Of a DNA stretch of 64,000 bases, positions 1 to 64,000 are shown piece after piece. The DNA comes from Deltaproteobacteria bacterium. GTDB taxonomy: Bacteria; Desulfobacterota; Binatia; UBA9968; JAJDTQ01. The stretch is taken from contig JAPOPM010000021.1 of the NCBI GenBank assembly GCA_026712905.1, positions 1 through 64,000 of the forward strand, in the 5' to 3' direction. Under the pieces are notes generated by a model, which saw only the letters and a list, made by a program, of their open reading frames with translations, searched no databases and was not told the DNA's origin. A program made the position numbers and the translations under genes. Numbering within the stretch: the first letter of the stretch is position 1; each line of letters begins with the position of its first letter.

Positions 1-433
1 CCTCTGCCGTACGTCACGTTCACGCGCTCATGGCAACGTTTAATGAGCGAACCTGTCAGATGAGGAACCGAGTGCGTCAATCGCGCACGCTCGGATCTGT
101 GGGGGGAGGGGCTCGGTGACGACCCCTCCTACCCGGCCGTCATTCCCGCGAAAGCTTGCCCTCGACCCCGATCGGGGGCGGGAATCCAGGAGGGGTGAGG
201 TGGGGCAACGCCGCTGTAGTGTCCCACCACCACCCCTGGATTCCCGCTTCCGCGGAAATGACGACTCGGGGCGTTGGTGCCAATTCTCATCCGAGCGGAG
301 TTTTGACACAACCTGTTCCGCGGAAATGACGGTAAGGGCCGGCGTGCCCTTCGTGTCCGAGTGAACTGTTGACACAGCCTGGAACGCGGGCGGGACGTGT
401 TCGTACCGCACATGTTCCGCGAGAGATGACTTC
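1..433. other. Non-coding spacer upstream of miaA, rich in dispersed repeats
   Basis: No convincing gene is seen here; open frames in this stretch translate repeat sequence and overlap on both strands. Positions 141-197 and 231-332 hold inverted and direct copies of the dispersed composite repeat annotated separately. Positions 340-390 look like a further degenerate right half, with TTGACACAGCCTG at 369-381. Positions 1-140 show nothing recognisable. Confidence 0.6.
141..332. repeat. Composite dispersed repeat, copy A (inverted plus direct unit)
   Basis: The direct unit at 231-332 reads CCCCTGGATTCCCGCTT, CGCGG, AATGACG, then a roughly 60-bp body, TTTTGACACA-CCTG and a second CGCGG-AATGACG end. 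An inverted partial unit lies at 141-197 (CATTCCCGCGAAAGC to GGAATCCAGGAGGGG), so the two can form a large hairpin. The same sequence recurs at 14849-14938 and 23872-23972. The ends resemble REP-type palindromes common in GC-rich proteobacteria-like genomes. No transposase is present. Confidence 0.8.
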
Positions 434-1363
434 ATGACGCCGGCCAAACCCAGGATCGTGTGCATCGTGGGCGCCACCGGCGTGGGCAAGACCGACGTGG
501 CGCTGGATGTCGCGGAGCGCGTGGACGCGGAGATCGTCAGCGCCGACTCCATGCAGGTGTACCGCTACATGGACATCGGCACGGCCAAGCCCACGCCGGC
601 GCAGCGCGGGCAGGTGCCGCACCACCTGCTGGACGTGGTGGATCCCGACGAGGACTTCAACGCGGCGCTGTTCCGGGAGCACGCCCTGGCGGCCATCGCG
701 GACATCCGCGCGCGCGAACGCAACGTGCTCGTGGTGGGCGGCACGGGACTTTACCTGAAGGCGCTGACGCGGGGCCTCTTCGAAGGACCGGGCCGGGACA
801 ACGCGCTCCGCGCCGACCTGGAGCGGGCCGCTGTCGAACACGGTGTCGATCATCTCTTCGAGCGCCTCGAACGCGTGGACCCGGAATCGGCGCGCCGGAT
901 CGAGCGGCGGGACCGGGTGCGCATCGTGCGCGCGCTGGAGGTCCATGCGAGCACGGGCCGGCCCCTGAGCGAGTGGCAGCGGGAGCACGGCTTCGACGAC
1001 CGTCCCTTCGACGTGCTCGGGGTGGCATTGGAGCGGTCGCGCGCGGAACTCTACGCGCGCATCGACCGGCGCTGCGGGGAGATGCTGGCGGCCGGGCTCC
1101 TGGACGAGACACGCGCGCTTCTGGAGCGAGGCTATCACGCGGGCCTCCGCAGCATGCAGAGCGTCGGCTACCGTCAGGCGGTGCAACGTCTCACGGACCT
1201 GATCGGCGAGGACGACACGCTCGCCGCCATGCGGCAGGCGACCCGGCGCCTGGCCAAGCGCCAGCTCACGTGGTTTCGCGCGGACCCGGATCTCCAGCGG
1301 CTGCACCCGGACCGGGTCGACGCCATCACAGGGCTTTGCGCCCGCTTTCTGGACGGCCGTTAG
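434..1363 (+). CDS. miaA: tRNA dimethylallyltransferase
   Basis: This 309-residue protein transfers a dimethylallyl group from DMAPP to the N6 of A37 in tRNAs that read codons starting with U, the first step toward ms2i6A. A P-loop, GATGVGKT, lies at residues 13-20, followed by the family motif SADSMQVYR and the TAKPT segment. The C-terminal half keeps SVGYRQ and the RQLTWFR signature. The length is normal. The start ATG follows a short purine-rich stretch. The usual neighbour mutL is not in the window, so it may lie to the left. The protein is cytosolic. Confidence 0.97.
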   Translation: MTPAKPRIVCIVGATGVGKTDVALDVAERVDAEIVSADSMQVYRYMDIGTAKPTPAQRGQVPHHLLDVVDPDEDFNAALFREHALAAIADIRARERNVLVVGGTGLYLKALTRGLFEGPGRDNALRADLERAAVEHGVDHLFERLERVDPESARRIERRDRVRIVRALEVHASTGRPLSEWQREHGFDDRPFDVLGVALERSRAELYARIDRRCGEMLAAGLLDETRALLERGYHAGLRSMQSVGYRQAVQRLTDLIGEDDTLAAMRQATRRLAKRQLTWFRADPDLQRLHPDRVDAITGLCARFLDGR

Positions 1364-1517
1364 AGTTGGTTAGGGGCATGCAGCGGAGTTGACTGAATCC
1401 GGGTAAGGTGTTAGCAGCCGTGAGGATGGCGGAGCGCACGATGCACACAACACGGACTCCTGTTCACCGCGGCTCCGACAGCCTCGCCGGAGGGTCGCGA
1501 GAAGGCGCTCTCTTCCG

Positions 1518-2474
1518 ATGAAATCGGCCGATTTCGTGGAAGCCCGGCGGCGGCTCGAGGCCAAACCCCAGTCCACGGGCGACAAGCTCACCACCCTTAC
1601 AGAGGCGGTCGGAAAGGTCCGCGACGGCGACCACATTGCCATCGGCGGTTGTCTCTTTTCGCGCAGTCCGCTGGCGGCGCTCATGGAGGTGCTGCGCCAG
1701 CGCCGGCGCGGCCTCACCCTGTCGCGCAACCTCATGTGTTACGAGGGCGAACTGTTCATGGCGTCCAAGGCCGTGGATGGCCTCATGACCAGTTGGTTCG
1801 ACATCGCGCTGCCCTGGGGGCTGTCCCTCAAGCTGCGCGAGGAGGTGGAAGGCGGGCGCATCCGTTTCGAGGAATGGAGCCACCTGGGGCTCGGGCTGCG
1901 CTACCGCGCGGGCGCCATGGGGGTGCCGTTCCTGCCTACCCTCACCATGCTGGGCTCGGACCTCATGGGCGTGACCGATACGAAGACCATGCAGTGTCCC
2001 TTCACCGGGGAGACTTTGTGCCTGGTGCCGGCCCTGTTCCCCGAGGTGGCGTTGCTCCACGTGCACCGCGCCGACCGCTTCGGCAACTGCCAGATCGACG
2101 GCTATCCGCACATGGACACGGACATCGCCAAGGCCGCCGCCACCGTCATCGTCACGGCCGAGGAAATCGTCGACGAGGAGGAGATTCGCCGCCAGCCCGA
2201 CCGCACGGTGATCCCGGGGCTCGTGGTGGACGCGGTGGTGGAGGTGCCCTACGGTTCCTTCCCGCATGAATGCTACGGCCTCTACGAGGCCGACTTCGCC
2301 CACTTCGAGGCCTATACGGACGCCGTCAAGGAGCACGGCACCGGCGCCCTCGACGACTATCTGGAGCGCTACGTCCACGGCGTTTCCAGCCACGAGCAGT
2401 ATCTGGCGCTGTTCGGCGAGGAGACGCTGGAACGCCAGCGGCGCTGCGCCGAGGAGCTTCTGGGACCGCGATGA
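1518..2474 (+). CDS. CoA-transferase family I, subunit A
   Basis: A 318-residue alpha subunit of a two-subunit (glutaconate- or 3-oxoacid-type) CoA-transferase, which would move CoA between acyl-CoA and a free acid. The N-terminal part has the DGDHIAIGGCLFSRSP glycine-rich segment typical of alpha subunits. HRADRFGNCQIDGY in the middle matches the conserved D-x-x-GN-x-x region of the family. Its stop overlaps the start of the next gene as ATGA, indicating translational coupling with subunit B. The substrate cannot be read from sequence. It opens a catabolic gene cluster, so the acid is probably a degradation intermediate. Confidence 0.85.
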   Translation: MKSADFVEARRRLEAKPQSTGDKLTTLTEAVGKVRDGDHIAIGGCLFSRSPLAALMEVLRQRRRGLTLSRNLMCYEGELFMASKAVDGLMTSWFDIALPWGLSLKLREEVEGGRIRFEEWSHLGLGLRYRAGAMGVPFLPTLTMLGSDLMGVTDTKTMQCPFTGETLCLVPALFPEVALLHVHRADRFGNCQIDGYPHMDTDIAKAAATVIVTAEEIVDEEEIRRQPDRTVIPGLVVDAVVEVPYGSFPHECYGLYEADFAHFEAYTDAVKEHGTGALDDYLERYVHGVSSHEQYLALFGEETLERQRRCAEELLGPR

Positions 2475-3232
2475 ACTACTCGGACACCGAGCTTCTGGCC
2501 GTGGTCGCGGCACGCCAGCTCGCCGGCGTCACCTCCGTGTTCGCGGGCGTGGGCGTGCCTTTGGTGGCGGCGGTGCTGGCGCAGAAGACGCGCGCGCCCC
2601 AGCTCGTCATCGTCGTGGAAGGCGGCAGCATGGGACCGCGCATGGTGCCCGGGCGGCTGCCGTACTCCACCAACGAGATGCGCACCGCGCCGCGCGCGCA
2701 GATGTTGCCGGGCATCACCGATACGTTCCTGTTCGCGCAGCGGGGCTTCCTCGACGTGGGGTTCGTGGGCGGTGCGCAGATCGACCCTTACGGGAACCTC
2801 AACTCCAGCGTCATCGGCAGCTACGAGCGTCCGAAGGTACGCCTGCCGGGCAGCGGCGGCGCCAACGACATCATCTCGTTGTGCCGCCGGGTCATGGTGG
2901 TGACCATGCACGAACGGCGCCGCTTCGTGCCGAAGGTGGACTTCGTCACCAGTCCGGGTTTTCTGTCGGGCGGTGAATCGCGCCGCGAGGCCGGGCTCGT
3001 CTTCGGCACGGTGAGCCGCATCGTCACCCATTTGGGCACCCTGGCGTTCGATCCCGAAAGCCGGTGCCTGCGGCTGGAGAGCCTGCATCCGGGGGTCACC
3101 GTCGAACAGGTGCGGGACAATACCGGTTTCGAGTTGCCCGTGCCCGACCGCGTGCCCGTGACCGAGGCACCCAGTGCCGAAGAGCTGGAGACGCTGCGCA
3201 GCATCGACCCAGAGCGGAACTTTCTCGGTTGA
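2471..3232 (+). CDS. CoA-transferase family I, subunit B
   Basis: A 253-residue beta subunit paired with the upstream alpha subunit through a 4-base ATGA overlap. The segment VVEGGSMGPRM near residue 45 is where the catalytic glutamate of family I CoA-transferases is expected. QIDPYGNLNSSVIG and the C-terminal LHPGVTVEQVRDNTGFEL segment are typical of the beta subunit, the latter also seen in 3-oxoadipate and glutaconate CoA-transferases. The ATG at 2471 is preferred to upstream starts because it gives the family N-terminus (ELLAVVAARQLAG) and the coupling overlap. The substrate is unknown. Confidence 0.85.
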   Translation: MNYSDTELLAVVAARQLAGVTSVFAGVGVPLVAAVLAQKTRAPQLVIVVEGGSMGPRMVPGRLPYSTNEMRTAPRAQMLPGITDTFLFAQRGFLDVGFVGGAQIDPYGNLNSSVIGSYERPKVRLPGSGGANDIISLCRRVMVVTMHERRRFVPKVDFVTSPGFLSGGESRREAGLVFGTVSRIVTHLGTLAFDPESRCLRLESLHPGVTVEQVRDNTGFELPVPDRVPVTEAPSAEELETLRSIDPERNFLG

Positions 3233-3315
3233 GGAGTGCATGGACATGGCCGCGGACATGAAAGGACGTTCATAACCGCATGCGCGGGCAGCGGCCGCGC
3301 GAGGAGTCAAAACGC

Positions 3316-4272
3316 ATGCCGGTACAGTTTGGAGTCGCCATTCGCAATTTCGTCGGTCCGGGCGAGACCCCGGACGTGGAGGGGTTGATCCGTTACGCGC
3401 AACGCGCCGAGGAGCTGGGGTTCGAGTCCCTCTGGGCCTGGGACCATATCCTGCTGGGCGTGGACCCGAGTTTTCCGGTGCTGGATTCCCTGACCATCCT
3501 CACGGCCATCGCGGTGCGCACCCGGCGCGTGCGCCTGGGCACCGGGGTGATGGTGTTGCCGCTGCGCAACCCGGTGGTGGCGGCCAAGGTGCTGGGCACC
3601 TTGGACCAGATCTCCAACGGGCGCCTGCTCCTGGGGGCGGCGTCCGGCTGGTACGCGCGGGAATTCGATGCGGTGGGCATCTCCTTCAAGGACCGCGGGC
3701 GCATCTTCGAGCGCAACCTCGACCTGCTGGTGCGGCTGTGGACCGAGGACTTCGTTACCGAGCAGGTGGACGAGTTGAACCTGCGCTCGGCGGTGCTCCT
3801 GCCCAAGCCGGTGCAGAAGCCCCATCCGCCCATCCTCATCGGCGGTTACATCGACCGCGTGCTGCGCCGCACCGGTCGCAAGGGCGACGGCTGGCTGACC
3901 TATTTCTACACCCCCGAGGGTTTCACCAAGAGCTGGGCGAAGGTGCTGGAGGCCGCCGAGAAGGCCGGCCGCGATCCTTCGAAGCTCACGGCCACCAACC
4001 AGTTGGCCATTTACGTGGGGCCTCCCCGCGAGGAAGCCGACGCGCCCATGCGCCACTGGCTGTCCACCGAGTGGGACATCGCCAAGTGGAGCGACTCGAC
4101 CATCGACCACGCCATCCGCGGCACCGTGGACGAGTGCGTGGAGCAGCTCCAGGCCCACGTGGACGCGGGCGTCCACCGGATCATCCTGATCCCGTACCGC
4201 TATCAGCCGGAGCAGTTGGAGATCATCGCCTCGGAGGTGATTCCCAAGCTGACGGCCCGGGCGGGGACCTGA
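3316..4272 (+). CDS. LLM-class flavin-dependent oxidoreductase
   Basis: This 318-residue TIM-barrel protein of the luciferase-like monooxygenase (LLM) family probably uses F420 or FMN. Visible family features are the N-terminal FGVAIRNF strand, LGFESLWAWDHI, RRVRLGTGVMVLPLRNP and GRLLLGAASGWY, and the helix-strand PILIGGY before the C-terminal part. The ATG at 3316 is chosen over 3280 because GAGGAG lies at 3301-3306 and the protein then starts right at the first barrel strand. It sits between the CoA-transferase and the molybdenum hydroxylase with short spacers. Whether it is a monooxygenase or an F420-dependent reductase or dehydrogenase cannot be decided. Confidence 0.85.
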   Translation: MPVQFGVAIRNFVGPGETPDVEGLIRYAQRAEELGFESLWAWDHILLGVDPSFPVLDSLTILTAIAVRTRRVRLGTGVMVLPLRNPVVAAKVLGTLDQISNGRLLLGAASGWYAREFDAVGISFKDRGRIFERNLDLLVRLWTEDFVTEQVDELNLRSAVLLPKPVQKPHPPILIGGYIDRVLRRTGRKGDGWLTYFYTPEGFTKSWAKVLEAAEKAGRDPSKLTATNQLAIYVGPPREEADAPMRHWLSTEWDIAKWSDSTIDHAIRGTVDECVEQLQAHVDAGVHRIILIPYRYQPEQLEIIASEVIPKLTARAGT

Positions 4273-4275
4273 CCC

Positions 4276-5169
4276 ATGCGCTTCGACTACTTCGAGCCCA
4301 CGTCGCTCGACGAAGCGGCCGACCTGCTGCGGGAAGGCGCGGGTACGCGGAAACCCCTTGCCGGCGGCACCGACATCGTCATACAGTTGCGCCGCCGGGT
4401 GGCGCGGTGCCAGGGGCTGGTGAACCTCAAGCGCATACCCGGTCTTGCCGACTGGAGTTGCGCGCGCGGCGGCGGGCTCCACATCGGCGCGTGCACGCCC
4501 ATGCGCGACCTGGAGACCGCGGCGGCCGTGGCCGGCGGCTATCCTTCGTTGTGCGAGGCCATTCGAGTGGTGGGATCGTTGCAGTTGAGAAACATCGCCA
4601 GCGTCGGCGGCAACCTGTGCAACGCCTCGCCGTCGGCCGATACGGCGCCGCCGCTCATGGTGCTGGACGCGATGGTAAGCTACCGGACGGACGATGGGGC
4701 CGAGCAGAGCCTGCCGGTGGAGGACTTCTTCGCGGGACCCGGGACCTCGGTGCTGGGGAACGCGGGGCTGCTGCTGTCGGTGGACGTGCCCGAGCCGGCG
4801 CCGCACACCGGCGACGCCTTCGAGCGTTTCACGCCGCGCTCGGCCATGGACATCGCCATCGCCAGCGCGGCGGCCAGGGTAACCCTGGCCGCGGAGGGCC
4901 AGCGGGTCGAGGCGGTACGCATCGCCCTGGGGGCGGTGGCGCCCACGCCGGTCCGTGCGGTGCGCGCCGAGGAACAGGTCTTCGAGAAGGAGCCCACGCC
5001 GGAGCTGCTGCGGCAGGCCGGCATCGCCGCCATGGAGGAGTGCAGCCCCATCGACGACATTCGCGGCACGGCGGCGTACCGCAAGGAATTGGTGGGCATC
5101 CTGGTGCAGCGGGTGCTGCGCCGGGCGCTGGAGCGCGCGCGGAGCGACCACGGGACGGAGACGCCATGA
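4276..5169 (+). CDS. Molybdenum hydroxylase, FAD-binding (medium) subunit
   Basis: A 297-residue FAD subunit of the xanthine dehydrogenase / CO dehydrogenase family, carrying electrons from the iron-sulfur subunit to FAD. The FAD pyrophosphate loop LAGGTD lies at residues 28-33 and the second FAD motif, NIASVGGNLCNA, near 107-118. The C-terminal SPIDDIRGTAAYRKEL segment is the usual CO-dehydrogenase flavoprotein C-terminal domain. The stop overlaps the next start (ATGA, 5166-5169). With the next three genes it forms a complete four-polypeptide hydroxylase. The size fits NdhF of Eubacterium barkeri nicotinate dehydrogenase, but the substrate is inferred only. Confidence 0.9.
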   Translation: MRFDYFEPTSLDEAADLLREGAGTRKPLAGGTDIVIQLRRRVARCQGLVNLKRIPGLADWSCARGGGLHIGACTPMRDLETAAAVAGGYPSLCEAIRVVGSLQLRNIASVGGNLCNASPSADTAPPLMVLDAMVSYRTDDGAEQSLPVEDFFAGPGTSVLGNAGLLLSVDVPEPAPHTGDAFERFTPRSAMDIAIASAAARVTLAAEGQRVEAVRIALGAVAPTPVRAVRAEEQVFEKEPTPELLRQAGIAAMEECSPIDDIRGTAAYRKELVGILVQRVLRRALERARSDHGTETP

Positions 5170-5663
5170 AACAGCGGTATGTTCTCCGGGTGAACGGCCG
5201 GGACATGGAAGCGGCGGCCGAGCCCTACGAGTCTTTGCTGGACGTGCTGCGGGAGAACCTTCGGCTCACCGGCAGCAAGAAGGGCTGCAACGAGGCCGAG
5301 TGCGGCTCGTGCACGGTGCTGCTGGACGGCCGCCCGGTGGTTTCGTGCCTGGTGCTCGTGCCGGATGCGGCGAACCGGGACGTGGTCACCATCGAGGCGC
5401 TGGCCGAGGAGGGCATGCCACACCCGATCCAGCGCCAGATGGTGGAACAGGGCGGCGTCCAGTGTGGCTACTGCACCCCGGGCATGATCATGAGCGCTTA
5501 TGCGTTGCTGCAGGACAACCCGGACCCCACCGATGACGAGATCCGCTTCGCCATCTCCGGCAACATCTGCCGCTGCACGGGCTACGGCAAGATCGTGAAG
5601 GCGGTGCGGGCGGCCGCCGTCGAAATGAAGGAACAGGCAGGGAACGGAGGCGCTGTGTCATGA
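5166..5663 (+). CDS. Molybdenum hydroxylase, [2Fe-2S] small subunit
   Basis: A 165-residue subunit with two [2Fe-2S] clusters. The plant-ferredoxin-type cluster uses Cys41, Cys46, Cys49 and Cys61 (GCNEAECGSC, then SC). The second cluster uses the CGYC motif near residue 100 and the CRC motif near 136 (GNICRCTGYGKI). It takes electrons from the Mo centre to FAD. It overlaps both neighbours by 4 bases (ATGA at each end), so the operon is tightly coupled. The start at 5166 gives the exact family N-terminus; a longer upstream frame is a shadow of the preceding gene. Confidence 0.93.
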   Translation: MKQRYVLRVNGRDMEAAAEPYESLLDVLRENLRLTGSKKGCNEAECGSCTVLLDGRPVVSCLVLVPDAANRDVVTIEALAEEGMPHPIQRQMVEQGGVQCGYCTPGMIMSAYALLQDNPDPTDDEIRFAISGNICRCTGYGKIVKAVRAAAVEMKEQAGNGGAVS

Positions 5664-6985
5664 GCGAAGACCCCTCCACCGGGAACGCGGAAGAGGCCCA
5701 GGGCGAGTATTCCTGGATCGGCAAGAACGTCACCAAGCCCGACGCCATGGAGAAGGCCCTCGGCGCCACCGAGTACGTGGGCGACATGGTGGTGCCGGGC
5801 ATGCTCCACGGCAAGATCCTGTGGGCGGACACGCCGCACGCGGTGATCAAGCGCATCGAGACCGAGGAGGCCGCGCGCGTGCCCGGCGTCCACGCCGTGC
5901 TTACGGCCGCGGACGTGCCCGGCAGCAACCGCTTCGGACTGGCGGTGCCCGACCAGTGCGCGCTGGCGGAAGAAAAGGTGCGTTCCGTGGGCGACGCCGT
6001 GGCGCTGGTGGCGGCGGAGGACGAGGAGGCGGCGGAGGAGGCGGTGTCGAAGATCAAGGTGCACATCGAGCACCTGCGGCCGATTCTCACCTACGCGGAC
6101 GCCCTGGACCCCGACGCGCCCCGGATTCACGAAGGCGGCAACGTCTTTCAGCATACGACGGTGCGCAAGGGTGATCTGGACAAAGGCATCCAGGAGTCGG
6201 CCGTGATCGTGGAGAACGCCTACCACACGCACCGGATGGACCACGTGCCGATGGAGCCCGAAGCGGGACTGGCCTACGTCGATCCGTCGGGCGTCCTCAA
6301 CATCCTGGTGGGAACCCAGTACCCGTACCGCGACCGCCGGCAGATCGCGCCCGCGCTGGGCCTGCCCATGAACAAGGTGCGCGTGATCCAGGCGCCCATC
6401 GGCGGCGGCTTCGGGCGCAAGGACGACATCACCGCCGAGATCCACGTGGGGCTGCTGGCGCTCAAGACGCGCCGTCCGGTGCGCCTGGTCTACACCCGCG
6501 AGGAGTCGCTCGTCGCCAACACCAAGCGCCATCCCATGGCCATGAACTTCCGCACCGGGGCCGACGCCGACGGGCGCCTCACCTTCCTCGACGGCGACAT
6601 CTACGGCGATACCGGCGCGGGAGTGTCGCTGGGAGCGTACGTCATCAAGAAAGCGGGCATCCACGCCAGCGGCCCTTACGACGTGCCCAACATCCGCGTG
6701 GATACGTATACGCTCTACACCAACAACCTCACCTCCGGGGCCATGCGCGGCTTCGGGGTGATGCAGGCGGCGGTGGCGCACGAGTCCCAGATGGACCAGT
6801 TGGCCCACAAACTGGGCATGTCGCCGCTGGAGTTCCGCCTGAAGAACTGCCTCAAGCCCGGACTTGCCTCCTCCACCGGGCAGTTGATGAACGAGGGTTG
6901 CGGCATCGAGGCGACGCTGCAGCGGATCAAGGACTACATGAGCGCGCGCGACCTGCGCTTCAAACGGCCTCAGGCCGCTTCGTGA
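5660..6985 (+). CDS. Molybdenum hydroxylase large subunit, N-terminal half (NdhL-like)
   Basis: A 441-residue protein equal to the first 55-60 percent of a normal 760-800-residue Mo-cofactor subunit. It has the a/b-hammerhead domain at about residues 20-130 (GATEYVGDMVVPGMLHGKIL) and then the first Mo-cofactor-binding domain, with PIGGGFGRKDD, the GAMRGFG segment and SPLEFRLKN near the end. The C-terminal domain is encoded by the next gene in the same reading frame, after a single TGA and a 15-base spacer. E. barkeri nicotinate dehydrogenase has the same division (50- and 37-kDa chains). A disrupted single gene is the alternative. Confidence 0.85.
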   Translation: MSEDPSTGNAEEAQGEYSWIGKNVTKPDAMEKALGATEYVGDMVVPGMLHGKILWADTPHAVIKRIETEEAARVPGVHAVLTAADVPGSNRFGLAVPDQCALAEEKVRSVGDAVALVAAEDEEAAEEAVSKIKVHIEHLRPILTYADALDPDAPRIHEGGNVFQHTTVRKGDLDKGIQESAVIVENAYHTHRMDHVPMEPEAGLAYVDPSGVLNILVGTQYPYRDRRQIAPALGLPMNKVRVIQAPIGGGFGRKDDITAEIHVGLLALKTRRPVRLVYTREESLVANTKRHPMAMNFRTGADADGRLTFLDGDIYGDTGAGVSLGAYVIKKAGIHASGPYDVPNIRVDTYTLYTNNLTSGAMRGFGVMQAAVAHESQMDQLAHKLGMSPLEFRLKNCLKPGLASSTGQLMNEGCGIEATLQRIKDYMSARDLRFKRPQAAS

Positions 6986-7000
6986 GACGGGCGGACGTCC

Positions 7001-8014
7001 ATGGCGATCAGAAAAGGTTTGGGCATCGGCTCCATGTACTACGGCATCGGCTACGGCTTCAGCCGGGCGGATATCGGCTCGGCGGAGATCGAGATGGCCG
7101 AGGACGGCACCATCACGGTGTACTCGGGCGCCTGCGACATGGGGCAGGGGGTGATGACCGTGGTCACGCAGGTGGCCGCGGAAGAGTTGGGCATCGAGCC
7201 CGACCAGATTCGCGTGGTGGCGGCGGATACCGGTAGCACGCCGGACGCCGGGCCCACCTCGGGCAGCCGGGCCACCTTCGTCCAGGGCGTGGCGGTGCAA
7301 AACGCCGCGGCGGAGTTGCGGGAAGAGATCCGCGACATGGCCTCGCGCATGCTGGAGTGCCCGAAGGAGAACCTCGTGGTGCGGCGCGGGCAGGTGTGCG
7401 AGGTCGAGTCGGGCCGCGAGCTCGTGTCCGTGGGCAAGGTGGCGCACCAGCTCCACTTTCACGGACGGCGCGCGGCCGCGTGGGGCTGGCACGACAACAC
7501 CACCGCCGACGTCGACCCGGAGACTTCCCAGGGCGACGCCTACGCCACCTACGGCTGGGCCACGCAGTTGGCGGAAGTGGAGGTGGACACCGAGACCGGG
7601 CGCGTGCGCCTCACCAAGCTGGTGTCGGCCACCGACGCCGGCAAGGCCATCAACCCGGTGGCGGTGGAAGGGCAGATCGAAGGCGGCGCCACCATGGGGC
7701 TGGGCTACGGCCTCTACGAACAGCACATCCTGGAGGACGGCATCCCGCGCACGAACTCGCTGGCGTTCTACCTCGTGCCCACCGCCATGGACGTTCCCGA
7801 CATCGAGTGCGAGATCGTGGAGGTGCCCGACCCCCGGGGGCCGTTCGGCGCCAAGGGCGTGGCCGAGCCCGCCACCATCCCCACCACGCCCGCGATCCTG
7901 AACGCCATCTACGACGCCATCGGCATCCGCATCACCGAAACCCCCATCACGCCCGAGCGGGTCTTCTTCGCCATCCAGGAGGCCAGGGCCCGGGGCGAGT
8001 TCGAGGAAGACTGA
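7001..8014 (+). CDS. Molybdenum hydroxylase large subunit, C-terminal half (NdhM-like)
   Basis: A 337-residue protein equal to the second Mo-cofactor-binding domain of the large subunit. It begins with the RKGLGIG-YYGIGYG strand and keeps GACDMGQGV, the TSGSRATF motif, DAGKAINPVAVEGQIEGG and the catalytic-glutamate region GPFGAKGVAEPA, so the active-site parts are intact. The start ATG is in frame with the upstream half, and the ribosome site before it (GGGCGGACG) is weak. The intact catalytic residues argue for a working split enzyme rather than a dying gene. Confidence 0.85.
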   Translation: MAIRKGLGIGSMYYGIGYGFSRADIGSAEIEMAEDGTITVYSGACDMGQGVMTVVTQVAAEELGIEPDQIRVVAADTGSTPDAGPTSGSRATFVQGVAVQNAAAELREEIRDMASRMLECPKENLVVRRGQVCEVESGRELVSVGKVAHQLHFHGRRAAAWGWHDNTTADVDPETSQGDAYATYGWATQLAEVEVDTETGRVRLTKLVSATDAGKAINPVAVEGQIEGGATMGLGYGLYEQHILEDGIPRTNSLAFYLVPTAMDVPDIECEIVEVPDPRGPFGAKGVAEPATIPTTPAILNAIYDAIGIRITETPITPERVFFAIQEARARGEFEED

Positions 8015-8037
8015 CAGCGGGCAAAGGAGGCGGCACA

Positions 8038-8727
8038 TTGGCGCAACGGGTCGGACTGCTCATCCCCTCGTCGAACACCGTTATGGAGGTGGACTTCTAC
8101 CGCCATCTGCCGGCGTCGGCCACGGTCCACCCGGGACGGATGTACATGGAGGCCACCACCGTAAAGGGCGAGGAGGAGATGCTCGACGATCACTGCCTGC
8201 CCACCGCCGGCGACGTGGCCACCGCCAAGCCGGACGTGGTGGTGTTCGGCTGCACCAGCGCCGGGGCGCTCCGGGGCAACGCCTACGACGGGGAGTTGTG
8301 CCGGCGTATCTCGGAGGTCACCGGCAAGCCCACGGTGAGCGTCATCGAGTCGGTGCGGCGCAAGCTCATGGGCCTCCAAGCGCGGCGGGTGGCGGTGATC
8401 ACGCCCTACATCGACGACCTCAACGTGCGCATCAAGGCCAGCGTGGAGGACGACGGCATCGAAGTGGCGTCGATCCACGGCATGGGCATCAGCGTCAACT
8501 TCAACCTGGCGCTGGTGGAACCGCCGGAGATCATGGCTTTCGCCCGGGAGAAGCTCGGCGCGGCCCCGGCTGTCGACGCGCTGTTCATCTCCTGCACCAA
8601 CTTCCAGGCGGTGGCGACCCTGCTGCAACTCAAGGCGGCGTACGACCTGCCCATCGTCACCAGCAACCAGGCCGCCCTCGAGGCCGTGGGCCGGGAACTG
8701 GGCGTGGAGTTGGTGGGAATGGGATGA
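8038..8727 (+). CDS. Asp/Glu racemase superfamily protein, maleate-isomerase or arylmalonate-decarboxylase-like
   Basis: A 229-residue cytosolic enzyme of the Asp/Glu/hydantoin racemase fold. It shows the N-terminal LIPSSNTVME motif and two cysteine motifs, VFGCTSAG (Cys72) and FISCTNFQA (Cys186), the pair used for two-base catalysis. The SSNT motif is shared by maleate cis-trans isomerases and arylmalonate decarboxylases. The TTG start at 8038 is supported by AAAGGAGG at 8023-8030, ideally spaced, and by the family N-terminus. Placed right after a Mo hydroxylase, a maleate isomerase role would fit the end of an N-heterocycle (nicotinate-type) route; this is inference. Confidence 0.8.
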   Translation: MAQRVGLLIPSSNTVMEVDFYRHLPASATVHPGRMYMEATTVKGEEEMLDDHCLPTAGDVATAKPDVVVFGCTSAGALRGNAYDGELCRRISEVTGKPTVSVIESVRRKLMGLQARRVAVITPYIDDLNVRIKASVEDDGIEVASIHGMGISVNFNLALVEPPEIMAFAREKLGAAPAVDALFISCTNFQAVATLLQLKAAYDLPIVTSNQAALEAVGRELGVELVGMG

Positions 8728-8729
8728 TG

Positions 8730-8748
8730 GATTTCGCGGGAATGACGG
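8730..8748 (+). repeat. Fragment of the dispersed repeat end
   Basis: The stretch holds TTTCGCGGGAATGACGG directly after the stop of the racemase-family gene. This is the right-hand end of the composite repeat found at 141-332, 14849-14938 and 23872-23972. Only this end is present. Confidence 0.55.
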
Positions 8749-8780
8749 CAATTGATTGGGCATAGCGGAGGAGGGACACC

Positions 8781-9653
8781 ATGGAATTCATGAAGCTCGA
8801 CGGCGCCGTGGATCTGCACGTACACTCGTATCCCTGCGTGTTCCAGCGGCGGGTGGATGACCGTGAAGCCGTCAAGGCCGCGTCGGACGCGGGCATGGCG
8901 GCCATCGTGCTCAAATGCCACCACGAGAGCACGGTGAGCCGCGCCTACCTCATCCAGAAGGAGTTTCCGGACATCAAGGTGTTCGGCGGCGTGGTCATGA
9001 ACCAGTTCGTCGGCGGCATCAACCCGGCCGCGGCCGAGGTGGGTCTGCGGCTCGGCGCCAAGGAGATCTGGATGCCCACCCTCGACGCGGCGCACCACGT
9101 GGACGTTCACGGCGCCCGCGGCAGCTACGACACCCAGACCAGCGGCTCGGACTTCGTCTGGGGCGACCCCATCTCCGCGGTCAAGGACGGCAAGGTGGTG
9201 GACGAGGCCCTGGTGGTGCTGGAGCTCATCGCCAAGTACGACGCCATCCTCGGCACCGCGCACCTTTCGCTGGGGGAGATCGAGTTGTTGGTGAAGGCGG
9301 CCCACGAGCGCGGCGTCAAGAAGATCCTCATCACCCATCCCTACTTCCGCGTGCCCGCGGGCATGAACCTGGACTTCCTGAAGCAGATGATGCGCTACGG
9401 CGCCATCGGCGAGTTCGGCTACTGCACCATCTCGCCCATGTGGGCGTACGTGAACCTGGAGTTCACCAAGGGCATCATGGATTCCATGGGCTTCGACAAC
9501 TGCGTGGTCATGAGCGACACCGGCCAGTCCCATAACCCGCTGCCACCGGAGGCGCTGTGGCTCTACGCCCAGGGCCTGTACGAGAAGGGGGTGTCGCCCC
9601 GCAACGTGGAGAAGCTCATCATCGGGAACCCGCGGGCGATGCTGGGTATCTGA
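8781..9653 (+). CDS. DUF6282 family protein, amidohydrolase-like
   Basis: A 290-residue protein with a metal-hydrolase look. DLHVHSYPC near residue 11 is the HxH motif of metal-dependent hydrolases. Further histidines occur in KCHHEST, TAHLS and THPYF, and an aspartate in VVMSDTGQSHNP, the pattern of a TIM-barrel amidohydrolase. The C-terminal NVEKLIIGNPRAML segment also matches that superfamily. I recognise it as DUF6282; no member has a reaction I can name. A GGAGG lies 8 bases before the ATG. It is in the same transcription direction as the racemase and the cysteine-synthase-like gene. Confidence 0.75.
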   Translation: MEFMKLDGAVDLHVHSYPCVFQRRVDDREAVKAASDAGMAAIVLKCHHESTVSRAYLIQKEFPDIKVFGGVVMNQFVGGINPAAAEVGLRLGAKEIWMPTLDAAHHVDVHGARGSYDTQTSGSDFVWGDPISAVKDGKVVDEALVVLELIAKYDAILGTAHLSLGEIELLVKAAHERGVKKILITHPYFRVPAGMNLDFLKQMMRYGAIGEFGYCTISPMWAYVNLEFTKGIMDSMGFDNCVVMSDTGQSHNPLPPEALWLYAQGLYEKGVSPRNVEKLIIGNPRAMLGI

Positions 9654-9697
9654 CGGACGTCCTGGAAATCGTTGGGAGTGTATTGGAAAGGACAGCC

Positions 9698-10732
9698 ATG
9701 ACGGATTGGGCATCCCGGGGACGGATCGCGGAGGACATCACCGAAGCGGCGGGACTGACGCCGCTGCTGCGCCTGCGCAAGGTGGCGGCGGGGCCGCAGA
9801 GCCTGTGCGGCAAGCTGGAGTTCATGAACCCGTCGTCGAGCCTCAAGGACCGCATCCTGCGGCGCATGGTGCGGAGCGCCGAGGAACGCGGCGACCTCAA
9901 GCCCGGCATGACGATCCTGGAAGCGTCCACCGGCAGTACGGGCATCGCCACCTCGATGATCGGCGCGGTGTGCGGCTATCCGGTGGTGGTGGTGATGCCC
10001 GAGGGCATGAGCGAGGAGCGCAAGGCCTCCATGCGCGCCTACGGCGCCGAGCTGGTGCTCACCCCGGGCGCGGAGAGCGACGTGGACCTGTGCCTGGAGA
10101 AGGTGGAGGAGTTGAAGCGAGCCGAGCCGGACCGCTACTGGGAACCCGGCCAGTTCTCCAACCGGGACAACATCGCCGCCCACTACGAGACCACCGGCCC
10201 GGAGATCTGGCACCAGACCGGCGGCCGGGTGGACGTGTTCGTGGCCTCCCAGGGCAGCGGCGGCACCGTGTCCGGCGTCGGCAAGTACCTGAAGGAGCAG
10301 AACCCGAACGCGAAGATCTACGCCGTGGAACCGGCGGAGTGCCCGATCCTGTCCGGCGGCACCTGGGGGCCCCACGCCATCGAGGGCATCGGCGACGGTT
10401 TCATCCCCGAAAACCTGGACCTGGACTACGTGGACGGCGTGGTGACGGTCTCGTCGGAGGACTCCATCGCCATGGCCCGGCGCCTGGCGCGGGAAGAGGG
10501 GGTCCTGTGCGGCATCTCGTCCGGCTGCAACGTGGCTGCGGCCAACAAGCTGTCGGCGGCGCTCCCGTCCACGAAGATGATCGTGACCATGATCAACGAC
10601 ACCGGCATGCGCTACTTCTCCACGCCGCTCTTCGGCAAGGAAGAGGGCGTGGATATTCCCGACCGCGACCACCCCATCCGCGAAGAGGACAAGGCCAACC
10701 TGGCGCGCCGGAATCTCCACATCGTACGGTAG
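9698..10732 (+). CDS. PLP-dependent cysteine synthase / cystathionine beta-synthase family protein
   Basis: A 344-residue fold-type II PLP enzyme. The PLP lysine is Lys50 in NPSSSLKDR, the substrate loop is EASTGSTG, and the phosphate-binding glycine loop is GSGGTVSGVGKYL. The C-terminal GISSGCN segment completes the fold. The ATG at 9698 follows GGAAAGGA with good spacing; upstream codons in frame belong to the preceding gene. Family members make cysteine from O-acetylserine or do related beta-replacements. As the last gene of a catabolic cluster it may act on an unusual substrate; no serine acetyltransferase is nearby. Confidence 0.85.
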   Translation: MTDWASRGRIAEDITEAAGLTPLLRLRKVAAGPQSLCGKLEFMNPSSSLKDRILRRMVRSAEERGDLKPGMTILEASTGSTGIATSMIGAVCGYPVVVVMPEGMSEERKASMRAYGAELVLTPGAESDVDLCLEKVEELKRAEPDRYWEPGQFSNRDNIAAHYETTGPEIWHQTGGRVDVFVASQGSGGTVSGVGKYLKEQNPNAKIYAVEPAECPILSGGTWGPHAIEGIGDGFIPENLDLDYVDGVVTVSSEDSIAMARRLAREEGVLCGISSGCNVAAANKLSAALPSTKMIVTMINDTGMRYFSTPLFGKEEGVDIPDRDHPIREEDKANLARRNLHIVR

Positions 10733-10791
10733 GGACGGGCTTCAGTGGCTGTCGCCTCCGCGCCCGGTCCGTCGCGCGCCCTGCGTGAGGG

Positions 10792-13215
10792 TCAGAAGCG
10801 GTGACGAACCGAGAACCTGAGCGCGGGTGATCGATCGCTGGAATGGTCGAGGACTTCGACCTTGATCCGCCAGTCCGACGTGTCGCCAAGGTCGAGCCCC
10901 AGGGTTCGCCGGATGGAATCATCATCCGAATCTCGCATCAGGCCGACATACGGCCGCATCGTTCGAAAGAAGGGACCGCCCCACAGGCCGTACCCGACCT
11001 CGCTTCGTATGCCGACGCCGGACGATCCGCCATCGTCGAGGGACAGGAGGCGCGTGTCGAGTTCCAGCCCGAGCCCGCGGCCGAGACTGTCGGGCACGAA
11101 ACGGACGCTGCCGCCAAGGCGCCAGAAATTCTGCTCGTCGCCGCCGAGTCCCAACGAGCCCTCGGCATTCCCGATCAGGGTAACGCGGGGGTGGAAAATA
11201 CCCTCCACGGACACGGAGCCTCTCGCCTCCAACTGACCGCCCCCGGGTCCGTCCCCGGTCAAATGCTTGTAGGCTACGGACACCGAAGGTGCGCCGGGAA
11301 CCGGCGCGCTCCACGCCAGGCCGGCGCGATAGTCGAGCCCGCGCATCGCGGGCAGGGAGGAAGAAATCCGGCCGCCTCCCTCGATGTCGAAGGCGAATGA
11401 CTCGATGCCGGCTTCGGCTTGAAGCTCTCCGGATAGAACGTCGGCCAGGGGAACGGACGCGCCCGCGGCATGAGCGAGAAGCCGCACGTCGGAGCCGGAC
11501 CACGACGGGAAGCCCAGGTCGTCGCGATGGCGCAGGCGGCCGATTCCGCCGCCCAGCGATGCCCAGAGGTGTCCGCCGGACGGAAGGTGCCAGGCGGCAA
11601 AGGGATGCAGGGAGAGAATCTCGGTGTCGTGCTCGCCGGTGCGGTAACCCCGTTCGGACAGACTCGCCGCGGCCCGGTAGTGAAGATCGGTGCCGGTGAA
11701 CGAGGCGACCAATCCCGCCTGCCACGCGCCGGCTCCCGACTCGGCGCCGAAGGTCACCGATTCGCTGTTTCCGGTGTAGGCGAAGCCTTCATGCTGCCCT
11801 GACAGCGAAGCGAGCCCGACCTCGGGCGTAACGGCGAACGACGCCTGTTCCGATCCGGGCGACCACCTGCGGACACGATCGCGAACGGCGGCGTGGGCCA
11901 CCTCGGTGGCACGCCTTGCATGCACCGGTCCCAGCGCCTCGTGAACCGGGTTGGAGACTCCTTCGGCAATGGGGGGACGCGGCAGCGGTGCGGTGGTGTC
12001 CGGACACCGGTACTCGCCCAGGTACCCGCCCAATCCATCATTTGCATTGGGGTCCCAGTTTGCATTGGGTTCCCAGAACGCGTCGTCGCGCAGTCGAAGC
12101 AGGACGTGGATGTACTGATGGGGTATGAGAGGAGGTTCGACACTGTCGTCACCGGGACAAACATCGACGCCGGGATCATACTGGACATCCAGGCAAAGAG
12201 CGTCATGCTCGTTCGGACCAGCCTCGACTAGATAACGGTACGTGTTGGGGGTACCGCGGATCGGTGGCGGACTAGGGTTGGCGAATGTCAGGACCCGGCT
12301 GTTCGGATCGAAGGACAACAAGAAGCCAGGAATACCTGGAGGGGGCGCTCCGGGCAGTCGGTACGCTGCCGTGCCTTCTCCACCGTGCGCACGGGGAAAT
12401 GTCGCTACCTGTATCGGTCCGGTGCCGGGAAGCACGCATGGCCCCCCAGGTTCGACCGTCCTGGTCCTGAAGCGCCAAGCGCTGTTCTCAACAGGGTCGA
12501 CGACAAGGACGAACGACCGCGAGACGGACGCAGACGAACTGTCCGTCACCCGATAGGTACAGTTCGACCCACGGTACTCCGCGTTGGGTATCCCCGACAG
12601 AACGCGGGTGTTGGGGTGAAATTCGAGCCCGGCGGGTAGCACACAGTCAACCAGCTCGTAGGTGTACGGTTCTACGCCGCCCGAAGCCGCCGGAAAGGGT
12701 ATCCCTCCGAACCTTCCGATTTTGAAAGTGAGTTGTTTATGTCGGTTACCGCCGGTTTCAACATCGTGAACATCGACACGGCCAGATTTCTCCATGGATT
12801 CGTCGAGTATATCGAGGATCTCCATGGGGAGCTCCAGCGGTTGTTTCACAGGGACCGTTAGCCTGAGCCCGTACGAAACGCTCCGCGCCGGCCGAAAACC
12901 GGGGTCGGATTCGGTGACCCGGAAGGTGCAGAAGAAGGTCGTGCCGCCATCGGCCGCGGGGCCGGTGCCGGCAAGTATTCTCTGGTCCGGGTAGAGAGTC
13001 ACCCAGTCGGGACAGCCGTCGATAGTCAATTCGTAGGGACGGAAGCCGCCGGAAATCTGAACGGAAAGCCGATGCTCAACGGCTTCCCCTGGAGGAAAAT
13101 CGAGATTGAGCGTCCCTCCCTCCCCCCGGGGAAGGTCGATGGAAAGATGGCCGCCGCCGCACGCGGCGACCGAAAAGGCAAGACAAACGAAGACAACAAA
13201 CCTGATGCTTTTCAT
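10792..13215 (-). CDS. Putative lipoprotein with Ig-like repeats and C-terminal autotransporter-type beta-barrel
   Basis: An 807-residue cell-surface protein. The ATG at 13215 gives a clean lipoprotein signal peptide (MKSIRFVVFVCLAFSVAAC), with the lipobox cysteine at residue 19 and then GGG. Residues 25-330 hold at least three putative-Ig-type units, each with a pattern such as FHPNTRVLSGIPN or FDPNSRVLTFANP. The last 270 residues are glycine- and aromatic-rich alternating strands ending in RHRF, a terminal Phe typical of outer-membrane barrels. The gene faces the opposite way to its neighbours. On the minus strand a weak promoter (TTGACC at 13312-13307, AAGAAT at 13289-13284) precedes it. 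Function is unknown; adhesion or surface display is likely. Confidence 0.75.
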   Translation of the reverse strand: MKSIRFVVFVCLAFSVAACGGGHLSIDLPRGEGGTLNLDFPPGEAVEHRLSVQISGGFRPYELTIDGCPDWVTLYPDQRILAGTGPAADGGTTFFCTFRVTESDPGFRPARSVSYGLRLTVPVKQPLELPMEILDILDESMEKSGRVDVHDVETGGNRHKQLTFKIGRFGGIPFPAASGGVEPYTYELVDCVLPAGLEFHPNTRVLSGIPNAEYRGSNCTYRVTDSSSASVSRSFVLVVDPVENSAWRFRTRTVEPGGPCVLPGTGPIQVATFPRAHGGEGTAAYRLPGAPPPGIPGFLLSFDPNSRVLTFANPSPPPIRGTPNTYRYLVEAGPNEHDALCLDVQYDPGVDVCPGDDSVEPPLIPHQYIHVLLRLRDDAFWEPNANWDPNANDGLGGYLGEYRCPDTTAPLPRPPIAEGVSNPVHEALGPVHARRATEVAHAAVRDRVRRWSPGSEQASFAVTPEVGLASLSGQHEGFAYTGNSESVTFGAESGAGAWQAGLVASFTGTDLHYRAAASLSERGYRTGEHDTEILSLHPFAAWHLPSGGHLWASLGGGIGRLRHRDDLGFPSWSGSDVRLLAHAAGASVPLADVLSGELQAEAGIESFAFDIEGGGRISSSLPAMRGLDYRAGLAWSAPVPGAPSVSVAYKHLTGDGPGGGQLEARGSVSVEGIFHPRVTLIGNAEGSLGLGGDEQNFWRLGGSVRFVPDSLGRGLGLELDTRLLSLDDGGSSGVGIRSEVGYGLWGGPFFRTMRPYVGLMRDSDDDSIRRTLGLDLGDTSDWRIKVEVLDHSSDRSPALRFSVRHRF

Positions 13216-13480
13216 TGGAGTGATCCGCTCCATGGAACATGGCAGGATCACGCCGACCGAATTCGTATGCCCCGCCACCGACCATTCTTTACTGAAAGAG
13301 AAAGAAGGTCAAGGCAAGCGGTGGGTTGGCGTAAAGCGATAATTTCCCCTTTGTGCAAAGCGGGATGTCCCCTTGACCGGAAGGAAGGGGCAAGGATGGA
13401 CTCCATGGACCAGGCCACTGCGGTCCCGGTCGTGGCTACGCGGTGGTCGACAACTTCCTTACGGCCCTGCGGTGCGTGTG

Positions 13481-13488
13481 CTATATTC
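13481..13488 (+). promoter_or_regulatory. Extended -10 promoter for the threonine-synthase-like gene
   Basis: TGCTATATT, an extended -10 element (TGn plus TATATT at 13483-13488), sits about 115 bases before the start codon. The -35 region is poor (TTACGG at 13459-13464). Transcription would start near 13495, just before two hairpins. The same TGCTATATT element occurs at the toxin-antitoxin promoter. Confidence 0.4.
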
Positions 13489-13499
13489 GAAAATCACTT

Positions 13500-13549
13500 C
13501 GGCGGGATGTCAGCCAAGGTCAAGCCCGCCGGTGTGTGGGGAACCACAC
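13500..13549 (+). promoter_or_regulatory. Two adjacent hairpins in a 5-prime leader
   Basis: Hairpin 1 pairs CGGCGGG (13500-13506) with CCCGCCG (13525-13531). Hairpin 2 pairs GTGTGG (13534-13539) with CCACAC (13544-13549) around a GGAA tetraloop. They lie between the predicted transcription start and the gene. No known riboswitch class is recognised. Confidence 0.35.
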
Positions 13550-13602
13550 GATATCGTTCAAACTCGTTCAGACGAACCGGACAGGACCACCGGACACCGA
13601 AG

Positions 13603-14877
13603 ATGCCTCTTCCGGAAAGCATGACCTGCGTCCTGTGCGGTGCCGCCTACCCGGGAGATTCCATCCGGTACAGTTGCCCCGAATGCGGCGAGCTGGGCAC
13701 CCTGCGGATCTCCTACGACTATGACCTCATCAACGCGTCGGCGAGCCGTGACGGCTTGGCCGCGGCGCCCTTCCGGGATCACTGGCGCTACCTTCCGCTG
13801 TTGCCGCTGGCGGGGGACGACGTGGAGTTTCCGCTGGCGGTGGGAGCAACGCCGCTTTACCCGGTCCCCGGTTTGAGAAGGGCCCTGGGCCTGGAACGCC
13901 TCTGGATCAAGGACGATACCGCCAACCCCTCCGCTTCCCTCAAGGACCGTGCCAGCTCCGTGGTGCTGCTCAAGGGGCAGGAACTTGGCCGCCGGGAGTT
14001 CGCCACCGCTTCCACCGGCAACGCGGGGGCGTCGCTGGCCTGCCTTTCCGCGGCCCTGGGACTGCCCTGTCACATCTTCGTGCCCGAGACGGCGCCCCGG
14101 GCCAAGGTCGCGCAGCTCCTGATCTTCGGCGCGGACGTTCTTGCCATCCGCGGCAGCTATTCCGAAGCCTTCAGCCTCTGTGTCGAGGCGGCCGACCGTT
14201 TCCGCTGGTACAACCGCAACACCGGCTACAATCCGTACACGGTGGAGGGGAAGAAGACGGTGGCGCTGGAGATCGCCGAGCAACTCGGCTGGGAGCCGCC
14301 CGACACGGTCATCGTCGCCACCGGAGACGGCTGCATCCTGAGCGGCGTCTGGAAGGGGTTCACGGATCTTCACCGGTTGGGGTGGATACCGCGCCTGCCG
14401 CGGCTGGTGGCGGCCCAGGCCGAGGGCTCCCAGGCCATCAAGCAGGCCTTCGACGGCGACGGGACCATCCGTCCCGTGGTGGACGATACGCTGGCGGACA
14501 GCATCAGCGTGGCGTTGCCGCGCAACGGGGTCATGGCGGTGCAGGACCTCCGCGCCTCCGGCGGGATCGCGGTAACCGTGTCGGACGGCGAGATCCTGGA
14601 AGCCATGCCGCTGTTGGGCAGGAAGGCCGGACTGTTCGCCGAGCCAGCCGCCGCCGCGGCCGTCGCCGCCCTGGTGAAGCTCGTGGACCGCGGCGACGTC
14701 TCGTCCGCGGAACGCGTCGTGGTCCTGTCCACGGGTCACGGCCTCAAGGATGTGGACGCCGCGCTGCGGGCCGTCGAGCCGCCCGAGCCGGTTGACTGCG
14801 CCATAGAGGCGGTAGCGGGAAGGGTTTCGCAGACCGTGCCCCTCCCGGCCCCTGGATTCCCGCTTTCGCGGGAATGA
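13603..14877 (+). CDS. Threonine-synthase-like PLP enzyme with zinc ribbon
   Basis: A 424-residue fold-type II PLP enzyme related to threonine synthase, which turns O-phosphohomoserine into threonine. Residues 9-28 form a zinc ribbon (C9-x2-C12 and C25-x2-C28). The PLP lysine is Lys114 in NPSASLKDR, followed by STGNAGASLA. Start choice is uncertain between ATG 13603 and ATG 13621; neither has a strong ribosome site. The last dozen residues (about PLPAPGFPLSRE) and the stop codon are supplied by a dispersed repeat, so the natural C-terminus has been replaced. It may be a diaminopropionate ammonia-lyase-like or other lyase instead. No hom or thrB is nearby. Confidence 0.75.
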   Translation: MPLPESMTCVLCGAAYPGDSIRYSCPECGELGTLRISYDYDLINASASRDGLAAAPFRDHWRYLPLLPLAGDDVEFPLAVGATPLYPVPGLRRALGLERLWIKDDTANPSASLKDRASSVVLLKGQELGRREFATASTGNAGASLACLSAALGLPCHIFVPETAPRAKVAQLLIFGADVLAIRGSYSEAFSLCVEAADRFRWYNRNTGYNPYTVEGKKTVALEIAEQLGWEPPDTVIVATGDGCILSGVWKGFTDLHRLGWIPRLPRLVAAQAEGSQAIKQAFDGDGTIRPVVDDTLADSISVALPRNGVMAVQDLRASGGIAVTVSDGEILEAMPLLGRKAGLFAEPAAAAAVAALVKLVDRGDVSSAERVVVLSTGHGLKDVDAALRAVEPPEPVDCAIEAVAGRVSQTVPLPAPGFPLSRE

Positions 14878-14938
14878 CGTTTCGGGGCGTTGGTGCCTCG
14901 TGAGTTCTGACACGGCCTGTTTCGGGCAATGACGGAAA
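14849..14938 (+). repeat. Composite dispersed repeat, copy B
   Basis: This matches copies A and C but lacks about 12 bases in its middle. It begins CCCCTGGATTCCCGCTTTCG, has the CGCGGGAATGACG half at 14867-14879, GGGGCGTTGGTGCC at 14884-14897 and TTCTGACACGGCCTGTTTC. It overlaps the 3-prime end of the threonine-synthase-like gene, whose TGA stop (14875-14877) lies inside the repeat. Confidence 0.8.
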
Positions 14939-14954
14939 GGCAAGGAGAATCGGA

Positions 14955-16322
14955 GTGCCACAGGATTTACAGAGTTTCCTGAAGCGATTGAAAGAGGAGT
15001 GTCCCGAGCAGTTCCTCGAGGTGGACGAGCCCGTGGCGCGGGAGTTCGAGGCCACGGCCCTGGTCATGGAGGCGGAGCGGCTGCCGTCGTGCCCGGCGGT
15101 GATGTTCCGCAACGTGACCGGCAGCGAATTCCCCATGGCGGCCAACGTGCTGGCGCACCGGCCGCGTCTGGCGTGGGCCTTCGGCACGTCCGAGGAAGGG
15201 CTGGTGCCCGAGTTCAAGGAGCGCATCCAGCGCCCGGTGGCGCCCAGGGTCCTGACGGATGCGCCGTACCAGGACAACAGCGTGCTGAACGACGCCGTGG
15301 ATCTCCGTCAACTGCCTGTCCTGACCCATTTCGAACAGGACGGCGGTCCCTATGTCACCGCCGGGCTCGTGGTGGCGCGGGACCCCGAGTCGGGCATGAG
15401 CACGCTGGGTTTCCACCGCATGCAGCTCAAGGGGCCGCGCCGGCTGGGCGTCAGCCTCCACTCCCGGCGGCGCATGTTCGAGTATTTCCGCCGCGCGGAG
15501 GAGAAGGGCGAGTCCCTGGAGGCGGCCGTATGCATCGGCGTGCATCCGCTGGTTTCCCTGGGGGCGTTGACGCTGCCGCCCGCGGGAGTCGAGAAGTTCG
15601 CCCTCCAGGGTGGGCTGCTGGGCGAGCCGCTGGAGCTGGGGCCGTGCGAGACCCTGGACGTGAACGTGCCGCGCTGGTCGGAGATCGTCATCGAGGGGCG
15701 GATCCTCGCCGGCGTGCGCGAGAAGGAGGGCCCGTTCGGCGAGTTCACCGGCTACGCGTCGAACCGCAGCACCGAGAACGTGTTCGAAGCCACGGCGCTG
15801 CACTACCGCAACGGCGCGGTCTACCAGGACATCAACGGCGGCGACAGCATGGAGCACTGCCGCTGCCTGTCCATGCCGCGGGAAGTGGAGTTCACCAACG
15901 GCCTGGGGAAGACCATCCCGAACCTCAAGGCGGTGCACGTGCCCGTGCGCTCGGGCATCGGCAGCTTCCACTGCTACGTGTCCATGCGCAAGACCGCCGA
16001 AGGGCAGGGCAAGCAGGCCATCTTCAGCGTCATGGGGGCCGACCACTACGTCAAGCTCGTGGTGGTGGTGGACGACGACGTGGATGTCTTCGACGAGGAA
16101 CAGGTGCTCTGGGCCATCGCCACCCGCATGCAGGCCAACCGCGACGTCTTCATCGTCGACGAGGCCATGGGGACCTTGCTGGACCCATCGGCCACCGACG
16201 CCATCACCGCCAAGATGGGCATCGACGCCACCAAGCCCCTGGGCGATTTCGCCTCGACGCTGTCCATCGAGCCGGGTGCGGTGGAGCGGGCGCGGAGCCT
16301 CATGCGAAAGCTCGCCGGATAG
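14955..16322 (+). CDS. UbiD family decarboxylase (first of a pair)
   Basis: A 455-residue member of the UbiD family, whose enzymes use prenylated FMN to decarboxylate or carboxylate aromatic and unsaturated acids. Visible family segments are the SFLKRLKEE start helix, DLRQLPVLTHFEQDGGPYVTAG, LGFHRMQLKGP, the EKEGPFGEFTGY motif with the catalytic glutamates, and KLVVVVDDDVDVFDEEQVLWAIATRMQ. The GTG start at 14955 follows AAGGAG at 14942-14947. The next UbiD begins 4 bases after the stop, so the two are co-translated and may form a complex. No UbiX prenyltransferase is in the window; the substrate is unknown. Confidence 0.9.
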   Translation: MPQDLQSFLKRLKEECPEQFLEVDEPVAREFEATALVMEAERLPSCPAVMFRNVTGSEFPMAANVLAHRPRLAWAFGTSEEGLVPEFKERIQRPVAPRVLTDAPYQDNSVLNDAVDLRQLPVLTHFEQDGGPYVTAGLVVARDPESGMSTLGFHRMQLKGPRRLGVSLHSRRRMFEYFRRAEEKGESLEAAVCIGVHPLVSLGALTLPPAGVEKFALQGGLLGEPLELGPCETLDVNVPRWSEIVIEGRILAGVREKEGPFGEFTGYASNRSTENVFEATALHYRNGAVYQDINGGDSMEHCRCLSMPREVEFTNGLGKTIPNLKAVHVPVRSGIGSFHCYVSMRKTAEGQGKQAIFSVMGADHYVKLVVVVDDDVDVFDEEQVLWAIATRMQANRDVFIVDEAMGTLLDPSATDAITAKMGIDATKPLGDFASTLSIEPGAVERARSLMRKLAG

Positions 16323-16326
16323 CGTC

Positions 16327-17919
16327 ATGGAGAGCTTCCGCACCTTCCTGGACGCGCTACGCGACGCCGGCGAGCTGGTGGATGTGCACAAGACCGTGGA
16401 CGTGCGTCACGTGGCGGCGTTGGTGGATCAGGCGTCCACCGCGCTGTTGTTCCACAGGGTCGGCGGCTACGACCTTCCCATCGTCTCCGGGTTGTTGAAC
16501 GACCGGAAGAGGATCGCGCTGTCGGCCGGCTGCGACTACGCGCAAATGGAACGGCGGTTGAGCCAGGCGCTCGACCATCCCGTCGACCCCGTGGAGGTAG
16601 ACGACGGCGGCGAACGGCATTGGTTCAGGGAAGGCGCCGCAGTGGACCTTTTCGATCTTCCCGTGCCGGTCTTCTCCGAGTTCGACGGCGGCCCCACCAT
16701 TACCGCCGGCGTCACCCTCGCGCACGATCCGGAACACGGCCTGAACGCCGGCACGTACCGCTTCCAGGTGAAGGAGCGGAACCTCACCGGCATCGACATC
16801 GTCACGCCCAACAACCTGCGCCGGCTGGCGGAGAAGGCCCTGGCGGCCAACGCGCCGCTGCCCATCTCCATCAACATCGGCACGCACCCGCTGGAGTTGA
16901 TGGCGTCGCTCTACAAGGCTCCCCTGGGACGGAACGAGTTGGCCATCGCCGGCGGCATGCTGGGAAGGGCGGTGCGTCTGGGCGCCTGCCGCACCATAGA
17001 CACCCCGTGCCTGGCGGACGCGGAGATCGTGCTGGAGGCCGAGATCCTGCCCACGGGCTGGACCCGCCAGGAGGGCCGCTTCGGCGAGATGACCCGTCTC
17101 ATGGGCGACGTGCACTACAATCCGCACGTGCGGATCAAGGCGATCTCGCGGCGGGAGGACGCCGTCTACTACGCGTTGCACATGCCCTGGGAGAACATCT
17201 GGATCAAGGAGCACGGTTTCCAGGCGGTGCTCAAGCGGGTCCTGGACGCCGCCGGCGTGACGGTGACGGCGGTGAACGTCACACCCGGAGGCTGCTGTCA
17301 CTGGCACGCGATCATCGCCATCCGCAAGCAGCCCGGCGACCCCCAGAACGCCATCATGGCGGCGCTTTCGGTGGCCGACCTGAAGCACGTGGTGATCGTG
17401 GACGACGACATCGACGTCTACGACGCCATGGAAGTGGAATGGGCCATGGCCACCCGGGTGCAGGCCGACCGCGACGTCACCATCCTCTCCGACGCCCGCT
17501 CCAAGCCGCTGGACCCGAGCCTTCCCGTGTCGGACGGCATCCCCACCACCGCCAAGATGGGCATCGACGCCACCATTCCCGACGGCGTGCCCAGGGCGCG
17601 CTATGAGCGCATCACCTATCCTTACGCGGACGAGCTGGACCTCGGCGCCTATCTGGGCGAGGCGGAGGCGGTTGATGTCTCCGGAGGTGCCGGGGCCTCT
17701 GGCGTCATACTCATCGAAGGCGCGGCCGCGCGCATACGCGAGCTACTCACGACCGAGCCCCTGTACTTCAGCGAGATCGCGCGCCAAGTCTCCGAATGCG
17801 ACTTCCCGGGCGTCGCCCGCGCCATGGGTGAGCTTCATGCGGCCGGCGAGATCGACCAAGACGCCGAGGGCCGCTACCGGATCGTCGCGACCCTTGACGT
17901 GATGCAACTCAAGAAGTAG
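16327..17919 (+). CDS. UbiD family decarboxylase with C-terminal winged-helix-like extension
   Basis: A 530-residue UbiD paralogue. Residues 1-455 repeat the family plan (FRTFLDALRDAGELV, DLPVPVFSEFDGGPTITAG, QEGRFGEMTRL, VVIVDDDIDVYDAMEVEWAMATRVQ, KMGIDAT). After a short linker, the last 65 residues (about 462-526) look like a winged-helix unit: a helix, LYFSEIARQV, a second helix FPGVARAMGELHAAGEI, and a wing DQDAEGRYRI. This tail is not part of ordinary UbiD proteins. It could be a docking domain or a DNA-binding element. The gene lies 4 bases after the first UbiD. Confidence 0.88.
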   Translation: MESFRTFLDALRDAGELVDVHKTVDVRHVAALVDQASTALLFHRVGGYDLPIVSGLLNDRKRIALSAGCDYAQMERRLSQALDHPVDPVEVDDGGERHWFREGAAVDLFDLPVPVFSEFDGGPTITAGVTLAHDPEHGLNAGTYRFQVKERNLTGIDIVTPNNLRRLAEKALAANAPLPISINIGTHPLELMASLYKAPLGRNELAIAGGMLGRAVRLGACRTIDTPCLADAEIVLEAEILPTGWTRQEGRFGEMTRLMGDVHYNPHVRIKAISRREDAVYYALHMPWENIWIKEHGFQAVLKRVLDAAGVTVTAVNVTPGGCCHWHAIIAIRKQPGDPQNAIMAALSVADLKHVVIVDDDIDVYDAMEVEWAMATRVQADRDVTILSDARSKPLDPSLPVSDGIPTTAKMGIDATIPDGVPRARYERITYPYADELDLGAYLGEAEAVDVSGGAGASGVILIEGAAARIRELLTTEPLYFSEIARQVSECDFPGVARAMGELHAAGEIDQDAEGRYRIVATLDVMQLKK

Positions 17920-17985
17920 TATCTCCAATGGAGGCTCTGCCTAGGGGCTGCTTTCGGGTGGCTCCGACGGCGTTGCCTCCTTTCT

Positions 17986-18680
17986 TTATTCGTTATCCTG
18001 TCTCGCCGTGTACGGGTCCGGCACGAATACGATCCCGTAGAGATCATGCACTGACCCTTCCTTGTAGACTTGTCCTCGGAACTGAAGCCGCGCGAGCCAG
18101 CGGCCGAAACCGTCGGCGATTTCCCTTCGCACTTCGGCGTTCATTCCTCGCGTCGGCACGCGGAAACCCCAATTCACGCAATAGATTGCCAAGTCAGCCA
18201 CTTGAACCGGGTAAGCCATGTCCGAAGATACGAAAAAGGGCGTCGGCACGATCCACGTGGAGCGATATCGACCGGTTTGAGACTTGCGGAAGTAAGCCTC
18301 CAGTTGGCGCACGAATCGCTGGTCGGCGGTCTTCTCCACCTCATCCATGACCAGAAGGCCGTACTCGTTCTCTTGCTCTAGCAAAGAGAAGTAGCGTTCA
18401 AGCAGAAATACCAGATCCTTCCTTAAGAATTCCTCGGCCTGGAACGTCTGCGGCTTGACGACGTCGCATGGAATAGCAGACGCGAAGAGCCGAGCCTTGT
18501 GACTCACGAGCAACTCGAACACTCCCGTAGCCATCTCCAGGCACGCTTGGCCGTAGGCTGTGAACTCGGCGCGGGATGGCGGTTTCTTATGTCGTTCGTA
18601 AAGGTGTCATAGGTGTTTCTCTTCTCCTCCTCGGTCGATTCCTGTTCCTTATGGGTGCTATCTGCGCAATTCCACTCACC
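17986..18680 (-). pseudogene. DUF3800 protein remnant (frameshifted, 5-prime truncated)
   Basis: The minus-strand frame 18534-17986 gives 182 residues typical of DUF3800 proteins (YGLLVMDEVEKTADQ; YPVQVADLAIYCVNWGFR). Coding likeness extends upstream of that ATG: in frame as KKPPSRAEFTAYGQACLE, then, after a frameshift near 18590-18605, as EKRNTYDTFTNDI back to about 18680. A TGA blocks the direct upstream frame. At about 18680 the sequence joins a different gene remnant, so the N-terminus is lost. DUF3800 proteins are widespread in mobile and defence-rich regions and lack an agreed function. Base composition is lower in GC than in its neighbours, suggesting transfer. Confidence 0.65.
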
Positions 18681-18996
18681 GCCTCGCGTAGCGCCTCGAA
18701 GTCTGTCGGTTCTGGGACCATGTTGTCGAAGAAGATGTCGACGACTCGCTGATCGAAACGCCGCTCGGCTTCCGCGCGAGCGCTGGGATGATGGTATCTT
18801 GTCTCGGAGAGGAGTGCGTTAAGCTGAGCTCGCAAAGGTTCGGCTTCAATTTGTCTCGAGTCCCCAGTCCGCGACGGACCCGGATACCTGGCTTGCCTGT
18901 CGCCGGGTCCAGCCTTAAGGGATGTCGGAAGATGATCGAGTAACCAGACCGACCGTGGGTCCGGCTTAAGCTCGCAGAATATGCTTGGTCTGCCAT
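18675..18996 (-). pseudogene. N-terminal fragment of an unrecognised protein, frameshifted
   Basis: The minus-strand frame from ATG 18996 reads about 50 residues (SGYSIIFRHPLRLDPATGKPGIRVRRGLGT). A one-base shift near 18853 then gives QIEAEPLRAQLNALLSETRY to FDQRVVDIFFDNMVPEPTDFEALREA, ending at about 18675, where DUF3800-like coding begins in another frame. The two reads join smoothly, so this looks like the first roughly 110 residues of one former gene. The style suggests the start of a larger accessory protein, possibly with a P-loop domain now lost. I cannot name the family. Confidence 0.5.
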
Positions 18997-19131
18997 GATG
19001 GTTGCCTCCCTGTGTTGTCCTGATCAGGCGGGAGCTGTCAAGTCAGACGGAACAACCGGGGAACAACGCTCTGGAGTTGACAGCCTCCAAGCGCTGCGAT
19101 AACTGGCGGTGGGGCGAAAGGAGAAGGATCC

Positions 19132-20220
19132 ATGCCGACCATCAACGACGCCGACGGCCACGTCAACGACTACTACTTCGGCGACGAGATCGCCAAGTAC
19201 ATGCCCGAGGGGAACCAGTTCAGCCAGATGTTCCCCGTGTTCGACCACCTGCACTTCCGCTACCTGATGAAGAACCGCGTGCCCAAGTACGTCGGCGGCA
19301 GCATGAAGACCGCCCCGGGTCCCGAGGAGTGGCTGCGGTTCATCGACGAAACCGGCATCGCCTGGAGCGTGCTCTATCCCAGCGCGGGACTGGGGTTCGG
19401 TCGCATCGTCTCGGTGGAGTGGGCCATCGCCGCCTGTCGCGCCTACAACAACTGGCTGCACGACCGTTTCACCAGCGTCACGCCCCGCCTCAAGGGAGTC
19501 GGCCTCATCCCGATCCAGGACGAGGAGGCGGCGGTGGAGGAGTTGCGGCGTTGCGTCCGGGAGCTCGGCATGGTCGGCGCGATGCTGCCCTCCAACGGAG
19601 AGGGCATCAAGGGCCACCTGGGCGCCAAGGCCTACTGGCCCATCTACGAGGAGGCGGAGAAGCTCGGCTGCGGCCTCACCGTGCACGGCGGCGCGCACCA
19701 TCACCTGGGCCTCGACGGTTTCAGCGTCTATTACCCGGTGCACGCCTTGGGCCATCCCTTCGGGATCATGGTGCAGGCGGCGGCGATGCTGAGCCACGGC
19801 ATCTTCGAGCGCTTTCCGGGCCTGCGGGTGGCCTTCCTCGAAGGGGGCGCCACCTGGGTGCCGTTCTTCATGGACCGGCTCGACCGCTCCTACAACGAGG
19901 GGCACTTGCAGATCGATCTGGCGGGCAACCCGGTGCCCGGTCCGCGGCCGGGAGAGAAGGCGAGCGAGCACTTCAAGCGCCATGTCCGGGAGGGGCGCAT
20001 CTTCGTGGGCTTCGACTGCGACGACGCCGGGCTGGCCTTCGCCGTCCAGCAGGCCGGCGCCGAGCCGTTTCTGTTCGCCAGCGACTTCCCCCACGAGGTC
20101 TTCGACGCGGCGTCGTGCCGGCATGAGATCGACGAGCTGCTCGAGCGGGACGATCTCACCCAGGCGCAGAAGGAAGCGGTCTTGGGCGGCAATGCCGCGC
20201 GGTTGTACGGTCTCGATTAA
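19132..20220 (+). CDS. Amidohydrolase family 2 (ACMSD-like) metal-dependent hydrolase or decarboxylase
   Basis: A 362-residue TIM-barrel enzyme of the amidohydrolase-2 / ACMSD family. Metal-ligand motifs are DADGHVND near residue 6, the HGGAHH histidine near residue 184, and FASDFPHEVFD near residue 319 with the catalytic Asp. Family members do non-oxidative decarboxylations or ring hydrolyses, as in aminocarboxymuconate-semialdehyde and resorcylate decarboxylases. GAAAGGAGAAGGATCC before the ATG gives a good ribosome site. It heads an operon with a TTT binding protein, an ornithine cyclodeaminase homologue and a second amidohydrolase, so a role in degrading an imported acid is likely. Confidence 0.85.
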   Translation: MPTINDADGHVNDYYFGDEIAKYMPEGNQFSQMFPVFDHLHFRYLMKNRVPKYVGGSMKTAPGPEEWLRFIDETGIAWSVLYPSAGLGFGRIVSVEWAIAACRAYNNWLHDRFTSVTPRLKGVGLIPIQDEEAAVEELRRCVRELGMVGAMLPSNGEGIKGHLGAKAYWPIYEEAEKLGCGLTVHGGAHHHLGLDGFSVYYPVHALGHPFGIMVQAAAMLSHGIFERFPGLRVAFLEGGATWVPFFMDRLDRSYNEGHLQIDLAGNPVPGPRPGEKASEHFKRHVREGRIFVGFDCDDAGLAFAVQQAGAEPFLFASDFPHEVFDAASCRHEIDELLERDDLTQAQKEAVLGGNAARLYGLD

Positions 20221-20267
20221 CGATACAAGAGCCGATGGCGGCAGCTACCGGAAAAGGAGCGACTTCC

Positions 20268-21320
20268 ATGTCCAAGCACGCGACAATCGTAGGGCTACTG
20301 GTCTCCATGCTGCTGGTTTTGTCCGCGGCCTCGGTCATCCATGGCGCCGAGTTCTACAAGGGCAAGACCATTCGGCTGGTGGTGGGGGCGCCACCGGGCG
20401 GCGGCTATGACGCCTATACGCGGCTCACGGCGCGTCACCTCGGGAAGTACGTCCCCGGCAACCCGGCGACGGTGGTCATCAACCGGCCGGGCGCCGGCAC
20501 CCTGGTGACGGCGCACTACGTGGGCGCGAAGTCCAAGCCGGACGGCCTCACGATCGGCATCTGGAACAGCTCCATGGCGCTCCGGGAGGCGCTGGGCGAT
20601 CGCGGCGTCAAGCTCAAGCACCGGGACGTCGGCTGGATCGGCGCGCCGGGCACGGAAACGCTCACCTGCGCGTTCATGGGTTTCACCGGCATACGCAGTT
20701 TTGACGACGTGCTGCGGTCCAAGAAGCCCATCAAGATGGGAGCGACCCGTGCCGGTTCCAACACGGTGGACCTTCCGACCATCATGAACAAGTTTCTGGG
20801 CACCCGTTTCAACGTGATCTCCGGCTACCGCGGAGTCGCGCCCATCCGCCTGGCCATGCAGTCGCGGGAGGTGGACGGTTTCTGTTCCGGGTGGGAGCCG
20901 ATCCGCGGGACCGCCCGGGCCATGCTGGACGCCAAGGGCGACGACAAGCTCGTTCCGGTCATCATCCATCGGAACTGGGACGAGCCCGAGGTCAAGGACC
21001 TTCCGACTCTCGCCGAGGTCTTCAAGGAGAAGGGCGGCGCCCAGGCGCTGGCCGTCTACCAGGCCTACCTCGGCCCCACCCAGTTCATGCGTCCGCTCGC
21101 GGTGCCTCCGGGCACGCCCGCCGAGCGCGTGGCCATCCTGCGAACGGCCTTTGCCGCCACGGTGAAGGACAAGCAGTTCCTGGCCGACGCGGCGCGGTCG
21201 AAGCTGGCCATCAACCCGGTGAGTGGCGAGCAGGTCGATCAGCACGTGGAGAATATCTTCTCCATGTCGGCGGAGGCCAGGAAGGGACTGGGCTTCCTGG
21301 TGCGAAAAAAGAAGAAGTAG
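20268..21320 (+). CDS. Tripartite tricarboxylate transporter (TTT) solute-binding protein
   Basis: A 350-residue periplasmic binding protein. The start at 20268 follows AAAAGGAG and gives a Sec signal peptide (MSKHATIVGLLVSMLL to VIHGA). The mature part starts with the family signature FYKGKTIRLVVGAPPGGGYDAYTR and has INRPGAGTLVTAHYV, typical of Bug/TctC-like proteins that bind carboxylates. The TctA and TctB membrane genes are not in the window, so it is an orphan binding protein here. Its place between an amidohydrolase and an ornithine cyclodeaminase homologue suggests capture of the operon substrate. Confidence 0.85.
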   Translation: MSKHATIVGLLVSMLLVLSAASVIHGAEFYKGKTIRLVVGAPPGGGYDAYTRLTARHLGKYVPGNPATVVINRPGAGTLVTAHYVGAKSKPDGLTIGIWNSSMALREALGDRGVKLKHRDVGWIGAPGTETLTCAFMGFTGIRSFDDVLRSKKPIKMGATRAGSNTVDLPTIMNKFLGTRFNVISGYRGVAPIRLAMQSREVDGFCSGWEPIRGTARAMLDAKGDDKLVPVIIHRNWDEPEVKDLPTLAEVFKEKGGAQALAVYQAYLGPTQFMRPLAVPPGTPAERVAILRTAFAATVKDKQFLADAARSKLAINPVSGEQVDQHVENIFSMSAEARKGLGFLVRKKKK

Positions 21321-21340
21321 GCTACGGACGACGCGCAACC

Positions 21341-22333
21341 ATGCTCTTTCTCACCGAAGAAGACGTTCTCAAGGCCATCGAGGGCCGCAATGCCTGCGGC
21401 GAGGCGGTCACGGTCATCGAGGAGGTGCTGCGCCAGCAGTCCGAGGGCAGCACGTTCCATCTCAAACGCCTGACCATGGAGCACCCGGATCATCCGGGAC
21501 ACCTGTGGCACAACATCCGCATCCTTCCGGGGATGGTGCCGGAGCTGGGCTACGCGGCGGTGCGGGTCTATTCGGGGTATCGCGGCACCAACCGCTCCGA
21601 GGTCATCTGCCTGTTCGACTGGAAGGAGATGGAGATGGTGGCCATCATCTCGGATTACCACCTGCACGCCATCCGCACCGCGTCGCCCTACGGCGTGGCG
21701 GCCAAGTATCTGTCGCGGACGGATGCGCATACCCTCGGGGTCATCGGCACCGGACGCTACGCCAAGGGCTTCGTGCAGGCGTGCTGCTCGGTGCGCGACA
21801 TCCGGCGCATCAAGGCCTACAGCCGGAGCGCCGACAACCGGCGCCGTTTCCGTGAGGAGATGACGGCGGCGCTGGGCATCGAGGTGGAGACGGTGGAGTC
21901 GGGCCGGGAGGCCGTGCGCAACACGGACATCATGCTGCTGGCCACCTCGGGCAACACCGTCGTGTTCGAGGGAAGCTGGCTCGAGCCCGGCGCCCTGGTC
22001 ATGTCGCTGGCTCCGGGCGAGTTCGACGAGGCCACGGTGGAAGGGTCGCGGGTGTTCCTCTCCGGCACGGACCAGGTGCTGGGCGACAAGCCCCCGCGCA
22101 AGCCGTTTCCGTCGTTGCTGGCGAGCGGGAAGTTCTCCAGGGACGACGTGGCGGCGGAGTTCTGCGACGTGGTCGCCGGCAAGGAGCCCGGGCGCCGGCG
22201 CGACGACGAGATCATCCTGTACGAGTCCCCGGGCATGGGCATCCTGGACGTCGGGGTCGCGAGCTGGATCTACGGACTGGCGCGGGAGAAGGGCCTCGGG
22301 ACCGAATTGCCTTTCGGCGAAGAGGCGGGGTAG
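21341..22333 (+). CDS. Ornithine cyclodeaminase / mu-crystallin family protein
   Basis: A 330-residue NAD(P)-binding protein. The Rossmann glycine motif is LGVIGTGRYAKGFVQA near residue 130, and the N-terminal domain has MLFLTEEDVLKAI and the WHNIRILPGM region. Members include ornithine cyclodeaminase, alanine dehydrogenase and imine reductases such as ketimine reductase. The ATG at 21341 lies 20 bases after the upstream stop. A reduction or deamination of an imino or amino acid in the local pathway is likely; the exact substrate is unknown. Confidence 0.8.
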   Translation: MLFLTEEDVLKAIEGRNACGEAVTVIEEVLRQQSEGSTFHLKRLTMEHPDHPGHLWHNIRILPGMVPELGYAAVRVYSGYRGTNRSEVICLFDWKEMEMVAIISDYHLHAIRTASPYGVAAKYLSRTDAHTLGVIGTGRYAKGFVQACCSVRDIRRIKAYSRSADNRRRFREEMTAALGIEVETVESGREAVRNTDIMLLATSGNTVVFEGSWLEPGALVMSLAPGEFDEATVEGSRVFLSGTDQVLGDKPPRKPFPSLLASGKFSRDDVAAEFCDVVAGKEPGRRRDDEIILYESPGMGILDVGVASWIYGLAREKGLGTELPFGEEAG

Positions 22334-22365
22334 CGGGGATTCCCGCGCGGGGCACGGAGACGAAC

Positions 22366-23853
22366 ATGCGTACGTTGATTCGTGGCGGATGGATCGTTGG
22401 CCATGAGGACGGACACCATACGCTTTGGCGCGACGGGGTGGTGGTGTATGAGGACGGGCGCATCGTGCACGTGGGGGCGGGGTTTGACGGCACCGTGGAC
22501 CGTGAGATCGACGCGCGCGGCATGGTGGTGGCGCCGGGGTTCATCGATATGCACGTCCACGGCGGCCACCGCGCGTCGCACCGTTTGATCACGGACACCG
22601 GCCGGCCGGATTACTTCGGCCAGCCGTTTTTGGAGATCAGCGTGCCGCGGGAAGGGACCCGGCCCGCGGGCGATCCGCGGTACACCCGGCCGGACCAGTC
22701 CGGCGCCGGCGAGGGCACGGACCTGCACGGCACCTTCACGGTGGCCGAGCTGCTGCGCAACGGCGTCACGACCTTCATGGAGATCGGCAGTCAGCTCCGT
22801 GTGCAGGAGGGGCTCCTCAAGGAAGTGGAACGGCTCGGAGCGCGCGCCTACCTGGGTCCCGGCTTCGATTCCGGCCGTTGGGTGGCGGACGGCCACGGCC
22901 GTCTCAAGCGGGTGGTGGACGAGGCCGCGGGGTGGCGCGAGTTCGAGGGCGCCGTGGACTTCATCAAGCGTGTGGAAGGCAGTTGCGGCGACCGCGTGCG
23001 CGGGATCCTGATTCCGCGGGAGGTCGAGACCTGCACGCTGGATCTCCTGCGCGCGACGCGGACGGCGGCGGACGATCTCAAGGTGCCGGTGTCGACCCAC
23101 GCGGCCTACAACGTCATCGAGTTCTTCCAGCTCTTGATGGACCATCGGATGACGCCGGTGGAGATACTGGAGTCGGTCGGCCTCCTCGGACCCGACCTCA
23201 CCATCGGACACGGGAACTTCGTCGCTGAGAACCCGCAGATGAACTATTCGGGCGGCCGGGACCTGGAGCTCATGGGGGGATACGGCGTTTCCATCTCCCA
23301 CTGCCCGGTGAACATCGCGCGCCGGGGGCGCTGCCTCGACTCCTGGGAGCGCTATCGCAAGGCGGGGGTCAACATCGCTCTGGGAAGCGATACGTATCCG
23401 CGCGACTTCATGATGCAGATGCGCATCGCGTCCTACTTCGGGAAGGTCATCGGCCACAACCTGCGCGCCGCCACCGCCGCCGAGGTCTTCGAGGCCGCCA
23501 CCCTGGGGGGCGCCCGGGCGCTCGGGCGCGACGACCTGGGACGGCTGGCGCCCGGCGCACGCGCCGACATCATCATCGTGGACATCTCGGGGCGGGGGAC
23601 GTTGCGCTATGGCCCTGTCCGCGATCCCATCAAGAGCCTGGTGGAGTGCGGCATCGGTGACGATGTGCGCACGGTGATCGTGGACGGCGTGGTGCGGGTG
23701 GAGGAGGGCCGGATTCCGGGCGTGGACCTGGAAGCGTTGCGCCGCCAGGCCCAGGAGGCGGCGGAGTACGCCTGGGACCACCTGCGGGACTGGGATGCTC
23801 TCGGCCGCACCGCGGAGGAAATGAGCCCCTGGTCGTTTCCCCTCATGAAGTAA
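22366..23853 (+). CDS. Amidohydrolase superfamily protein (TRZ/ATZ or dihydroorotase-like)
   Basis: A 495-residue cyclic amidohydrolase. APGFIDMHVHGGH near residue 59 gives the HxH metal motif, followed by STHAAYN, TIGHGNF, and the C-terminal SDTYPRDFM aspartate. The composite beta-sandwich is split between the N-terminus (LIRGGWIVGHEDG) and the C-terminal APGARADIIIVDISGRGTLRYGPVRDP, a pattern seen in hydantoinases and TRZ/ATZ deaminases. It closes the operon that began at 19132. The two hydrolases in one operon belong to different amidohydrolase branches. Confidence 0.82.
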   Translation: MRTLIRGGWIVGHEDGHHTLWRDGVVVYEDGRIVHVGAGFDGTVDREIDARGMVVAPGFIDMHVHGGHRASHRLITDTGRPDYFGQPFLEISVPREGTRPAGDPRYTRPDQSGAGEGTDLHGTFTVAELLRNGVTTFMEIGSQLRVQEGLLKEVERLGARAYLGPGFDSGRWVADGHGRLKRVVDEAAGWREFEGAVDFIKRVEGSCGDRVRGILIPREVETCTLDLLRATRTAADDLKVPVSTHAAYNVIEFFQLLMDHRMTPVEILESVGLLGPDLTIGHGNFVAENPQMNYSGGRDLELMGGYGVSISHCPVNIARRGRCLDSWERYRKAGVNIALGSDTYPRDFMMQMRIASYFGKVIGHNLRAATAAEVFEAATLGGARALGRDDLGRLAPGARADIIIVDISGRGTLRYGPVRDPIKSLVECGIGDDVRTVIVDGVVRVEEGRIPGVDLEALRRQAQEAAEYAWDHLRDWDALGRTAEEMSPWSFPLMK

Positions 23854-23871
23854 GGAGCCTATACCCCTCGC

Positions 23872-23972
23872 CACCCCTGGATTCCCGCTTGCGCGGGAAT
23901 GACGACTCCGGGGGTTGGCGCCAATTCTTGTCCGGACGACGTTTTGACACAGCCTGCTTCGCGGGAATGACG
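23872..23972 (+). repeat. Composite dispersed repeat, copy C
   Basis: The most complete copy, about 101 bases. It reads ACCCCTGGATTCCCGCTT, GCGCGGGAATGACGACTC, GTTGGCGCCAATTCTTGTCC, GTTTTGACACAGCCTG and CTTCGCGGGAATGACGT. It aligns base for base with the direct unit of copy A. It lies between the end of the amidohydrolase operon and the convergent EamA gene. Confidence 0.82.
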
Positions 23973-24012
23973 TATTTCAACGGCGGCGGCTCCGTGCGTA
24001 TTCTTCCGTTGG

Positions 24013-24888
24013 TCAACCGCTCCGGCGCTGCAGAACGATTCCCCCGATGATCAGGGCCAGCCCCGCCAGGGTGCTGGGGTAGACGGGCTCTCCCACCACC
24101 AACGCGATCACCAGCAGTGAGAGGAAGGGAGTGAGGTAGATCAGTTGTCCCACCTGAGCGGTGGTACGCGAGAGCTTCAGCGCCTGGAGCCAGGTGACGA
24201 AGGCGATGCCCATCTCGAAGGTGCCGATGTAGGCGGCGCCTGCCAGCCCCAGGGGCGCGGGTGTTTCCATGGCGCCCGAGAGCCACAGGAAGCCTCCCGA
24301 GAAACCGCATCCGAACACGAAGTTGATCAGCAGGCGCGTCACCGGATCGCGCCCGTCCTTGACCCCGTAGATCCAGTAGAACGTCCAGATGAGCGTGCTG
24401 CCCAGTGCCAGGGCCACGCCCCGCGGGTTGGCGAGGTCGAGGGCGAACAGATCGCCGCGGGTGGCGATGACGGCCACGCCGGAGAAGCTGATGCCCATGG
24501 CCAGGACCGCGCCGAGGCGGATGGGTTGCCCCAACAGGAGGATGGAGAAGAGCGCCAGCACCATGGGCCAGGTGAAGTTCAGCGTGAGCGCCTCCTGGGC
24601 GGGGAGAACGTCATAGGCGCGAAACAGCACGACGTAGTAGAGAAACGGATTCAGGAAACCCAGGACCAGGGAGGTGCGCAGGTCTCCCGGGCGCCACTCC
24701 CGGAGTTGTCCGAGGCGCCCGGTGGCGAGGGTGATGCACAGCAGCACGCCGGTGGAGACCAGCGAGGAGTAGAACACCAGGGCATCGGCGCCCACGTGAC
24801 GCAGGGAGAGCTTGAACGCCGTCGCCACCGTGGACCAGCACAGCACCGTGGCGCCGGCGTAGAGATAGGCTTGGGTCTGTCGCTGCAT
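24013..24888 (-). CDS. EamA/DMT family membrane transporter
   Basis: A 291-residue inner-membrane protein with about ten hydrophobic segments in two EamA halves, the plan of drug/metabolite (RhaT-like) exporters. The ATG at 24888 gives MQRQTQAYLYAGATVLCWST, the usual first helix; the longer frame back to 24972 adds a polar, cysteine-rich stretch unlike the family. The second half has LGSTLIWTFYWIYG and the family end LAGLALIIGGIVLQ. It is convergent with the preceding operon across repeat C. The substrate cannot be predicted; amino acids or metabolites are usual. Confidence 0.85.
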   Translation of the reverse strand: MQRQTQAYLYAGATVLCWSTVATAFKLSLRHVGADALVFYSSLVSTGVLLCITLATGRLGQLREWRPGDLRTSLVLGFLNPFLYYVVLFRAYDVLPAQEALTLNFTWPMVLALFSILLLGQPIRLGAVLAMGISFSGVAVIATRGDLFALDLANPRGVALALGSTLIWTFYWIYGVKDGRDPVTRLLINFVFGCGFSGGFLWLSGAMETPAPLGLAGAAYIGTFEMGIAFVTWLQALKLSRTTAQVGQLIYLTPFLSLLVIALVVGEPVYPSTLAGLALIIGGIVLQRRSG

Positions 24889-25003
24889 GGAAGGTCGCCG
24901 CCCGCGACAACGGTAGCATGATTGCCGTTCGGCATCGACGAGCGTGAAGGAACGCGGGCAGGGCCTGAGCACGTCTACGCTGGCATGGTCGGTGCAGGCA
25001 GAT

Positions 25004-25032
25004 TTGCAATTGCCCGGCTCTTGGGCTAACGT
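25004..25032 (+). promoter_or_regulatory. Possible sigma-70-type promoter for the aromatic operon
   Basis: TTGCAA at 25004-25009 and TAACGT at 25027-25032 are separated by 17 bases and lie about 40 bases before pheA. The match is moderate. No tryptophan-, phenylalanine- or tyrosine-rich leader peptide or attenuator is evident. Confidence 0.35.
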
Positions 25033-25071
25033 AGCGGTTTCCGTCCCGAATCCTTCCCCTCGAGGTTGTCA

Positions 25072-26148
25072 TTGAGCCGCCGAGAATCGTTAGATGCCCT
25101 CCGGAAAAAGATCGACCGAGTTGATTCCAGGTTTGTAGCGCTTCTCAACGAGAGAGCATCCCTCGCCCTGAAGATCGGGCAGCACAAGGATCGGACCGGG
25201 GAACGCGTCTACGTGGCCAGCCGCGAACGCGAGGTGTACCGCCGGATCGCCGAAGCCAATCCCGGGCCGTTGCCGACGGCGTCGGTGCGCGCGGTGTTCC
25301 GCGAGGTGCTGTCCGCCTGCCGCGGTATCGAAGCGGAGATGAAGGTGGCCTTCTTCGGGCCCGAGGCGACCTTCACCCACATGGCGGCGCAGCGGCACTT
25401 CGGCAGCACCGTGCGCTACCGTCCCGAGCCCACCATCGCCGATGTCTTTCGCGAAGTCGGCGCCGGCAACGTGGACTACGGCGTGGTGCCGGTCGAGAAC
25501 TCCACCGAGGGGGTGGTGACCCACACCCTGGACCTGCTCCAGGACGCGGACGCACAGATCTGCGGCGAGGTCAGCATCGACATCGAGCTGTGCCTCCTGT
25601 CGCGCTCGGGGCGCGCGGCCGACGTGCGCCGCATCCTGTCCCATTCCCATGCGCTGGGCCAGTGCCGACGCTGGCTGGGGGCGCACCACGCGGACGCCTC
25701 GGTCGAGGCGGTGGCGAGTACGGCCCAGGCGGCCAGGGAAGCGCGCGCGGACCGGCAGGTGGCGGCGGTGGCCAGCCGTCTGGCGGGCGACGTCTACGGC
25801 CTCAAGATCGTCCAGGCCAACATCGCGGACAATCATGACAACATGACGCGCTTCTTCGTCATCGGCGACGACCCGCCGTCGCCCACGGGGGAGGACAAGA
25901 CCAGCATCGTGTTCGCGGCCAAGGACCGCGTCGGCGTCCTGCACGAAATGCTCGCGCCGTTCGCCGGACACGGCATCAACCTCACCAAGATCGAGTCCCG
26001 GCCCTCGCGCCAGAAAGCGTGGGAGTACGTCTTCTTCATCGATTTCAAGGGCCATCGGCAGGAGAAGCACGTTGAGAAGGCGTTGGAGCAACTTGCCCAA
26101 AGCTGTGTCTTCCTGAAGGTACTGGGATCGTATCCGCAAGGCCTATGA
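25072..26148 (+). CDS. pheA: Bifunctional chorismate mutase / prephenate dehydratase
   Basis: A 358-residue enzyme making phenylpyruvate from chorismate through prephenate. Residues 5-85 form an AroQ-type chorismate mutase (LDALRKKIDRVDSRFVALLNER; LALKIGQHK). The dehydratase follows (VAFFGPEATFTHMAA; VPVENSTEGVV; the catalytic NMTRFFVIG). A C-terminal ACT domain carries GINLTKIESRP, the phenylalanine-binding motif, so feedback inhibition by Phe is expected. TTG 25072 is preferred to TTG 25066 because GAGG (25062-25065) is then 6 bases away. The stop overlaps hisC (ATGA). Confidence 0.95.
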   Translation: MSRRESLDALRKKIDRVDSRFVALLNERASLALKIGQHKDRTGERVYVASREREVYRRIAEANPGPLPTASVRAVFREVLSACRGIEAEMKVAFFGPEATFTHMAAQRHFGSTVRYRPEPTIADVFREVGAGNVDYGVVPVENSTEGVVTHTLDLLQDADAQICGEVSIDIELCLLSRSGRAADVRRILSHSHALGQCRRWLGAHHADASVEAVASTAQAAREARADRQVAAVASRLAGDVYGLKIVQANIADNHDNMTRFFVIGDDPPSPTGEDKTSIVFAAKDRVGVLHEMLAPFAGHGINLTKIESRPSRQKAWEYVFFIDFKGHRQEKHVEKALEQLAQSCVFLKVLGSYPQGL

Positions 26149-27251
26149 GCATCACCGACAAGGTCCCGGAGTACATCCGGCGCATCGTGCCCTACGTGCC
26201 CGGCAAGCCCATCGACGAGGTGGAGCGGGAGTACGGCATCCAGGGCTCGGCCAAGCTCGCCTCCAACGAGAACCCTCTGGGACCGTCGCCCAAGGCCCTG
26301 GCCGCCTTGCGGGAGCACCTGGAGGAACTGAACCTCTATCCCGACGGCGACTGTTTCCACCTGCGCCACGCCCTGGCGGCCAGGCTGGACGTGGCGCCGG
26401 AACGGCTCGTCTTCGGCAACGGATCCAACGAGCTGATCGACCTCGCGGTGCGGACGTTCCTGCGTCCGGGGGACGAGGCCCTGATGTCCCGCGGCAGCTT
26501 CGTGGCGTACGGCCTCGCGCTCGCCGCCATGGGCGCGTCGGTCCGGACCGTGCCGCTCAAGGACTACGGCTTCGACCTCGAAGGCATGGCACAAGCGCTG
26601 ACGCCCGAGACGCGCTGCGTCTTCCTCGCCAATCCCAACAACCCCACGGGCACCGTCTACCGGCGGGCCGAGTGGGAGGCCTTTCTCGAACGCGTGGGAC
26701 CCGATGTGCTGGTGGTGGCGGACGAGGCCTACTTCGAGTACGTCGACGACCCGGATTATCCGGACTCGTTGCACGATCACCGGGAGGACCGCTCGCTCCT
26801 GACCCTGCGGACTTTCTCCAAGGCCTACGGGTTGGCCGGGCTGCGCGTCGGCTACGGTATCGCCCATCCCGAGATCGTCGCCGTCATGAACCAGGTGCGG
26901 GAGCCCTTCAACGTCAATGCCGCGGCTCAGTGGGCGGCCGCCGCGGCGGTGAACGACGTCGAGCATCTGAGCCGCAGCATCGAAGTCAACCGGCAGGGAC
27001 TGTTGTACCTGACCGAAGAGTTGACGTCCCGCGGCGTCGAGTGGGTGCCGAGCCAGGCCAACTTCATTCTGGTGCGCACCGGCGACCCGGCGCGCGTGTA
27101 CGAGGAGTTGCTGCGCCGCGGCGTCATCGTGCGCCCCGTGGGTCCCGAGTTTCCCGACCACGTGCGCGTGACCGTGGGGACCGCGGACGAGAACCGGCGG
27201 TTCATCGAGGCTCTCTCGAAGATCCGGGCGGGGAACGGGGGCGCCGGCTGA
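26145..27251 (+). CDS. hisC: Histidinol-phosphate / aromatic aminotransferase
   Basis: A 368-residue class I/II PLP aminotransferase. HisC-type features are KLASNENPLGPSPKAL near residue 37, FGNGSNELIDL, NPNNPTGTVY, the DEAYFEY pair and the Schiff-base lysine in RTFSKAYGLAGLRVGYG. It sits between pheA and tyrA with overlaps on both sides (ATGA, TGATG), a placement seen in related genomes where this enzyme makes phenylalanine and tyrosine, and often histidinol phosphate as well. No other his genes are nearby, so an aromatic role is at least part of its job. Confidence 0.92.
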   Translation: MSITDKVPEYIRRIVPYVPGKPIDEVEREYGIQGSAKLASNENPLGPSPKALAALREHLEELNLYPDGDCFHLRHALAARLDVAPERLVFGNGSNELIDLAVRTFLRPGDEALMSRGSFVAYGLALAAMGASVRTVPLKDYGFDLEGMAQALTPETRCVFLANPNNPTGTVYRRAEWEAFLERVGPDVLVVADEAYFEYVDDPDYPDSLHDHREDRSLLTLRTFSKAYGLAGLRVGYGIAHPEIVAVMNQVREPFNVNAAAQWAAAAAVNDVEHLSRSIEVNRQGLLYLTEELTSRGVEWVPSQANFILVRTGDPARVYEELLRRGVIVRPVGPEFPDHVRVTVGTADENRRFIEALSKIRAGNGGAG

Positions 27252-28105
27252 TGTTCCGCACCCTGGTGATCGCGGGCGTGGGGCTGATCGGCGGCTCGCT
27301 GGCGCTGGCCGCCAAGGAGCGCGGGCTGGTGGAGCGGGTCATGGGCTACGGCCGCAACGAGAAGACCCTGCGCCGGGCCAGGAAAATCGGCATCCTCGAC
27401 GGCTACTTCCTGCAGGCCGGGAAGTTCCCCGAGGACGCGGATTTCCTGGTGCTCGCGACGCCGGTGAGCGCCATCGCGCCGTTGACCCGGTCGTTCCTGC
27501 CGCGGCTCGACTCGCGCTGTCTCATCAGCGACGTCGGCAGCGTCAAGCGCCGGGTGGTGGCGGACATGGAGCGGTTGCTCAAGGGCGGGCCTCCTTTCGT
27601 CGGCGCGCATCCCATCGCTGGCAGCGATCAGTGGGGCCCGGACGCGGCGAGGGCCGACCTCTTCGTCCGGCGCCGCTGCATCATCACGCCGACGCGGAAG
27701 AGCGATGCCGCGGCGGTGAAGAAGCTGCGCGCGTTCTGGCGCGGCGTCGGCTCGAAGGTGGAGTTGATGGAGGCCGCGCGCCACGACCGGATTCTGGGGG
27801 CGGTGAGCCATCTACCCCACGTCGCGGCGGCCGCGCTGGTGAACGTCCTGGAGCGTACCCGGATCGACTCGCTGGACTTGGCGGAGTACTGTGGCTCCGG
27901 GTTCAAGGACACCACGCGCATCGCCGCGGGGCGTCCGGAATTGTGGCGCGACATCTGTCTGCTCAACCGGGAGCCGGTGCTGAAGGGACTTCGGGAACTC
28001 GGCCGGGCCATCGATCGCTTCGCGGATTGCGTCGAGCGGAGCGACGGGCCGGGGTTGGAAAGGGAACTCGAACGGGCGCTGGAGACGCGCAAGAGGATCG
28101 CATAG
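27251..28105 (+). CDS. tyrA: Prephenate dehydrogenase
   Basis: A 284-residue NAD(P)-dependent enzyme converting prephenate to 4-hydroxyphenylpyruvate (or arogenate to tyrosine). The N-terminal Rossmann motif is VIAGVGLIGGSLA. DVGSVKR, the HPIAGSDQWGPDAARADLF catalytic segment, and SHLPHVAAAALV follow. There is no chorismate mutase or ACT domain, so it is the short form. The start overlaps the hisC stop by one base. Confidence 0.94.
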   Translation: MFRTLVIAGVGLIGGSLALAAKERGLVERVMGYGRNEKTLRRARKIGILDGYFLQAGKFPEDADFLVLATPVSAIAPLTRSFLPRLDSRCLISDVGSVKRRVVADMERLLKGGPPFVGAHPIAGSDQWGPDAARADLFVRRRCIITPTRKSDAAAVKKLRAFWRGVGSKVELMEAARHDRILGAVSHLPHVAAAALVNVLERTRIDSLDLAEYCGSGFKDTTRIAAGRPELWRDICLLNREPVLKGLRELGRAIDRFADCVERSDGPGLERELERALETRKRIA

Positions 28106-28107
28106 GC

Positions 28108-29385
28108 ATGGTACGGGTGGAACAGGCTTCGCGCCCGCTGCGGGGCGCATTGGAAGTGCCGGGGGACAAGTCCATCGGACATCGCGCGGTCATACTGGGC
28201 GCGGTGGCGGGGGGAGAGACGCGCATCCACAACATGTCGGCAGGCGCCGACAATTCCAGCACCGTGTCCGCTTTCCGGCGCATGGGAGTGGCTTTCCGGC
28301 GCGACGACGGCGTTCTGTGCATCGAGGGCCGGGGTTGGGACGGACTGCAGGCGCCCTCGGAAGCCATCGATTGCGGCAATTCCGGCACCACCATACGCCT
28401 GCTGGCGGGGGTGTTGGCGGGCCGGCCGTTCCCGACCATCCTGGACGGCGATGGCTCGTTGCGCACCCGTCCGATGAAGCGTGTGACGGAGCCGCTCGCG
28501 CGCATGGGAGCGCGGATGTCGGACCGTGAAGGATGCGCGCCGCTCGAGATCCACGGCGGTGCGCTTCAGGGCATCGAATACGCTTCGCCCGTGGCCAGCG
28601 CCCAGGTCAAGTCCGCGGTGCTGCTGGCGGGCCTGCAGGCCCGGGGCGAGACTCGTTTCCAGGAGCCTTACCGCTCCCGCGATCACAGCGAGATCATGAT
28701 CCAGGGCTTCGGGGCCAAGCTGGAATGCGTCGGCGGCACGGTGGTCCTGCCGGGCGCGCAGGAGCTTTCGGGAACGCGCCTGACCGTGCCGGGAGACATC
28801 TCGTCGGCCGCGTTCCTGGCGGTGGCGGCCGCCACGGTCCCGGGTTCCGACGTGACCGTGCGCGGCGTGGGTTGCAACGCCACCCGCAGCGGCATCATCG
28901 AGGTGCTGCGCGCCATGGGCGCGGACATCGAGTTGACGGGGCGACGCGAGGAGGCGGGCGAGCCGGTGGCGGATATCCGGGTGCGCGGCGGAGCGCTCAC
29001 GGGGACGGAGGTAGCGCCCGAGCTGGCTCCCCGGACCATCGACGAGTACCCGGTGCTGTTCGTCGCCGCGGCCCTGGCCGACGGACAGACGCTCTTCCGC
29101 GACGTGGGCGAACTGCGTTTCAAGGAATCCGACCGCATTGCCACCATGACCCGCGAGCTTTCCAAGATGGGCGCGCGGGTGGAAGTGCGCGGCGACGACG
29201 TCGCCATCGACGGAGGCACCTCCCTCAAGGCGGCTTCCGTGGAGAGTCACGGCGACCATCGCGTGGCCATGGCCCTGGCGGTGGCGGGCCTCTCCGCCGC
29301 GGGCGGGATAGGTCTGACGGGTGAGGATTGCGTGAAGGTTTCATTTCCCGGCTTCTTCGAGAGCCTGGAGCAGCTCCGTGGCTGA
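28108..29385 (+). CDS. aroA: 3-phosphoshikimate 1-carboxyvinyltransferase (EPSP synthase)
   Basis: A 425-residue shikimate-pathway enzyme joining PEP to shikimate 3-phosphate. It shows LEVPGDKSIGHRA at the start, IDCGNSGTTIRLLAG, DGDGSLRTRPM, SAQVKSAVLLAGL, the FRDVGELRFKESDR motif and SHGDHRVAMALAVAGL. Ser instead of Ala in the GNSGT loop resembles class II-type enzymes, some of which are less sensitive to glyphosate; sensitivity cannot be read reliably. It begins 2 bases after tyrA. Confidence 0.95.
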   Translation: MVRVEQASRPLRGALEVPGDKSIGHRAVILGAVAGGETRIHNMSAGADNSSTVSAFRRMGVAFRRDDGVLCIEGRGWDGLQAPSEAIDCGNSGTTIRLLAGVLAGRPFPTILDGDGSLRTRPMKRVTEPLARMGARMSDREGCAPLEIHGGALQGIEYASPVASAQVKSAVLLAGLQARGETRFQEPYRSRDHSEIMIQGFGAKLECVGGTVVLPGAQELSGTRLTVPGDISSAAFLAVAAATVPGSDVTVRGVGCNATRSGIIEVLRAMGADIELTGRREEAGEPVADIRVRGGALTGTEVAPELAPRTIDEYPVLFVAAALADGQTLFRDVGELRFKESDRIATMTRELSKMGARVEVRGDDVAIDGGTSLKAASVESHGDHRVAMALAVAGLSAAGGIGLTGEDCVKVSFPGFFESLEQLRG

Positions 29386-29450
29386 AGGGAAAATCGACGT
29401 TTGGGCGGCGGCGCACCGTTTGTGCCTGCTGCCGAGGGAGGTTAGGATAG

Positions 29451-30134
29451 TTGATCGTGGCCATCGACGGCCCGGCCGGCGCGGGTAAGAGTACGGTCGC
29501 AAAGGCCGTGGCGAAGCGTTTGGGGTACCGCTACATGGACACCGGGGCCATGTATCGGGCGCTGGCGTGGAAGGTCATGAGCCATGGGACGGATCCCGGC
29601 GACGAGGTGGCGTTGGGCAGGATCTTGCGGAACACCGCGGTGGACTTGGGCGCGGACGCGGACGCGCCGTCGGTGATGCTCGACGGTGTGGACGTGAGCG
29701 GCGCTATCCGCACCGCCGAGGTGGGACAGGTGGCGTCCAGGGTATCCGGCTTGGGCATCGTCCGCGAGCGCATGGCCGAGTTGCAGCGCGCCATGGGACG
29801 TGGCGGCGCGGTCGTGGCCGAAGGGCGCGATATGGGTACCGTGGTGTTCCCGGAGGCGGCGGTCAAGGTGTACCTGGACGCTTCCCCGGAAACGCGCGCG
29901 CGCCGGCGCTTCGGAGAGCTTGCCGGGAAGGAGCCGGACCTGACACTGGAGGAGACCCTGGCGGACGTGATGCGGCGGGACCGGCGCGACAAGGAGCGGG
30001 CCGTTGCGCCATTGCGCCGGGCGGACGACGCGGTGTTCATCGATTCGACTCTGTTGCCGGTGGAAGCGGTGGTGGAGCAGGTGCTGCAGGCAGTCAAGAA
30101 GAAATCCAATGAGAATGGGAGAATTGTTTCATGA
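29451..30134 (+). CDS. cmk: Cytidylate kinase
   Basis: A 227-residue (d)CMP kinase. The TTG start gives MIVAIDGPAGAGKSTVAKA, the exact family N-terminus with its P-loop, and it follows GAGGGAGG at 29433-29440. RYMDTGAMYRA, AEGRDMGTVVFPEA, and the lid RDRRDKERAVAPL are present. It ends in an ATGA overlap with rpsA, the classical cmk-rpsA pairing. Confidence 0.95.
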   Translation: MIVAIDGPAGAGKSTVAKAVAKRLGYRYMDTGAMYRALAWKVMSHGTDPGDEVALGRILRNTAVDLGADADAPSVMLDGVDVSGAIRTAEVGQVASRVSGLGIVRERMAELQRAMGRGGAVVAEGRDMGTVVFPEAAVKVYLDASPETRARRRFGELAGKEPDLTLEETLADVMRRDRRDKERAVAPLRRADDAVFIDSTLLPVEAVVEQVLQAVKKKSNENGRIVS

Positions 30135-31933
30135 CGGAAGTCGAGGAGAACAAGAACGAGGAAACGTCGCAGGACGGCGAGGCTCTCGCGAGCCAGGAGA
30201 CGGGGCAGGGCGAGGAGGCAATGCCAGCCGAGGATGACTTTCGGTCGATGTTCGAGGAGAGTATCCAGGCGGTGCAGCCGGGCGGGGTGGTGAGCGGCAA
30301 GATCGTCGACGTGAACCCCACTCACGTGGTGGTGGACGTGGGCTACAAGACCGAGGGCCGGATCCCCGTGCAGGAGTTCCAGGATCGCGAAGGTGCCTTG
30401 CAGGTGGCGGTGGGGGAGGACGTGGACGTGTTCTTCGAGTCCCCGGAAGGGGACCGGGGTGAGATCGTGCTCTCGCGTCAGAAGGCCGAGAGCATCAAGG
30501 TCTGGGACCGGATCGAGAAGGCCTACGAGCAGACCATACCCATCGAGGGAACCATCGTGGCGCGGGTCAAGGGTGGTTTCAAGGTGGACGTGGGGGTGGA
30601 CGGCTTCCTTCCCGGCTCGCACGTGGACATTCGTCCGACGCGAAACCTGGACCAGTTCGTGGGCAAGCAGGACCGGTTCACGATACTCAAGTACAACCGC
30701 ATGCGCGACAACGTGGTGGTGTCACGCAAGATGCTGCTCGAGCAGGAACGCGAGGTGCTCAAGAAGGAGACCCTGGCGGTCCTGGATGAGGGGGTGATCC
30801 TGGAAGGCGTCGTGAAGAACATCACGGACTACGGCGCGTTCGTGGACGTGGGAGGCATCGACGGCATCCTGCACATCACCGACATGTCTTGGGGCCGGGT
30901 CAACCACCCCAGCGACCTTCTCAGCATCGGGGAGACCATCCGGGTCGTGGTGCTCAAGTTCGACAAGGAGCGCGAGCGGATTTCCCTGGGAATGAAGCAG
31001 ATCACTCCGGACCCCTGGGAAGCGGTGACGGCAGAGTATCCCGTGGACTCGAAGATCACCGGCAAGGTGGTGGGTCTGACCGACTACGGCGCCTTCGTGG
31101 AGCTGGAGAAGGGAGTCGAGGGTCTCATCCACGTGTCGGAGATGTCGTGGGCCAAGAAACTGTCGCATCCCTCCAAGGTGGTCCAGGTGGGCGAGACCGT
31201 GGAGGCCATGGTGCTGAACGTCGACCCTGGACGGCGCCGCATCTCGTTGGGGTTGCGCCAGGTGTTGCCGAACCCGTGGTTCCTGGCCAAGGAGAAGTAT
31301 CCCGAGGGCAGCATCATCTCGGGGCCGGTACGGAACATCACCGACTTCGGCGTGTTCGTGGGTGTCGAGGAGGGCATCGACGGGTTGATCCACATCTCCG
31401 ACCTCGACTGGACCAAGAAGATCAAACACCCCTCCGAACTCTACAAGAAGGGTGACATCGTGGAGGCCAAGGTACTCGGCGTCGACCCGCAGGTGGAGCG
31501 GTTTTCGCTGGGCGTCAAGCAGTTGACCATGGACCCCTGGGAGCGCGTGGTCAGCGAGCACCCCGTCGGAACCCGGATCCACGGCGCAATCGTCCGGGTG
31601 CTGGATTTCGGCGTGTTCGTGCGTATCGCCGAGGGGGTGGAAGGGCTGATCCACGTCTCGCAGCTCAGCACGGAGCATGTCGACAAGCCCTCGAGCCTGT
31701 ATCAGGTAGGGGACGAGGTGGAGGCCGAGATCGTCAACATCGACATCCAGGAGCACAAGATCGGTCTCAGCATTCGTGCCCTCAAGCGGTCGGAGGAACG
31801 AGAGGAGCTCGAGACCTATCTCGAACGCGAGAAGGAGGCCGGCCGGTTCTCGTTCGAAACCATCCTGAACGAGGAGTTGAAGCTGGATCGCGAAGGCCGT
31901 GGAGGCCGCGGGCGGGAACGGAACAGACGATAG
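30131..31933 (+). CDS. rpsA: 30S ribosomal protein S1
   Basis: A 600-residue RNA-binding protein of the small ribosomal subunit that helps bring mRNA to the ribosome. After an acidic 40-residue N-terminal tail there are six S1 (OB-fold) repeats, recognised by GKIVDVNPTHVVVDVG, GVVKNITDYGAFVDVGGIDGILH, GKVVGLTDYGAFVELEKGVEGLIHVSEMSW and similar. The first two repeats are divergent, as in other S1 proteins. The ATG overlaps the cmk stop. The C-terminus is arginine-rich. Confidence 0.97.
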   Translation: MTEVEENKNEETSQDGEALASQETGQGEEAMPAEDDFRSMFEESIQAVQPGGVVSGKIVDVNPTHVVVDVGYKTEGRIPVQEFQDREGALQVAVGEDVDVFFESPEGDRGEIVLSRQKAESIKVWDRIEKAYEQTIPIEGTIVARVKGGFKVDVGVDGFLPGSHVDIRPTRNLDQFVGKQDRFTILKYNRMRDNVVVSRKMLLEQEREVLKKETLAVLDEGVILEGVVKNITDYGAFVDVGGIDGILHITDMSWGRVNHPSDLLSIGETIRVVVLKFDKERERISLGMKQITPDPWEAVTAEYPVDSKITGKVVGLTDYGAFVELEKGVEGLIHVSEMSWAKKLSHPSKVVQVGETVEAMVLNVDPGRRRISLGLRQVLPNPWFLAKEKYPEGSIISGPVRNITDFGVFVGVEEGIDGLIHISDLDWTKKIKHPSELYKKGDIVEAKVLGVDPQVERFSLGVKQLTMDPWERVVSEHPVGTRIHGAIVRVLDFGVFVRIAEGVEGLIHVSQLSTEHVDKPSSLYQVGDEVEAEIVNIDIQEHKIGLSIRALKRSEEREELETYLEREKEAGRFSFETILNEELKLDREGRGGRGRERNRR

Positions 31934-31963
31934 GCTTCGTGGGACACGCTTTCAGGGAACGGC

Positions 31964-32266
31964 ATGACCAAGCGCGATCTCATCGAAGAGATTAACGACC
32001 GGTTTCCCCACCTGTCGCGTTTCGATGCGGAGGTGATCGTCAACACTGTCTTCGATTCCCTGATTACCGCCCTGCAACGGGAGGAGAGGATCGAGATTCG
32101 CGGCTTCGGCAGTTTCGTGGTGAAGCACCGCCGGGCTCGGGACGGCCGTAACCCGAAGACGGGAGAGGTCGTCTCCGTGTCGTCCAAGAGAGTACCCTTC
32201 TTCAAGGTCGGCAAGGAGTTGCGGCTGCGGGTCAACCAGAGCGCCGACATCGAGGGCGGCGGCTAG
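31964..32266 (+). CDS. ihfB: Integration host factor beta subunit / HU-family DNA-bending protein
   Basis: A 100-residue DNA-binding protein. TKRDLIEEI at the start, RIEIRGFGSFVV, and RNPKTGEVVSVSSKRVPFFKVGKELR (the DNA-binding arm with its proline) follow the HU/IHF plan. Its place 30 bases after rpsA is the usual one for ihfB. An ihfA partner is not in the window. Confidence 0.9.
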   Translation: MTKRDLIEEINDRFPHLSRFDAEVIVNTVFDSLITALQREERIEIRGFGSFVVKHRRARDGRNPKTGEVVSVSSKRVPFFKVGKELRLRVNQSADIEGGG

Positions 32267-32338
32267 CACGCGCGCAGGCGCCCGCGCACTCTTACGGAAA
32301 CAGACAACAGGACCTACGTATTGGCAGGAGGTAACGGA

Positions 32339-33736
32339 GTGGATTCCATCAACACCCTCGGCGAATTGAAACGCAGCGGTATGCCCGTGCGCACGGTGCG
32401 CGACGAGATGCGCCACAATCTCACGGAGATTCTCAAGTCGGGGCAGCGCCTCCTGCCGGGTATCGTGGGTTATGAAGAGACCGTCATTCCGGAGATCGAG
32501 AACGCGATCCTGGCGGGCCACCACATGGTCTTTCTTGGGGAGCGCGGCCAGGCGAAGTCGCGCATCATCCGTGGCCTGACGCAGTTGCTGGACGAGAAGA
32601 TTCCCAGGGTCAAGAGTTGCGAAATCAACTGCGACCCATTCAATGTCATCTGCGCGCCGTGCCGCCGGCGCCTGGCGGAGCAGGGCGACGACCTGGAGGT
32701 GGAGTGGATCGGCCGGGATCTGCGCTACGGCGAGAAGCTGGCGACGCCGGACGTGTCCATCGCCGACCTCATCGGCGAGATCGATCCCATCAAGGTAGCG
32801 GAAGGGCGTTACCTGGCCGACGAGGAAACCATCCACTACGGCCTGGTGCCGCGCACCAACCGGGGCGTCTTCGCCGTGAACGAGTTGCCGGACCTGACGG
32901 AGAAGGTCCAGGTGGGCCTGTTCAACCTCATGGAAGAGAAGGACGTCCAGATCAAGGGCTACAAGATCCGCATGCCTCTGGACGTGGTCATCGTCGCCAG
33001 CGCCAACCCCGAGGACTACACCAGCCGCGGGCGCATCATCACGCCCTTGAAGGACCGTTTCGACGTTCAGATCCGCACTCACTATCCGCGCCAGGTCGAG
33101 CACGAGATCGACATCATGGAGCAGGAATCGGCGCCCCTGGATGATCGCAGCCACCAGGTGGTGATCCCGGACTTCATGAAGGAGGTCCTGGGCCACCTCA
33201 CCTTCGAGGCGCGCAACTCCAGCGAGATCAACCAGTCGTCGGGCGTGAGCGTGCGCGTCAGCATCAACAACTACGAGAGCATGGTGAGCAACGCCGAGAA
33301 GCGTGCCCTGCGGGCGGGCGAGAACGCCATCGTGCCGCGGGTGAGCGACCTCCACGCGGTGCTTCCTTCCACCTGCGGCAAGATCGAGGTGGAGTACGTG
33401 GGCGAGGAGAAGAACGAGGAGGAACTCATCGAGCGTCTGCTCAACCGGGCCATCCTCAAGACCTTCGACAGCCGCTTCGACGTCAACGCGCTCCAGGAAA
33501 TCATCGAGTACTTCAACACGGGCTGGGGCGTGGAGGTCTCCGACGACATGCGCTCCGAGGACTACCTCGAGGGCATCAAGGCGATCCCGGGGCTGGAGGA
33601 GGCCATTCGCTCGTTGGGTGACATCGACTCGCCCGGTCTCCTGGCCTCGGCCACGGAGCTGGTGCTGGAGGGCCTGCACCTGCATCAGAAGCTCAACAAG
33701 GAGGCCGCGGGAGGTCGCATTACGTACGGGAAGTGA
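32339..33736 (+). CDS. MoxR/magnesium-chelatase-like AAA ATPase
   Basis: A 465-residue AAA protein of the BchI/MoxR group. The Walker A is unusual: GERGQAKSR near residue 65, with Ala before the lysine. The Walker B lies in the VNELPDLTEKVQVGLFNLMEEKDV region and the sensor in VIVASANPEDYTSRG. A cysteine cluster, CEINCDPFNVICAPC, near residues 95-109, looks metal-binding. GTG 32339 is chosen over TTG 32321 because AGGAGGT at 32326-32332 lies 6 bases before it. The next gene encodes a VWA protein, the normal partner of such ATPases in metal insertion or complex remodelling. The target is unknown. Confidence 0.85.
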   Translation: MDSINTLGELKRSGMPVRTVRDEMRHNLTEILKSGQRLLPGIVGYEETVIPEIENAILAGHHMVFLGERGQAKSRIIRGLTQLLDEKIPRVKSCEINCDPFNVICAPCRRRLAEQGDDLEVEWIGRDLRYGEKLATPDVSIADLIGEIDPIKVAEGRYLADEETIHYGLVPRTNRGVFAVNELPDLTEKVQVGLFNLMEEKDVQIKGYKIRMPLDVVIVASANPEDYTSRGRIITPLKDRFDVQIRTHYPRQVEHEIDIMEQESAPLDDRSHQVVIPDFMKEVLGHLTFEARNSSEINQSSGVSVRVSINNYESMVSNAEKRALRAGENAIVPRVSDLHAVLPSTCGKIEVEYVGEEKNEEELIERLLNRAILKTFDSRFDVNALQEIIEYFNTGWGVEVSDDMRSEDYLEGIKAIPGLEEAIRSLGDIDSPGLLASATELVLEGLHLHQKLNKEAAGGRITYGK

Positions 33737-33758
33737 TGACGACCGCGGTTGACGCACG

Positions 33759-35354
33759 ATGATCCACCACGCCCGCTACAGCCGCTGGAACGCCTTTCAG
33801 GACAGGTCGGTCCGGTCCGACGACGTCTTCGACGAGCTCAACGAGCACCTCGACGAGACCGGCGACCTGCAACAGTCCATGCGACGCATGATGCAGCGCG
33901 GCATGGGCGAGGACGAGGAGCGGGTGCCGGGCCTCGACGACCTCCTGTCCCAGGTGGCGCGGGAAAAGCGCCGCATGTACGAGCAGTACCAGATCCGTTC
34001 CGCCCTGGACGAGATCCAGGACATGCTCCAGGACATCGTCAACCGCGAACGCGAGACCCTGAAAGAGAGCGAGGACCGGGCCGAGGCGCAGCAGAAGGAC
34101 GAGTTCCTGCAACACTTGCCGCCCAAGCTGAGCGACGCCATCGAGCGGCTGGCGAGCTACAGTTTCGAGAACGCGGAGGCGCGCAAGGACTTCGAGGAGA
34201 TCCTCTCCCAACTCGACAAGATCCGCCGGCTGGAAAACTATATCCGACGTGAAGGAAACCTCTTCAGGGGCCAGGAGTCGTTGAACTTCGAGGAGGCCTC
34301 CGAGTTGCAGGAGAAGATGGAGGGGTTGCAGAAGCTCGAGGGCCAGCTCTCCAGCAGCCGTCCCAAGGACGTGGACATGGACCTGCTGAACAGCCTCCTC
34401 GGCCCGCAGGCCCAGGAGGACTACGAAGGGGTCATGCGTCTTGAGTCGGCGCTGGAAGAGGGCGGCTACGTGGTCGACAAGGGCGACCACTTCGAGCTGA
34501 CGCCGCGCGGCGTCCGGCGCATCGGCCAGATCGCCCTGCGCGACATCTACAAGCAGCTCGCGCGCGACGCCGCCGGACGGCACCAGATCGCGCGCCACGG
34601 CTCCCAGGAACCAGTGCCGGAGTCGAGCAAGCCGTACGTGTCCGGCGATCCTCTCAACCTGAACCTGATGGAAACCCTGAAGAGCACCCTGCGCCGGGAC
34701 GCGACGCTGCCGCTCAAGCTCGACCCGGCGGATTTCCGCGTGTTCGAATCGGAGTACTCCACACGCGCGGCTACCGTGCTCCTGCTGGACATGAGCTGGT
34801 CCATGAGTTGGGACGGCCGCTTCGCCGCGGCCAAGAAGGTGGCCCTGGCCATGGAGTCGCTGTGCCGCTCCAAGTATCCCCAGGACTACTTCGGCATCGT
34901 CGGCTTCTTCACCCGCGCGGTGGAGCTCAAGGCCAAGGACCTGCCCGAAGCCACCTGGAACATGGGCGACCCCTTCACCAATCTGCAGGACGGGCTCCAT
35001 CTCGCCATCGACCTGCTCAAGAAGCGCAGTTCCACGCGCAATCAGCAGATCATCGTCATCACCGACGGCCAACCCACGGCATACTGCCGCCAGGGCCGGC
35101 TCTATTGCGAGTGGCCCCTGAGCTTCGGCGGCATCAGCCAGCGCGCTGCCGAGGAAACCCTCAAGGAAGCCAAGCGGGTCACCCAGCGGGGCATCACCAT
35201 CAACACCTTCATGCTCGACGACAGCCCGGTCCTCAAGGGCTTCGTGGACGAGATGACCCGCCTCAACAAGGGCCGCGCCTTCTACACCCGTCCCGATCGT
35301 CTGGGACAATACCTTCTGGTAGACTATCTGCTGGGCCAGCGGCGCAAGGTGTAG
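33759..35354 (+). CDS. VWA-domain protein, partner of the MoxR-like ATPase
   Basis: A 531-residue protein. The first 320 residues are mostly charged helices (many Glu, Arg and Gln), probably coiled coils. The C-terminal 210 residues form a von Willebrand A domain with the metal (MIDAS) motif DMSWSMS near residue 347, then FTNLQDGLHLA and IIVITDGQPT. MoxR-VWA pairs act like chelatase or chaperone machines, the VWA part binding the client. The gene follows the ATPase by 22 bases. Cells of this type often keep the pair together; its client is not evident from neighbours. Confidence 0.85.
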   Translation: MIHHARYSRWNAFQDRSVRSDDVFDELNEHLDETGDLQQSMRRMMQRGMGEDEERVPGLDDLLSQVAREKRRMYEQYQIRSALDEIQDMLQDIVNRERETLKESEDRAEAQQKDEFLQHLPPKLSDAIERLASYSFENAEARKDFEEILSQLDKIRRLENYIRREGNLFRGQESLNFEEASELQEKMEGLQKLEGQLSSSRPKDVDMDLLNSLLGPQAQEDYEGVMRLESALEEGGYVVDKGDHFELTPRGVRRIGQIALRDIYKQLARDAAGRHQIARHGSQEPVPESSKPYVSGDPLNLNLMETLKSTLRRDATLPLKLDPADFRVFESEYSTRAATVLLLDMSWSMSWDGRFAAAKKVALAMESLCRSKYPQDYFGIVGFFTRAVELKAKDLPEATWNMGDPFTNLQDGLHLAIDLLKKRSSTRNQQIIVITDGQPTAYCRQGRLYCEWPLSFGGISQRAAEETLKEAKRVTQRGITINTFMLDDSPVLKGFVDEMTRLNKGRAFYTRPDRLGQYLLVDYLLGQRRKV

Positions 35355-35475
35355 CCGGCGGGCGCTTGGTCAACGCGATTTTCGCGATGGTTCGGCGGAT
35401 CGACGGCCACGCCTCCCGCGCCTGCTCCTCTCCGGCTGACACAAACTCTCATACATCACTCTAGCGGCCCATAGA

Positions 35476-35506
35476 TTGAGCCCAATATAGGCCGTATGCT
35501 ATATTG
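35476..35506 (+). promoter_or_regulatory. Toxin-antitoxin promoter with palindromic operator
   Basis: TTGAGC (35476-35481) and the extended -10 TGCTATATT (-10 TATATT at 35500-35505) are 18 bases apart. A perfect inverted repeat, CAATATAG (35483-35490) and CTATATTG (35499-35506) with an 8-base spacer, covers the -10. It is the expected binding site for the HTH antitoxin. The predicted transcript starts near the toxin ATG at 35511. Confidence 0.6.
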
Positions 35507-35510
35507 ATCC

Positions 35511-35942
35511 ATGGGCTGGGTCGTCACATTTCTTGACGATTTCGAGGCTGAGTTCGATCTGTTCCCGGCGACCGTCCAGGACGCGGTCCTGGTGAAGGCG
35601 GGTCTGCTGGAACTGGAAGGCCCACGACTCGGTCGGCCACATGCGGATACGCTGAAGGGATCGAAGCACGCGAACATGAAGGAATTGCGTCGTGAAGCGC
35701 ATGGCGGGGCTTGGCGTGTTCTCTTTGCGTTTGATCCCGATCGGCAGGCGATCCTCCTGGTGCCCGGAGACAAATCCGGTGTCAAGGAGAAGTGGTTTTA
35801 CCGACGGCTTATCGCCAAGGCCGATGAGCGCTTCGACCGCCATCTGGCGAAGAGGAAAGGAGAGGACGATGGGGACGACATTGAGGGAGAAGATGTCGCG
35901 GCTCGCCCCCGACCGTCGCGAACGGATCGAGGCAGAGACTGA
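35511..35942 (+). CDS. Type II toxin, HigB/RelE-like (phage Gp49-like family)
   Basis: A 143-residue protein whose first 110 residues follow the Gp49-like (RelE superfamily) plan: VVTFLDDFEAEF, VQDAVLVKAGLLELEGPRLGRPHADTLKGSKHANMKELRRE, WRVLFAFDPDRQAILLVPGDK, and the terminal helix. Such toxins cut mRNA on the ribosome. The C-terminal 30 residues (GEDDGDDIEGEDVAARP) are acidic and overlap the antitoxin gene by 74 bases; they are probably a by-product of the overlap. There is no Shine-Dalgarno site before the ATG, and the promoter lies so close that the mRNA may be leaderless. Confidence 0.82.
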   Translation: MGWVVTFLDDFEAEFDLFPATVQDAVLVKAGLLELEGPRLGRPHADTLKGSKHANMKELRREAHGGAWRVLFAFDPDRQAILLVPGDKSGVKEKWFYRRLIAKADERFDRHLAKRKGEDDGDDIEGEDVAARPRPSRTDRGRD

Positions 35943-36222
35943 GCGTCTGCATCAGGAGTATCTGACCCTTCAGGATCTGCGCAAGGCGAAGGCGCTGACT
36001 CAGTCGCAGCTTGCAGAGAGCCTTGGCATCCGCCAGTCCACGGTGGCGCAGATGGAGAAGCGCAGCGACCTCCTGATCTCGACGTTGCGGAGTTATATCG
36101 AGGCCATGGGTGGGCGTCTGGATCTGGTGGTGGCGTTTCCCGACCGGGTGCCGGTCCATCTCGGTGGTCTTGGGGAAGAGCGCATGGACCTGATCCCAAA
36201 TGATCGAACAGAGGCTCTTTGA
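35869..36222 (+). CDS. Type II antitoxin, XRE-family helix-turn-helix
   Basis: A 117-residue protein with an XRE-type HTH at about residues 40-95 (LRKAKALTQSQLAESLGIRQSTVAQMEKRSD, then LISTLRSYIEAMGGRLDLVV). The ATG at 35869 follows AAAGGAGAGG. It starts inside the toxin gene, in another frame, so its synthesis is coupled to toxin translation. It should neutralise the toxin and bind the palindrome at 35483-35506 to repress the pair. The order toxin then antitoxin is that of higBA. Confidence 0.82.
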   Translation: MGTTLREKMSRLAPDRRERIEAETERLHQEYLTLQDLRKAKALTQSQLAESLGIRQSTVAQMEKRSDLLISTLRSYIEAMGGRLDLVVAFPDRVPVHLGGLGEERMDLIPNDRTEAL

Positions 36223-36249
36223 CGCGGTAACGCCGGGTTTCCTGGGGAC

Positions 36250-38853
36250 ATGATGGAGCGGACACGGCTCACGCCCATGATGCATCAGTACCTGGAGATC
36301 AAGGAGCGTCACCAGGACGCCATCCTGTTCTTCCGGCTCGGGGACTTCTACGAGATGTTCTTCGAGGATGCGGAGAAGGCGTCCAAGGTGCTGGACATCG
36401 CGCTCACCAGCCGCAACCGCAGCGACGGCGCGCCGGTGCCGCTGTGCGGCGTGCCGCACCATGCCGCCACCCCCTACATCGGAAAGCTTCTGTCCGCGGG
36501 ATTCAAGGTGGCGGTGTGTGAGCAGACCGAGGACCCCAAGCTCGCCAAGGGGGTGGTGCGCCGGGAGGTGATCAAGGTCATCAGCCCCGGCACCCTCACG
36601 GAAGGCGAGGGGCTCGACGCAGGGGTCAACAACTACCTCGTCGCGGTGACGGCGTCCCGGGACGAGTACGGCCTCGCGTTTACGGACATCACCACGGGCG
36701 AGTTCCGCTTCACGCAGATGGAAGGTTATGCCGCCCTTGCCAACGAGCTCGGGCGCATTCAGCCGCGCGAGCTGCTGGTCCCCGAGACCGGCTCCGATGC
36801 GCACCGGCGCGTGCGCGAGGACTATGCCGCGGTGCATTGCACGGCGGGTCCGGACGAGTGGTTCGGCGCCGCCGCGGTGCGCCGGCTCGAGGGTGCCGGC
36901 CTGCACGGCGGTCCGTCCGATGAATGGCCCCTGGGTGTACGCGCCGCCGCCGCGCTACGGGCCTACCTGGAGGACCGCTCGCCCGGCGCGGTGCCGGTGC
37001 TCACCGTGCTGGAGGCTTACCGCGCCGCGCATTTCCTCATGCTCGACGAGCATGCCCAGGCCAACCTCGAGCTGTTGCAGAGCTTCGACGGCAGCCGCCG
37101 GGGCTCGCTGCTGGGTGTGCTGGAGCCCGCGTGTACGGCCATGGGCGCGCGCGAGCTGCGCAAGTGGATCCTGTATCCCTTGCTCGACGAGCGCGGCATC
37201 CGGCGCCGCCAGGACGCGGTGGAGGAGCTGGTGGAGGATCCCGATCGGCGCCGCCGCCTGCGTGACGCGCTGCGAGGGGTGCAGGACCTCGAGCGGCTGG
37301 CCGGCCGCGTGGCCGCGCGCACGGCCGGGCCACGGGATCTCGCGGCCGTCAAGGACATCCTGCGCGCGCTGGAGCGCGTGCGAGATCCCCTCCAGGGGTG
37401 CGCGAGCGCGTTGTCGGCGGACCTTCGCGATGAACTTCGTTCCGTGCCGGAGGTGGTGGATCTGGTGCAGCGGGCGCTGGTGGACGAGCCGCCCGCCGCG
37501 GCGCGAAGCGGGGGTTACGTGCGTCCCGGATTCGACTCCGAGCTGGATTCCCTCACCGCCATCCGCGGCAACGCCAAGGGGTGGATCTCCGACCTGCAGC
37601 ACCAGGAGCGCCAGCGCACCGGCATCCAGTCCCTCAAGGTGCGTTACAACAAGGTCTTCGGCTACTACATCGAGGTCACCAAGGCCAACCTGGCGCACGT
37701 ACCGGACGACTACATCCGCAAGCAGACCCTGACCAACGGCGAGCGCTTCATCACGCCGGAGCTCAAGGACTACGAGGCCCGGGTACTGGGGTCCGACGAA
37801 GAGATTCTCAAGATCGAGGCGCGGATCTTCCAGGAACTTCTCGAACGCATCGCCACGCACTACACGGCCCTCAAGCAGACCAGTCTGGCGCTGGCGCGAC
37901 TGGATACGCTGGGCGTGCTGGCGGAGACGGCCGTGAGCCGGCATTTCGTGCGCCCGCGGGTGGACTCGAGCCTGAGGCTGTCGGTGCGCGCGGCGCGCCA
38001 TCCCGTGGTGGAGGCGGTGCTGGGGCGCGGCGGCTTCGTCCCCAACGACTGCGAGATGGACGCCGAGGCTACCCAGATCAAGCTCCTCACCGGCCCCAAC
38101 ATGGCGGGCAAGTCCACCTACATGCGGCAGGTGGCGCTGGTGGTGATCCTGGCGCAGATGGGCAGCTTCGTGCCCGCGGACCAGGCTCACGTGGGCCTCG
38201 TGGACCGTCTCTTCACCCGGTTCGGCGCCACCGACGCGCTGGCATCGGGGGAGTCCACGTTCATGGTGGAGATGAAGGAGACCGCGCGCATCCTGCGTCT
38301 GGCCACGCCCCGCAGCCTGATCCTGCTGGACGAGGTGGGGCGCGGTACGAGCACCTTCGACGGCATCTCCATCGCCTGGTCGCTGGCCGAGTTCCTGCAC
38401 GAATCGCCGCACCGGCCGCGCACGCTCTTCGCCACCCACTATCACGAGCTGACCGGTCTGGCGCGCACCCGGGAGCGCGTGAAGAACTTCAACTTCGCGG
38501 TGAAGGAATGGGAGGGAGAGGTGATCTTCCTGCGTACCCTGAAGGAGGGTCCGGCAAGCCGCAGCTACGGCATCCAGGTGGCCGGTCTGGCCGGGCTGCC
38601 GGGTTCCCTCATCGCGCGCGCCAAGGAGATCCTCAAGAATCTCGAGGGCGAGGAGTTGAACGCCTGGGGGCAGCCGCGACTGGCGGGAGCCGAGCACGCC
38701 ACGGAGGGAGCCCAGCTCTCGTTGTACGAACCGCGCGATCGCGACGGACGGCTGCGGGAGAAGCTTCGGGAGATCGACGTGAACGGACTCACGCCGCTGG
38801 AGGCGCTGAACCTGCTGGAAGGGCTCGTGACGGAGGCCAGAAGGGAAGGCTGA
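36250..38853 (+). CDS. mutS: DNA mismatch repair protein MutS
   Basis: An 867-residue mismatch sensor. The N-terminal mismatch-binding motif is FFRLGDFYEMFFEDA near residue 27, where the Phe-x-Glu stacks on the mismatch. The connector, lever and clamp domains follow. The ATPase has Walker A GPNMAGKST near residue 617, Walker B with LILLDEVGRGTSTFDG, and FATHYHELTGL. The C-terminus has the short dimerisation region (LTPLEALNLLEGL). The length is normal. It starts at an ATGATG pair 28 bases after the antitoxin gene. Confidence 0.97.
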   Translation: MMERTRLTPMMHQYLEIKERHQDAILFFRLGDFYEMFFEDAEKASKVLDIALTSRNRSDGAPVPLCGVPHHAATPYIGKLLSAGFKVAVCEQTEDPKLAKGVVRREVIKVISPGTLTEGEGLDAGVNNYLVAVTASRDEYGLAFTDITTGEFRFTQMEGYAALANELGRIQPRELLVPETGSDAHRRVREDYAAVHCTAGPDEWFGAAAVRRLEGAGLHGGPSDEWPLGVRAAAALRAYLEDRSPGAVPVLTVLEAYRAAHFLMLDEHAQANLELLQSFDGSRRGSLLGVLEPACTAMGARELRKWILYPLLDERGIRRRQDAVEELVEDPDRRRRLRDALRGVQDLERLAGRVAARTAGPRDLAAVKDILRALERVRDPLQGCASALSADLRDELRSVPEVVDLVQRALVDEPPAAARSGGYVRPGFDSELDSLTAIRGNAKGWISDLQHQERQRTGIQSLKVRYNKVFGYYIEVTKANLAHVPDDYIRKQTLTNGERFITPELKDYEARVLGSDEEILKIEARIFQELLERIATHYTALKQTSLALARLDTLGVLAETAVSRHFVRPRVDSSLRLSVRAARHPVVEAVLGRGGFVPNDCEMDAEATQIKLLTGPNMAGKSTYMRQVALVVILAQMGSFVPADQAHVGLVDRLFTRFGATDALASGESTFMVEMKETARILRLATPRSLILLDEVGRGTSTFDGISIAWSLAEFLHESPHRPRTLFATHYHELTGLARTRERVKNFNFAVKEWEGEVIFLRTLKEGPASRSYGIQVAGLAGLPGSLIARAKEILKNLEGEELNAWGQPRLAGAEHATEGAQLSLYEPRDRDGRLREKLREIDVNGLTPLEALNLLEGLVTEARREG

Positions 38854-39966
38854 TTGGCGCGTTTGCTGTCCTTGCTGGTGGTGCTTTGCATCGTCGTCCC
38901 GGCGGCCGCGGCCGACGCGGCGGCGCATCTGACGCGTGTGCGCCATCTTTCCGGGCTCAATTACACGCGGGTCATCCTCGACGTGACCCGCCCGGTCAAG
39001 TACTCGGTGCACACCCTGGCGCCAGCGCCCGCCAAGGGGCTTCCGCCGCGCATCTATCTGGACATCTCCGGCGCTCGCCTGACCATGCGGCGCCCCCGGA
39101 TCAATATCAACGACCGCTTGGTGCGCCGGGTCCGAGTCAATCAGTTCAAGCCCGGCGTCGTGCGCGTGGTCCTCGACCTCAAGCACCCCGGCACGCACGA
39201 CGCCGTGCTCATGGCCAACCCGCATCGCATCGTCGTCGACGTGGAGCGCCGTAGGGGCGCGGCCGCACGCCGGCATCTCGCGGTGCGGAAGATCGTGCTG
39301 GATCCGGGCCATGGGGGCAAGGATCCGGGTGCCGTGGGGTCCGGCGGCCTCCGGGAGAAGGACGTGGTGTTGCGGGTCGGCCGGAACCTGGCGCCCCGGC
39401 TGCGGCAAGAGATGGGCGTGGATGTCGTGCTGACCCGCACCCGGGACGTGTTCGTGCCGCTCAAGGAACGCACGGCCATCGCCAACCGGGAGAAGGCGGA
39501 CCTGTTCCTCTCGATCCACTCCAATGCCAGCCGCAACCGGCGCGCCGGCGGGCTTGAGACCTACTACCTGGACAAGACCACGGACGAAGCTACACTGAAG
39601 CTGGCGGCGCGGGAGAACCGCACCGCGCGCCGCAACCTCACGGACCTGCAGATCATGCTGAGCGACCTCAAGCTGAACGTATACCTGCCCGATTCCATCA
39701 GCCTGGCGAGCCATCTGCAATCCTCGCTGGTGAAGAACACCCGGCCCCGTTATTCGCGAGCGAAGGACCTGGGGGTGAAGAAGGGCCTCTTCTACGTGCT
39801 CGTGGGAGCGCGCATGCCGGCGGCGCTGGCGGAACTGTTCTTCGTGAGCAACCGCCGCGAGGCGCGGGAACTGCAGCGCCCCGCGATGCGGAAGGCCCTA
39901 GTGGATGGCTTGTCACGTGGCATCAAGAACTACGCCGACGGACTGCGCAAGAGGGAGAACCCATGA
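38854..39966 (+). CDS. N-acetylmuramoyl-L-alanine amidase with AMIN domain (AmiC-like)
   Basis: A 370-residue periplasmic amidase that cuts the stem peptide from peptidoglycan, mainly at division. A signal peptide (LLSLLVVLCIVVPAAAADAA) is followed by an AMIN domain (about residues 25-130; YTRVILDVTRPVKY). The amidase_3 domain has the zinc motifs IVLDPGHGGKDPGAVG, the glutamate after it (LREKDVV), SIHSNAS and the late catalytic Glu in LAELFFVSN. The TTG start is 1 base after the mutS stop. It is probably activated by EnvC/NlpD-type proteins elsewhere. Confidence 0.92.
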   Translation: MARLLSLLVVLCIVVPAAAADAAAHLTRVRHLSGLNYTRVILDVTRPVKYSVHTLAPAPAKGLPPRIYLDISGARLTMRRPRININDRLVRRVRVNQFKPGVVRVVLDLKHPGTHDAVLMANPHRIVVDVERRRGAAARRHLAVRKIVLDPGHGGKDPGAVGSGGLREKDVVLRVGRNLAPRLRQEMGVDVVLTRTRDVFVPLKERTAIANREKADLFLSIHSNASRNRRAGGLETYYLDKTTDEATLKLAARENRTARRNLTDLQIMLSDLKLNVYLPDSISLASHLQSSLVKNTRPRYSRAKDLGVKKGLFYVLVGARMPAALAELFFVSNRREARELQRPAMRKALVDGLSRGIKNYADGLRKRENP

Positions 39967-42707
39967 CGTTGCCATCGCTACCGGTAGACGAGGACGGTGC
40001 CCCCCGCTCCGCGCGGGTGGAGGAGGACAGGGTGTTTCCCTGGCACCGGCTCCTGGACGAACACCTGGCCGGCCCGGAGCCGGCGAAGGGCGTGCGCGCC
40101 TACATCGCCCAGGGACAGCAGCTCTTGCTCGCGGCGCACCGCGCCGGCGCCTCGGGAACGGAGGTGGTGCGGGCACGCGGGACGATGATGGACGGCCTCT
40201 TGGGGCGGTTGTTCGAGAATGCCGAACGGGACTACGCCATACGGCTCCCGGCGCTCCGCGGCCGTTGCGCCGTGGTAGCGCAAGGGGGTTATGGCAGGAG
40301 CGAACTGAACCCCTGTTCGGACATCGATGTCCTGTTCCTGTACGGCTGGCGTGCCGCCGCTTACGTGAAGTTCGTCACCGAGCGCATCCTCTATCCCTTG
40401 TGGGACGCGGGCCTTACCGTGGGCCACGCGACGCGTACGGTGACGGAATGCGCGCGCCGCGCCCGTGGCGACGACGTCATCCAGACGGCGCTGTTGGACG
40501 CGCGTTACGTCTGCGGCGACGGGCGTCTCGCGCGCGAGCTGGAGCGCGTGGTGTCGCGACAGCTCGCGGGCGGCGCGGGTGACAGTTTCGTGCGGCAGAA
40601 AATGGCCGAACACCATCGGCGCCACCAGCAGTACGGCGAGTCCGTGTTCCTGCTGGAACCGGACGTCAAGGAGGGCCAGGGCGGCCTGCGGGACATCCAC
40701 GGCGCCCTGTGGGTGGCCCGTGCCAAGTGCGGCGCCGCGCGCGTCGAGGACCTGGCCACGACCGGTCTGTTGGACGACCGCGACGCGGCGACGCTGGAGA
40801 GCGCGCGGGACTTCCTCTGGCGCACGCGCAATGAGCTGCATTTCCTGGCGGGGCGGCATCAGGACCGGTTGACCTTCGAGTCCCAGGAACAGGCGGCCCG
40901 CGGGCTGGGCTTCGCCGAAGAGGAGCGCTTGAGCGAGGTGGAGACCTTCATGCGCAGCTACTACCGGCACGCCGAGGAGGTAAGCCGGCTGTCGTCGCTC
41001 GTCATCCATCGGGCCGTGGACCACGACCCCGCGCAACGCCGCCACGCGCGTCCCGGACGCGAGCTGCGTCACGGCGTGCGCATCACCGGGGGCACGCTGG
41101 CCTTGGCGCCCGGCAACGGCCGGAGCGGGCCGGAGGAACTGATGGAGCTGTTCGCCGATCTCCAGCAACACCGGCTCAACCTCGGGCAGGACTCGCGCGC
41201 GCTGATCCGCGCGCGGATCGAGGCCGTGGGCGCGGCGCTGGCGTCGTCGCGCGAGGCCAACCGGCGCTTCCTCGACATCCTGCGATCCAATGACTGGATC
41301 TACGAGACGCTGCTGGAGATGCACCGCACCGGCGCGCTCGATGCCCTGATTCCGGAATTCGGGCGCGTGCGCTGCATGGCGCTGCACGACCTCTATCACA
41401 TCTACACCGTCGACCAGCACCTCATGCGCGCGGTCAAGGAGTTCGAACGGCTGCGCTCGGGGGAGTTCGAGGAATCGCTGCCGCGCCTGTCGCAGCTTGC
41501 CCGGGAGGTGGAGCGGCCGGAAGTGCTGATCCTGGGAATCCTGTTCCACGACATCGGCAAGGGCCAGGGAGGCAACCACTCGGAGCGGGGCCGGGCCATG
41601 GCGCTGGACGCCGCCGCACGCATGGGCCTCAACGAGGACGAGCAGGAGCTGCTGTCGTTCCTGGTGCTGCACCACCTGCTGCTGACCGGCACGGCCTTCC
41701 GCCGCGACATCGAGGACGAGAAGACCGTCGCCGATCTGGCCGACGCCATGGGCGGAGTGGAAAACCTCAAGGCGCTCTACGTGCTCACGTATTCGGACAT
41801 GAAGGCGGTGGGGCCGGAGGTGTGGAACAACTGGAAAGGGTCGCTGCTGGAGCAGCTCTTCAATCGTACCTTGCACGTCCTGGAAGAACGCGAGAAGGGC
41901 GAGGCGCCGGCGCCCGACCGCGACCTCAAGGTGCGGCGCGTCCAGGACCGGCTCCTGGCGCAACTCGCGGCGGATTGTCCGGAAAAAGAGGTGCGGCGGG
42001 AGTTCATCGACGCCATGCCCCGGCGCTACTTCCTCACCACGCCCGAGGAGGCCATGCCGTCCCACTACCGGCTTCTGCGGCGCCTCGGCGACGAACCCTT
42101 CCTGGCCGAGGTGCGCCATCATCCCGAGCACGGCCACAGCGAGGTGGCCATCTGCGCGCGCGACCAGGCCGGACTGTTCGCATCCATCGCAGGCGTCTTC
42201 GCCGCCATGGAGCTGAACGTGCTGAGCGCGCGCATCAACACGCGCCGTGACGGGCTGATCCTCGACGTATTCCGCATCTCGCACCAGGGACAGGCTCAAG
42301 TGGTGATGGATCCGGAGAAGTGGTCGCGCATGGAGTCGATCCTGCAACGGGTGCTGCGGGGCGAAGTGAACGTCGCCGAACTGGTGGCGCGCTCGCGCCG
42401 TTCCCTGTCGCTGAGGCCGGTGGTCAAGGCGTCCACGCACGTGCGCTGGGACAACGACGCCTCCGACGACTTCACCATCGTCGAGGTCTATACGGAGGAC
42501 CGGGCGGGCGTCCTCTTCAGCATCACCTACCGGCTCTCGGAGCTGGACTTCGCCATCCACTTGGCCAAGATCTCCACCGACGTCGACCGCGTGGCCGATG
42601 TCTTCTACGTGGCGGACGCGCACGGCCGCAAGGTGCTGGACGAAGGACGGCTGCGGGACCTGCGGGAGGCGCTGCACCGGGAGCTGGAGCCGCGCCATGA
42701 CGGATGA
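39963..42707 (+). CDS. glnD: PII uridylyltransferase / uridylyl-removing enzyme
   Basis: A 914-residue nitrogen sensor that adds UMP to PII under nitrogen shortage and removes it under glutamine excess. The nucleotidyltransferase motif is GGYGRSELNPCSDIDVLFLY near residues 103-122. The GlnE-like linker follows. The HD domain has YTVDQHLMRAV and LFHDIGKGQGGNHSERG. Two C-terminal ACT domains (DQAGLFASIAGVFAAMELNV; EDRAGVLFSITYRLSELDF) bind glutamine. Length and order are standard. It overlaps the upstream amidase (ATGA) and the downstream recombinase by 11 bases. No glnB is in the window. Confidence 0.95.
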   Translation: MTLPSLPVDEDGAPRSARVEEDRVFPWHRLLDEHLAGPEPAKGVRAYIAQGQQLLLAAHRAGASGTEVVRARGTMMDGLLGRLFENAERDYAIRLPALRGRCAVVAQGGYGRSELNPCSDIDVLFLYGWRAAAYVKFVTERILYPLWDAGLTVGHATRTVTECARRARGDDVIQTALLDARYVCGDGRLARELERVVSRQLAGGAGDSFVRQKMAEHHRRHQQYGESVFLLEPDVKEGQGGLRDIHGALWVARAKCGAARVEDLATTGLLDDRDAATLESARDFLWRTRNELHFLAGRHQDRLTFESQEQAARGLGFAEEERLSEVETFMRSYYRHAEEVSRLSSLVIHRAVDHDPAQRRHARPGRELRHGVRITGGTLALAPGNGRSGPEELMELFADLQQHRLNLGQDSRALIRARIEAVGAALASSREANRRFLDILRSNDWIYETLLEMHRTGALDALIPEFGRVRCMALHDLYHIYTVDQHLMRAVKEFERLRSGEFEESLPRLSQLAREVERPEVLILGILFHDIGKGQGGNHSERGRAMALDAAARMGLNEDEQELLSFLVLHHLLLTGTAFRRDIEDEKTVADLADAMGGVENLKALYVLTYSDMKAVGPEVWNNWKGSLLEQLFNRTLHVLEEREKGEAPAPDRDLKVRRVQDRLLAQLAADCPEKEVRREFIDAMPRRYFLTTPEEAMPSHYRLLRRLGDEPFLAEVRHHPEHGHSEVAICARDQAGLFASIAGVFAAMELNVLSARINTRRDGLILDVFRISHQGQAQVVMDPEKWSRMESILQRVLRGEVNVAELVARSRRSLSLRPVVKASTHVRWDNDASDDFTIVEVYTEDRAGVLFSITYRLSELDFAIHLAKISTDVDRVADVFYVADAHGRKVLDEGRLRDLREALHRELEPRHDG

Positions 42708-43614
42708 GTTGACCCGCCACGTGGACCAGTACCTGGAGATGGCCGCGGTGGAACGGGGGCTCTCCGCCAACACCCTGGAGGCCTACAGCCGCGACCTGAA
42801 CCGCCTGGCGGACTTTCTCGCCAAGCGCGGCGTGCGCGACTGGGACGGCGCCACGCGGGGGGAACTGCGCGCCTACATCGCCGAGGTGCGCGGCTCCGGC
42901 CTGAGCGACCTGTCCGTGACGCGGCTGCTGGGCAGCATGCGGCGCTTCTTCCGTTTCCTCTTGAAAGAAGAGGTGATCACCGCCGATCCCGTGCCCGACT
43001 TCTCGTCCCGCGGCGGCACCGGGCGCCTGCCCGGCACCCTGGGGGCGGAGGACATGCGCGCCCTCCTGGAACAGCCCGACGAGGCGAAGCCCCTCGGCGC
43101 GCGGGACCGCGCCATGCTCGAGCTGCTCTACGGCAGCGGGCTGCGGGTTTCGGAGCTGGTCTCCCTGACCCTGCAGCAGGTCAACCTCGACGGGAGTTAC
43201 CTGACGGTCAAGGGAAAGGGCGCCAAGGTGCGGCTGGTCCCCTTCGGCCGCTATGCGCGTGAGTGCCTCCAGCGCTACCTGCGCGACGTGCGCCCGCATT
43301 TTCTGCGCGGGCGCTACAGCGACTACGTGTTCCTCTCGCGTTCGGGCAAGCCGCTCACGCGCCAGGGGTTCTGGAAGCTGCTGCGGGGCTATGCCTTGCG
43401 CGCGGGACTCCAGCACCGGGTGACCCCTCACACCCTGCGCCACTCCTTCGCCACGCACCTCCTGGAGGGCGGCGCCGACCTGCGCGCGGTGCAGTCCATG
43501 CTGGGCCATTCGGACATCACCACCACCCAGATCTACACCCACGTGAGCCGTAGCCGCGTCAAGCAGGTGCACCGGCGCTTCCACCCGCGCGAGACCCCGG
43601 ACGGGGGGGATTAG
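42697..43614 (+). CDS. xerD: Tyrosine recombinase XerD/XerC
   Basis: A 305-residue site-specific recombinase resolving chromosome dimers at dif. The SAM-like N-terminal domain (FLEMAAVERGLSANTLEAYSRDL style) is followed by the catalytic domain with Arg in GSGLRVSELVSL, Lys in VKGKGAKVR, HTLRHSFATHLLEGG, GHSDITTTQIYTHV (His and catalytic Tyr), and the RVKQVHRRFHPR tail. The place after glnD and before the M50 protease and trpS is chromosomal and conserved, not phage-like. XerC versus XerD is assigned by general likeness only. Confidence 0.9.
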   Translation: MTDELTRHVDQYLEMAAVERGLSANTLEAYSRDLNRLADFLAKRGVRDWDGATRGELRAYIAEVRGSGLSDLSVTRLLGSMRRFFRFLLKEEVITADPVPDFSSRGGTGRLPGTLGAEDMRALLEQPDEAKPLGARDRAMLELLYGSGLRVSELVSLTLQQVNLDGSYLTVKGKGAKVRLVPFGRYARECLQRYLRDVRPHFLRGRYSDYVFLSRSGKPLTRQGFWKLLRGYALRAGLQHRVTPHTLRHSFATHLLEGGADLRAVQSMLGHSDITTTQIYTHVSRSRVKQVHRRFHPRETPDGGD

Positions 43615-43679
43615 TGCCGCGTCCCGAGACACTGGCAGGGCGCGTTGTTTTTTCGCGGCCCGTCCCTTAAAAAAGTTCG

Positions 43680-44336
43680 ATGGCCCAAGACTTCCTGTGG
43701 CAGCTCTCCGTGTGGGCATTCCCCGTGCTCGTCGCCATCGTCTTCCACGAGGTAGCCCACGGCTGGGTGGCCTACCGCCTGGGGGACCCCACGGCTGCCA
43801 TCATGGGACGGTTGACGCTCAACCCCATCGCCCACATCGACATCGTCGGCACGGTGCTGCTGCCCGCGCTGCTCATCTGGGCGGGCGGGCCGGTGTTCGG
43901 CTACGCCAAACCGGTGCCCGTCAACTTCGACAACCTTCGGGATCCGCGCCGGGACATGGTCCGCGTGGCCCTGGCCGGGCCGGGGGCCAACATCATCCTG
44001 GCGGTGCTGAGCCTCATACTGGTGAAGCTCATCATCATGAGCGGCAGTGGCGCCACCGGCACGGTGTCGTCGTACCTCTGGTACATGGGGCTCACCAGCG
44101 TCCGCATCAACGTGATGCTGGCGGTGTTCAACGTCATGCCCGTGCCGCCCCTGGACGGGGGCCGGGTGCTGGTGGGCCTGTTGCCGGAACCCCAATCCTC
44201 CCAGGTGGCCCGCATCGAGCCCTTCGGGTTCATCATCGTGGTCGCGCTGCTGATGACCGGGGCGCTGACCTACACGCTGGTGCCGATCATGGACCTCGTG
44301 ATCTGGTTTCTGGCCGTGATCGTCGGAGTCGTGTAA
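43680..44336 (+). CDS. Site-2 protease family (M50) membrane metalloprotease
   Basis: A 218-residue integral membrane protein with five or six hydrophobic segments. The zinc motif HEVAH lies in AIVFHEVAHGWVAY near residue 25, and the second motif is NVMPVPPLDGGRVL near residue 156, which carries the third ligand. It belongs to the small FtsH-independent M50 group without a PDZ domain. Such proteases cut within membrane helices. It is a steady partner of trpS, scpA and scpB in related genomes, without a known functional link. Its substrate is unknown. Confidence 0.9.
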   Translation: MAQDFLWQLSVWAFPVLVAIVFHEVAHGWVAYRLGDPTAAIMGRLTLNPIAHIDIVGTVLLPALLIWAGGPVFGYAKPVPVNFDNLRDPRRDMVRVALAGPGANIILAVLSLILVKLIIMSGSGATGTVSSYLWYMGLTSVRINVMLAVFNVMPVPPLDGGRVLVGLLPEPQSSQVARIEPFGFIIVVALLMTGALTYTLVPIMDLVIWFLAVIVGVV

Positions 44337-44346
44337 GCTGGAGTCC

Positions 44347-45324
44347 ATGCAAACCATCGTAAGCGGGGCGCGCCCCACCGGACTGCTCCATCTGGGTCAT
44401 CTCCACGGAGCCCTGCGCAACTGGGTCGGGTTGCAGGAAGACTATCGCTGTTTCTTCTTCGTCGCGGACTGGCACGCGCTGACGACCGACTACCAGTCCC
44501 CGAACGGAATCCGGGAAGGCACCGAGGCCATGGTCACGGAGTGGTTGAGCGTGGGCCTCGATCCCGCCAAGTGCACGATCTTCCGGCAGTCGGACATCAA
44601 GGAGCACGCCGAGTTGCACGTGCTCCTGTCCATGTTGACGCCGGTGTCGTGGCTCGAGCGCAACCCCACCTACAAGGAACAGATGCGCGAGTTGAGCGAG
44701 CGCGACCTGTCCACCTACGGTTTCCTCGGCTATCCGGTGCTCCAGGCCGCGGACATCATCATCTACAAGGCGCACCGGGTGCCCGTGGGCGTGGATCAGG
44801 CGCCTCACGTGGAACTGACGCGGGAGATCGTGCGGCGCTTCAACGGCTTCTACGGTGCGGTCTTTCCCGAGCCCGAGGTGCTGCTCACGGAAACCCAGCG
44901 GCTGCCGGGACTCGACGGCCGCAAGATGAGCAAGAGCTACGACAACTCGGTGCTGCTGTCGGACCCGCCGGAGACCATCGACCGCAAGCTCAGCCGCATG
45001 GTGACCGACACGGCGCGTGCCCGGCGCACCGATCCGGGTGAGCCGGAGAAGTGTCCGGCCTTCAACCTGCACAAGATCTACTGCACCCCGGAAGAGATCC
45101 AGGAGGTGTCGGAGGGATGCCGCAGCGCCGGCATCGGCTGCCTGGACTGCAAGAAGGTGATGATCCGTCACGTCGTCGACGACCTCGCCCCGTTCCGGGA
45201 GAAGAAGGCGGAGTACGAGAAACATCCGGACGACATCCGCGACGTGATCGCGGAAGGGAATCGAGTGGCCGGCGCTCAGGCCGCCGCCACCATGAGCGAG
45301 GTGCGTTCGGCATTGACGCTCTGA
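44347..45324 (+). CDS. trpS: Tryptophanyl-tRNA synthetase
   Basis: A 325-residue class I synthetase charging tRNA-Trp. The HIGH-type motif is GLLHLGHLHGAL near residues 13-24 and the KMSKS motif is GRKMSKSYDN near residues 193-202. It has the expected LGYPVLQAADIIIY segment of the Trp/Tyr group. The length is normal. It lies 10 bases after the M50 protease gene. No T-box leader is visible, so it is presumably transcribed with its neighbours. Confidence 0.95.
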   Translation: MQTIVSGARPTGLLHLGHLHGALRNWVGLQEDYRCFFFVADWHALTTDYQSPNGIREGTEAMVTEWLSVGLDPAKCTIFRQSDIKEHAELHVLLSMLTPVSWLERNPTYKEQMRELSERDLSTYGFLGYPVLQAADIIIYKAHRVPVGVDQAPHVELTREIVRRFNGFYGAVFPEPEVLLTETQRLPGLDGRKMSKSYDNSVLLSDPPETIDRKLSRMVTDTARARRTDPGEPEKCPAFNLHKIYCTPEEIQEVSEGCRSAGIGCLDCKKVMIRHVVDDLAPFREKKAEYEKHPDDIRDVIAEGNRVAGAQAAATMSEVRSALTL

Positions 45325-45393
45325 TGACCGCGCCCCCGGCCGGGGGTGCGGCACGGACTCATCGCGGGGTGCGCGCGAGGCTAGGGCCCCACC

Positions 45394-46161
45394 ATGGCGG
45401 TACACGTCCAACTGAAGATCTACGAAGGCCCGCTGGACCTGCTGCTCCACCTCATCCGGAAGAATGAGCTCAGCATCGTCGACATCCCCATCGCGTCCAT
45501 CACCGAGCAGTACCTCGCCGCGCTGGAGCTGATGCAGGGTCTCAACCTCGACCTGTCCGGCGAGTACCTGGTGATGGCGGCCACGCTCCTCCACATCAAG
45601 TCCAAGACCTTGCTCCCGCCGGAGGAGGAGGAAGACGACGACGATGACGAGGGCCTCGACAGCCGCGACGCGCTGGTCCGGCGCCTGCTGGAGTACGAGC
45701 GCTTCAAGAACGCGGCACGGGAACTGGAAGATCGCGACATTCTGAACCGCGACGTGTTCGCGCGCCAGGGGCGGTCCGCTCCGGTCACGGAGGTCAGCTT
45801 CGAGCAGCTTTCCGTGTTCGACCTGGTATCCGCGCTGCAAAAGGTGCTGGAGCGGTTCCCGGGACCGTCGGTGCACACCGTGGTGCGGGAAACGGCGTCC
45901 GTGCGCCAGCGCATGACGCATATCCTCGATTCACTGCACCGCCGGTCATCGGTGCAATTCCACGAGTTGTTCGACGCGGCGCGCTCGCGCATGGACGTGG
46001 TGGTCACTTTTCTGGCGCTGCTGGAGCTCATCCGCATCCGTGCCGTGCACGCGGTGCAGAAGGAGCGCCTCGGTCCCATCGTGATGGAGCCCATGCTGTC
46101 TCTCTCCGAGGCCAGCGCGGTCCTGGAGGTGGATGTGAGGGGAGATGAGTATGGAGAGTGA
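45394..46161 (+). CDS. scpA: Segregation and condensation protein A
   Basis: A 255-residue kleisin of the SMC-ScpAB condensin. The N-terminal IYEGPLDLLLHLIRKNELSIVDIPI binds the SMC neck, the acidic hinge EEEEDDDDDEGLD near residue 85 is a flexible link, and the C-terminal winged helix (VTFLALLELIRIRAVHAVQ) binds the SMC head. It overlaps scpB by 17 bases, as kleisin and partner often do. No smc gene is in the window. Confidence 0.93.
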   Translation: MAVHVQLKIYEGPLDLLLHLIRKNELSIVDIPIASITEQYLAALELMQGLNLDLSGEYLVMAATLLHIKSKTLLPPEEEEDDDDDEGLDSRDALVRRLLEYERFKNAARELEDRDILNRDVFARQGRSAPVTEVSFEQLSVFDLVSALQKVLERFPGPSVHTVVRETASVRQRMTHILDSLHRRSSVQFHELFDAARSRMDVVVTFLALLELIRIRAVHAVQKERLGPIVMEPMLSLSEASAVLEVDVRGDEYGE

Positions 46162-46846
46162 TCGACTCAGGGGGGTTCTCGAGAGCCTCCTCTTCGCCGC
46201 GGACGGGCCGGTGTCCGCGGAGCGGCTGCGGGACGCCGTGGGCGAGGTGCCGCGCAAGGAGATCATCGATGCGCTCGAAGCCCTGCGGCACGAATACGAG
46301 CACACGGGCCGCGGCCTGCGCGTGGCGGAGGTGGCCAACGGCTACCAGTTGCGCACCGCCAGAGAGCACGCCGAATTCGTGCGCCGGCTCACCGCGGTCA
46401 AGCCCGCGCGCATGAGCCGGGCCAACCTGGAGACCCTGGCGATCATCGCTTACAGGCAGCCCGTGACGCGCGCGGAGATCGAGGAAATCCGCGGCGTCAA
46501 CGTCGACGGCGTCGTGTCCACGCTGCTGGAGCGCCGCATGATCCGCATCGTGGCGCGCAAGGACGTCGCCGGCAAGCCGTTTCTCTACGGCACCACCCGC
46601 GAGTTCCTGGAGGCGTTCAACCTGAAGGACCTGGCGGGCCTTCCGACCCTGGAGGAGATGGAGGACATGACCCAGGCGCTGCGTGGGGCCGAGGCCGCGG
46701 AGCTGTTCCCGGAGGAAGGTGTTACGGAAGACGACTTGAGCGACGCAAGGCCCGTGAACATCGCGGAGACCGCGGGCGAAAGCCCCGGCGATGCCGGCGC
46801 CGAGAGCGCCGGGTTCCCGGACCCGGAAGAACCGACGCGGGGGTGA
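46145..46846 (+). CDS. scpB: Segregation and condensation protein B
   Basis: A 233-residue dimeric winged-helix partner of ScpA. It has LRGVLESLLFAADGPVSAERL, the GRGLRVAEVANGYQLRT wing and the highly conserved LETLAIIAYRQPVTRAEIEEIRGVN. The C-terminal 50 residues are acidic and disordered. The start at 46145 follows GAGGGGAG at 46137-46144 and overlaps scpA. Confidence 0.93.
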   Translation: MSMESDRLRGVLESLLFAADGPVSAERLRDAVGEVPRKEIIDALEALRHEYEHTGRGLRVAEVANGYQLRTAREHAEFVRRLTAVKPARMSRANLETLAIIAYRQPVTRAEIEEIRGVNVDGVVSTLLERRMIRIVARKDVAGKPFLYGTTREFLEAFNLKDLAGLPTLEEMEDMTQALRGAEAAELFPEEGVTEDDLSDARPVNIAETAGESPGDAGAESAGFPDPEEPTRG

Positions 46847-47634
46847 GCGTGGAACGGCTTCAGCGGATCATTGCCCACGCGGGCCTCGCCTCCCGCCGCC
46901 AGGCGGAACAGTGGATTCTCGAAGGCCGCGTGACGGTCAACGGGGAACGGGTCCAGGAACTGGGCACCAAGGCGGACGCCGCCCGGGACAGCATCCGGGT
47001 CAACGGACGGATGCTGCGGCCCGCGCCGGCGCGGGCCTGTCTTGCCTTCCACAAGCCCGCCGGCGTCATCACCACCATGCGCGACACCGAGGGGCGGCCC
47101 GCGGTGGCCGATTACCTGCGCTTCGCGGGTTACAGTCCGGGTGTCGTTCCCGCGGGCCGTCTGGACTATGCCACGTCGGGTCTGTTGCTGCTCACCAACG
47201 ACGGCGACCTGGCCCATCGCCTCACCCATCCTCGTTACGGCGTACCCAAGACCTACGAGGTGAAGCTGAGCAGCATGCCGTCGGAAGTGCAACTGGAAAG
47301 GCTCCGCCACGGGGTACGGCTGGACGACGGCGTGACCGCGCCGGCGGCGGTGAGGGTGGCGCGGCGCCTCAAGCAGAAGGTGTGGCTCCGGGTGGAGTTG
47401 CGTGAGGGACGCAACCGGGAGATCCGCCGGATGGTGGAAGCGGTGGGCCAGACCGTGGAGCGGCTCGTGCGCGTCCGCTTCGGTCCCATTGCCCTCGGTA
47501 CTCTGGAGAGCGGCGCGATCAGGCCGCTCACCGGCGAGGAGGAGACGCGCTTGAGGCGTGCCGTGGGGCTGGCGACGCCGGAAACGGCCGCGCCCCGGAA
47601 GGGTAAGCGCTACACTCGCGACGAACGGAGTTGA
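46843..47634 (+). CDS. rluB: 23S rRNA pseudouridine synthase, RluB family
   Basis: A 263-residue RsuA/RluB-type enzyme forming a pseudouridine in 23S rRNA. An S4 RNA-binding domain is at residues 1-60 (RIIAHAGLASRRQAEQWILEGRVTVNG). The catalytic motif is PAGRLDYATSGLLLLTNDGDLAHRL, with the active Asp near residue 107. EGRNREIRRMVEAVG is the second family motif. The GTG start overlaps the scpB stop. An RluE/RsuA specificity cannot be excluded. Confidence 0.9.
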   Translation: MSVERLQRIIAHAGLASRRQAEQWILEGRVTVNGERVQELGTKADAARDSIRVNGRMLRPAPARACLAFHKPAGVITTMRDTEGRPAVADYLRFAGYSPGVVPAGRLDYATSGLLLLTNDGDLAHRLTHPRYGVPKTYEVKLSSMPSEVQLERLRHGVRLDDGVTAPAAVRVARRLKQKVWLRVELREGRNREIRRMVEAVGQTVERLVRVRFGPIALGTLESGAIRPLTGEEETRLRRAVGLATPETAAPRKGKRYTRDERS

Positions 47635-47681
47635 TCGAGCCGTTCAGGACGAAAGGGAAAAGGCTGCGTAGTCGAGGAACC

Positions 47682-48230
47682 ATGGCGACCCACGACCACC
47701 ACCACGGGCATCACCACCACGGCGGCGCCCGCTACCGCTTCTGCCCGCGTTGCGCCGGGAGCTTGTCGCCGCGCACCCTCAAGGAGAACGAGCCCGAGCG
47801 GCTCGTGTGCGACAAGTGCTCCTTCATCTTCTACCAGGACCCCAAGGTCGTGGCCGGTGCGGTCTGTGTGCTCGACGGCGGCGTCGTGCTGCTGCGCCGC
47901 GGCATCGAGCCCGCCATGGGCAAGTGGGTCTTCCCGGGGGGCTACGTCGACCGCGGTGAAAGCACCGCCGACGCGGCCGTGCGCGAGACTCGGGAGGAGA
48001 GCCGCCTGGAGGTGGTGCCCCGGTCGCTCCTGGGGGTCTATTCCTACCCCGGGAATCCCAACGTCATCATCGTCTACGTGGCGGACGTCGTCGGCGGCAC
48101 CCTCGCCGCGGGTGACGAGAGCACCGAGGCCGGCGTGTTCCCGCCCGGGCGCATACCCTGGGACGAACTCGGCTTCCACAGCACCGTCGAAGCTCTCAAG
48201 GATTTCGGCCGTCTTTATTGGGCGGAATAA
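47682..48230 (+). CDS. NUDIX hydrolase with zinc ribbon and His-rich N-terminus
   Basis: A 182-residue pyrophosphohydrolase. The NUDIX box (GGYVDRGESTADAAVRETREES) is intact near residues 87-108. Before it a zinc ribbon uses CPRC and CDKC, as in NudC-like and ADP-ribose hydrolases. The N-terminus, HDHHHGHHHHGG at about residues 4-15, is a metal-binding-type stretch. ATG 47682 follows GAGGAA; an alternative TTG at 47631 overlapping rluB would add 17 residues. The substrate is unknown; NADH, ADP-ribose or FAD are typical. Confidence 0.82.
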   Translation: MATHDHHHGHHHHGGARYRFCPRCAGSLSPRTLKENEPERLVCDKCSFIFYQDPKVVAGAVCVLDGGVVLLRRGIEPAMGKWVFPGGYVDRGESTADAAVRETREESRLEVVPRSLLGVYSYPGNPNVIIVYVADVVGGTLAAGDESTEAGVFPPGRIPWDELGFHSTVEALKDFGRLYWAE

Positions 48231-48256
48231 ATGTGTTAAGCCGCGACTCAACACAT
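48231..48256 (+). promoter_or_regulatory. Inverted repeat before the peroxiredoxin gene
   Basis: ATGTGTT (48231-48237) and AACACAT (48250-48256) form a perfect 7-base inverted repeat with a 12-base spacer, two bases after the end of the NUDIX gene and 20 bases before the peroxiredoxin start. It could be a repressor site or an RNA hairpin. It does not match the PerR or OxyR consensus I know. Confidence 0.3.
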
Positions 48257-48276
48257 GATCGGAAAGGAGACCGTGG

Positions 48277-48735
48277 ATGGCAATGCCAAGTGTAGGGGAG
48301 AAGGCCCCCGCCTTCAGCCTGCCGGTGTCCCGGGACGAGAAGGTGTCCCTGGACGACTACGCGGGCAAGAAGAACGTCGTGTTGGCGTTCTATCCGCTGG
48401 ATTTTACCGGCGGCTGACAGAGGGAATTGAGCAACTTCGAGGCTGACAAGAGCAGCTTCGAGGCCAAAGACGCTCAGGTACTGAGCGTAAGCGTGGATTC
48501 GGTTTTCGCCCACCAGGCGTTCGCGGAGAAGATGGGCGGCATCAGCTTCCCGATGCTCTCCGATTTCTGGCCCCACGGGGAGGTGTGCGAGCAGTACGAC
48601 TGCCTGCGCCCCCAGGGCTTTCCCAAGCGGGCGGTTTTCATCATCGACAAAGAGGGAACCGTGCGTTACGCCCAGCTCTACGAGGGCGGCATTCCCGAGA
48701 ACAAGGACCTGTTGGCGGAACTCGACAAGCTGTAG
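48277..48735 (+). CDS. Selenocysteine-containing peroxiredoxin (PrxU-like), TGA at codon 47 read as Sec
   Basis: A 152-residue thioredoxin-fold peroxidase reducing peroxides. The frame from ATG 48277 (GGAAAGGAGA at 48261-48270 is the ribosome site) reads MAMPSVGEKAPAFSLPV to FYPLDFTGG, meets TGA at 48415-48417, and continues without any break as QRELSNFEAD to the TAG at 48735. In ordinary peroxiredoxins the corresponding site is F-T-x-x-C-T-x-E, so the TGA stands exactly for the peroxidatic Cys. Two cysteines (104 and 109) could be resolving or secondary. Peroxiredoxins with Sec here are known (PrxU of Eubacterium acidaminophilum). A weak stem-loop follows the TGA (48427-48449). Without Sec, only a 102-residue piece lacking the active site would be made from TTG 48427. 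No sel genes are in the window. Confidence 0.88.
48427..48449 (+). promoter_or_regulatory. Candidate bacterial SECIS stem-loop (weak)
   Basis: Starting 9 bases after the TGA, TTGAGC can pair with GCT and CAA across a 2-base bulge, with a 9-base loop AACTTCGAG. An alternative fold pairs CAG (48418-48420) with CTG (48443-48445) and GAA (48424-48426) with TTC. Neither is strong by eye. Bacterial SECIS elements are variable, so only folding of this region can decide. Confidence 0.3.
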
Positions 48736-48762
48736 ACGGCGGCTTCCGCGACAGAACCTTGC

Positions 48763-48805
48763 AAGACAAAAGGGCGGCGCAAGCGCGTCGCCCTTTTCTT
48801 GTCTC
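48763..48805. terminator. Strong intrinsic terminator, probably bidirectional
   Basis: AGACAAAAGGGCGGCGC and GCGTCGCCCTTTTCTTGTCT form a near-perfect long hairpin with A-rich and T-rich flanks. It lies between the convergent peroxiredoxin gene and ygfZ and can end both transcripts. Confidence 0.85.
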
Positions 48806-48820
48806 ATCGTGGGGGGCGGC

Positions 48821-49882
48821 TCAGAGGGGCAGGGCGTGCACCGTGGCGTGGAGGACCTGTCGCCCATGTCCGATGGCGACCGAGGTGCCTGGCTCCAGGT
48901 AGTCCCGGTGCAGGTAGCCGAGGGCGAGGGGGCAGCCCAACCGGGGCGAGGGGACGGCGCTGGTGACCCGGCCGATAGTGCGGTCGCCGTCGAGGACCGC
49001 GTCGCCGGCGTCCGGCGCTTCGGCGCCCTCCACCTTGAAGCCCGTGAGCCTGCGGTTCACGTGGCCGCGGGAGTGGATGCGTTCCACGGTTTCCTGTCCG
49101 AGATAACAGCCCTTGGTGAAGCTCACGGCGTCGTCCAGACCGGTCTCGAGCAAAAGGGTGTCCGCGTCCATGTCGACGCCGTAACGGGGAATGCCGGCCT
49201 CGACGCGCAGCGTCTCCCGGGCGTGAACGCCCACCCACGGAATCGCTCGGGACGCGGGCAGCTCGGCCAGGCCCTGGAGTTGGGTCTTCGGCACGATGAG
49301 GTCGAACCCGGGCTCGCCCGTATGCGAAGCGTGGACGACCCGAAGGCGCCCGCCGGCGTAGGCGATTTCCGCGTGCGAGAGCCTTGCCGCCGGTGGTGCG
49401 TCGAGGCCCAGCACCTCACCCAAGCCGCCACCGGCCTCGGGTCCCTGGATGGATACGACAGAGAACTCCCCGGACAGGTCCACGATCTCCACTTCGTCCG
49501 CGATCAGGTAACGGTTCAGGTGCTCCACCACGCCCGACGCCAAGGGTTCGTCCAGCAGCACGAGGAACGCCTCCTCCGTGCGCAGCACGTGCACGTCCGC
49601 CAGGACCTTGCCCTGAATGTTCAACACGGCCGCGGGCACGCCGGAGCCGGCGTTCAGGGCCTGGACGTCGTTGGACAGCATCCCCTGGAGCCACTCCGCG
49701 CTGTCGGGTCCGTTTATCTCGAGGACGGCGCGATCCGCCAGGTCCAGCCAGCCCGCGCGGGCGCGCACGGCGTCGTACTCCGCGGCCGGGCTGCCGAAGT
49801 GGTGCGGCAGGGTCCACCCGTTGCGTTCAACGAAGGCGGCGCCGTTGTCCTGGTGAAAGTCGTGGAGGGGTGTCTGCTTCAT
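48821..49882 (-). CDS. ygfZ: YgfZ/GcvT-domain folate-binding protein
   Basis: A 353-residue tetrahydrofolate-binding protein needed for repair or maturation of certain iron-sulfur enzymes. It has the YgfZ signature KGCYLGQETVERIHSRGH near residue 244, plus the N-terminal LADRAVLEINGPDSAEWLQGMLSND and the C-terminal GYLHRDYLEPG of the GcvT fold. It is not accompanied by gcvH or gcvP, which argues for YgfZ rather than the glycine-cleavage T protein. A GcvT-like demethylase is the alternative. The ATG at 49882 is divergent from the LysR gene. Confidence 0.85.
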   Translation of the reverse strand: MKQTPLHDFHQDNGAAFVERNGWTLPHHFGSPAAEYDAVRARAGWLDLADRAVLEINGPDSAEWLQGMLSNDVQALNAGSGVPAAVLNIQGKVLADVHVLRTEEAFLVLLDEPLASGVVEHLNRYLIADEVEIVDLSGEFSVVSIQGPEAGGGLGEVLGLDAPPAARLSHAEIAYAGGRLRVVHASHTGEPGFDLIVPKTQLQGLAELPASRAIPWVGVHARETLRVEAGIPRYGVDMDADTLLLETGLDDAVSFTKGCYLGQETVERIHSRGHVNRRLTGFKVEGAEAPDAGDAVLDGDRTIGRVTSAVPSPRLGCPLALGYLHRDYLEPGTSVAIGHGRQVLHATVHALPL

Positions 49883-50025
49883 CCTTGCGACAAACCGTGT
49901 TCCCGTGCATCCTTTCCCGTTGACCGTATGGCCAACGGGACCTCTACAGTAGCCGGGTTGGCACCCCTTGGCAACGGGCTTTGCCGGTGCGGGGCGCCGC
50001 CCAGTTCCGAGAACGAGAGGAGAGC

Positions 50026-50973
50026 ATGAGCAAGGTTTCCAGAGACCTGGACCTGCGCAAGCTGGAGATCTTCTACTGGGTGGCGGAGCTGCACAGCTTC
50101 TCGCTCGCGGCGGAACACTTCTCCTTGCGCCAGCCCACCGTCACCGCCCATGTCAAGTCCCTGGAGCAGCAGTTGGGCTCGCGGCTCTTCAGGCGCTTCG
50201 GCGGCAAGTTCGAGCTGACGGATGCCGGACGGCTCCTTTTCGAGAAGGCCGGCGCCGTGCTGCAGTTGAAGAACCAGACGCTGGCGGCGCTGGACCGCAT
50301 CCAGGGCAAGGTGGAGGGCGAGCTTCGGGTGGGCGGCAGCAACGTGCCCGGCGAGTACATCCTGCCAAGCCTGCTGGGGAGCTTCGTGGCGCGCTTTCCC
50401 GACGTGCGTCCGATGCTTCGCATCGGCGACTCGGCCATGATCGTGTCGGCGGTCCTCGACGGCACCCTGGAGCTGGGATTCACCGGTTTCCGCACCCATG
50501 ACGCCCGGCTGAGCTACCACAAGCGCTGGCAGGACGAGATGGTGGTGGCGGTGCCCGCGAACCACCCCTGGGCGGGCTTGAAGCAGGTGCCGGTCCAGGA
50601 CTTGGGCAAGCACCCGTTCATCGCCCGCGAGGCCGGTTCCGGGACGTTGCGTTCGTTCCTGCAGTCCATGGTCAAGCGCGGCCAGGACCCGGCGAAGCTC
50701 CTCAAGGTCGGGATGGAGCTCGGCAGCACGGCGGCGGTCAAGGAGGCCCTCATGGAGGGGCTCGGTTTCTCCATCCTTTCGCGCGCGGCCATCCGGCGGG
50801 AGGTCCAATACGGGCTCATCAAGGAGGTGCGTATCCAGGGACTCGACCTGACCCGCCCGTTCTACCAGGTGACGCACCGGGACCGCCCGCTGGCGCCCGT
50901 GCCGCGTGCGTTCACCCAGTTCCTGAGCCGCGCCCCGCGCGCCCATCTATGGCAGGATATGCATGATAGCTAA
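50026..50973 (+). CDS. LysR-family transcriptional regulator
   Basis: A 315-residue regulator. The N-terminal winged helix is LRKLEIFYWVAELHSFSLAAEHFSLRQPTVTAHVKSLEQQLGSRLF, the standard LysR DNA-binding region. The effector domain begins GELRVGGSNVPGEYILPSLLG. The start at 50026 follows GAGAGGAGAG. The gene is directly upstream of the ABC importer and in the same direction, and its stop codon lies inside a palindrome that overlaps the importer promoter, so it is the likely regulator of that importer. The effector is unknown. Confidence 0.9.
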   Translation: MSKVSRDLDLRKLEIFYWVAELHSFSLAAEHFSLRQPTVTAHVKSLEQQLGSRLFRRFGGKFELTDAGRLLFEKAGAVLQLKNQTLAALDRIQGKVEGELRVGGSNVPGEYILPSLLGSFVARFPDVRPMLRIGDSAMIVSAVLDGTLELGFTGFRTHDARLSYHKRWQDEMVVAVPANHPWAGLKQVPVQDLGKHPFIAREAGSGTLRSFLQSMVKRGQDPAKLLKVGMELGSTAAVKEALMEGLGFSILSRAAIRREVQYGLIKEVRIQGLDLTRPFYQVTHRDRPLAPVPRAFTQFLSRAPRAHLWQDMHDS

Positions 50974-51008
50974 TGTCTATTTGACATATAGCTTGCGATG
51001 ATATCTAC
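50969..51008 (+). promoter_or_regulatory. Promoter of the ABC importer overlapped by a palindrome
   Basis: GCTAATGTC (50969-50977) pairs with GACAT-A-TAGC (50983-50992) around TATTT; one unpaired A interrupts the right arm. The -35 TTGACA is at 50981-50986 within the right arm, and a -10-like TATCTA is at 51002-51007, 15 bases away. The ABC start codon is at 51039. The site suits a LysR-type operator. Confidence 0.45.
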
Positions 51009-51038
51009 TCGGTCGAACATTTTCACCTGGAGGTATCC

Positions 51039-51898
51039 ATGACGCGACAACTCGCCCGGCGGCTGTTCCTGCTCTTGTTCACTCTGTTCTTCCTCGTCGG
51101 CGTCGCGGCGGCCGACACGCTGCGTCTCTCCGCGATCCCGGACGAGGACCCGCAGGAGCTGTTGCGCAAGTACAAGCCCTTCACCGACTACATCGAAAAG
51201 GAAGTGGGCCTGGAGGTCAAGTTCGTACCGGTGGTGGACTACGCGGCCACCGTGGAAGGGCTGGCCGCGAACCGTCTCGACATCGTCTGGTACGGCGGCT
51301 TCACCTCGGTCCAGGCGGTGGAGCGCGCCCAGGGGGCCACGCGGCTGGCCATGCGCGAAGAGGACGCGAGCTTCAAGAGCGTCTTCGTCACGCGCACGGA
51401 TTCCGGGATCAAGACCTTGGCCGACCTCAAGGGCAAGACCTTCGCCTTCGGCAGCGTCAGCTCCACCTCAGGACACCTGATGCCGCGTCATTTCCTCAAG
51501 GCCGCCGGCGTGGACCCCGAGCGGGACTTCAAGAAATTCGGCTTCAGCGGCGCGCACGACGCCACGGCCGCGTGGGTGGCGGCGAACCGGGTGGACGCCG
51601 GTGCCCTCAATTTCCTGGTGTGGAAGAAGCTCGTTGACAACAAGAAGATCGACACCGGCAAGGTCCACGCTTTTTGGACCACGCCGCCGTACGTCGACTA
51701 CGTATGGGTTGCCCGGGGAGGCGTTTCCGAGGAAGTCCGCGAGAAGTTCAAGCAGGCGCTCCTGAAGCTCGACTACACCAAGCCCGCGGACAAGGAGATC
51801 ATGGACTTGCAGCGCACCCGCAAGTTCATTCCCGCCAAGGACTCGGATTGGGACGGCATCAAGAAGGCGGCCATCGCCGCCGGCATGCTGAAGGTGAA

Positions 51899-51902
<4 letters not shown>
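51039..51902 (+). CDS. ABC transporter substrate-binding protein, predicted selenate/phosphonate type
   Basis: A 287-residue periplasmic protein with a signal peptide (ARRLFLLLFTLFFLVGVAAA). The mature part starts TLRLSAIPDEDPQELLRKYKPFTDYIEKEVG, and LDIVWYGGFTSVQAVERAQGATRLAMREEDASFKSVFVT follows. This is a PhnD-like fold; the SAIPDE-x-P-x-E-L-x-R-K and WYGGFT-x-VQA patterns are those of proteins annotated as putative selenate transporter binding proteins, to the best of my recognition. Phosphonate or phosphite is the alternative. The gene lies 2.3 kb from a selenoprotein gene. GGAGG before the ATG is good. Confidence 0.75.
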
Positions 51903-52711
<809 letters not shown>

Positions 52712-52721
52712 CCCTATATCC

Positions 52722-53567
52722 ATGAGCTTCCCTTCCCGGACTCTGGGGTCCCGATCGGTTTTTCCCTACGTCTTCGGCGGGCTCTTCCTTATCCTCCTGG
52801 CCGATAGCTGGCGCCGCGCCGAGGTCGCCCCGGGGATCTTCTTCGAGCCCGAGGGCCGGGAGCACCTGTGGCAGTTCGTCACCGGCATGTATCCGCCGGA
52901 ACTGTCCTGGGAGTTCCTGCAGTTCATGGTCCGGCCGACCATCGAGACCATCCAGATCTCGGTCATGGGTACGCTGATCGCGGTGGTCATCGGTTTCCCT
53001 CTGGGGCTGCTGGCCACCAGCACCTTCAGCTTTCAGGGCATTCTCCACGAGACCGAGTTCCGCAACGCCGGGCTGCGGCACGGCCTCAAGGTCTGCTTCT
53101 ACGGCCTGGCGCGGGCGTTGCTCAGCCTGTTCCGCTGCATCCCCGAGTTCGTCTGGGCCTTCATGTTCGTGCGCGCCGTGGGCCTGGGGCCGTTCCCCGG
53201 CGTGCTCGCCATCGGCGTGGCCTACGGCGGCATGCTCGGCAAGGTGTACTCCGAGATCTTCGAGTCCGTGAACGAGCGCCCGCTGGAAGCCATCCAGTCC
53301 ACCGGCGCCGGGCGGCTGCAGATCTTCTTCTACGGCTGGTTCCCGCAGGTGCTGCCCAACATCACCTCGTACACCCTGTACCGCTGGGAGTGCGCCGTGC
53401 GCACCTCGGCCATCCTGGGATTGGTGGGGGCAGGCGGCATCGGCCAGCAGATTCAGATCTCCATCCGGATGTTCAACTTCCATGAGGTCACCACCCTGCT
53501 GCTCATCCTCTTCGCGCTGGTGGCGGGGGCGGACTACGTGAGCGCGAAGGTGAGGTCGCTGCTGTGA
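52722..53567 (+). CDS. ABC transporter permease 1 (PhnE-like)
   Basis: A 281-residue inner-membrane protein with about five or six hydrophobic segments. The coupling region is AIGVAYGGMLGKVYSEIFESVNERPLEAIQSTGAGRLQ, with the EAA-loop pattern that contacts the ATPase. The start at 52722 removes a charged 14-residue shadow. It belongs to the PhnE family of phosphonate-type permeases. It ends in a GTGA overlap with the second permease, so the importer has two permeases, as is usual when a heterodimeric channel is used. Confidence 0.85.
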   Translation: MSFPSRTLGSRSVFPYVFGGLFLILLADSWRRAEVAPGIFFEPEGREHLWQFVTGMYPPELSWEFLQFMVRPTIETIQISVMGTLIAVVIGFPLGLLATSTFSFQGILHETEFRNAGLRHGLKVCFYGLARALLSLFRCIPEFVWAFMFVRAVGLGPFPGVLAIGVAYGGMLGKVYSEIFESVNERPLEAIQSTGAGRLQIFFYGWFPQVLPNITSYTLYRWECAVRTSAILGLVGAGGIGQQIQISIRMFNFHEVTTLLLILFALVAGADYVSAKVRSLL

Positions 53568-54448
53568 CGCCGGCGAATCAAGGCGCGGCTGCGATGGACG
53601 AGGTGCGGGCGCTCCGGGCCGGGGCGCGCTCGCGCTCGCGCGTCTTCACCTATGTGATCCTGAGCCTGCTGGCGGCGCTCTTCGTCTGGAGCTACCAGGG
53701 GTCGGAGATCGACCTCGGCATGCTCTTCAGCGCGGACGGCGGCGGCGCCATCGCGGATTACGTCGAGCGCCTTTTCCCGCCGGACCTCTCGCCCAAGGTG
53801 GTGGCCGACGCCGTGGCCGGCGCCTGGGAGACCCTGGCCATCTCTCTGGTCGGCACCGTGCTGTCGGTGGTCATCGCGCTGTCGCTGGCCTTTTTCGGCG
53901 CGCGCAATCTCGTGTACGCGGGCCTGCTTTACGAGATGGAAACCCGACGCAGCCTTGGCGCGTTGCGGCGCGTTCCGTACCTCGCGGCCAAGGCGATCCT
54001 GAACTTCCTGCGCACCATCCCGGAGATGCTGTGGGCGCTGATCTTCGTCTTTCTCGTGGGGCTGGGCCCGTTCCCGGGCGTGCTGGCTCTCGGCGTGCAC
54101 ACCGGCGGCGTGCTCGGCAAGCTCTTCGCCGAGGTGCTGGAGGACGTGGACCTGCAACCCGTCGAGTCGCTCCAGTCCACCGGCGCCGGCAAGATCCAGA
54201 TCCTGTTCTACGGCATCCTGCCCCAGGTGCTGCCCCAGTTCATTTCCTACACGCTGTACCGCTGGGAGGTGAACATCCGCGTGGCCGCGGTGCTGGGCTT
54301 CGTCGGCGCCGGCGGCCTCGGCCAGCGCATCCACATCGCCATGAGCCTGTTCCTGGAACAGCAACTGCTGACGCTGCTCATCGCCCTGTACGTCCTGGTG
54401 ACGGGAGTGGATTACCTGAGCGCGTATCTGCGGCGGCGGGTGGTGTGA
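53564..54448 (+). CDS. ABC transporter permease 2 (PhnE-like)
   Basis: A 294-residue paralogue of the first permease, with SLLAALFVWSYQGSEIDLG near the start and the coupling segment VLALGVHTGGVLGKLFAEVLEDVDLQPVESLQSTGAGKIQ. GTG is the start; it overlaps the previous stop. The two permeases share the end of their channel domain (YTLYRWE) and arose by duplication. Confidence 0.85.
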   Translation: MTPANQGAAAMDEVRALRAGARSRSRVFTYVILSLLAALFVWSYQGSEIDLGMLFSADGGGAIADYVERLFPPDLSPKVVADAVAGAWETLAISLVGTVLSVVIALSLAFFGARNLVYAGLLYEMETRRSLGALRRVPYLAAKAILNFLRTIPEMLWALIFVFLVGLGPFPGVLALGVHTGGVLGKLFAEVLEDVDLQPVESLQSTGAGKIQILFYGILPQVLPQFISYTLYRWEVNIRVAAVLGFVGAGGLGQRIHIAMSLFLEQQLLTLLIALYVLVTGVDYLSAYLRRRVV

Positions 54449-54470
54449 CACGCGGCAATGGCATGTTGCG

Positions 54471-55505
54471 TCAAGGCCGCACCACGACCTTCAGTGCCTC
54501 CCGCGCCATCATCGACCGCAATGCCTTCTCCAGGCCCTGAAGCGGCACCTCGGCGGACAGAAGGGGCCGCGGGTCCAGCGTCTTCCGGCTCAACATCTCC
54601 AGCGCCCGCGCCACCGTGGCCGGCCGGTGATGATAGGCGCCCATGACGGTAAGCTCGTTGTAGTGGACCGAAGCCGTGTCCAAAGGAATCGTCGTCCCCG
54701 GCGCGCACCCGCCGAACAGGTTGACCACCCCTCCCGGGCGCACGCAGGCCACCGCGTCCTGCCAGACCGCGGGTATGCCGGTGGCGTCAATGGTACAGTC
54801 GAAGCCGTCCCCGTCCCGTGAACGGGACCGCAGACGTTCACTCTGGGCGGTGCGGCGGTCCACTTCCACCGTGTCCCGCGCTCCAAGAGCCCGCGCCACG
54901 TCGAGTCGGTGCGGATTGGGATCGGTAGCCACCACGCCGTGGCCGCGGACCGCCAGCACCGCGGTAAGCAGCAGGCCGATGGGCCCCGCACCATGGACCA
55001 GAACGTCGGCACCGTCGTCCAGCCTGCTGGCGTCGACCCCGTGGATGACACAGGCCACCGGCTCCACCAGCGCGGCGACCTCGTAGGGAAGCTCCGGGTC
55101 AAGACGATACGTGCTGACTTCGACGAACCGCCGGGGAATACGGATGTACTCCGCGAACGCGCCATTCAGATACTCGAGGTGGCGGCAAAGATTCTCCCGC
55201 CCCGCCTCACAATACGCACAGCGTCCGCACGGCGCCGAGTTGGCCACCACCACCCGGTCTCCGGGCTTGTAGCCGGACACGCCGGGACCCAACGCCGCCA
55301 CCGACCCCGCGAACTCATGCCCGAACGGCGTCGGCACCCGCAACATCCGCGGATGCCCCCCGCGCCGAAACACCTTCACGTCCGTCCCGCAGGTGGTAGC
55401 CGCCCGAATGCGCACCAACAACTCTCCCTCGCGGGGCACGGGCACGGATTCTTCGCGAACTTCGATACGCTCGGGACCGAGCAGATATACGACCCTGTGT
55501 GTCAT
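54471..55505 (-). CDS. Zinc-dependent alcohol dehydrogenase / MDR superfamily oxidoreductase
   Basis: A 344-residue medium-chain dehydrogenase. The catalytic zinc site includes TTCGTDVK and GHEFAGSVAALG, and the structural zinc uses APCGRCAYCEAGRENLC (four cysteines). The Rossmann motif is VLVHGAGPIGLLLTAV. It resembles L-threonine, sorbitol or xylitol dehydrogenases. ATG 55505 is preferred because it gives MTHRVVYLLGPER, the usual N-terminus; the longer frame adds a shadow from the tRNA side. It is convergent with the importer operon. Confidence 0.85.
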   Translation of the reverse strand: MTHRVVYLLGPERIEVREESVPVPREGELLVRIRAATTCGTDVKVFRRGGHPRMLRVPTPFGHEFAGSVAALGPGVSGYKPGDRVVVANSAPCGRCAYCEAGRENLCRHLEYLNGAFAEYIRIPRRFVEVSTYRLDPELPYEVAALVEPVACVIHGVDASRLDDGADVLVHGAGPIGLLLTAVLAVRGHGVVATDPNPHRLDVARALGARDTVEVDRRTAQSERLRSRSRDGDGFDCTIDATGIPAVWQDAVACVRPGGVVNLFGGCAPGTTIPLDTASVHYNELTVMGAYHHRPATVARALEMLSRKTLDPRPLLSAEVPLQGLEKALRSMMAREALKVVVRP

Positions 55506-55674
55506 GGCAGTGGAAGACGCCAGAAAGGTGTCCCCACCGCCTAGCACCGATGAGCGGTGGAGGCAAATTGATGTGGGAGGGCAGGGGAAGGCGTGCCGCT
55601 CAGCGACGGCACCGTCAATCCGCGGCCTGAGTTCCCAACCGCCAGAGGGCATGCTACGCTAGTGATCCAACCGC

Positions 55675-55764
55675 GGAGAGGTGGCCGAGTCCGGTTGAAG
55701 GCGCCTGACTCGAAATCAGGTTTACCTACGGGTAACGGGGGTTCGAATCCCTCCCTCTCCGCCA
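55675..55764 (+). tRNA. tRNA-Ser (anticodon CGA)
   Basis: A class II tRNA of 90 bases including the encoded CCA. Acceptor GGAGAGG (55675-55681) pairs with CCTCTCC (55754-55760), the discriminator is G, and CCA is at 55762-55764. The anticodon loop is CTCGAAA, giving anticodon CGA (codon UCG). A long variable arm (TTTACCTACGGGTAAC) marks the serine/leucine class, and the T-loop is GTTCGAATC. It lies between an alcohol dehydrogenase gene and the SRP RNA. Confidence 0.93.
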
Positions 55765-55914
55765 CCTGATTTCCAGCCAAGCAAGAACGGATCACGAAGA
55801 CACGTGCTCTCCCCTCTTTTGATGGACAGGGCTCAAACTGCTGGTCGTGGCCCGTAGAATTTGCTAAACACAGGTCCCCGCTCAGTGAACATGGAGCGCG
55901 TGGAGGATGTTGAT

Positions 55915-56023
55915 TGCTGGCAGTCGGGTCCCGTGCAAGTGGGTCCCGCAAACCCCGTCAGGTCCGGAAGGAAGCAGCGGTAGCGGACCGCCCCTGTGCC
56001 ACGGGGAAGCCTGGCTGTCGGCA
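55915..56023 (+). ncRNA. ffs: Signal recognition particle RNA (4.5S type)
   Basis: About 109 bases. The conserved tip GTCAGGTCCGGAAGGAAGCA lies at 55958-55977 and binds Ffh. The ends pair: TGCTGGCAG (55915-55923) with CTGTCGGCA (56015-56023). It is the short bacterial form without an Alu domain. Its place just upstream of dnaX is a common bacterial order. Confidence 0.92.
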
Positions 56024-56136
56024 ATGAGCATTCCGCCGCGCGAGCGGGTTCCGTCGCGGAGGCGCGGCGGGTCGGTCACTTTCTGAGGGGTGCCTCGAAA
56101 GCCTGCCGCGGGCACCCGGAGCGGTGCTGAAGAGTC

Positions 56137-58032
56137 ATGTCCTACCTTGTCCTGGCGCGCAAGTGGCGTCCGCAGAGTCTTGCGGACATGGTCGGGCAAC
56201 AGCACATCGCACGCGTCCTCACCAACGCCATCCAGAGCGAGCGTATCGCCCATTGCTATCTGTTCACCGGAGTGCGCGGCGTGGGCAAGACCAGCGCCGC
56301 GCGCATCCTGGCCAAGGCATTGAACTGCGTGGACGGGCCTACGCCGACGCCATGCAACGAGTGCCCGCGCTGCCGGGAGATCGGCGACGCGCGCTCCCTC
56401 GACGTTTATGAGATCGACGGCGCCTCGAACCGGGGCATCGACGAGGTGCGGCAGATCATCGAGAACGTGCGCTACCAGCCGGCGGCGGCACGCTTCAAGG
56501 TGTACATCATCGATGAGGTGCACCAAGTCACCAAGGACGCTTTCAACGCGCTCCTCAAGACCCTGGAGGAGCCGCCGCCCTTCGCCAAGTTCATCCTTGC
56601 CACCACCGAGGTCCACCGCCTTCCGGAGACCATCCTGTCGCGCTGCCAGCGCTTCGACTTTCGCCGCATCGGGGTTCAGGACATCCACGAGCGGCTGCGG
56701 CAAATCGCGGAGGTCGAGGGGCTGAACATCACCGACGGCGCGTTGACGCTCCTGAGCCGCGCGGCCCAGGGCAGCATGCGCGACGCCCAGTCGCTCCTTG
56801 AGCAGGTGCTGTCGTTCGCCGACCCGGAAGCGGACGGGGCCGTGGACGAGCCTCTCTTGCGGGACATTCTGGGGGTGGCCGAGCGGCGTGTGCTGTACGA
56901 GATCTCCGCGGCGATCATCGCCGGCAACGCCGCGGCGTGTCTCGACCTGGTGGCGGAGGTGGCCACCCATGGAGTGGACCTGGCCGCGTTGTCGCGAGAG
57001 CTGGTGGAACATTTCCGCAACCTCCTGGTGCTACGCTTGATGGATGCGCGGGCGGGGACGCCGGAGGCCGGCCCGTTGGCGGGGTCGCGGCGGCTCATGG
57101 ACCTCACGGCCGAGGAAATGGCTTTGCTGCGCGAGCAGGCTCGGGACGTCGATCCCGAGACCCTCATCAACTTCTATCGCTTCGTGGTGCAGGGTGACGA
57201 CACCGTGTCCCGGTCGCCCTATCCGCGGTTCGATCTCGAAGTCTCCCTGGTACGGGTGGCGACGCTGCCGCGCACCGTGAACATCGCCGACGCCATCGAC
57301 GAGCTGCGGCGGCTGGAGCGGAAGCTCGACGCCGAGGAGCCTGCCCAGTCCGACGGTTCGGTTGAACGAGGGAAGGGACCGGCTGGAGGCGCTACGCCAC
57401 CGGGCAGAGCAGCGTCCCGTGAGGAGGCTCCGCGTCAGGCCGCGGCTCCGTCCCAGGATGCGCCGCCGCCCGAAGCCGCCACACCGGTTCAGGATGCGGC
57501 GCCGGCGCGTGCCGAGGCACCGCCCATCCATCAAGACGAACTGCCGATCCACACCGACGAGCCGCCCATCCACGCGGAGGCACCGCCATCGCACGTCGAG
57601 GCGCCATCCGACCCGGGGACACCGCCGGACCGTAGCGCCGGAGAAACGGCCACGCCCGCGCCGCCGCCGGCGGGCGAGGCCCAGCCCGCTGAACCGACCC
57701 CTGCCGGCTGGAAGGGGTTCGTGGAATTCGTCAACGCCGAGGAGCCCATGCTGGGCGCCTCCCTGCATCGAGCCAGAATGCTGGAACTTTCGGGCGACAG
57801 CGTGAGGCTGGGACTCGAAGGGGGCTTTCATCTGCGGTATCTTGGAGACAGGGAGGCGATAACGTTGCTCGAAGGGTTCCTGGCACGCTTTTTCGAGCGC
57901 CCGATGTCCGTCGTGGTGGTGGCGGATTCGGGCGGGCAGGGCGGCACCGAGACAGTCCCGGACGGTGACGATGGCAGCACGGTGGACATCGTCGGCGAGG
58001 CATTGCGGATTTTTGGTGGTTCGGTCAAGTAG
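56137..58032 (+). CDS. dnaX: DNA polymerase III subunit tau/gamma
   Basis: A 631-residue clamp-loader ATPase. The AAA core has SLADMVGQQHI, Walker A GVRGVGKTSAAR near residues 47-58, a zinc site in CVDGPTPTPCNECPRC, Walker B YIIDEVHQVT and the SRC motif in ETILSRCQRFDFRR. Domain III ends near residue 400. A Pro/Ala-rich linker (about 415-530) carries repeats such as PIHQDELPIHTDEPPIH and then a tau-like tail ending at residue 631. No A-rich slippery site is visible, so a separate gamma product is not expected. Confidence 0.95.
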   Translation: MSYLVLARKWRPQSLADMVGQQHIARVLTNAIQSERIAHCYLFTGVRGVGKTSAARILAKALNCVDGPTPTPCNECPRCREIGDARSLDVYEIDGASNRGIDEVRQIIENVRYQPAAARFKVYIIDEVHQVTKDAFNALLKTLEEPPPFAKFILATTEVHRLPETILSRCQRFDFRRIGVQDIHERLRQIAEVEGLNITDGALTLLSRAAQGSMRDAQSLLEQVLSFADPEADGAVDEPLLRDILGVAERRVLYEISAAIIAGNAAACLDLVAEVATHGVDLAALSRELVEHFRNLLVLRLMDARAGTPEAGPLAGSRRLMDLTAEEMALLREQARDVDPETLINFYRFVVQGDDTVSRSPYPRFDLEVSLVRVATLPRTVNIADAIDELRRLERKLDAEEPAQSDGSVERGKGPAGGATPPGRAASREEAPRQAAAPSQDAPPPEAATPVQDAAPARAEAPPIHQDELPIHTDEPPIHAEAPPSHVEAPSDPGTPPDRSAGETATPAPPPAGEAQPAEPTPAGWKGFVEFVNAEEPMLGASLHRARMLELSGDSVRLGLEGGFHLRYLGDREAITLLEGFLARFFERPMSVVVVADSGGQGGTETVPDGDDGSTVDIVGEALRIFGGSVK

Positions 58033-58055
58033 GGTACCGTGAAGGGAGTGGTCTC

Positions 58056-58382
58056 ATGAGTCAGGGTTTGGGCGGCATGGGCGGGCTGATGAAGCAGGCC
58101 CAGGAAATGCAGGCGAAGCTCGCGAAGATCCAGGAGGAGCTTGCCAAGAAGACCGTGGAGGCCTCCAGCGGCGGCGGCATGGTGCGGGTCACGGTCAACG
58201 GCCAGTTCATGCTAGTTTCCATCAAGGTGGACCCCGCCGTCATCGATCCCGAGGAAGTGGAGATGCTGGAGGACTTGGTGCGGGCAGCGGTCAACGAGGG
58301 CCTCCGGCGAGCCCGCGAGATGGCCTCGGAGGAAATGAGTAAGCTCACCGGGGGCTTCAAGATTCCCGGAATCACTCCATGA
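58056..58382 (+). CDS. ybaB: Nucleoid-associated protein YbaB/EbfC
   Basis: A 108-residue DNA-binding protein of the YbaB/EbfC family. It has an N-terminal helix MGGLMKQAQEMQAKLAKIQEELAKKTVEASSGGGMVRVTVNG and the conserved SIKVDPAVIDPEEVEMLEDLVRAAVNEGLRRAREMASEEMSKLTGG. The gene lies between dnaX and recR, the usual order, and overlaps recR by 4 bases (ATGA). Confidence 0.95.
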   Translation: MSQGLGGMGGLMKQAQEMQAKLAKIQEELAKKTVEASSGGGMVRVTVNGQFMLVSIKVDPAVIDPEEVEMLEDLVRAAVNEGLRRAREMASEEMSKLTGGFKIPGITP

Positions 58383-58999
58383 CCGGTTACCCGGCACCGC
58401 TGGCCCGGGTCATCGAGCAGTTGTCCAAGCTGCCCGGCATCGGCGAGAAGACCGCCGGGAGGCTCGCCTTTCACCTGCTGAAGGAGCGTAAGGAAGCGGT
58501 GCTGGCCCTGTCCGGCAGCATGGAGAAGCTCAAGCAGGAGATGGGCCTCTGTCCCCAGTGCTTCGGGCTGAGCGAGATCCCGCCGGGAGGGGAAGAAGTG
58601 GTCCCGTGCAGGGTGTGCCGCGACCCGGCCCGCGACACCTCCATCATCTGCGTCGTCGAGGAGCCTTCGGACCTGATGGCGGTGGAACGCTCCGCCGAGT
58701 ACAAGGGCCTCTACCACGTGCTTCACGGCGCCATCTTCCCGCTGAACGGCGTCGGTCCGGACGCCCTCAAGATCAAGGAGCTCATGACGCGGCTCCGCGC
58801 CAACCCTCCCGCCGAAGTCATCGCCGCCACCAACGCCACCCGGGCGGGAGACGCCACCGCCCTCTACCTCGCCAAGATGATCAAGCCCCTGGGCATCCGC
58901 ATCACCCGCATCGCCCGCGGCCTCCCCATCGGAGGCGAGATCGAATACACCGACGCCGGCACCCTGGGCGAAGCCCTCGACGGTCGGCGCGATCTGTAG
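58379..58999 (+). CDS. recR: Recombination mediator RecR
   Basis: A 206-residue protein that loads RecA with RecO(F). A helix-hairpin-helix near residue 16 (KLPGIGEKTAGRLAFHLL), a zinc ring with CPQC (residues 58-61) and CRVC, and a TOPRIM domain starting at IICVVEEPSDLMAVE are present. The C-terminal GLPIGGEIEYTDAGTLGEAL closes the TOPRIM fold. Length and order are standard. Confidence 0.95.
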   Translation: MTGYPAPLARVIEQLSKLPGIGEKTAGRLAFHLLKERKEAVLALSGSMEKLKQEMGLCPQCFGLSEIPPGGEEVVPCRVCRDPARDTSIICVVEEPSDLMAVERSAEYKGLYHVLHGAIFPLNGVGPDALKIKELMTRLRANPPAEVIAATNATRAGDATALYLAKMIKPLGIRITRIARGLPIGGEIEYTDAGTLGEALDGRRDL

Positions 59000-59141
59000 C
59001 GGCTGGGGTGTGCTGAGCCGCGTCTTGTTGTGTTTATCTGGAAGAATCATTAAAGTTTTCAGCGAACCTGGCCGATGGATCATGATGAGGGGGTAGTGGA
59101 AGAGCGCGTGACCGCGAACGCTGACGAAGGAGCGGGGAGCA

Positions 59142-59357
59142 ATGAACGTAGAGACAATCAGCATCATCATATCCGTGATCATGGTCGGGGCAGCGGGCGG
59201 CGCCCTTACAATGGCTGGGTTCAAACAGTCGCGTGCCGACATGGACCGGCGCTTCCGTGAAACGCGCGAGGACGTTCGGGAACTGCGGCGGGACGTCAAC
59301 TATCTGCGCGAGGCCGTCGGCGCGTTAAATGAGCGCATGGGAATCAAGACGGGCTGA
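59142..59357 (+). CDS. Small membrane-anchored coiled-coil protein, hypothetical
   Basis: A 71-residue protein. Residues 3-27 (VETISIIISVIMVGAAGGALTMAG) form one hydrophobic segment. The rest (MDRRFRETREDVRELRRDVNYLREAVGALNERMG) is a heptad-like charged helix. The pattern is common in small inner-membrane accessory proteins, including some in toxin or phage settings, but no family is recognised. GGAGCGGGGAGC precedes the ATG. It is convergent with the CobW gene. Confidence 0.55.
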   Translation: MNVETISIIISVIMVGAAGGALTMAGFKQSRADMDRRFRETREDVRELRRDVNYLREAVGALNERMGIKTG

Positions 59358-59380
59358 ACGCCGTCAGGACCAACACCACA

Positions 59381-60619
59381 CTAGCAGCACGGCATCGGAT
59401 TCTCGATCAGGTTGTAGACGCTGTCGAAGTTGACCTCGTTGATGGTCTTCTGGATCTTGTAGAAGCGCGGCGGCTCGTTCTTCAGGAAGACCATGATGGC
59501 GGTCTCGATGGGAGGGCAGTCCGGCTTCACGCAAGGGACCTCCTTGATGGTGATGGGGGTCTTGGACGGGAACTCCAGAGCCTGCGTCACCCACACGCGG
59601 ATCTGGTCGAGGGTGAGGGAGGAGACGTCGCGGTAGATGTCGAGTTCGCCGTCGGCGGGGGCCTCGTCCTCGGAGCGGAGGCAGGTCCTGAGGCCGCCTT
59701 GCAGCTCCTCCCCGTCCAGGTCCCGGCCGATGAACACCAGCCGGTTGAGCCGTTCCTCGCCGTCCTCCCACTCCCGTCCGAGCCGCCCCTCGAACATGCT
59801 GTGCACCCCGTGGAACACGAACTGGTGCGAGTCGCCGTACATGTTGAGGATGCCCTTCATACGCAGGATGTCGGGTCCCTTCTTCGCCAGCACCCCGCGG
59901 AACCAGTGGCTGAGGCGAGTCTTGTTGAGGTCTCCGGGCTGCACGAAGGAGACGGTCTTGACCGAGGGCTGGTGCTCGTGGTGATGGCCGTTGCGCACGG
60001 CTTCCCGCTTGGCCTCCAGGTCGAAGGCGCGCATCTCCAATAGCTCGCCGATATCCACTTCGGCGTTCCGGGTGGGGGTGACGCGGGCCGTGGGGTTCAT
60101 CTCCCCGAGCCTGGCGGTCAGGTCATCCGCTTCTTCCGGGGTGATGAGGTCGGTCTTGTTGAGCAGGATGGCGTCGGCGCAGGCGATCTGCTCCCGCGCC
60201 TCGTGCTGGGCGGCGAGCTGTTGCTCGATGTGCAGGCCGTCCACCACGGTCACCACCGCCTGGAGCTCGAAGTCCAGGCGGATGCGCTCGTCCAGCAGCA
60301 GCGTCTGCACGATGACCGTCGGGTCCGCGAGCCCCGAGGTCTCCACCACCAGGTAGTCGAAGTCGCGGCGCCGCTCCAGGAGCTGCAGCAGCACCCGCAG
60401 CAGGTCGCCCTGGACCGTGCAGCAGATGCAGCCGTTGTTCATCTGGAAGATCTCTTCTTCCGATGCGACGATGAGGTGGTGGTCGATGCCCACCTCGCCG
60501 AACTCGTTGATGACCACGGCGATGCGGTGGCCGTGGGGCGCGGTGAGGATGCGGTTCAGCAGGGTGGTCTTGCCCGCTCCGAGAAAGCCCGTGAGGATGA
60601 CGACGGGTATCTTGGCCAT
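59381..60619 (-). CDS. CobW/P47K (COG0523) GTPase with extended C-terminus
   Basis: A 412-residue G3E-family GTPase, usually a metal chaperone or nitrile hydratase/cobalamin-linked factor. Walker A is LTGFLGAGKTTLLNR at residues 9-23, the metal motif is NNGCICCTV near residue 61, and the G4 motif is LNKTDL near residue 155. A linker has HHHEHQ. The C-terminal CobW domain (FRGVLAKKGPDILRMKGILN) is followed by an additional 85 residues (DIYRDVSSLTLDQIRVW to IENPMPCC), which ordinary COG0523 proteins lack, ending in Cys-Cys. GGAGG precedes the ATG. It lies 31 bases downstream of the second Mo-hydroxylase large subunit and may serve that enzyme. Confidence 0.85.
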   Translation of the reverse strand: MAKIPVVILTGFLGAGKTTLLNRILTAPHGHRIAVVINEFGEVGIDHHLIVASEEEIFQMNNGCICCTVQGDLLRVLLQLLERRRDFDYLVVETSGLADPTVIVQTLLLDERIRLDFELQAVVTVVDGLHIEQQLAAQHEAREQIACADAILLNKTDLITPEEADDLTARLGEMNPTARVTPTRNAEVDIGELLEMRAFDLEAKREAVRNGHHHEHQPSVKTVSFVQPGDLNKTRLSHWFRGVLAKKGPDILRMKGILNMYGDSHQFVFHGVHSMFEGRLGREWEDGEERLNRLVFIGRDLDGEELQGGLRTCLRSEDEAPADGELDIYRDVSSLTLDQIRVWVTQALEFPSKTPITIKEVPCVKPDCPPIETAIMVFLKNEPPRFYKIQKTINEVNFDSVYNLIENPMPCC

Positions 60620-60650
60620 GACAGCCTCCGTGCGGGTCCGTGCCGGCGTG

Positions 60651-62942
60651 CTACTTCCGGTCGCGCTCCTCCAGCGCCCAGAAGACGCGTTCCGGGGTCA
60701 GCGGCAGGTCCCGGATGCGCGACTTGATCGCGTCCGCCACGGCGTTGCCGATGGCCGCGGGGGTCGGCGCCAGCCCCGGTTCCCCGAGTCCCTTGGCGCC
60801 GTAGGGGCCCTCGGGCTCGGCGCACTCGACGACGATGGGAATGATCTCGGGCACGTCCACCGACGTGACCAGGTGGTAGTCCAGGAACGAGGGGTTGCGC
60901 ACCTTGCCGGTCTCGTCGATGACCAGGTTCTCGTGGAGCGCGGAGCCGATGCCCTGGGCGACGCCGCCCTCGATCTGCGCCGCGCAGTTGAGCGGGTTGA
61001 TGGCCTTGCCCACGTCGTGAGCCGCCGACACCCGGTGCAGCCGAACCCGGCCGGTCTCCTCGTCCACCGAGGCCTCCGCGGCCTGGGTGGCGTACATGTA
61101 GAAGGCCGACGCGTGGTCGCTGTGGCCGGTCTCCAGATCGAGGTCCTTGCCGATCTCGTAGGTGTAGGAGGCGTCCCCGCGTACCACCGCGTCGGTTCCC
61201 AGGCGCCGCCGGATCAGTTCGCCGTAGGTCAGGGCCATGTCCTCGTTGTCCTTGAGGCGCACCTTGCCGTCGGCCGCCACCAGCTCTTCCTGCTTGCCTT
61301 CGAGCGCGGGTCCGGCCATTTCCAGGAGCTGCTCGCGCGCGTGGATGGCGGCTCCGCGCACGGCGTTGCCCATGTGGTAGGTGCTGCGGCTGGACGTGGT
61401 GGAGGCGTCGAAGGGGATGGCGTCGGTGTCCAGGGGCGCCACCTGCACCTGCTCGATGGGTATCCGCAATTCTTCGGCGGCCACCTGCGAGAGAATCGTG
61501 TTGCTGCCTTGTCCGATCTCCACCGTGCCGGCCAGCACGGTCACCCGGTTGTCCGCGTCCACGAGCACGCCCGCCTTCGAGGTGGTGGGCGAACGGGTGG
61601 GTTTGGAGATGCAGGCCAGGCCGCGGCCGACTCCTGCCGGCTTGGGCTTGCCCCAGTCGATGGCCGCCGCCGCCTTGGTCAGGGTCTCGGTGAGGCCGAC
61701 GCTGTGCAGTTGTTCGCCCCAGTAGGCCATGTCGCCGTCCACGAAGACGTTCTTGAGGCGGAACTCGAGGGGGTCCATGGCGAGCCGGCGCGCCAGCTCG
61801 TCCATGTGCTGCTCGGTGGCCCAGGCGCCCTGAGGGATGCCGTAGCCGCGAAAGGCGCCTGCCACGGGCTTGTTGGTGTAAACCGCGTAGCCGTCCACGT
61901 GCACGTGGGGGATGCGGTAGGGGCCGGGGGAGGGGAGGCTGCCCCGGATGCACACCGTGGGGCTCTTCTCGGCGTATGCGCCGCCGCCCCAGTAGAGCGT
62001 CATGTGCCGGGCCATGAGCGTGCCGTCGTTCTTGACCCCGCTCTTGATGTGCACGGTGGCCTCGTGCCGCACCAGCGTCGAGATGAAGGTCTCCTCGCGA
62101 TTGAACTTCAGCCGCACCGGCCGCCCGCCGGTTTGGAACGCCAGGCCCATGGCGATGGGCTCGAGCTTGAGCCCGCCCTTGGAGCCGAAGCCGCCACCCT
62201 GGAGCGGGTTGATGAGGCGGATCTGTTCCTGCGGCAGGCCCAGGGCCTCGGACACTTCCGTGAGCGCCCGGAAGGGCGCGTCGTTGGCCACCCACACGGT
62301 GACCCGTCCGGTTTCGGGGTCCACCTGGGCATGGGCCGAATGGGGCTCCATGGCGGCGTGCTGGATGATCGGCACGTAGTACTTTTCCTCCAACACCATG
62401 TCCGACTGCCTGAAACCCTCGGCGGTGTCGCCGGTGCGCAGCTTGAAGTGCTCGCACACGTTGGGCATGGGCGCGCCGACGATGAAGGGCGCCTTGCGGT
62501 AGCTCTCGAACTCCTCGTGAATGGCCACGGCGCCGGGCTGGCAGGCGTCCTCGGGGGTGAAGTAGGCGGGCAGGTCCTCGTACTCCACCTCGATGAGCTT
62601 GAGCGCCTCCTGGGCCGTGTCTTCGTCCACCGCGGCCACGGCGGCCACGGGCTCGCCGATGTAGCGCACCTTGCCCTGGGCCAGGAAGGGCTTGTCCTTG
62701 ATGGACTCGCCGTGGGTCCAGGGCGTGTCGGCGCCGGAGATGGCCGCCACCACGCCCGGGTGTTGGCGCGCCTTCTCCAGGTCGATGCGGACGATGCGCG
62801 CGTGCGCCCGGGTGCTGAACAGCACCTTGCCGTGCAGCATGTCCGGCAGCACCAGGTCGTAGCCGTAGGTGGCGGTTCCGGTGACCTTCTCGTCGACGTC
62901 GACCCGGGTGACGGGACGGCCGACTACCTTGAGATCATCCAT
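60651..62942 (-). CDS. Molybdenum hydroxylase, full-length large subunit
   Basis: A 763-residue Mo-cofactor subunit of the xanthine dehydrogenase family, undivided, unlike the first cluster. It has the a/b-hammerhead (GTATYGYDLVLPDMLHGKVLF), the first Mo domain (QGGGFGSKGGL; GAFRGYGIPQ; DPLEFRLKN), and the second (VEIGQGSNTILSQ, the STYHMGNAV region, HDVGKAINPLNCAAQIEGG and GPYGAKGLGEPGLAPT with the catalytic Glu). It overlaps the small subunit stop by 8 bases. Substrate is unknown. Confidence 0.92.
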   Translation of the reverse strand: MDDLKVVGRPVTRVDVDEKVTGTATYGYDLVLPDMLHGKVLFSTRAHARIVRIDLEKARQHPGVVAAISGADTPWTHGESIKDKPFLAQGKVRYIGEPVAAVAAVDEDTAQEALKLIEVEYEDLPAYFTPEDACQPGAVAIHEEFESYRKAPFIVGAPMPNVCEHFKLRTGDTAEGFRQSDMVLEEKYYVPIIQHAAMEPHSAHAQVDPETGRVTVWVANDAPFRALTEVSEALGLPQEQIRLINPLQGGGFGSKGGLKLEPIAMGLAFQTGGRPVRLKFNREETFISTLVRHEATVHIKSGVKNDGTLMARHMTLYWGGGAYAEKSPTVCIRGSLPSPGPYRIPHVHVDGYAVYTNKPVAGAFRGYGIPQGAWATEQHMDELARRLAMDPLEFRLKNVFVDGDMAYWGEQLHSVGLTETLTKAAAAIDWGKPKPAGVGRGLACISKPTRSPTTSKAGVLVDADNRVTVLAGTVEIGQGSNTILSQVAAEELRIPIEQVQVAPLDTDAIPFDASTTSSRSTYHMGNAVRGAAIHAREQLLEMAGPALEGKQEELVAADGKVRLKDNEDMALTYGELIRRRLGTDAVVRGDASYTYEIGKDLDLETGHSDHASAFYMYATQAAEASVDEETGRVRLHRVSAAHDVGKAINPLNCAAQIEGGVAQGIGSALHENLVIDETGKVRNPSFLDYHLVTSVDVPEIIPIVVECAEPEGPYGAKGLGEPGLAPTPAAIGNAVADAIKSRIRDLPLTPERVFWALEERDRK

Positions 62943-63432
62943 TGTTCGGTCCCTCGGCGGCGCGGCGCCGCAGCTCGGCGGCCGCGTCCTGCACCGCCTC
63001 GACGATCTTTACGTAGCCGGTGCAGCGGCACAGGTTGCCCGACAGGGCGAAGCGGATTTCGTCGTCCGTCGGGTTGGGGTTCTCTTCCAGGAACGACTTG
63101 GCCATCATCAGCATGCCCGGGGTGCAGTAGCCGCACTGGGCGCCGCCGTCCTCGATGAAGGCGGCCTGGATGGGGTGGTAGGCGTCGCCTTCCTTCAGCC
63201 CCTCGATGGTGACGATGTCGGCCCCCGCCAACTCGCCCGTGAGCACCAGGCACGAGTTCACGGGCTTGCCGTTGAGGTACACCGTGCACGCACCGCAGTC
63301 GCCGGTGCCGCAGCCTTCCTTCGTGCCGGTCATGCCGATCTCGTCCCGCAACAGGTCCAGCAGCAGGCGGTGCGCCGGCGCGTCCACCGACGTCGCCGTT
63401 CCGTTCAAGGTAAATTCAATGGGTTGGCTCAT
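62935..63432 (-). CDS. Molybdenum hydroxylase, [2Fe-2S] small subunit (second cluster)
   Basis: A 165-residue subunit with two [2Fe-2S] clusters. The first is built from GCGTGDCGACT and NSC, the second from GAQCGYCTPG and GNLCRCTGY. The ATG at 63432 gives MSQPIEFTLNG, the correct family start. The order FAD-small-large (read on the minus strand) is the common coxM-coxS-coxL order. Confidence 0.93.
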   Translation of the reverse strand: MSQPIEFTLNGTATSVDAPAHRLLLDLLRDEIGMTGTKEGCGTGDCGACTVYLNGKPVNSCLVLTGELAGADIVTIEGLKEGDAYHPIQAAFIEDGGAQCGYCTPGMLMMAKSFLEENPNPTDDEIRFALSGNLCRCTGYVKIVEAVQDAAAELRRRAAEGPNNG

Positions 63433-63446
63433 GAGATCGGTAGCTC

Positions 63447-64000
63447 CTATCCATAGCGCCGGTCGCGCCGGCTGGTCCACGGCACCGGGCCGCCGCCCGC
63501 GGCGGCGTTGAGAAGCGCGCGCTTGGTGTTCACCCGCACCATGGCACGGCGGTAATCGGCGGACGAACGCACGTCGCTGATGGGGCTGCATTCATCGGCT
63601 GCCTTGCGGCCCGCTTCCTCCGCCAGCTCTTCCGTCAACACCTGCCCCTGGACCACGGCTTCGGCGCCTGGGGCACGCATCGGAGTAGGGGAGACGGCCC
63701 CGAGGGCGATGGCGACGGACTCACAGCGCCGGTCGGCTTCAGCCAGCACCAGGGTGACGGCCACGCCGATGTAGGCCAGGTCCATCATGTCCCGCGGCGA
63801 GAACTTGATGTACTCGCCCACGAGACCCGGGTCCCGCGGCGGAATCTGCAACTCGGTGAGGATCTCTCCAGGCTCGGCCACGGTCTGCCCGGGCCCGCGA
63901 AAGAAGTCCTTGAGGTCCATGGTCCGCTCGCCGCCGGCGCCCATCAGCGTGGCCCTGGCGTCCAGGGCCAGCAGCGCCGGCGCCACGTCCGCCGACGGCG
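63447..64000 (-). CDS. Molybdenum hydroxylase FAD-binding subunit, partial (N-terminus outside the window)
   Basis: The C-terminal 184 residues of a CoxM-type flavoprotein. It retains DFFRGPGQTVAEPGEIL, FSPRDMMDLAYIGVAVTL and the C-terminal DECSPISDVRSSADYRRAMV, and reads on past the right edge with no start visible, so the FAD loops are not seen. The gene should extend about 330 bases further. The small-subunit start lies 14 bases downstream of its stop. Confidence 0.88.
   Translation of the reverse strand, partial: PSADVAPALLALDARATLMGAGGERTMDLKDFFRGPGQTVAEPGEILTELQIPPRDPGLVGEYIKFSPRDMMDLAYIGVAVTLVLAEADRRCESVAIALGAVSPTPMRAPGAEAVVQGQVLTEELAEEAGRKAADECSPISDVRSSADYRRAMVRVNTKRALLNAAAGGGPVPWTSRRDRRYG

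Follow-up and report, generated by a model that had tools for sequence, protein, structure and literature searches.

Four adjacent genes on the forward strand of the window (the whole stretch of 64,000 nucleotides of Binatia DNA analyzed here) encode a genuine four-subunit molybdenum hydroxylase, whose molybdenum (Mo) subunit is split into two polypeptides in an arrangement that is stable across relatives. The first gene (4276..5169) specifies an FAD-binding subunit of 297 aa (PF00941, 4e-43; PF03450), the second (5166..5663) a [2Fe-2S] subunit of 165 aa (PF01799, 7e-34; PF00111) and the third (5660..6985) an NdhL-like N-terminal half of the Mo subunit of 441 aa, containing the hammerhead domain (PF01315) and MoCoBD_1 (PF02738, 2e-80) and matching 3HRD_A with 379 bits. 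These three genes are linked by ATGA overlaps (FAD to FeS and FeS to N-half), and at the junction that follows (6983..7000, variable in relatives) the TGA stop of the N-half (6983-6985) and a 15-base gap precede the ATG at 7001 that opens the NdhM-like C-terminal half (7001..8014, 337 aa; MoCoBD_2, PF20256, 9e-78; 3HRD_B, 238 bits). All four proteins have strong Pfam matches, and each Mo half spans its own domain or domains. Alignment to 3HRD places Gln220, Asp255, Arg363 and Phe365 in the N-half, and Tyr14 and the catalytic Glu289 (codon 7865-7867) in the C-half. The FAD, [2Fe-2S] and hammerhead/MoCoBD_1/MoCoBD_2 domains together with this Glu identify a member of the xanthine dehydrogenase family, and the two separate, conserved Mo-subunit genes, cut ahead of the second MoCo domain, identify a four-subunit one. 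The original prediction had described just such a four-gene Mo hydroxylase with a split large subunit, with catalytic residues kept in both halves and with a second, undivided Mo hydroxylase in the same window, and the open reading frames, domains and alignment agree with it on all of these points (catalytic Gln220, Arg363 and Phe365 in the N-half and Glu289 in the C-half; second hydroxylase at 60651-62942, minus strand). Genome-wide, ca. 42 MoCoBD_2 matches were found and this locus is the sole one with a stop ahead of an otherwise full domain; the other Mo hydroxylases of the genome are undivided, as far as the contigs show.

Given that both halves share one frame in the window genome, with only the TGA and 15 bases between them, an earlier concern that the locus might be an undivided gene broken by a nonsense mutation or a sequencing error was fair. 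A fused protein made by readthrough of the TGA at 6983, or by its decoding as selenocysteine, could also be imagined, as the frame stays open beyond this codon and the organism decodes selenocysteine elsewhere (in SelD and in a peroxiredoxin-like protein). However, a search of 58 relatives recovered the same split in every one of the eight other genus genomes (C-half identity 93-98%) and in a genome from another family of the order (G033, C-half identity 76%). The distance from N-half stop to C-half start, +15 in the window, is +7 in one of the genus relatives, +20 in five, -10 in two and -4 in G033, and, unlike in the window genome, the C-half usually lies in a different frame from the N-half, so that neither readthrough nor selenocysteine insertion could yield a fused product in those relatives. 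The residues of the tail around the TGA are not conserved among relatives, and purifying selection acts on both halves (dN/dS 0.05-0.18 against six relatives). Thus, the presence of the split in all genus relatives, the differing junctions and the selection on both halves exclude a nonsense artefact as well as readthrough and selenocysteine, the broken-gene reading being refuted by those relatives that have a different junction and the fused-protein reading by the frame differences in the relatives' loci (L022-L030); we give practically no credence to the former and equally little to the latter. An undivided gene with a sense codon at 6983, named beforehand as the mark of a pseudogene, occurs in no genus relative, every one of them being split. 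One member of the genus (bin RHO1_bin_74) is probably sponge-derived.

About half of the top 80 relatives from GTDB genomes are split, their hosts being Bacillota (Moorella thermoacetica, Paradesulfitobacterium), Desulfobacterota, Alpha- and Betaproteobacteria, Acidobacteriota and one actinomycete. The start point of the C-half is identical in every case checked, just ahead of a K-R-G-x-G motif, and the split lineages mostly have a 4-base ATGA overlap (-4) between the halves, a common sign of translational coupling. In a tree built on both Mo halves joined, the window enzyme belongs to a fully supported clade in which all members are split, i.e., the Binatia genus, G033 and two Desulfobacterales loci (L072 and L073), the latter two forming the sister group with 100% support and 49-53% identity in both halves. 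The nicotinate dehydrogenase of Eubacterium barkeri (NDH, NdhFSLM, 3HRD) sits in a separate clade that mixes split (L129, L119, L076, L092, L077) and fused enzymes (L142, L143 and L133, the last from Clostridium magnum). The split/fused label changes 8-9 times on this tree, at least 6-7 of these changes being forced by well supported branches, and the placing of every split lineage of the larger group in one clade is weakly rejected (AU p=0.033, an optimistic value, as the groups were partly post hoc). Given this rejection, it is likely that the Mo subunit was split or re-fused repeatedly.

The locus might be read as a genuine nicotinate dehydrogenase with selenium, an orthologue of E. barkeri NdhFSLM, and several features would fit, e.g., the same four-gene set, the cut at the same residue, the first rank of 3HRD among the PDB matches to each Mo half, the conserved equivalents of five NDH pocket residues (Gln208L=Gln220, Arg351L=Arg363, Phe353L=Phe365, Tyr13M=Tyr14, Glu289M=Glu289) and the presence of selD. 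Pocket roles in NDH are assigned to these residues by 3HRD numbering, taken from the alignment. However, the tree that had been proposed as a check against NdhM and the undivided enzymes places the window enzyme, with both halves joined, outside the NDH clade, and constraining the two clades together is disfavored (AU p=0.011, likewise optimistic, the groups having been partly picked after a first tree). The pocket also departs from that of NDH at one position, i.e., NdhL Leu243 (which we take to correspond to bovine Glu802), where the window has Asp255, all sampled members of the NDH clade have Leu and L072 has Glu; this Asp suggests that the two enzymes act on related but distinct substrates. 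The FAD subunit belongs to a different lineage: its best PDB matches are CutM/Kdh (125-123 bits), and the NDH subunit 3HRD_C ranks ninth with just 79 bits, after enzymes of the CODH and Kdh types. Paralogues in its own genome share 40-47% identity with it, and its counterparts in L072 and L073 only 25-29%, even though the Mo halves of those two loci are the nearest outside kin; the FAD module was probably exchanged. Moreover, no E. barkeri-type nicotinate fermentation genes were recognised among the neighbours profiled, and the selenium markers considered below are missing genus-wide. Thus, what stands of the predicted NDH likeness is the genuine split at the NdhL/NdhM residue and the 3HRD matches, and what falls, on the tree, the pocket and the FAD subunit, is identity as NDH: by the tests run, the enzyme is NDH-like in architecture yet is not an NDH orthologue, and we regard orthology as very improbable.

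The labile-selenium trait has two proposed genetic markers, yqeB (TIGR03309) and yqeC (TIGR03172) (PMC2276186), of which, in C. difficile, deletion of yqeB mimics loss of selD and deletion of yqeC does not (PMC11448449). Searches with both models found neither gene in any of the nine genus genomes, including one in a single contig (G004) and one in four contigs (G001); the search itself works, since it retrieved both genes from many genomes of a sister family (f3). The predicted selenium link is left unsupported by this absence, for selD, although present in 9/9 genus genomes, itself has an in-frame TGA and is accompanied in all nine by GrdB-like selenoproteins, and is hence explained by selenocysteine use. 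The accompanying claim that selenium is used elsewhere in the window does hold, a peroxiredoxin-like ORF having an in-frame TGA at 48415, at the position expected for the peroxidatic Cys. Nor is the split a marker of selenium, as yqeB occurs in the hosts of 16/34 split loci (two of the 34 known from the C-half only) versus 13/16 fused loci, and in the large split clade of Pseudomonadota and Acidobacteriota yqeC is missing in 16/16 hosts and yqeB in 15/16, the host genomes in these counts being mostly MAGs of unknown completeness. XdhC/CoxI-family domains were detected in 9/9 genus genomes, a family that serves sulfuration in known Mo hydroxylases, and the enzyme most likely carries an ordinary Mo=S ligand without labile selenium. 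Cofactor type is not readable from sequence, and YqeB/YqeC are genetic markers, yqeB on the strength of one deletion study, which makes their absence strong yet indirect evidence. XdhC may instead serve the ca. 40 other Mo hydroxylases of the genome, and the Binatota genome paper makes no mention of Mo hydroxylases or selenium. Insertion of labile selenium by a route independent of YqeB/YqeC could draw on the SelD that is present, and yqeB and yqeC do occur in the host of L072, the closest split relative from outside the order; however, XdhC-type sulfuration is at hand and we know of no such route, and we consider it very improbable.

The surroundings of the locus, all on the forward strand and assigned with the help of synteny, comprise upstream the A and B subunits of a CoA-transferase nearest to glutaconate CoA-transferase (1518..2474, PF01144, 1POI_A 1e-41; and 2471..3232, weak TIGR02428) and a luciferase-like (LLM) flavin/F420 oxidoreductase (3313..4272; PF00296, TIGR03619 over cut-off). 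Downstream are a maleate isomerase/arylmalonate decarboxylase-like protein (8038..8727; PF17645; 3IXM, 2XEC, 4FQ7) with both Cys motifs and a TTG start after AGGAGG, a DUF6282 protein with a DLHVH motif that is a probable metal-dependent hydrolase (8781..9653, PF19799; no match to PDB sequences, and a structure model of pLDDT 48), a PLP enzyme of the cysteine synthase type (9692..10732; PF00291, TIGR01139) and two UbiD-family decarboxylases (14955..17919). As far as the contigs reach, the order is genus-wide: miaA, CoA-transferase A and B, LLM oxidoreductase, FAD, FeS, Mo-N, Mo-C, the maleate isomerase-like gene, DUF6282, the PLP enzyme, a threonine-synthase type gene and two ubiD genes. G033 keeps the segment from the FAD gene onward, both UbiD genes included, downstream of genes for an NMT1-like protein, a GrdB with in-frame TGA and a GrdE-like protein, and L072 has DUF6282 ahead of the split enzyme and a single UbiD copy behind it. 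This gene content, kept in the genus and partly in G033 and L072, points to an operon that would serve the degradation of a carboxylated ring compound. More tentatively, it might represent an undescribed ring-compound degradation pathway in Binatia, in which a split Mo hydroxylase without selenium and an LLM monooxygenase would be joined by DUF6282, hydrolysing a ring or an amide, by an isomerase of the maleate type, by UbiD decarboxylases and by a CoA-transferase of the glutaconate type, a possibility that we hold at rather less than even odds.

We consider, with a probability of about 80%, that the locus encodes an Mo=S-containing four-subunit hydroxylase with NdhL/NdhM-like assembly, acting on the ring substrate of the conserved degradation operon. 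Two neighbouring genes, whose translation is probably coupled, would each supply one polypeptide of the Mo subunit, and the halves would assemble as NdhL and NdhM do, with the active site at their interface, where the N-half would give Gln, Arg and Phe, and the C-half the catalytic Glu and Tyr. Electrons would pass from Mo over two [2Fe-2S] clusters to FAD, and the Mo ligand would be an ordinary Mo=S provided by XdhC/CoxI-type maturation. The enzyme may hydroxylate a ring substrate, probably heteroaromatic or carboxylated, in a pathway predicted to end in unsaturated dicarboxylates that would be handled by the maleate-isomerase-like enzyme and the glutaconate-type CoA-transferase.

A split Mo subunit and labile selenium are separable traits that tend to be assumed together on account of a single well-known enzyme. 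As the split is spread over many phyla, at one fixed residue and with at least about six state changes in the phylogeny, and is no predictor of selenium, the best-hit label "nicotinate dehydrogenase medium/large molybdopterin subunit" is unsafe for such genes. The conserved operon further points to a catabolic pathway that is yet to be characterised, in a lineage whose genomes each hold ca. forty Mo hydroxylases.

Compared with known systems, the window enzyme shares with E. barkeri NDH the four polypeptides and the point of the cut, and differs from it in clade, in the lineage of its FAD subunit, in its operon partners and in a genus background without yqeB and yqeC. The Desulfobacterales split enzymes (L072, DRHF01000415; L073, JADHXI010000129) have the gene order LN-LC-FAD-FeS, unlike the window; L072 shares the DUF6282 and UbiD neighbours, and differs in the yqeB and yqeC of its host. 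The ndrB1B2B3B4 genes of nicotine degradation in Sphingomonas melonis TY, where ndrB3 and ndrB4 both resemble a nicotine hydroxylase large subunit (PMC5239795), are likewise a four-gene set with two large-subunit-like genes, a likeness drawn from the published description. Finally, the undivided XdhA/PucD and CoxL-type large subunits share the domains and the catalytic residues, within a single polypeptide.

The genome of the window harbors an unusually large set of molybdenum hydroxylases, i.e., approximately 42 MoCoBD_2 matches in 4.8 Mb, and first-look candidate counts in the remaining members of the genus are comparable. Downstream (3') of the operon with the split molybdenum subunit (4276-8014, forward strand), two adjoining UbiD-family decarboxylases are encoded on the same strand (14955-17919), a pair that several members of the genus share with G033, a genome from another family of the same order.

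Neither yqeB nor yqeC, the proposed marker genes of the labile-selenium trait, was found anywhere in the window genus in a search among order-level relatives; both are widespread in the sister family, and G033 encodes yqeC without yqeB. Within the window, a peroxiredoxin-like ORF (48259-48732, forward strand) is a probable selenoprotein, as judged from its reading frame, in which an in-frame TGA at 48415 (FYPLDFTGG-U-QRELSNF) occupies the expected peroxidatic cysteine position. GrdB-family selenoprotein genes also occur in the nine genomes of this genus (at most three per genome), which is unexpected outside amino-acid fermenters. Immediately 5' of the operon for the split enzyme in G033 lie a gene for an NMT1-like protein, a GrdB-like ORF terminating at a TGA within a T-U-GTCSR motif, and a GrdE-like gene (L158:4171-7841).

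The molybdenum subunit is also split in Moorella thermoacetica (L089), where the fetched flanks contained no FAD or FeS subunit recognizable by similarity to those of the window. Fused large subunits at five loci (L131, L142, L143, L099 and, in Clostridium magnum, L133) are nested within split ones in the tree, and are likely re-fusions at the same residue.
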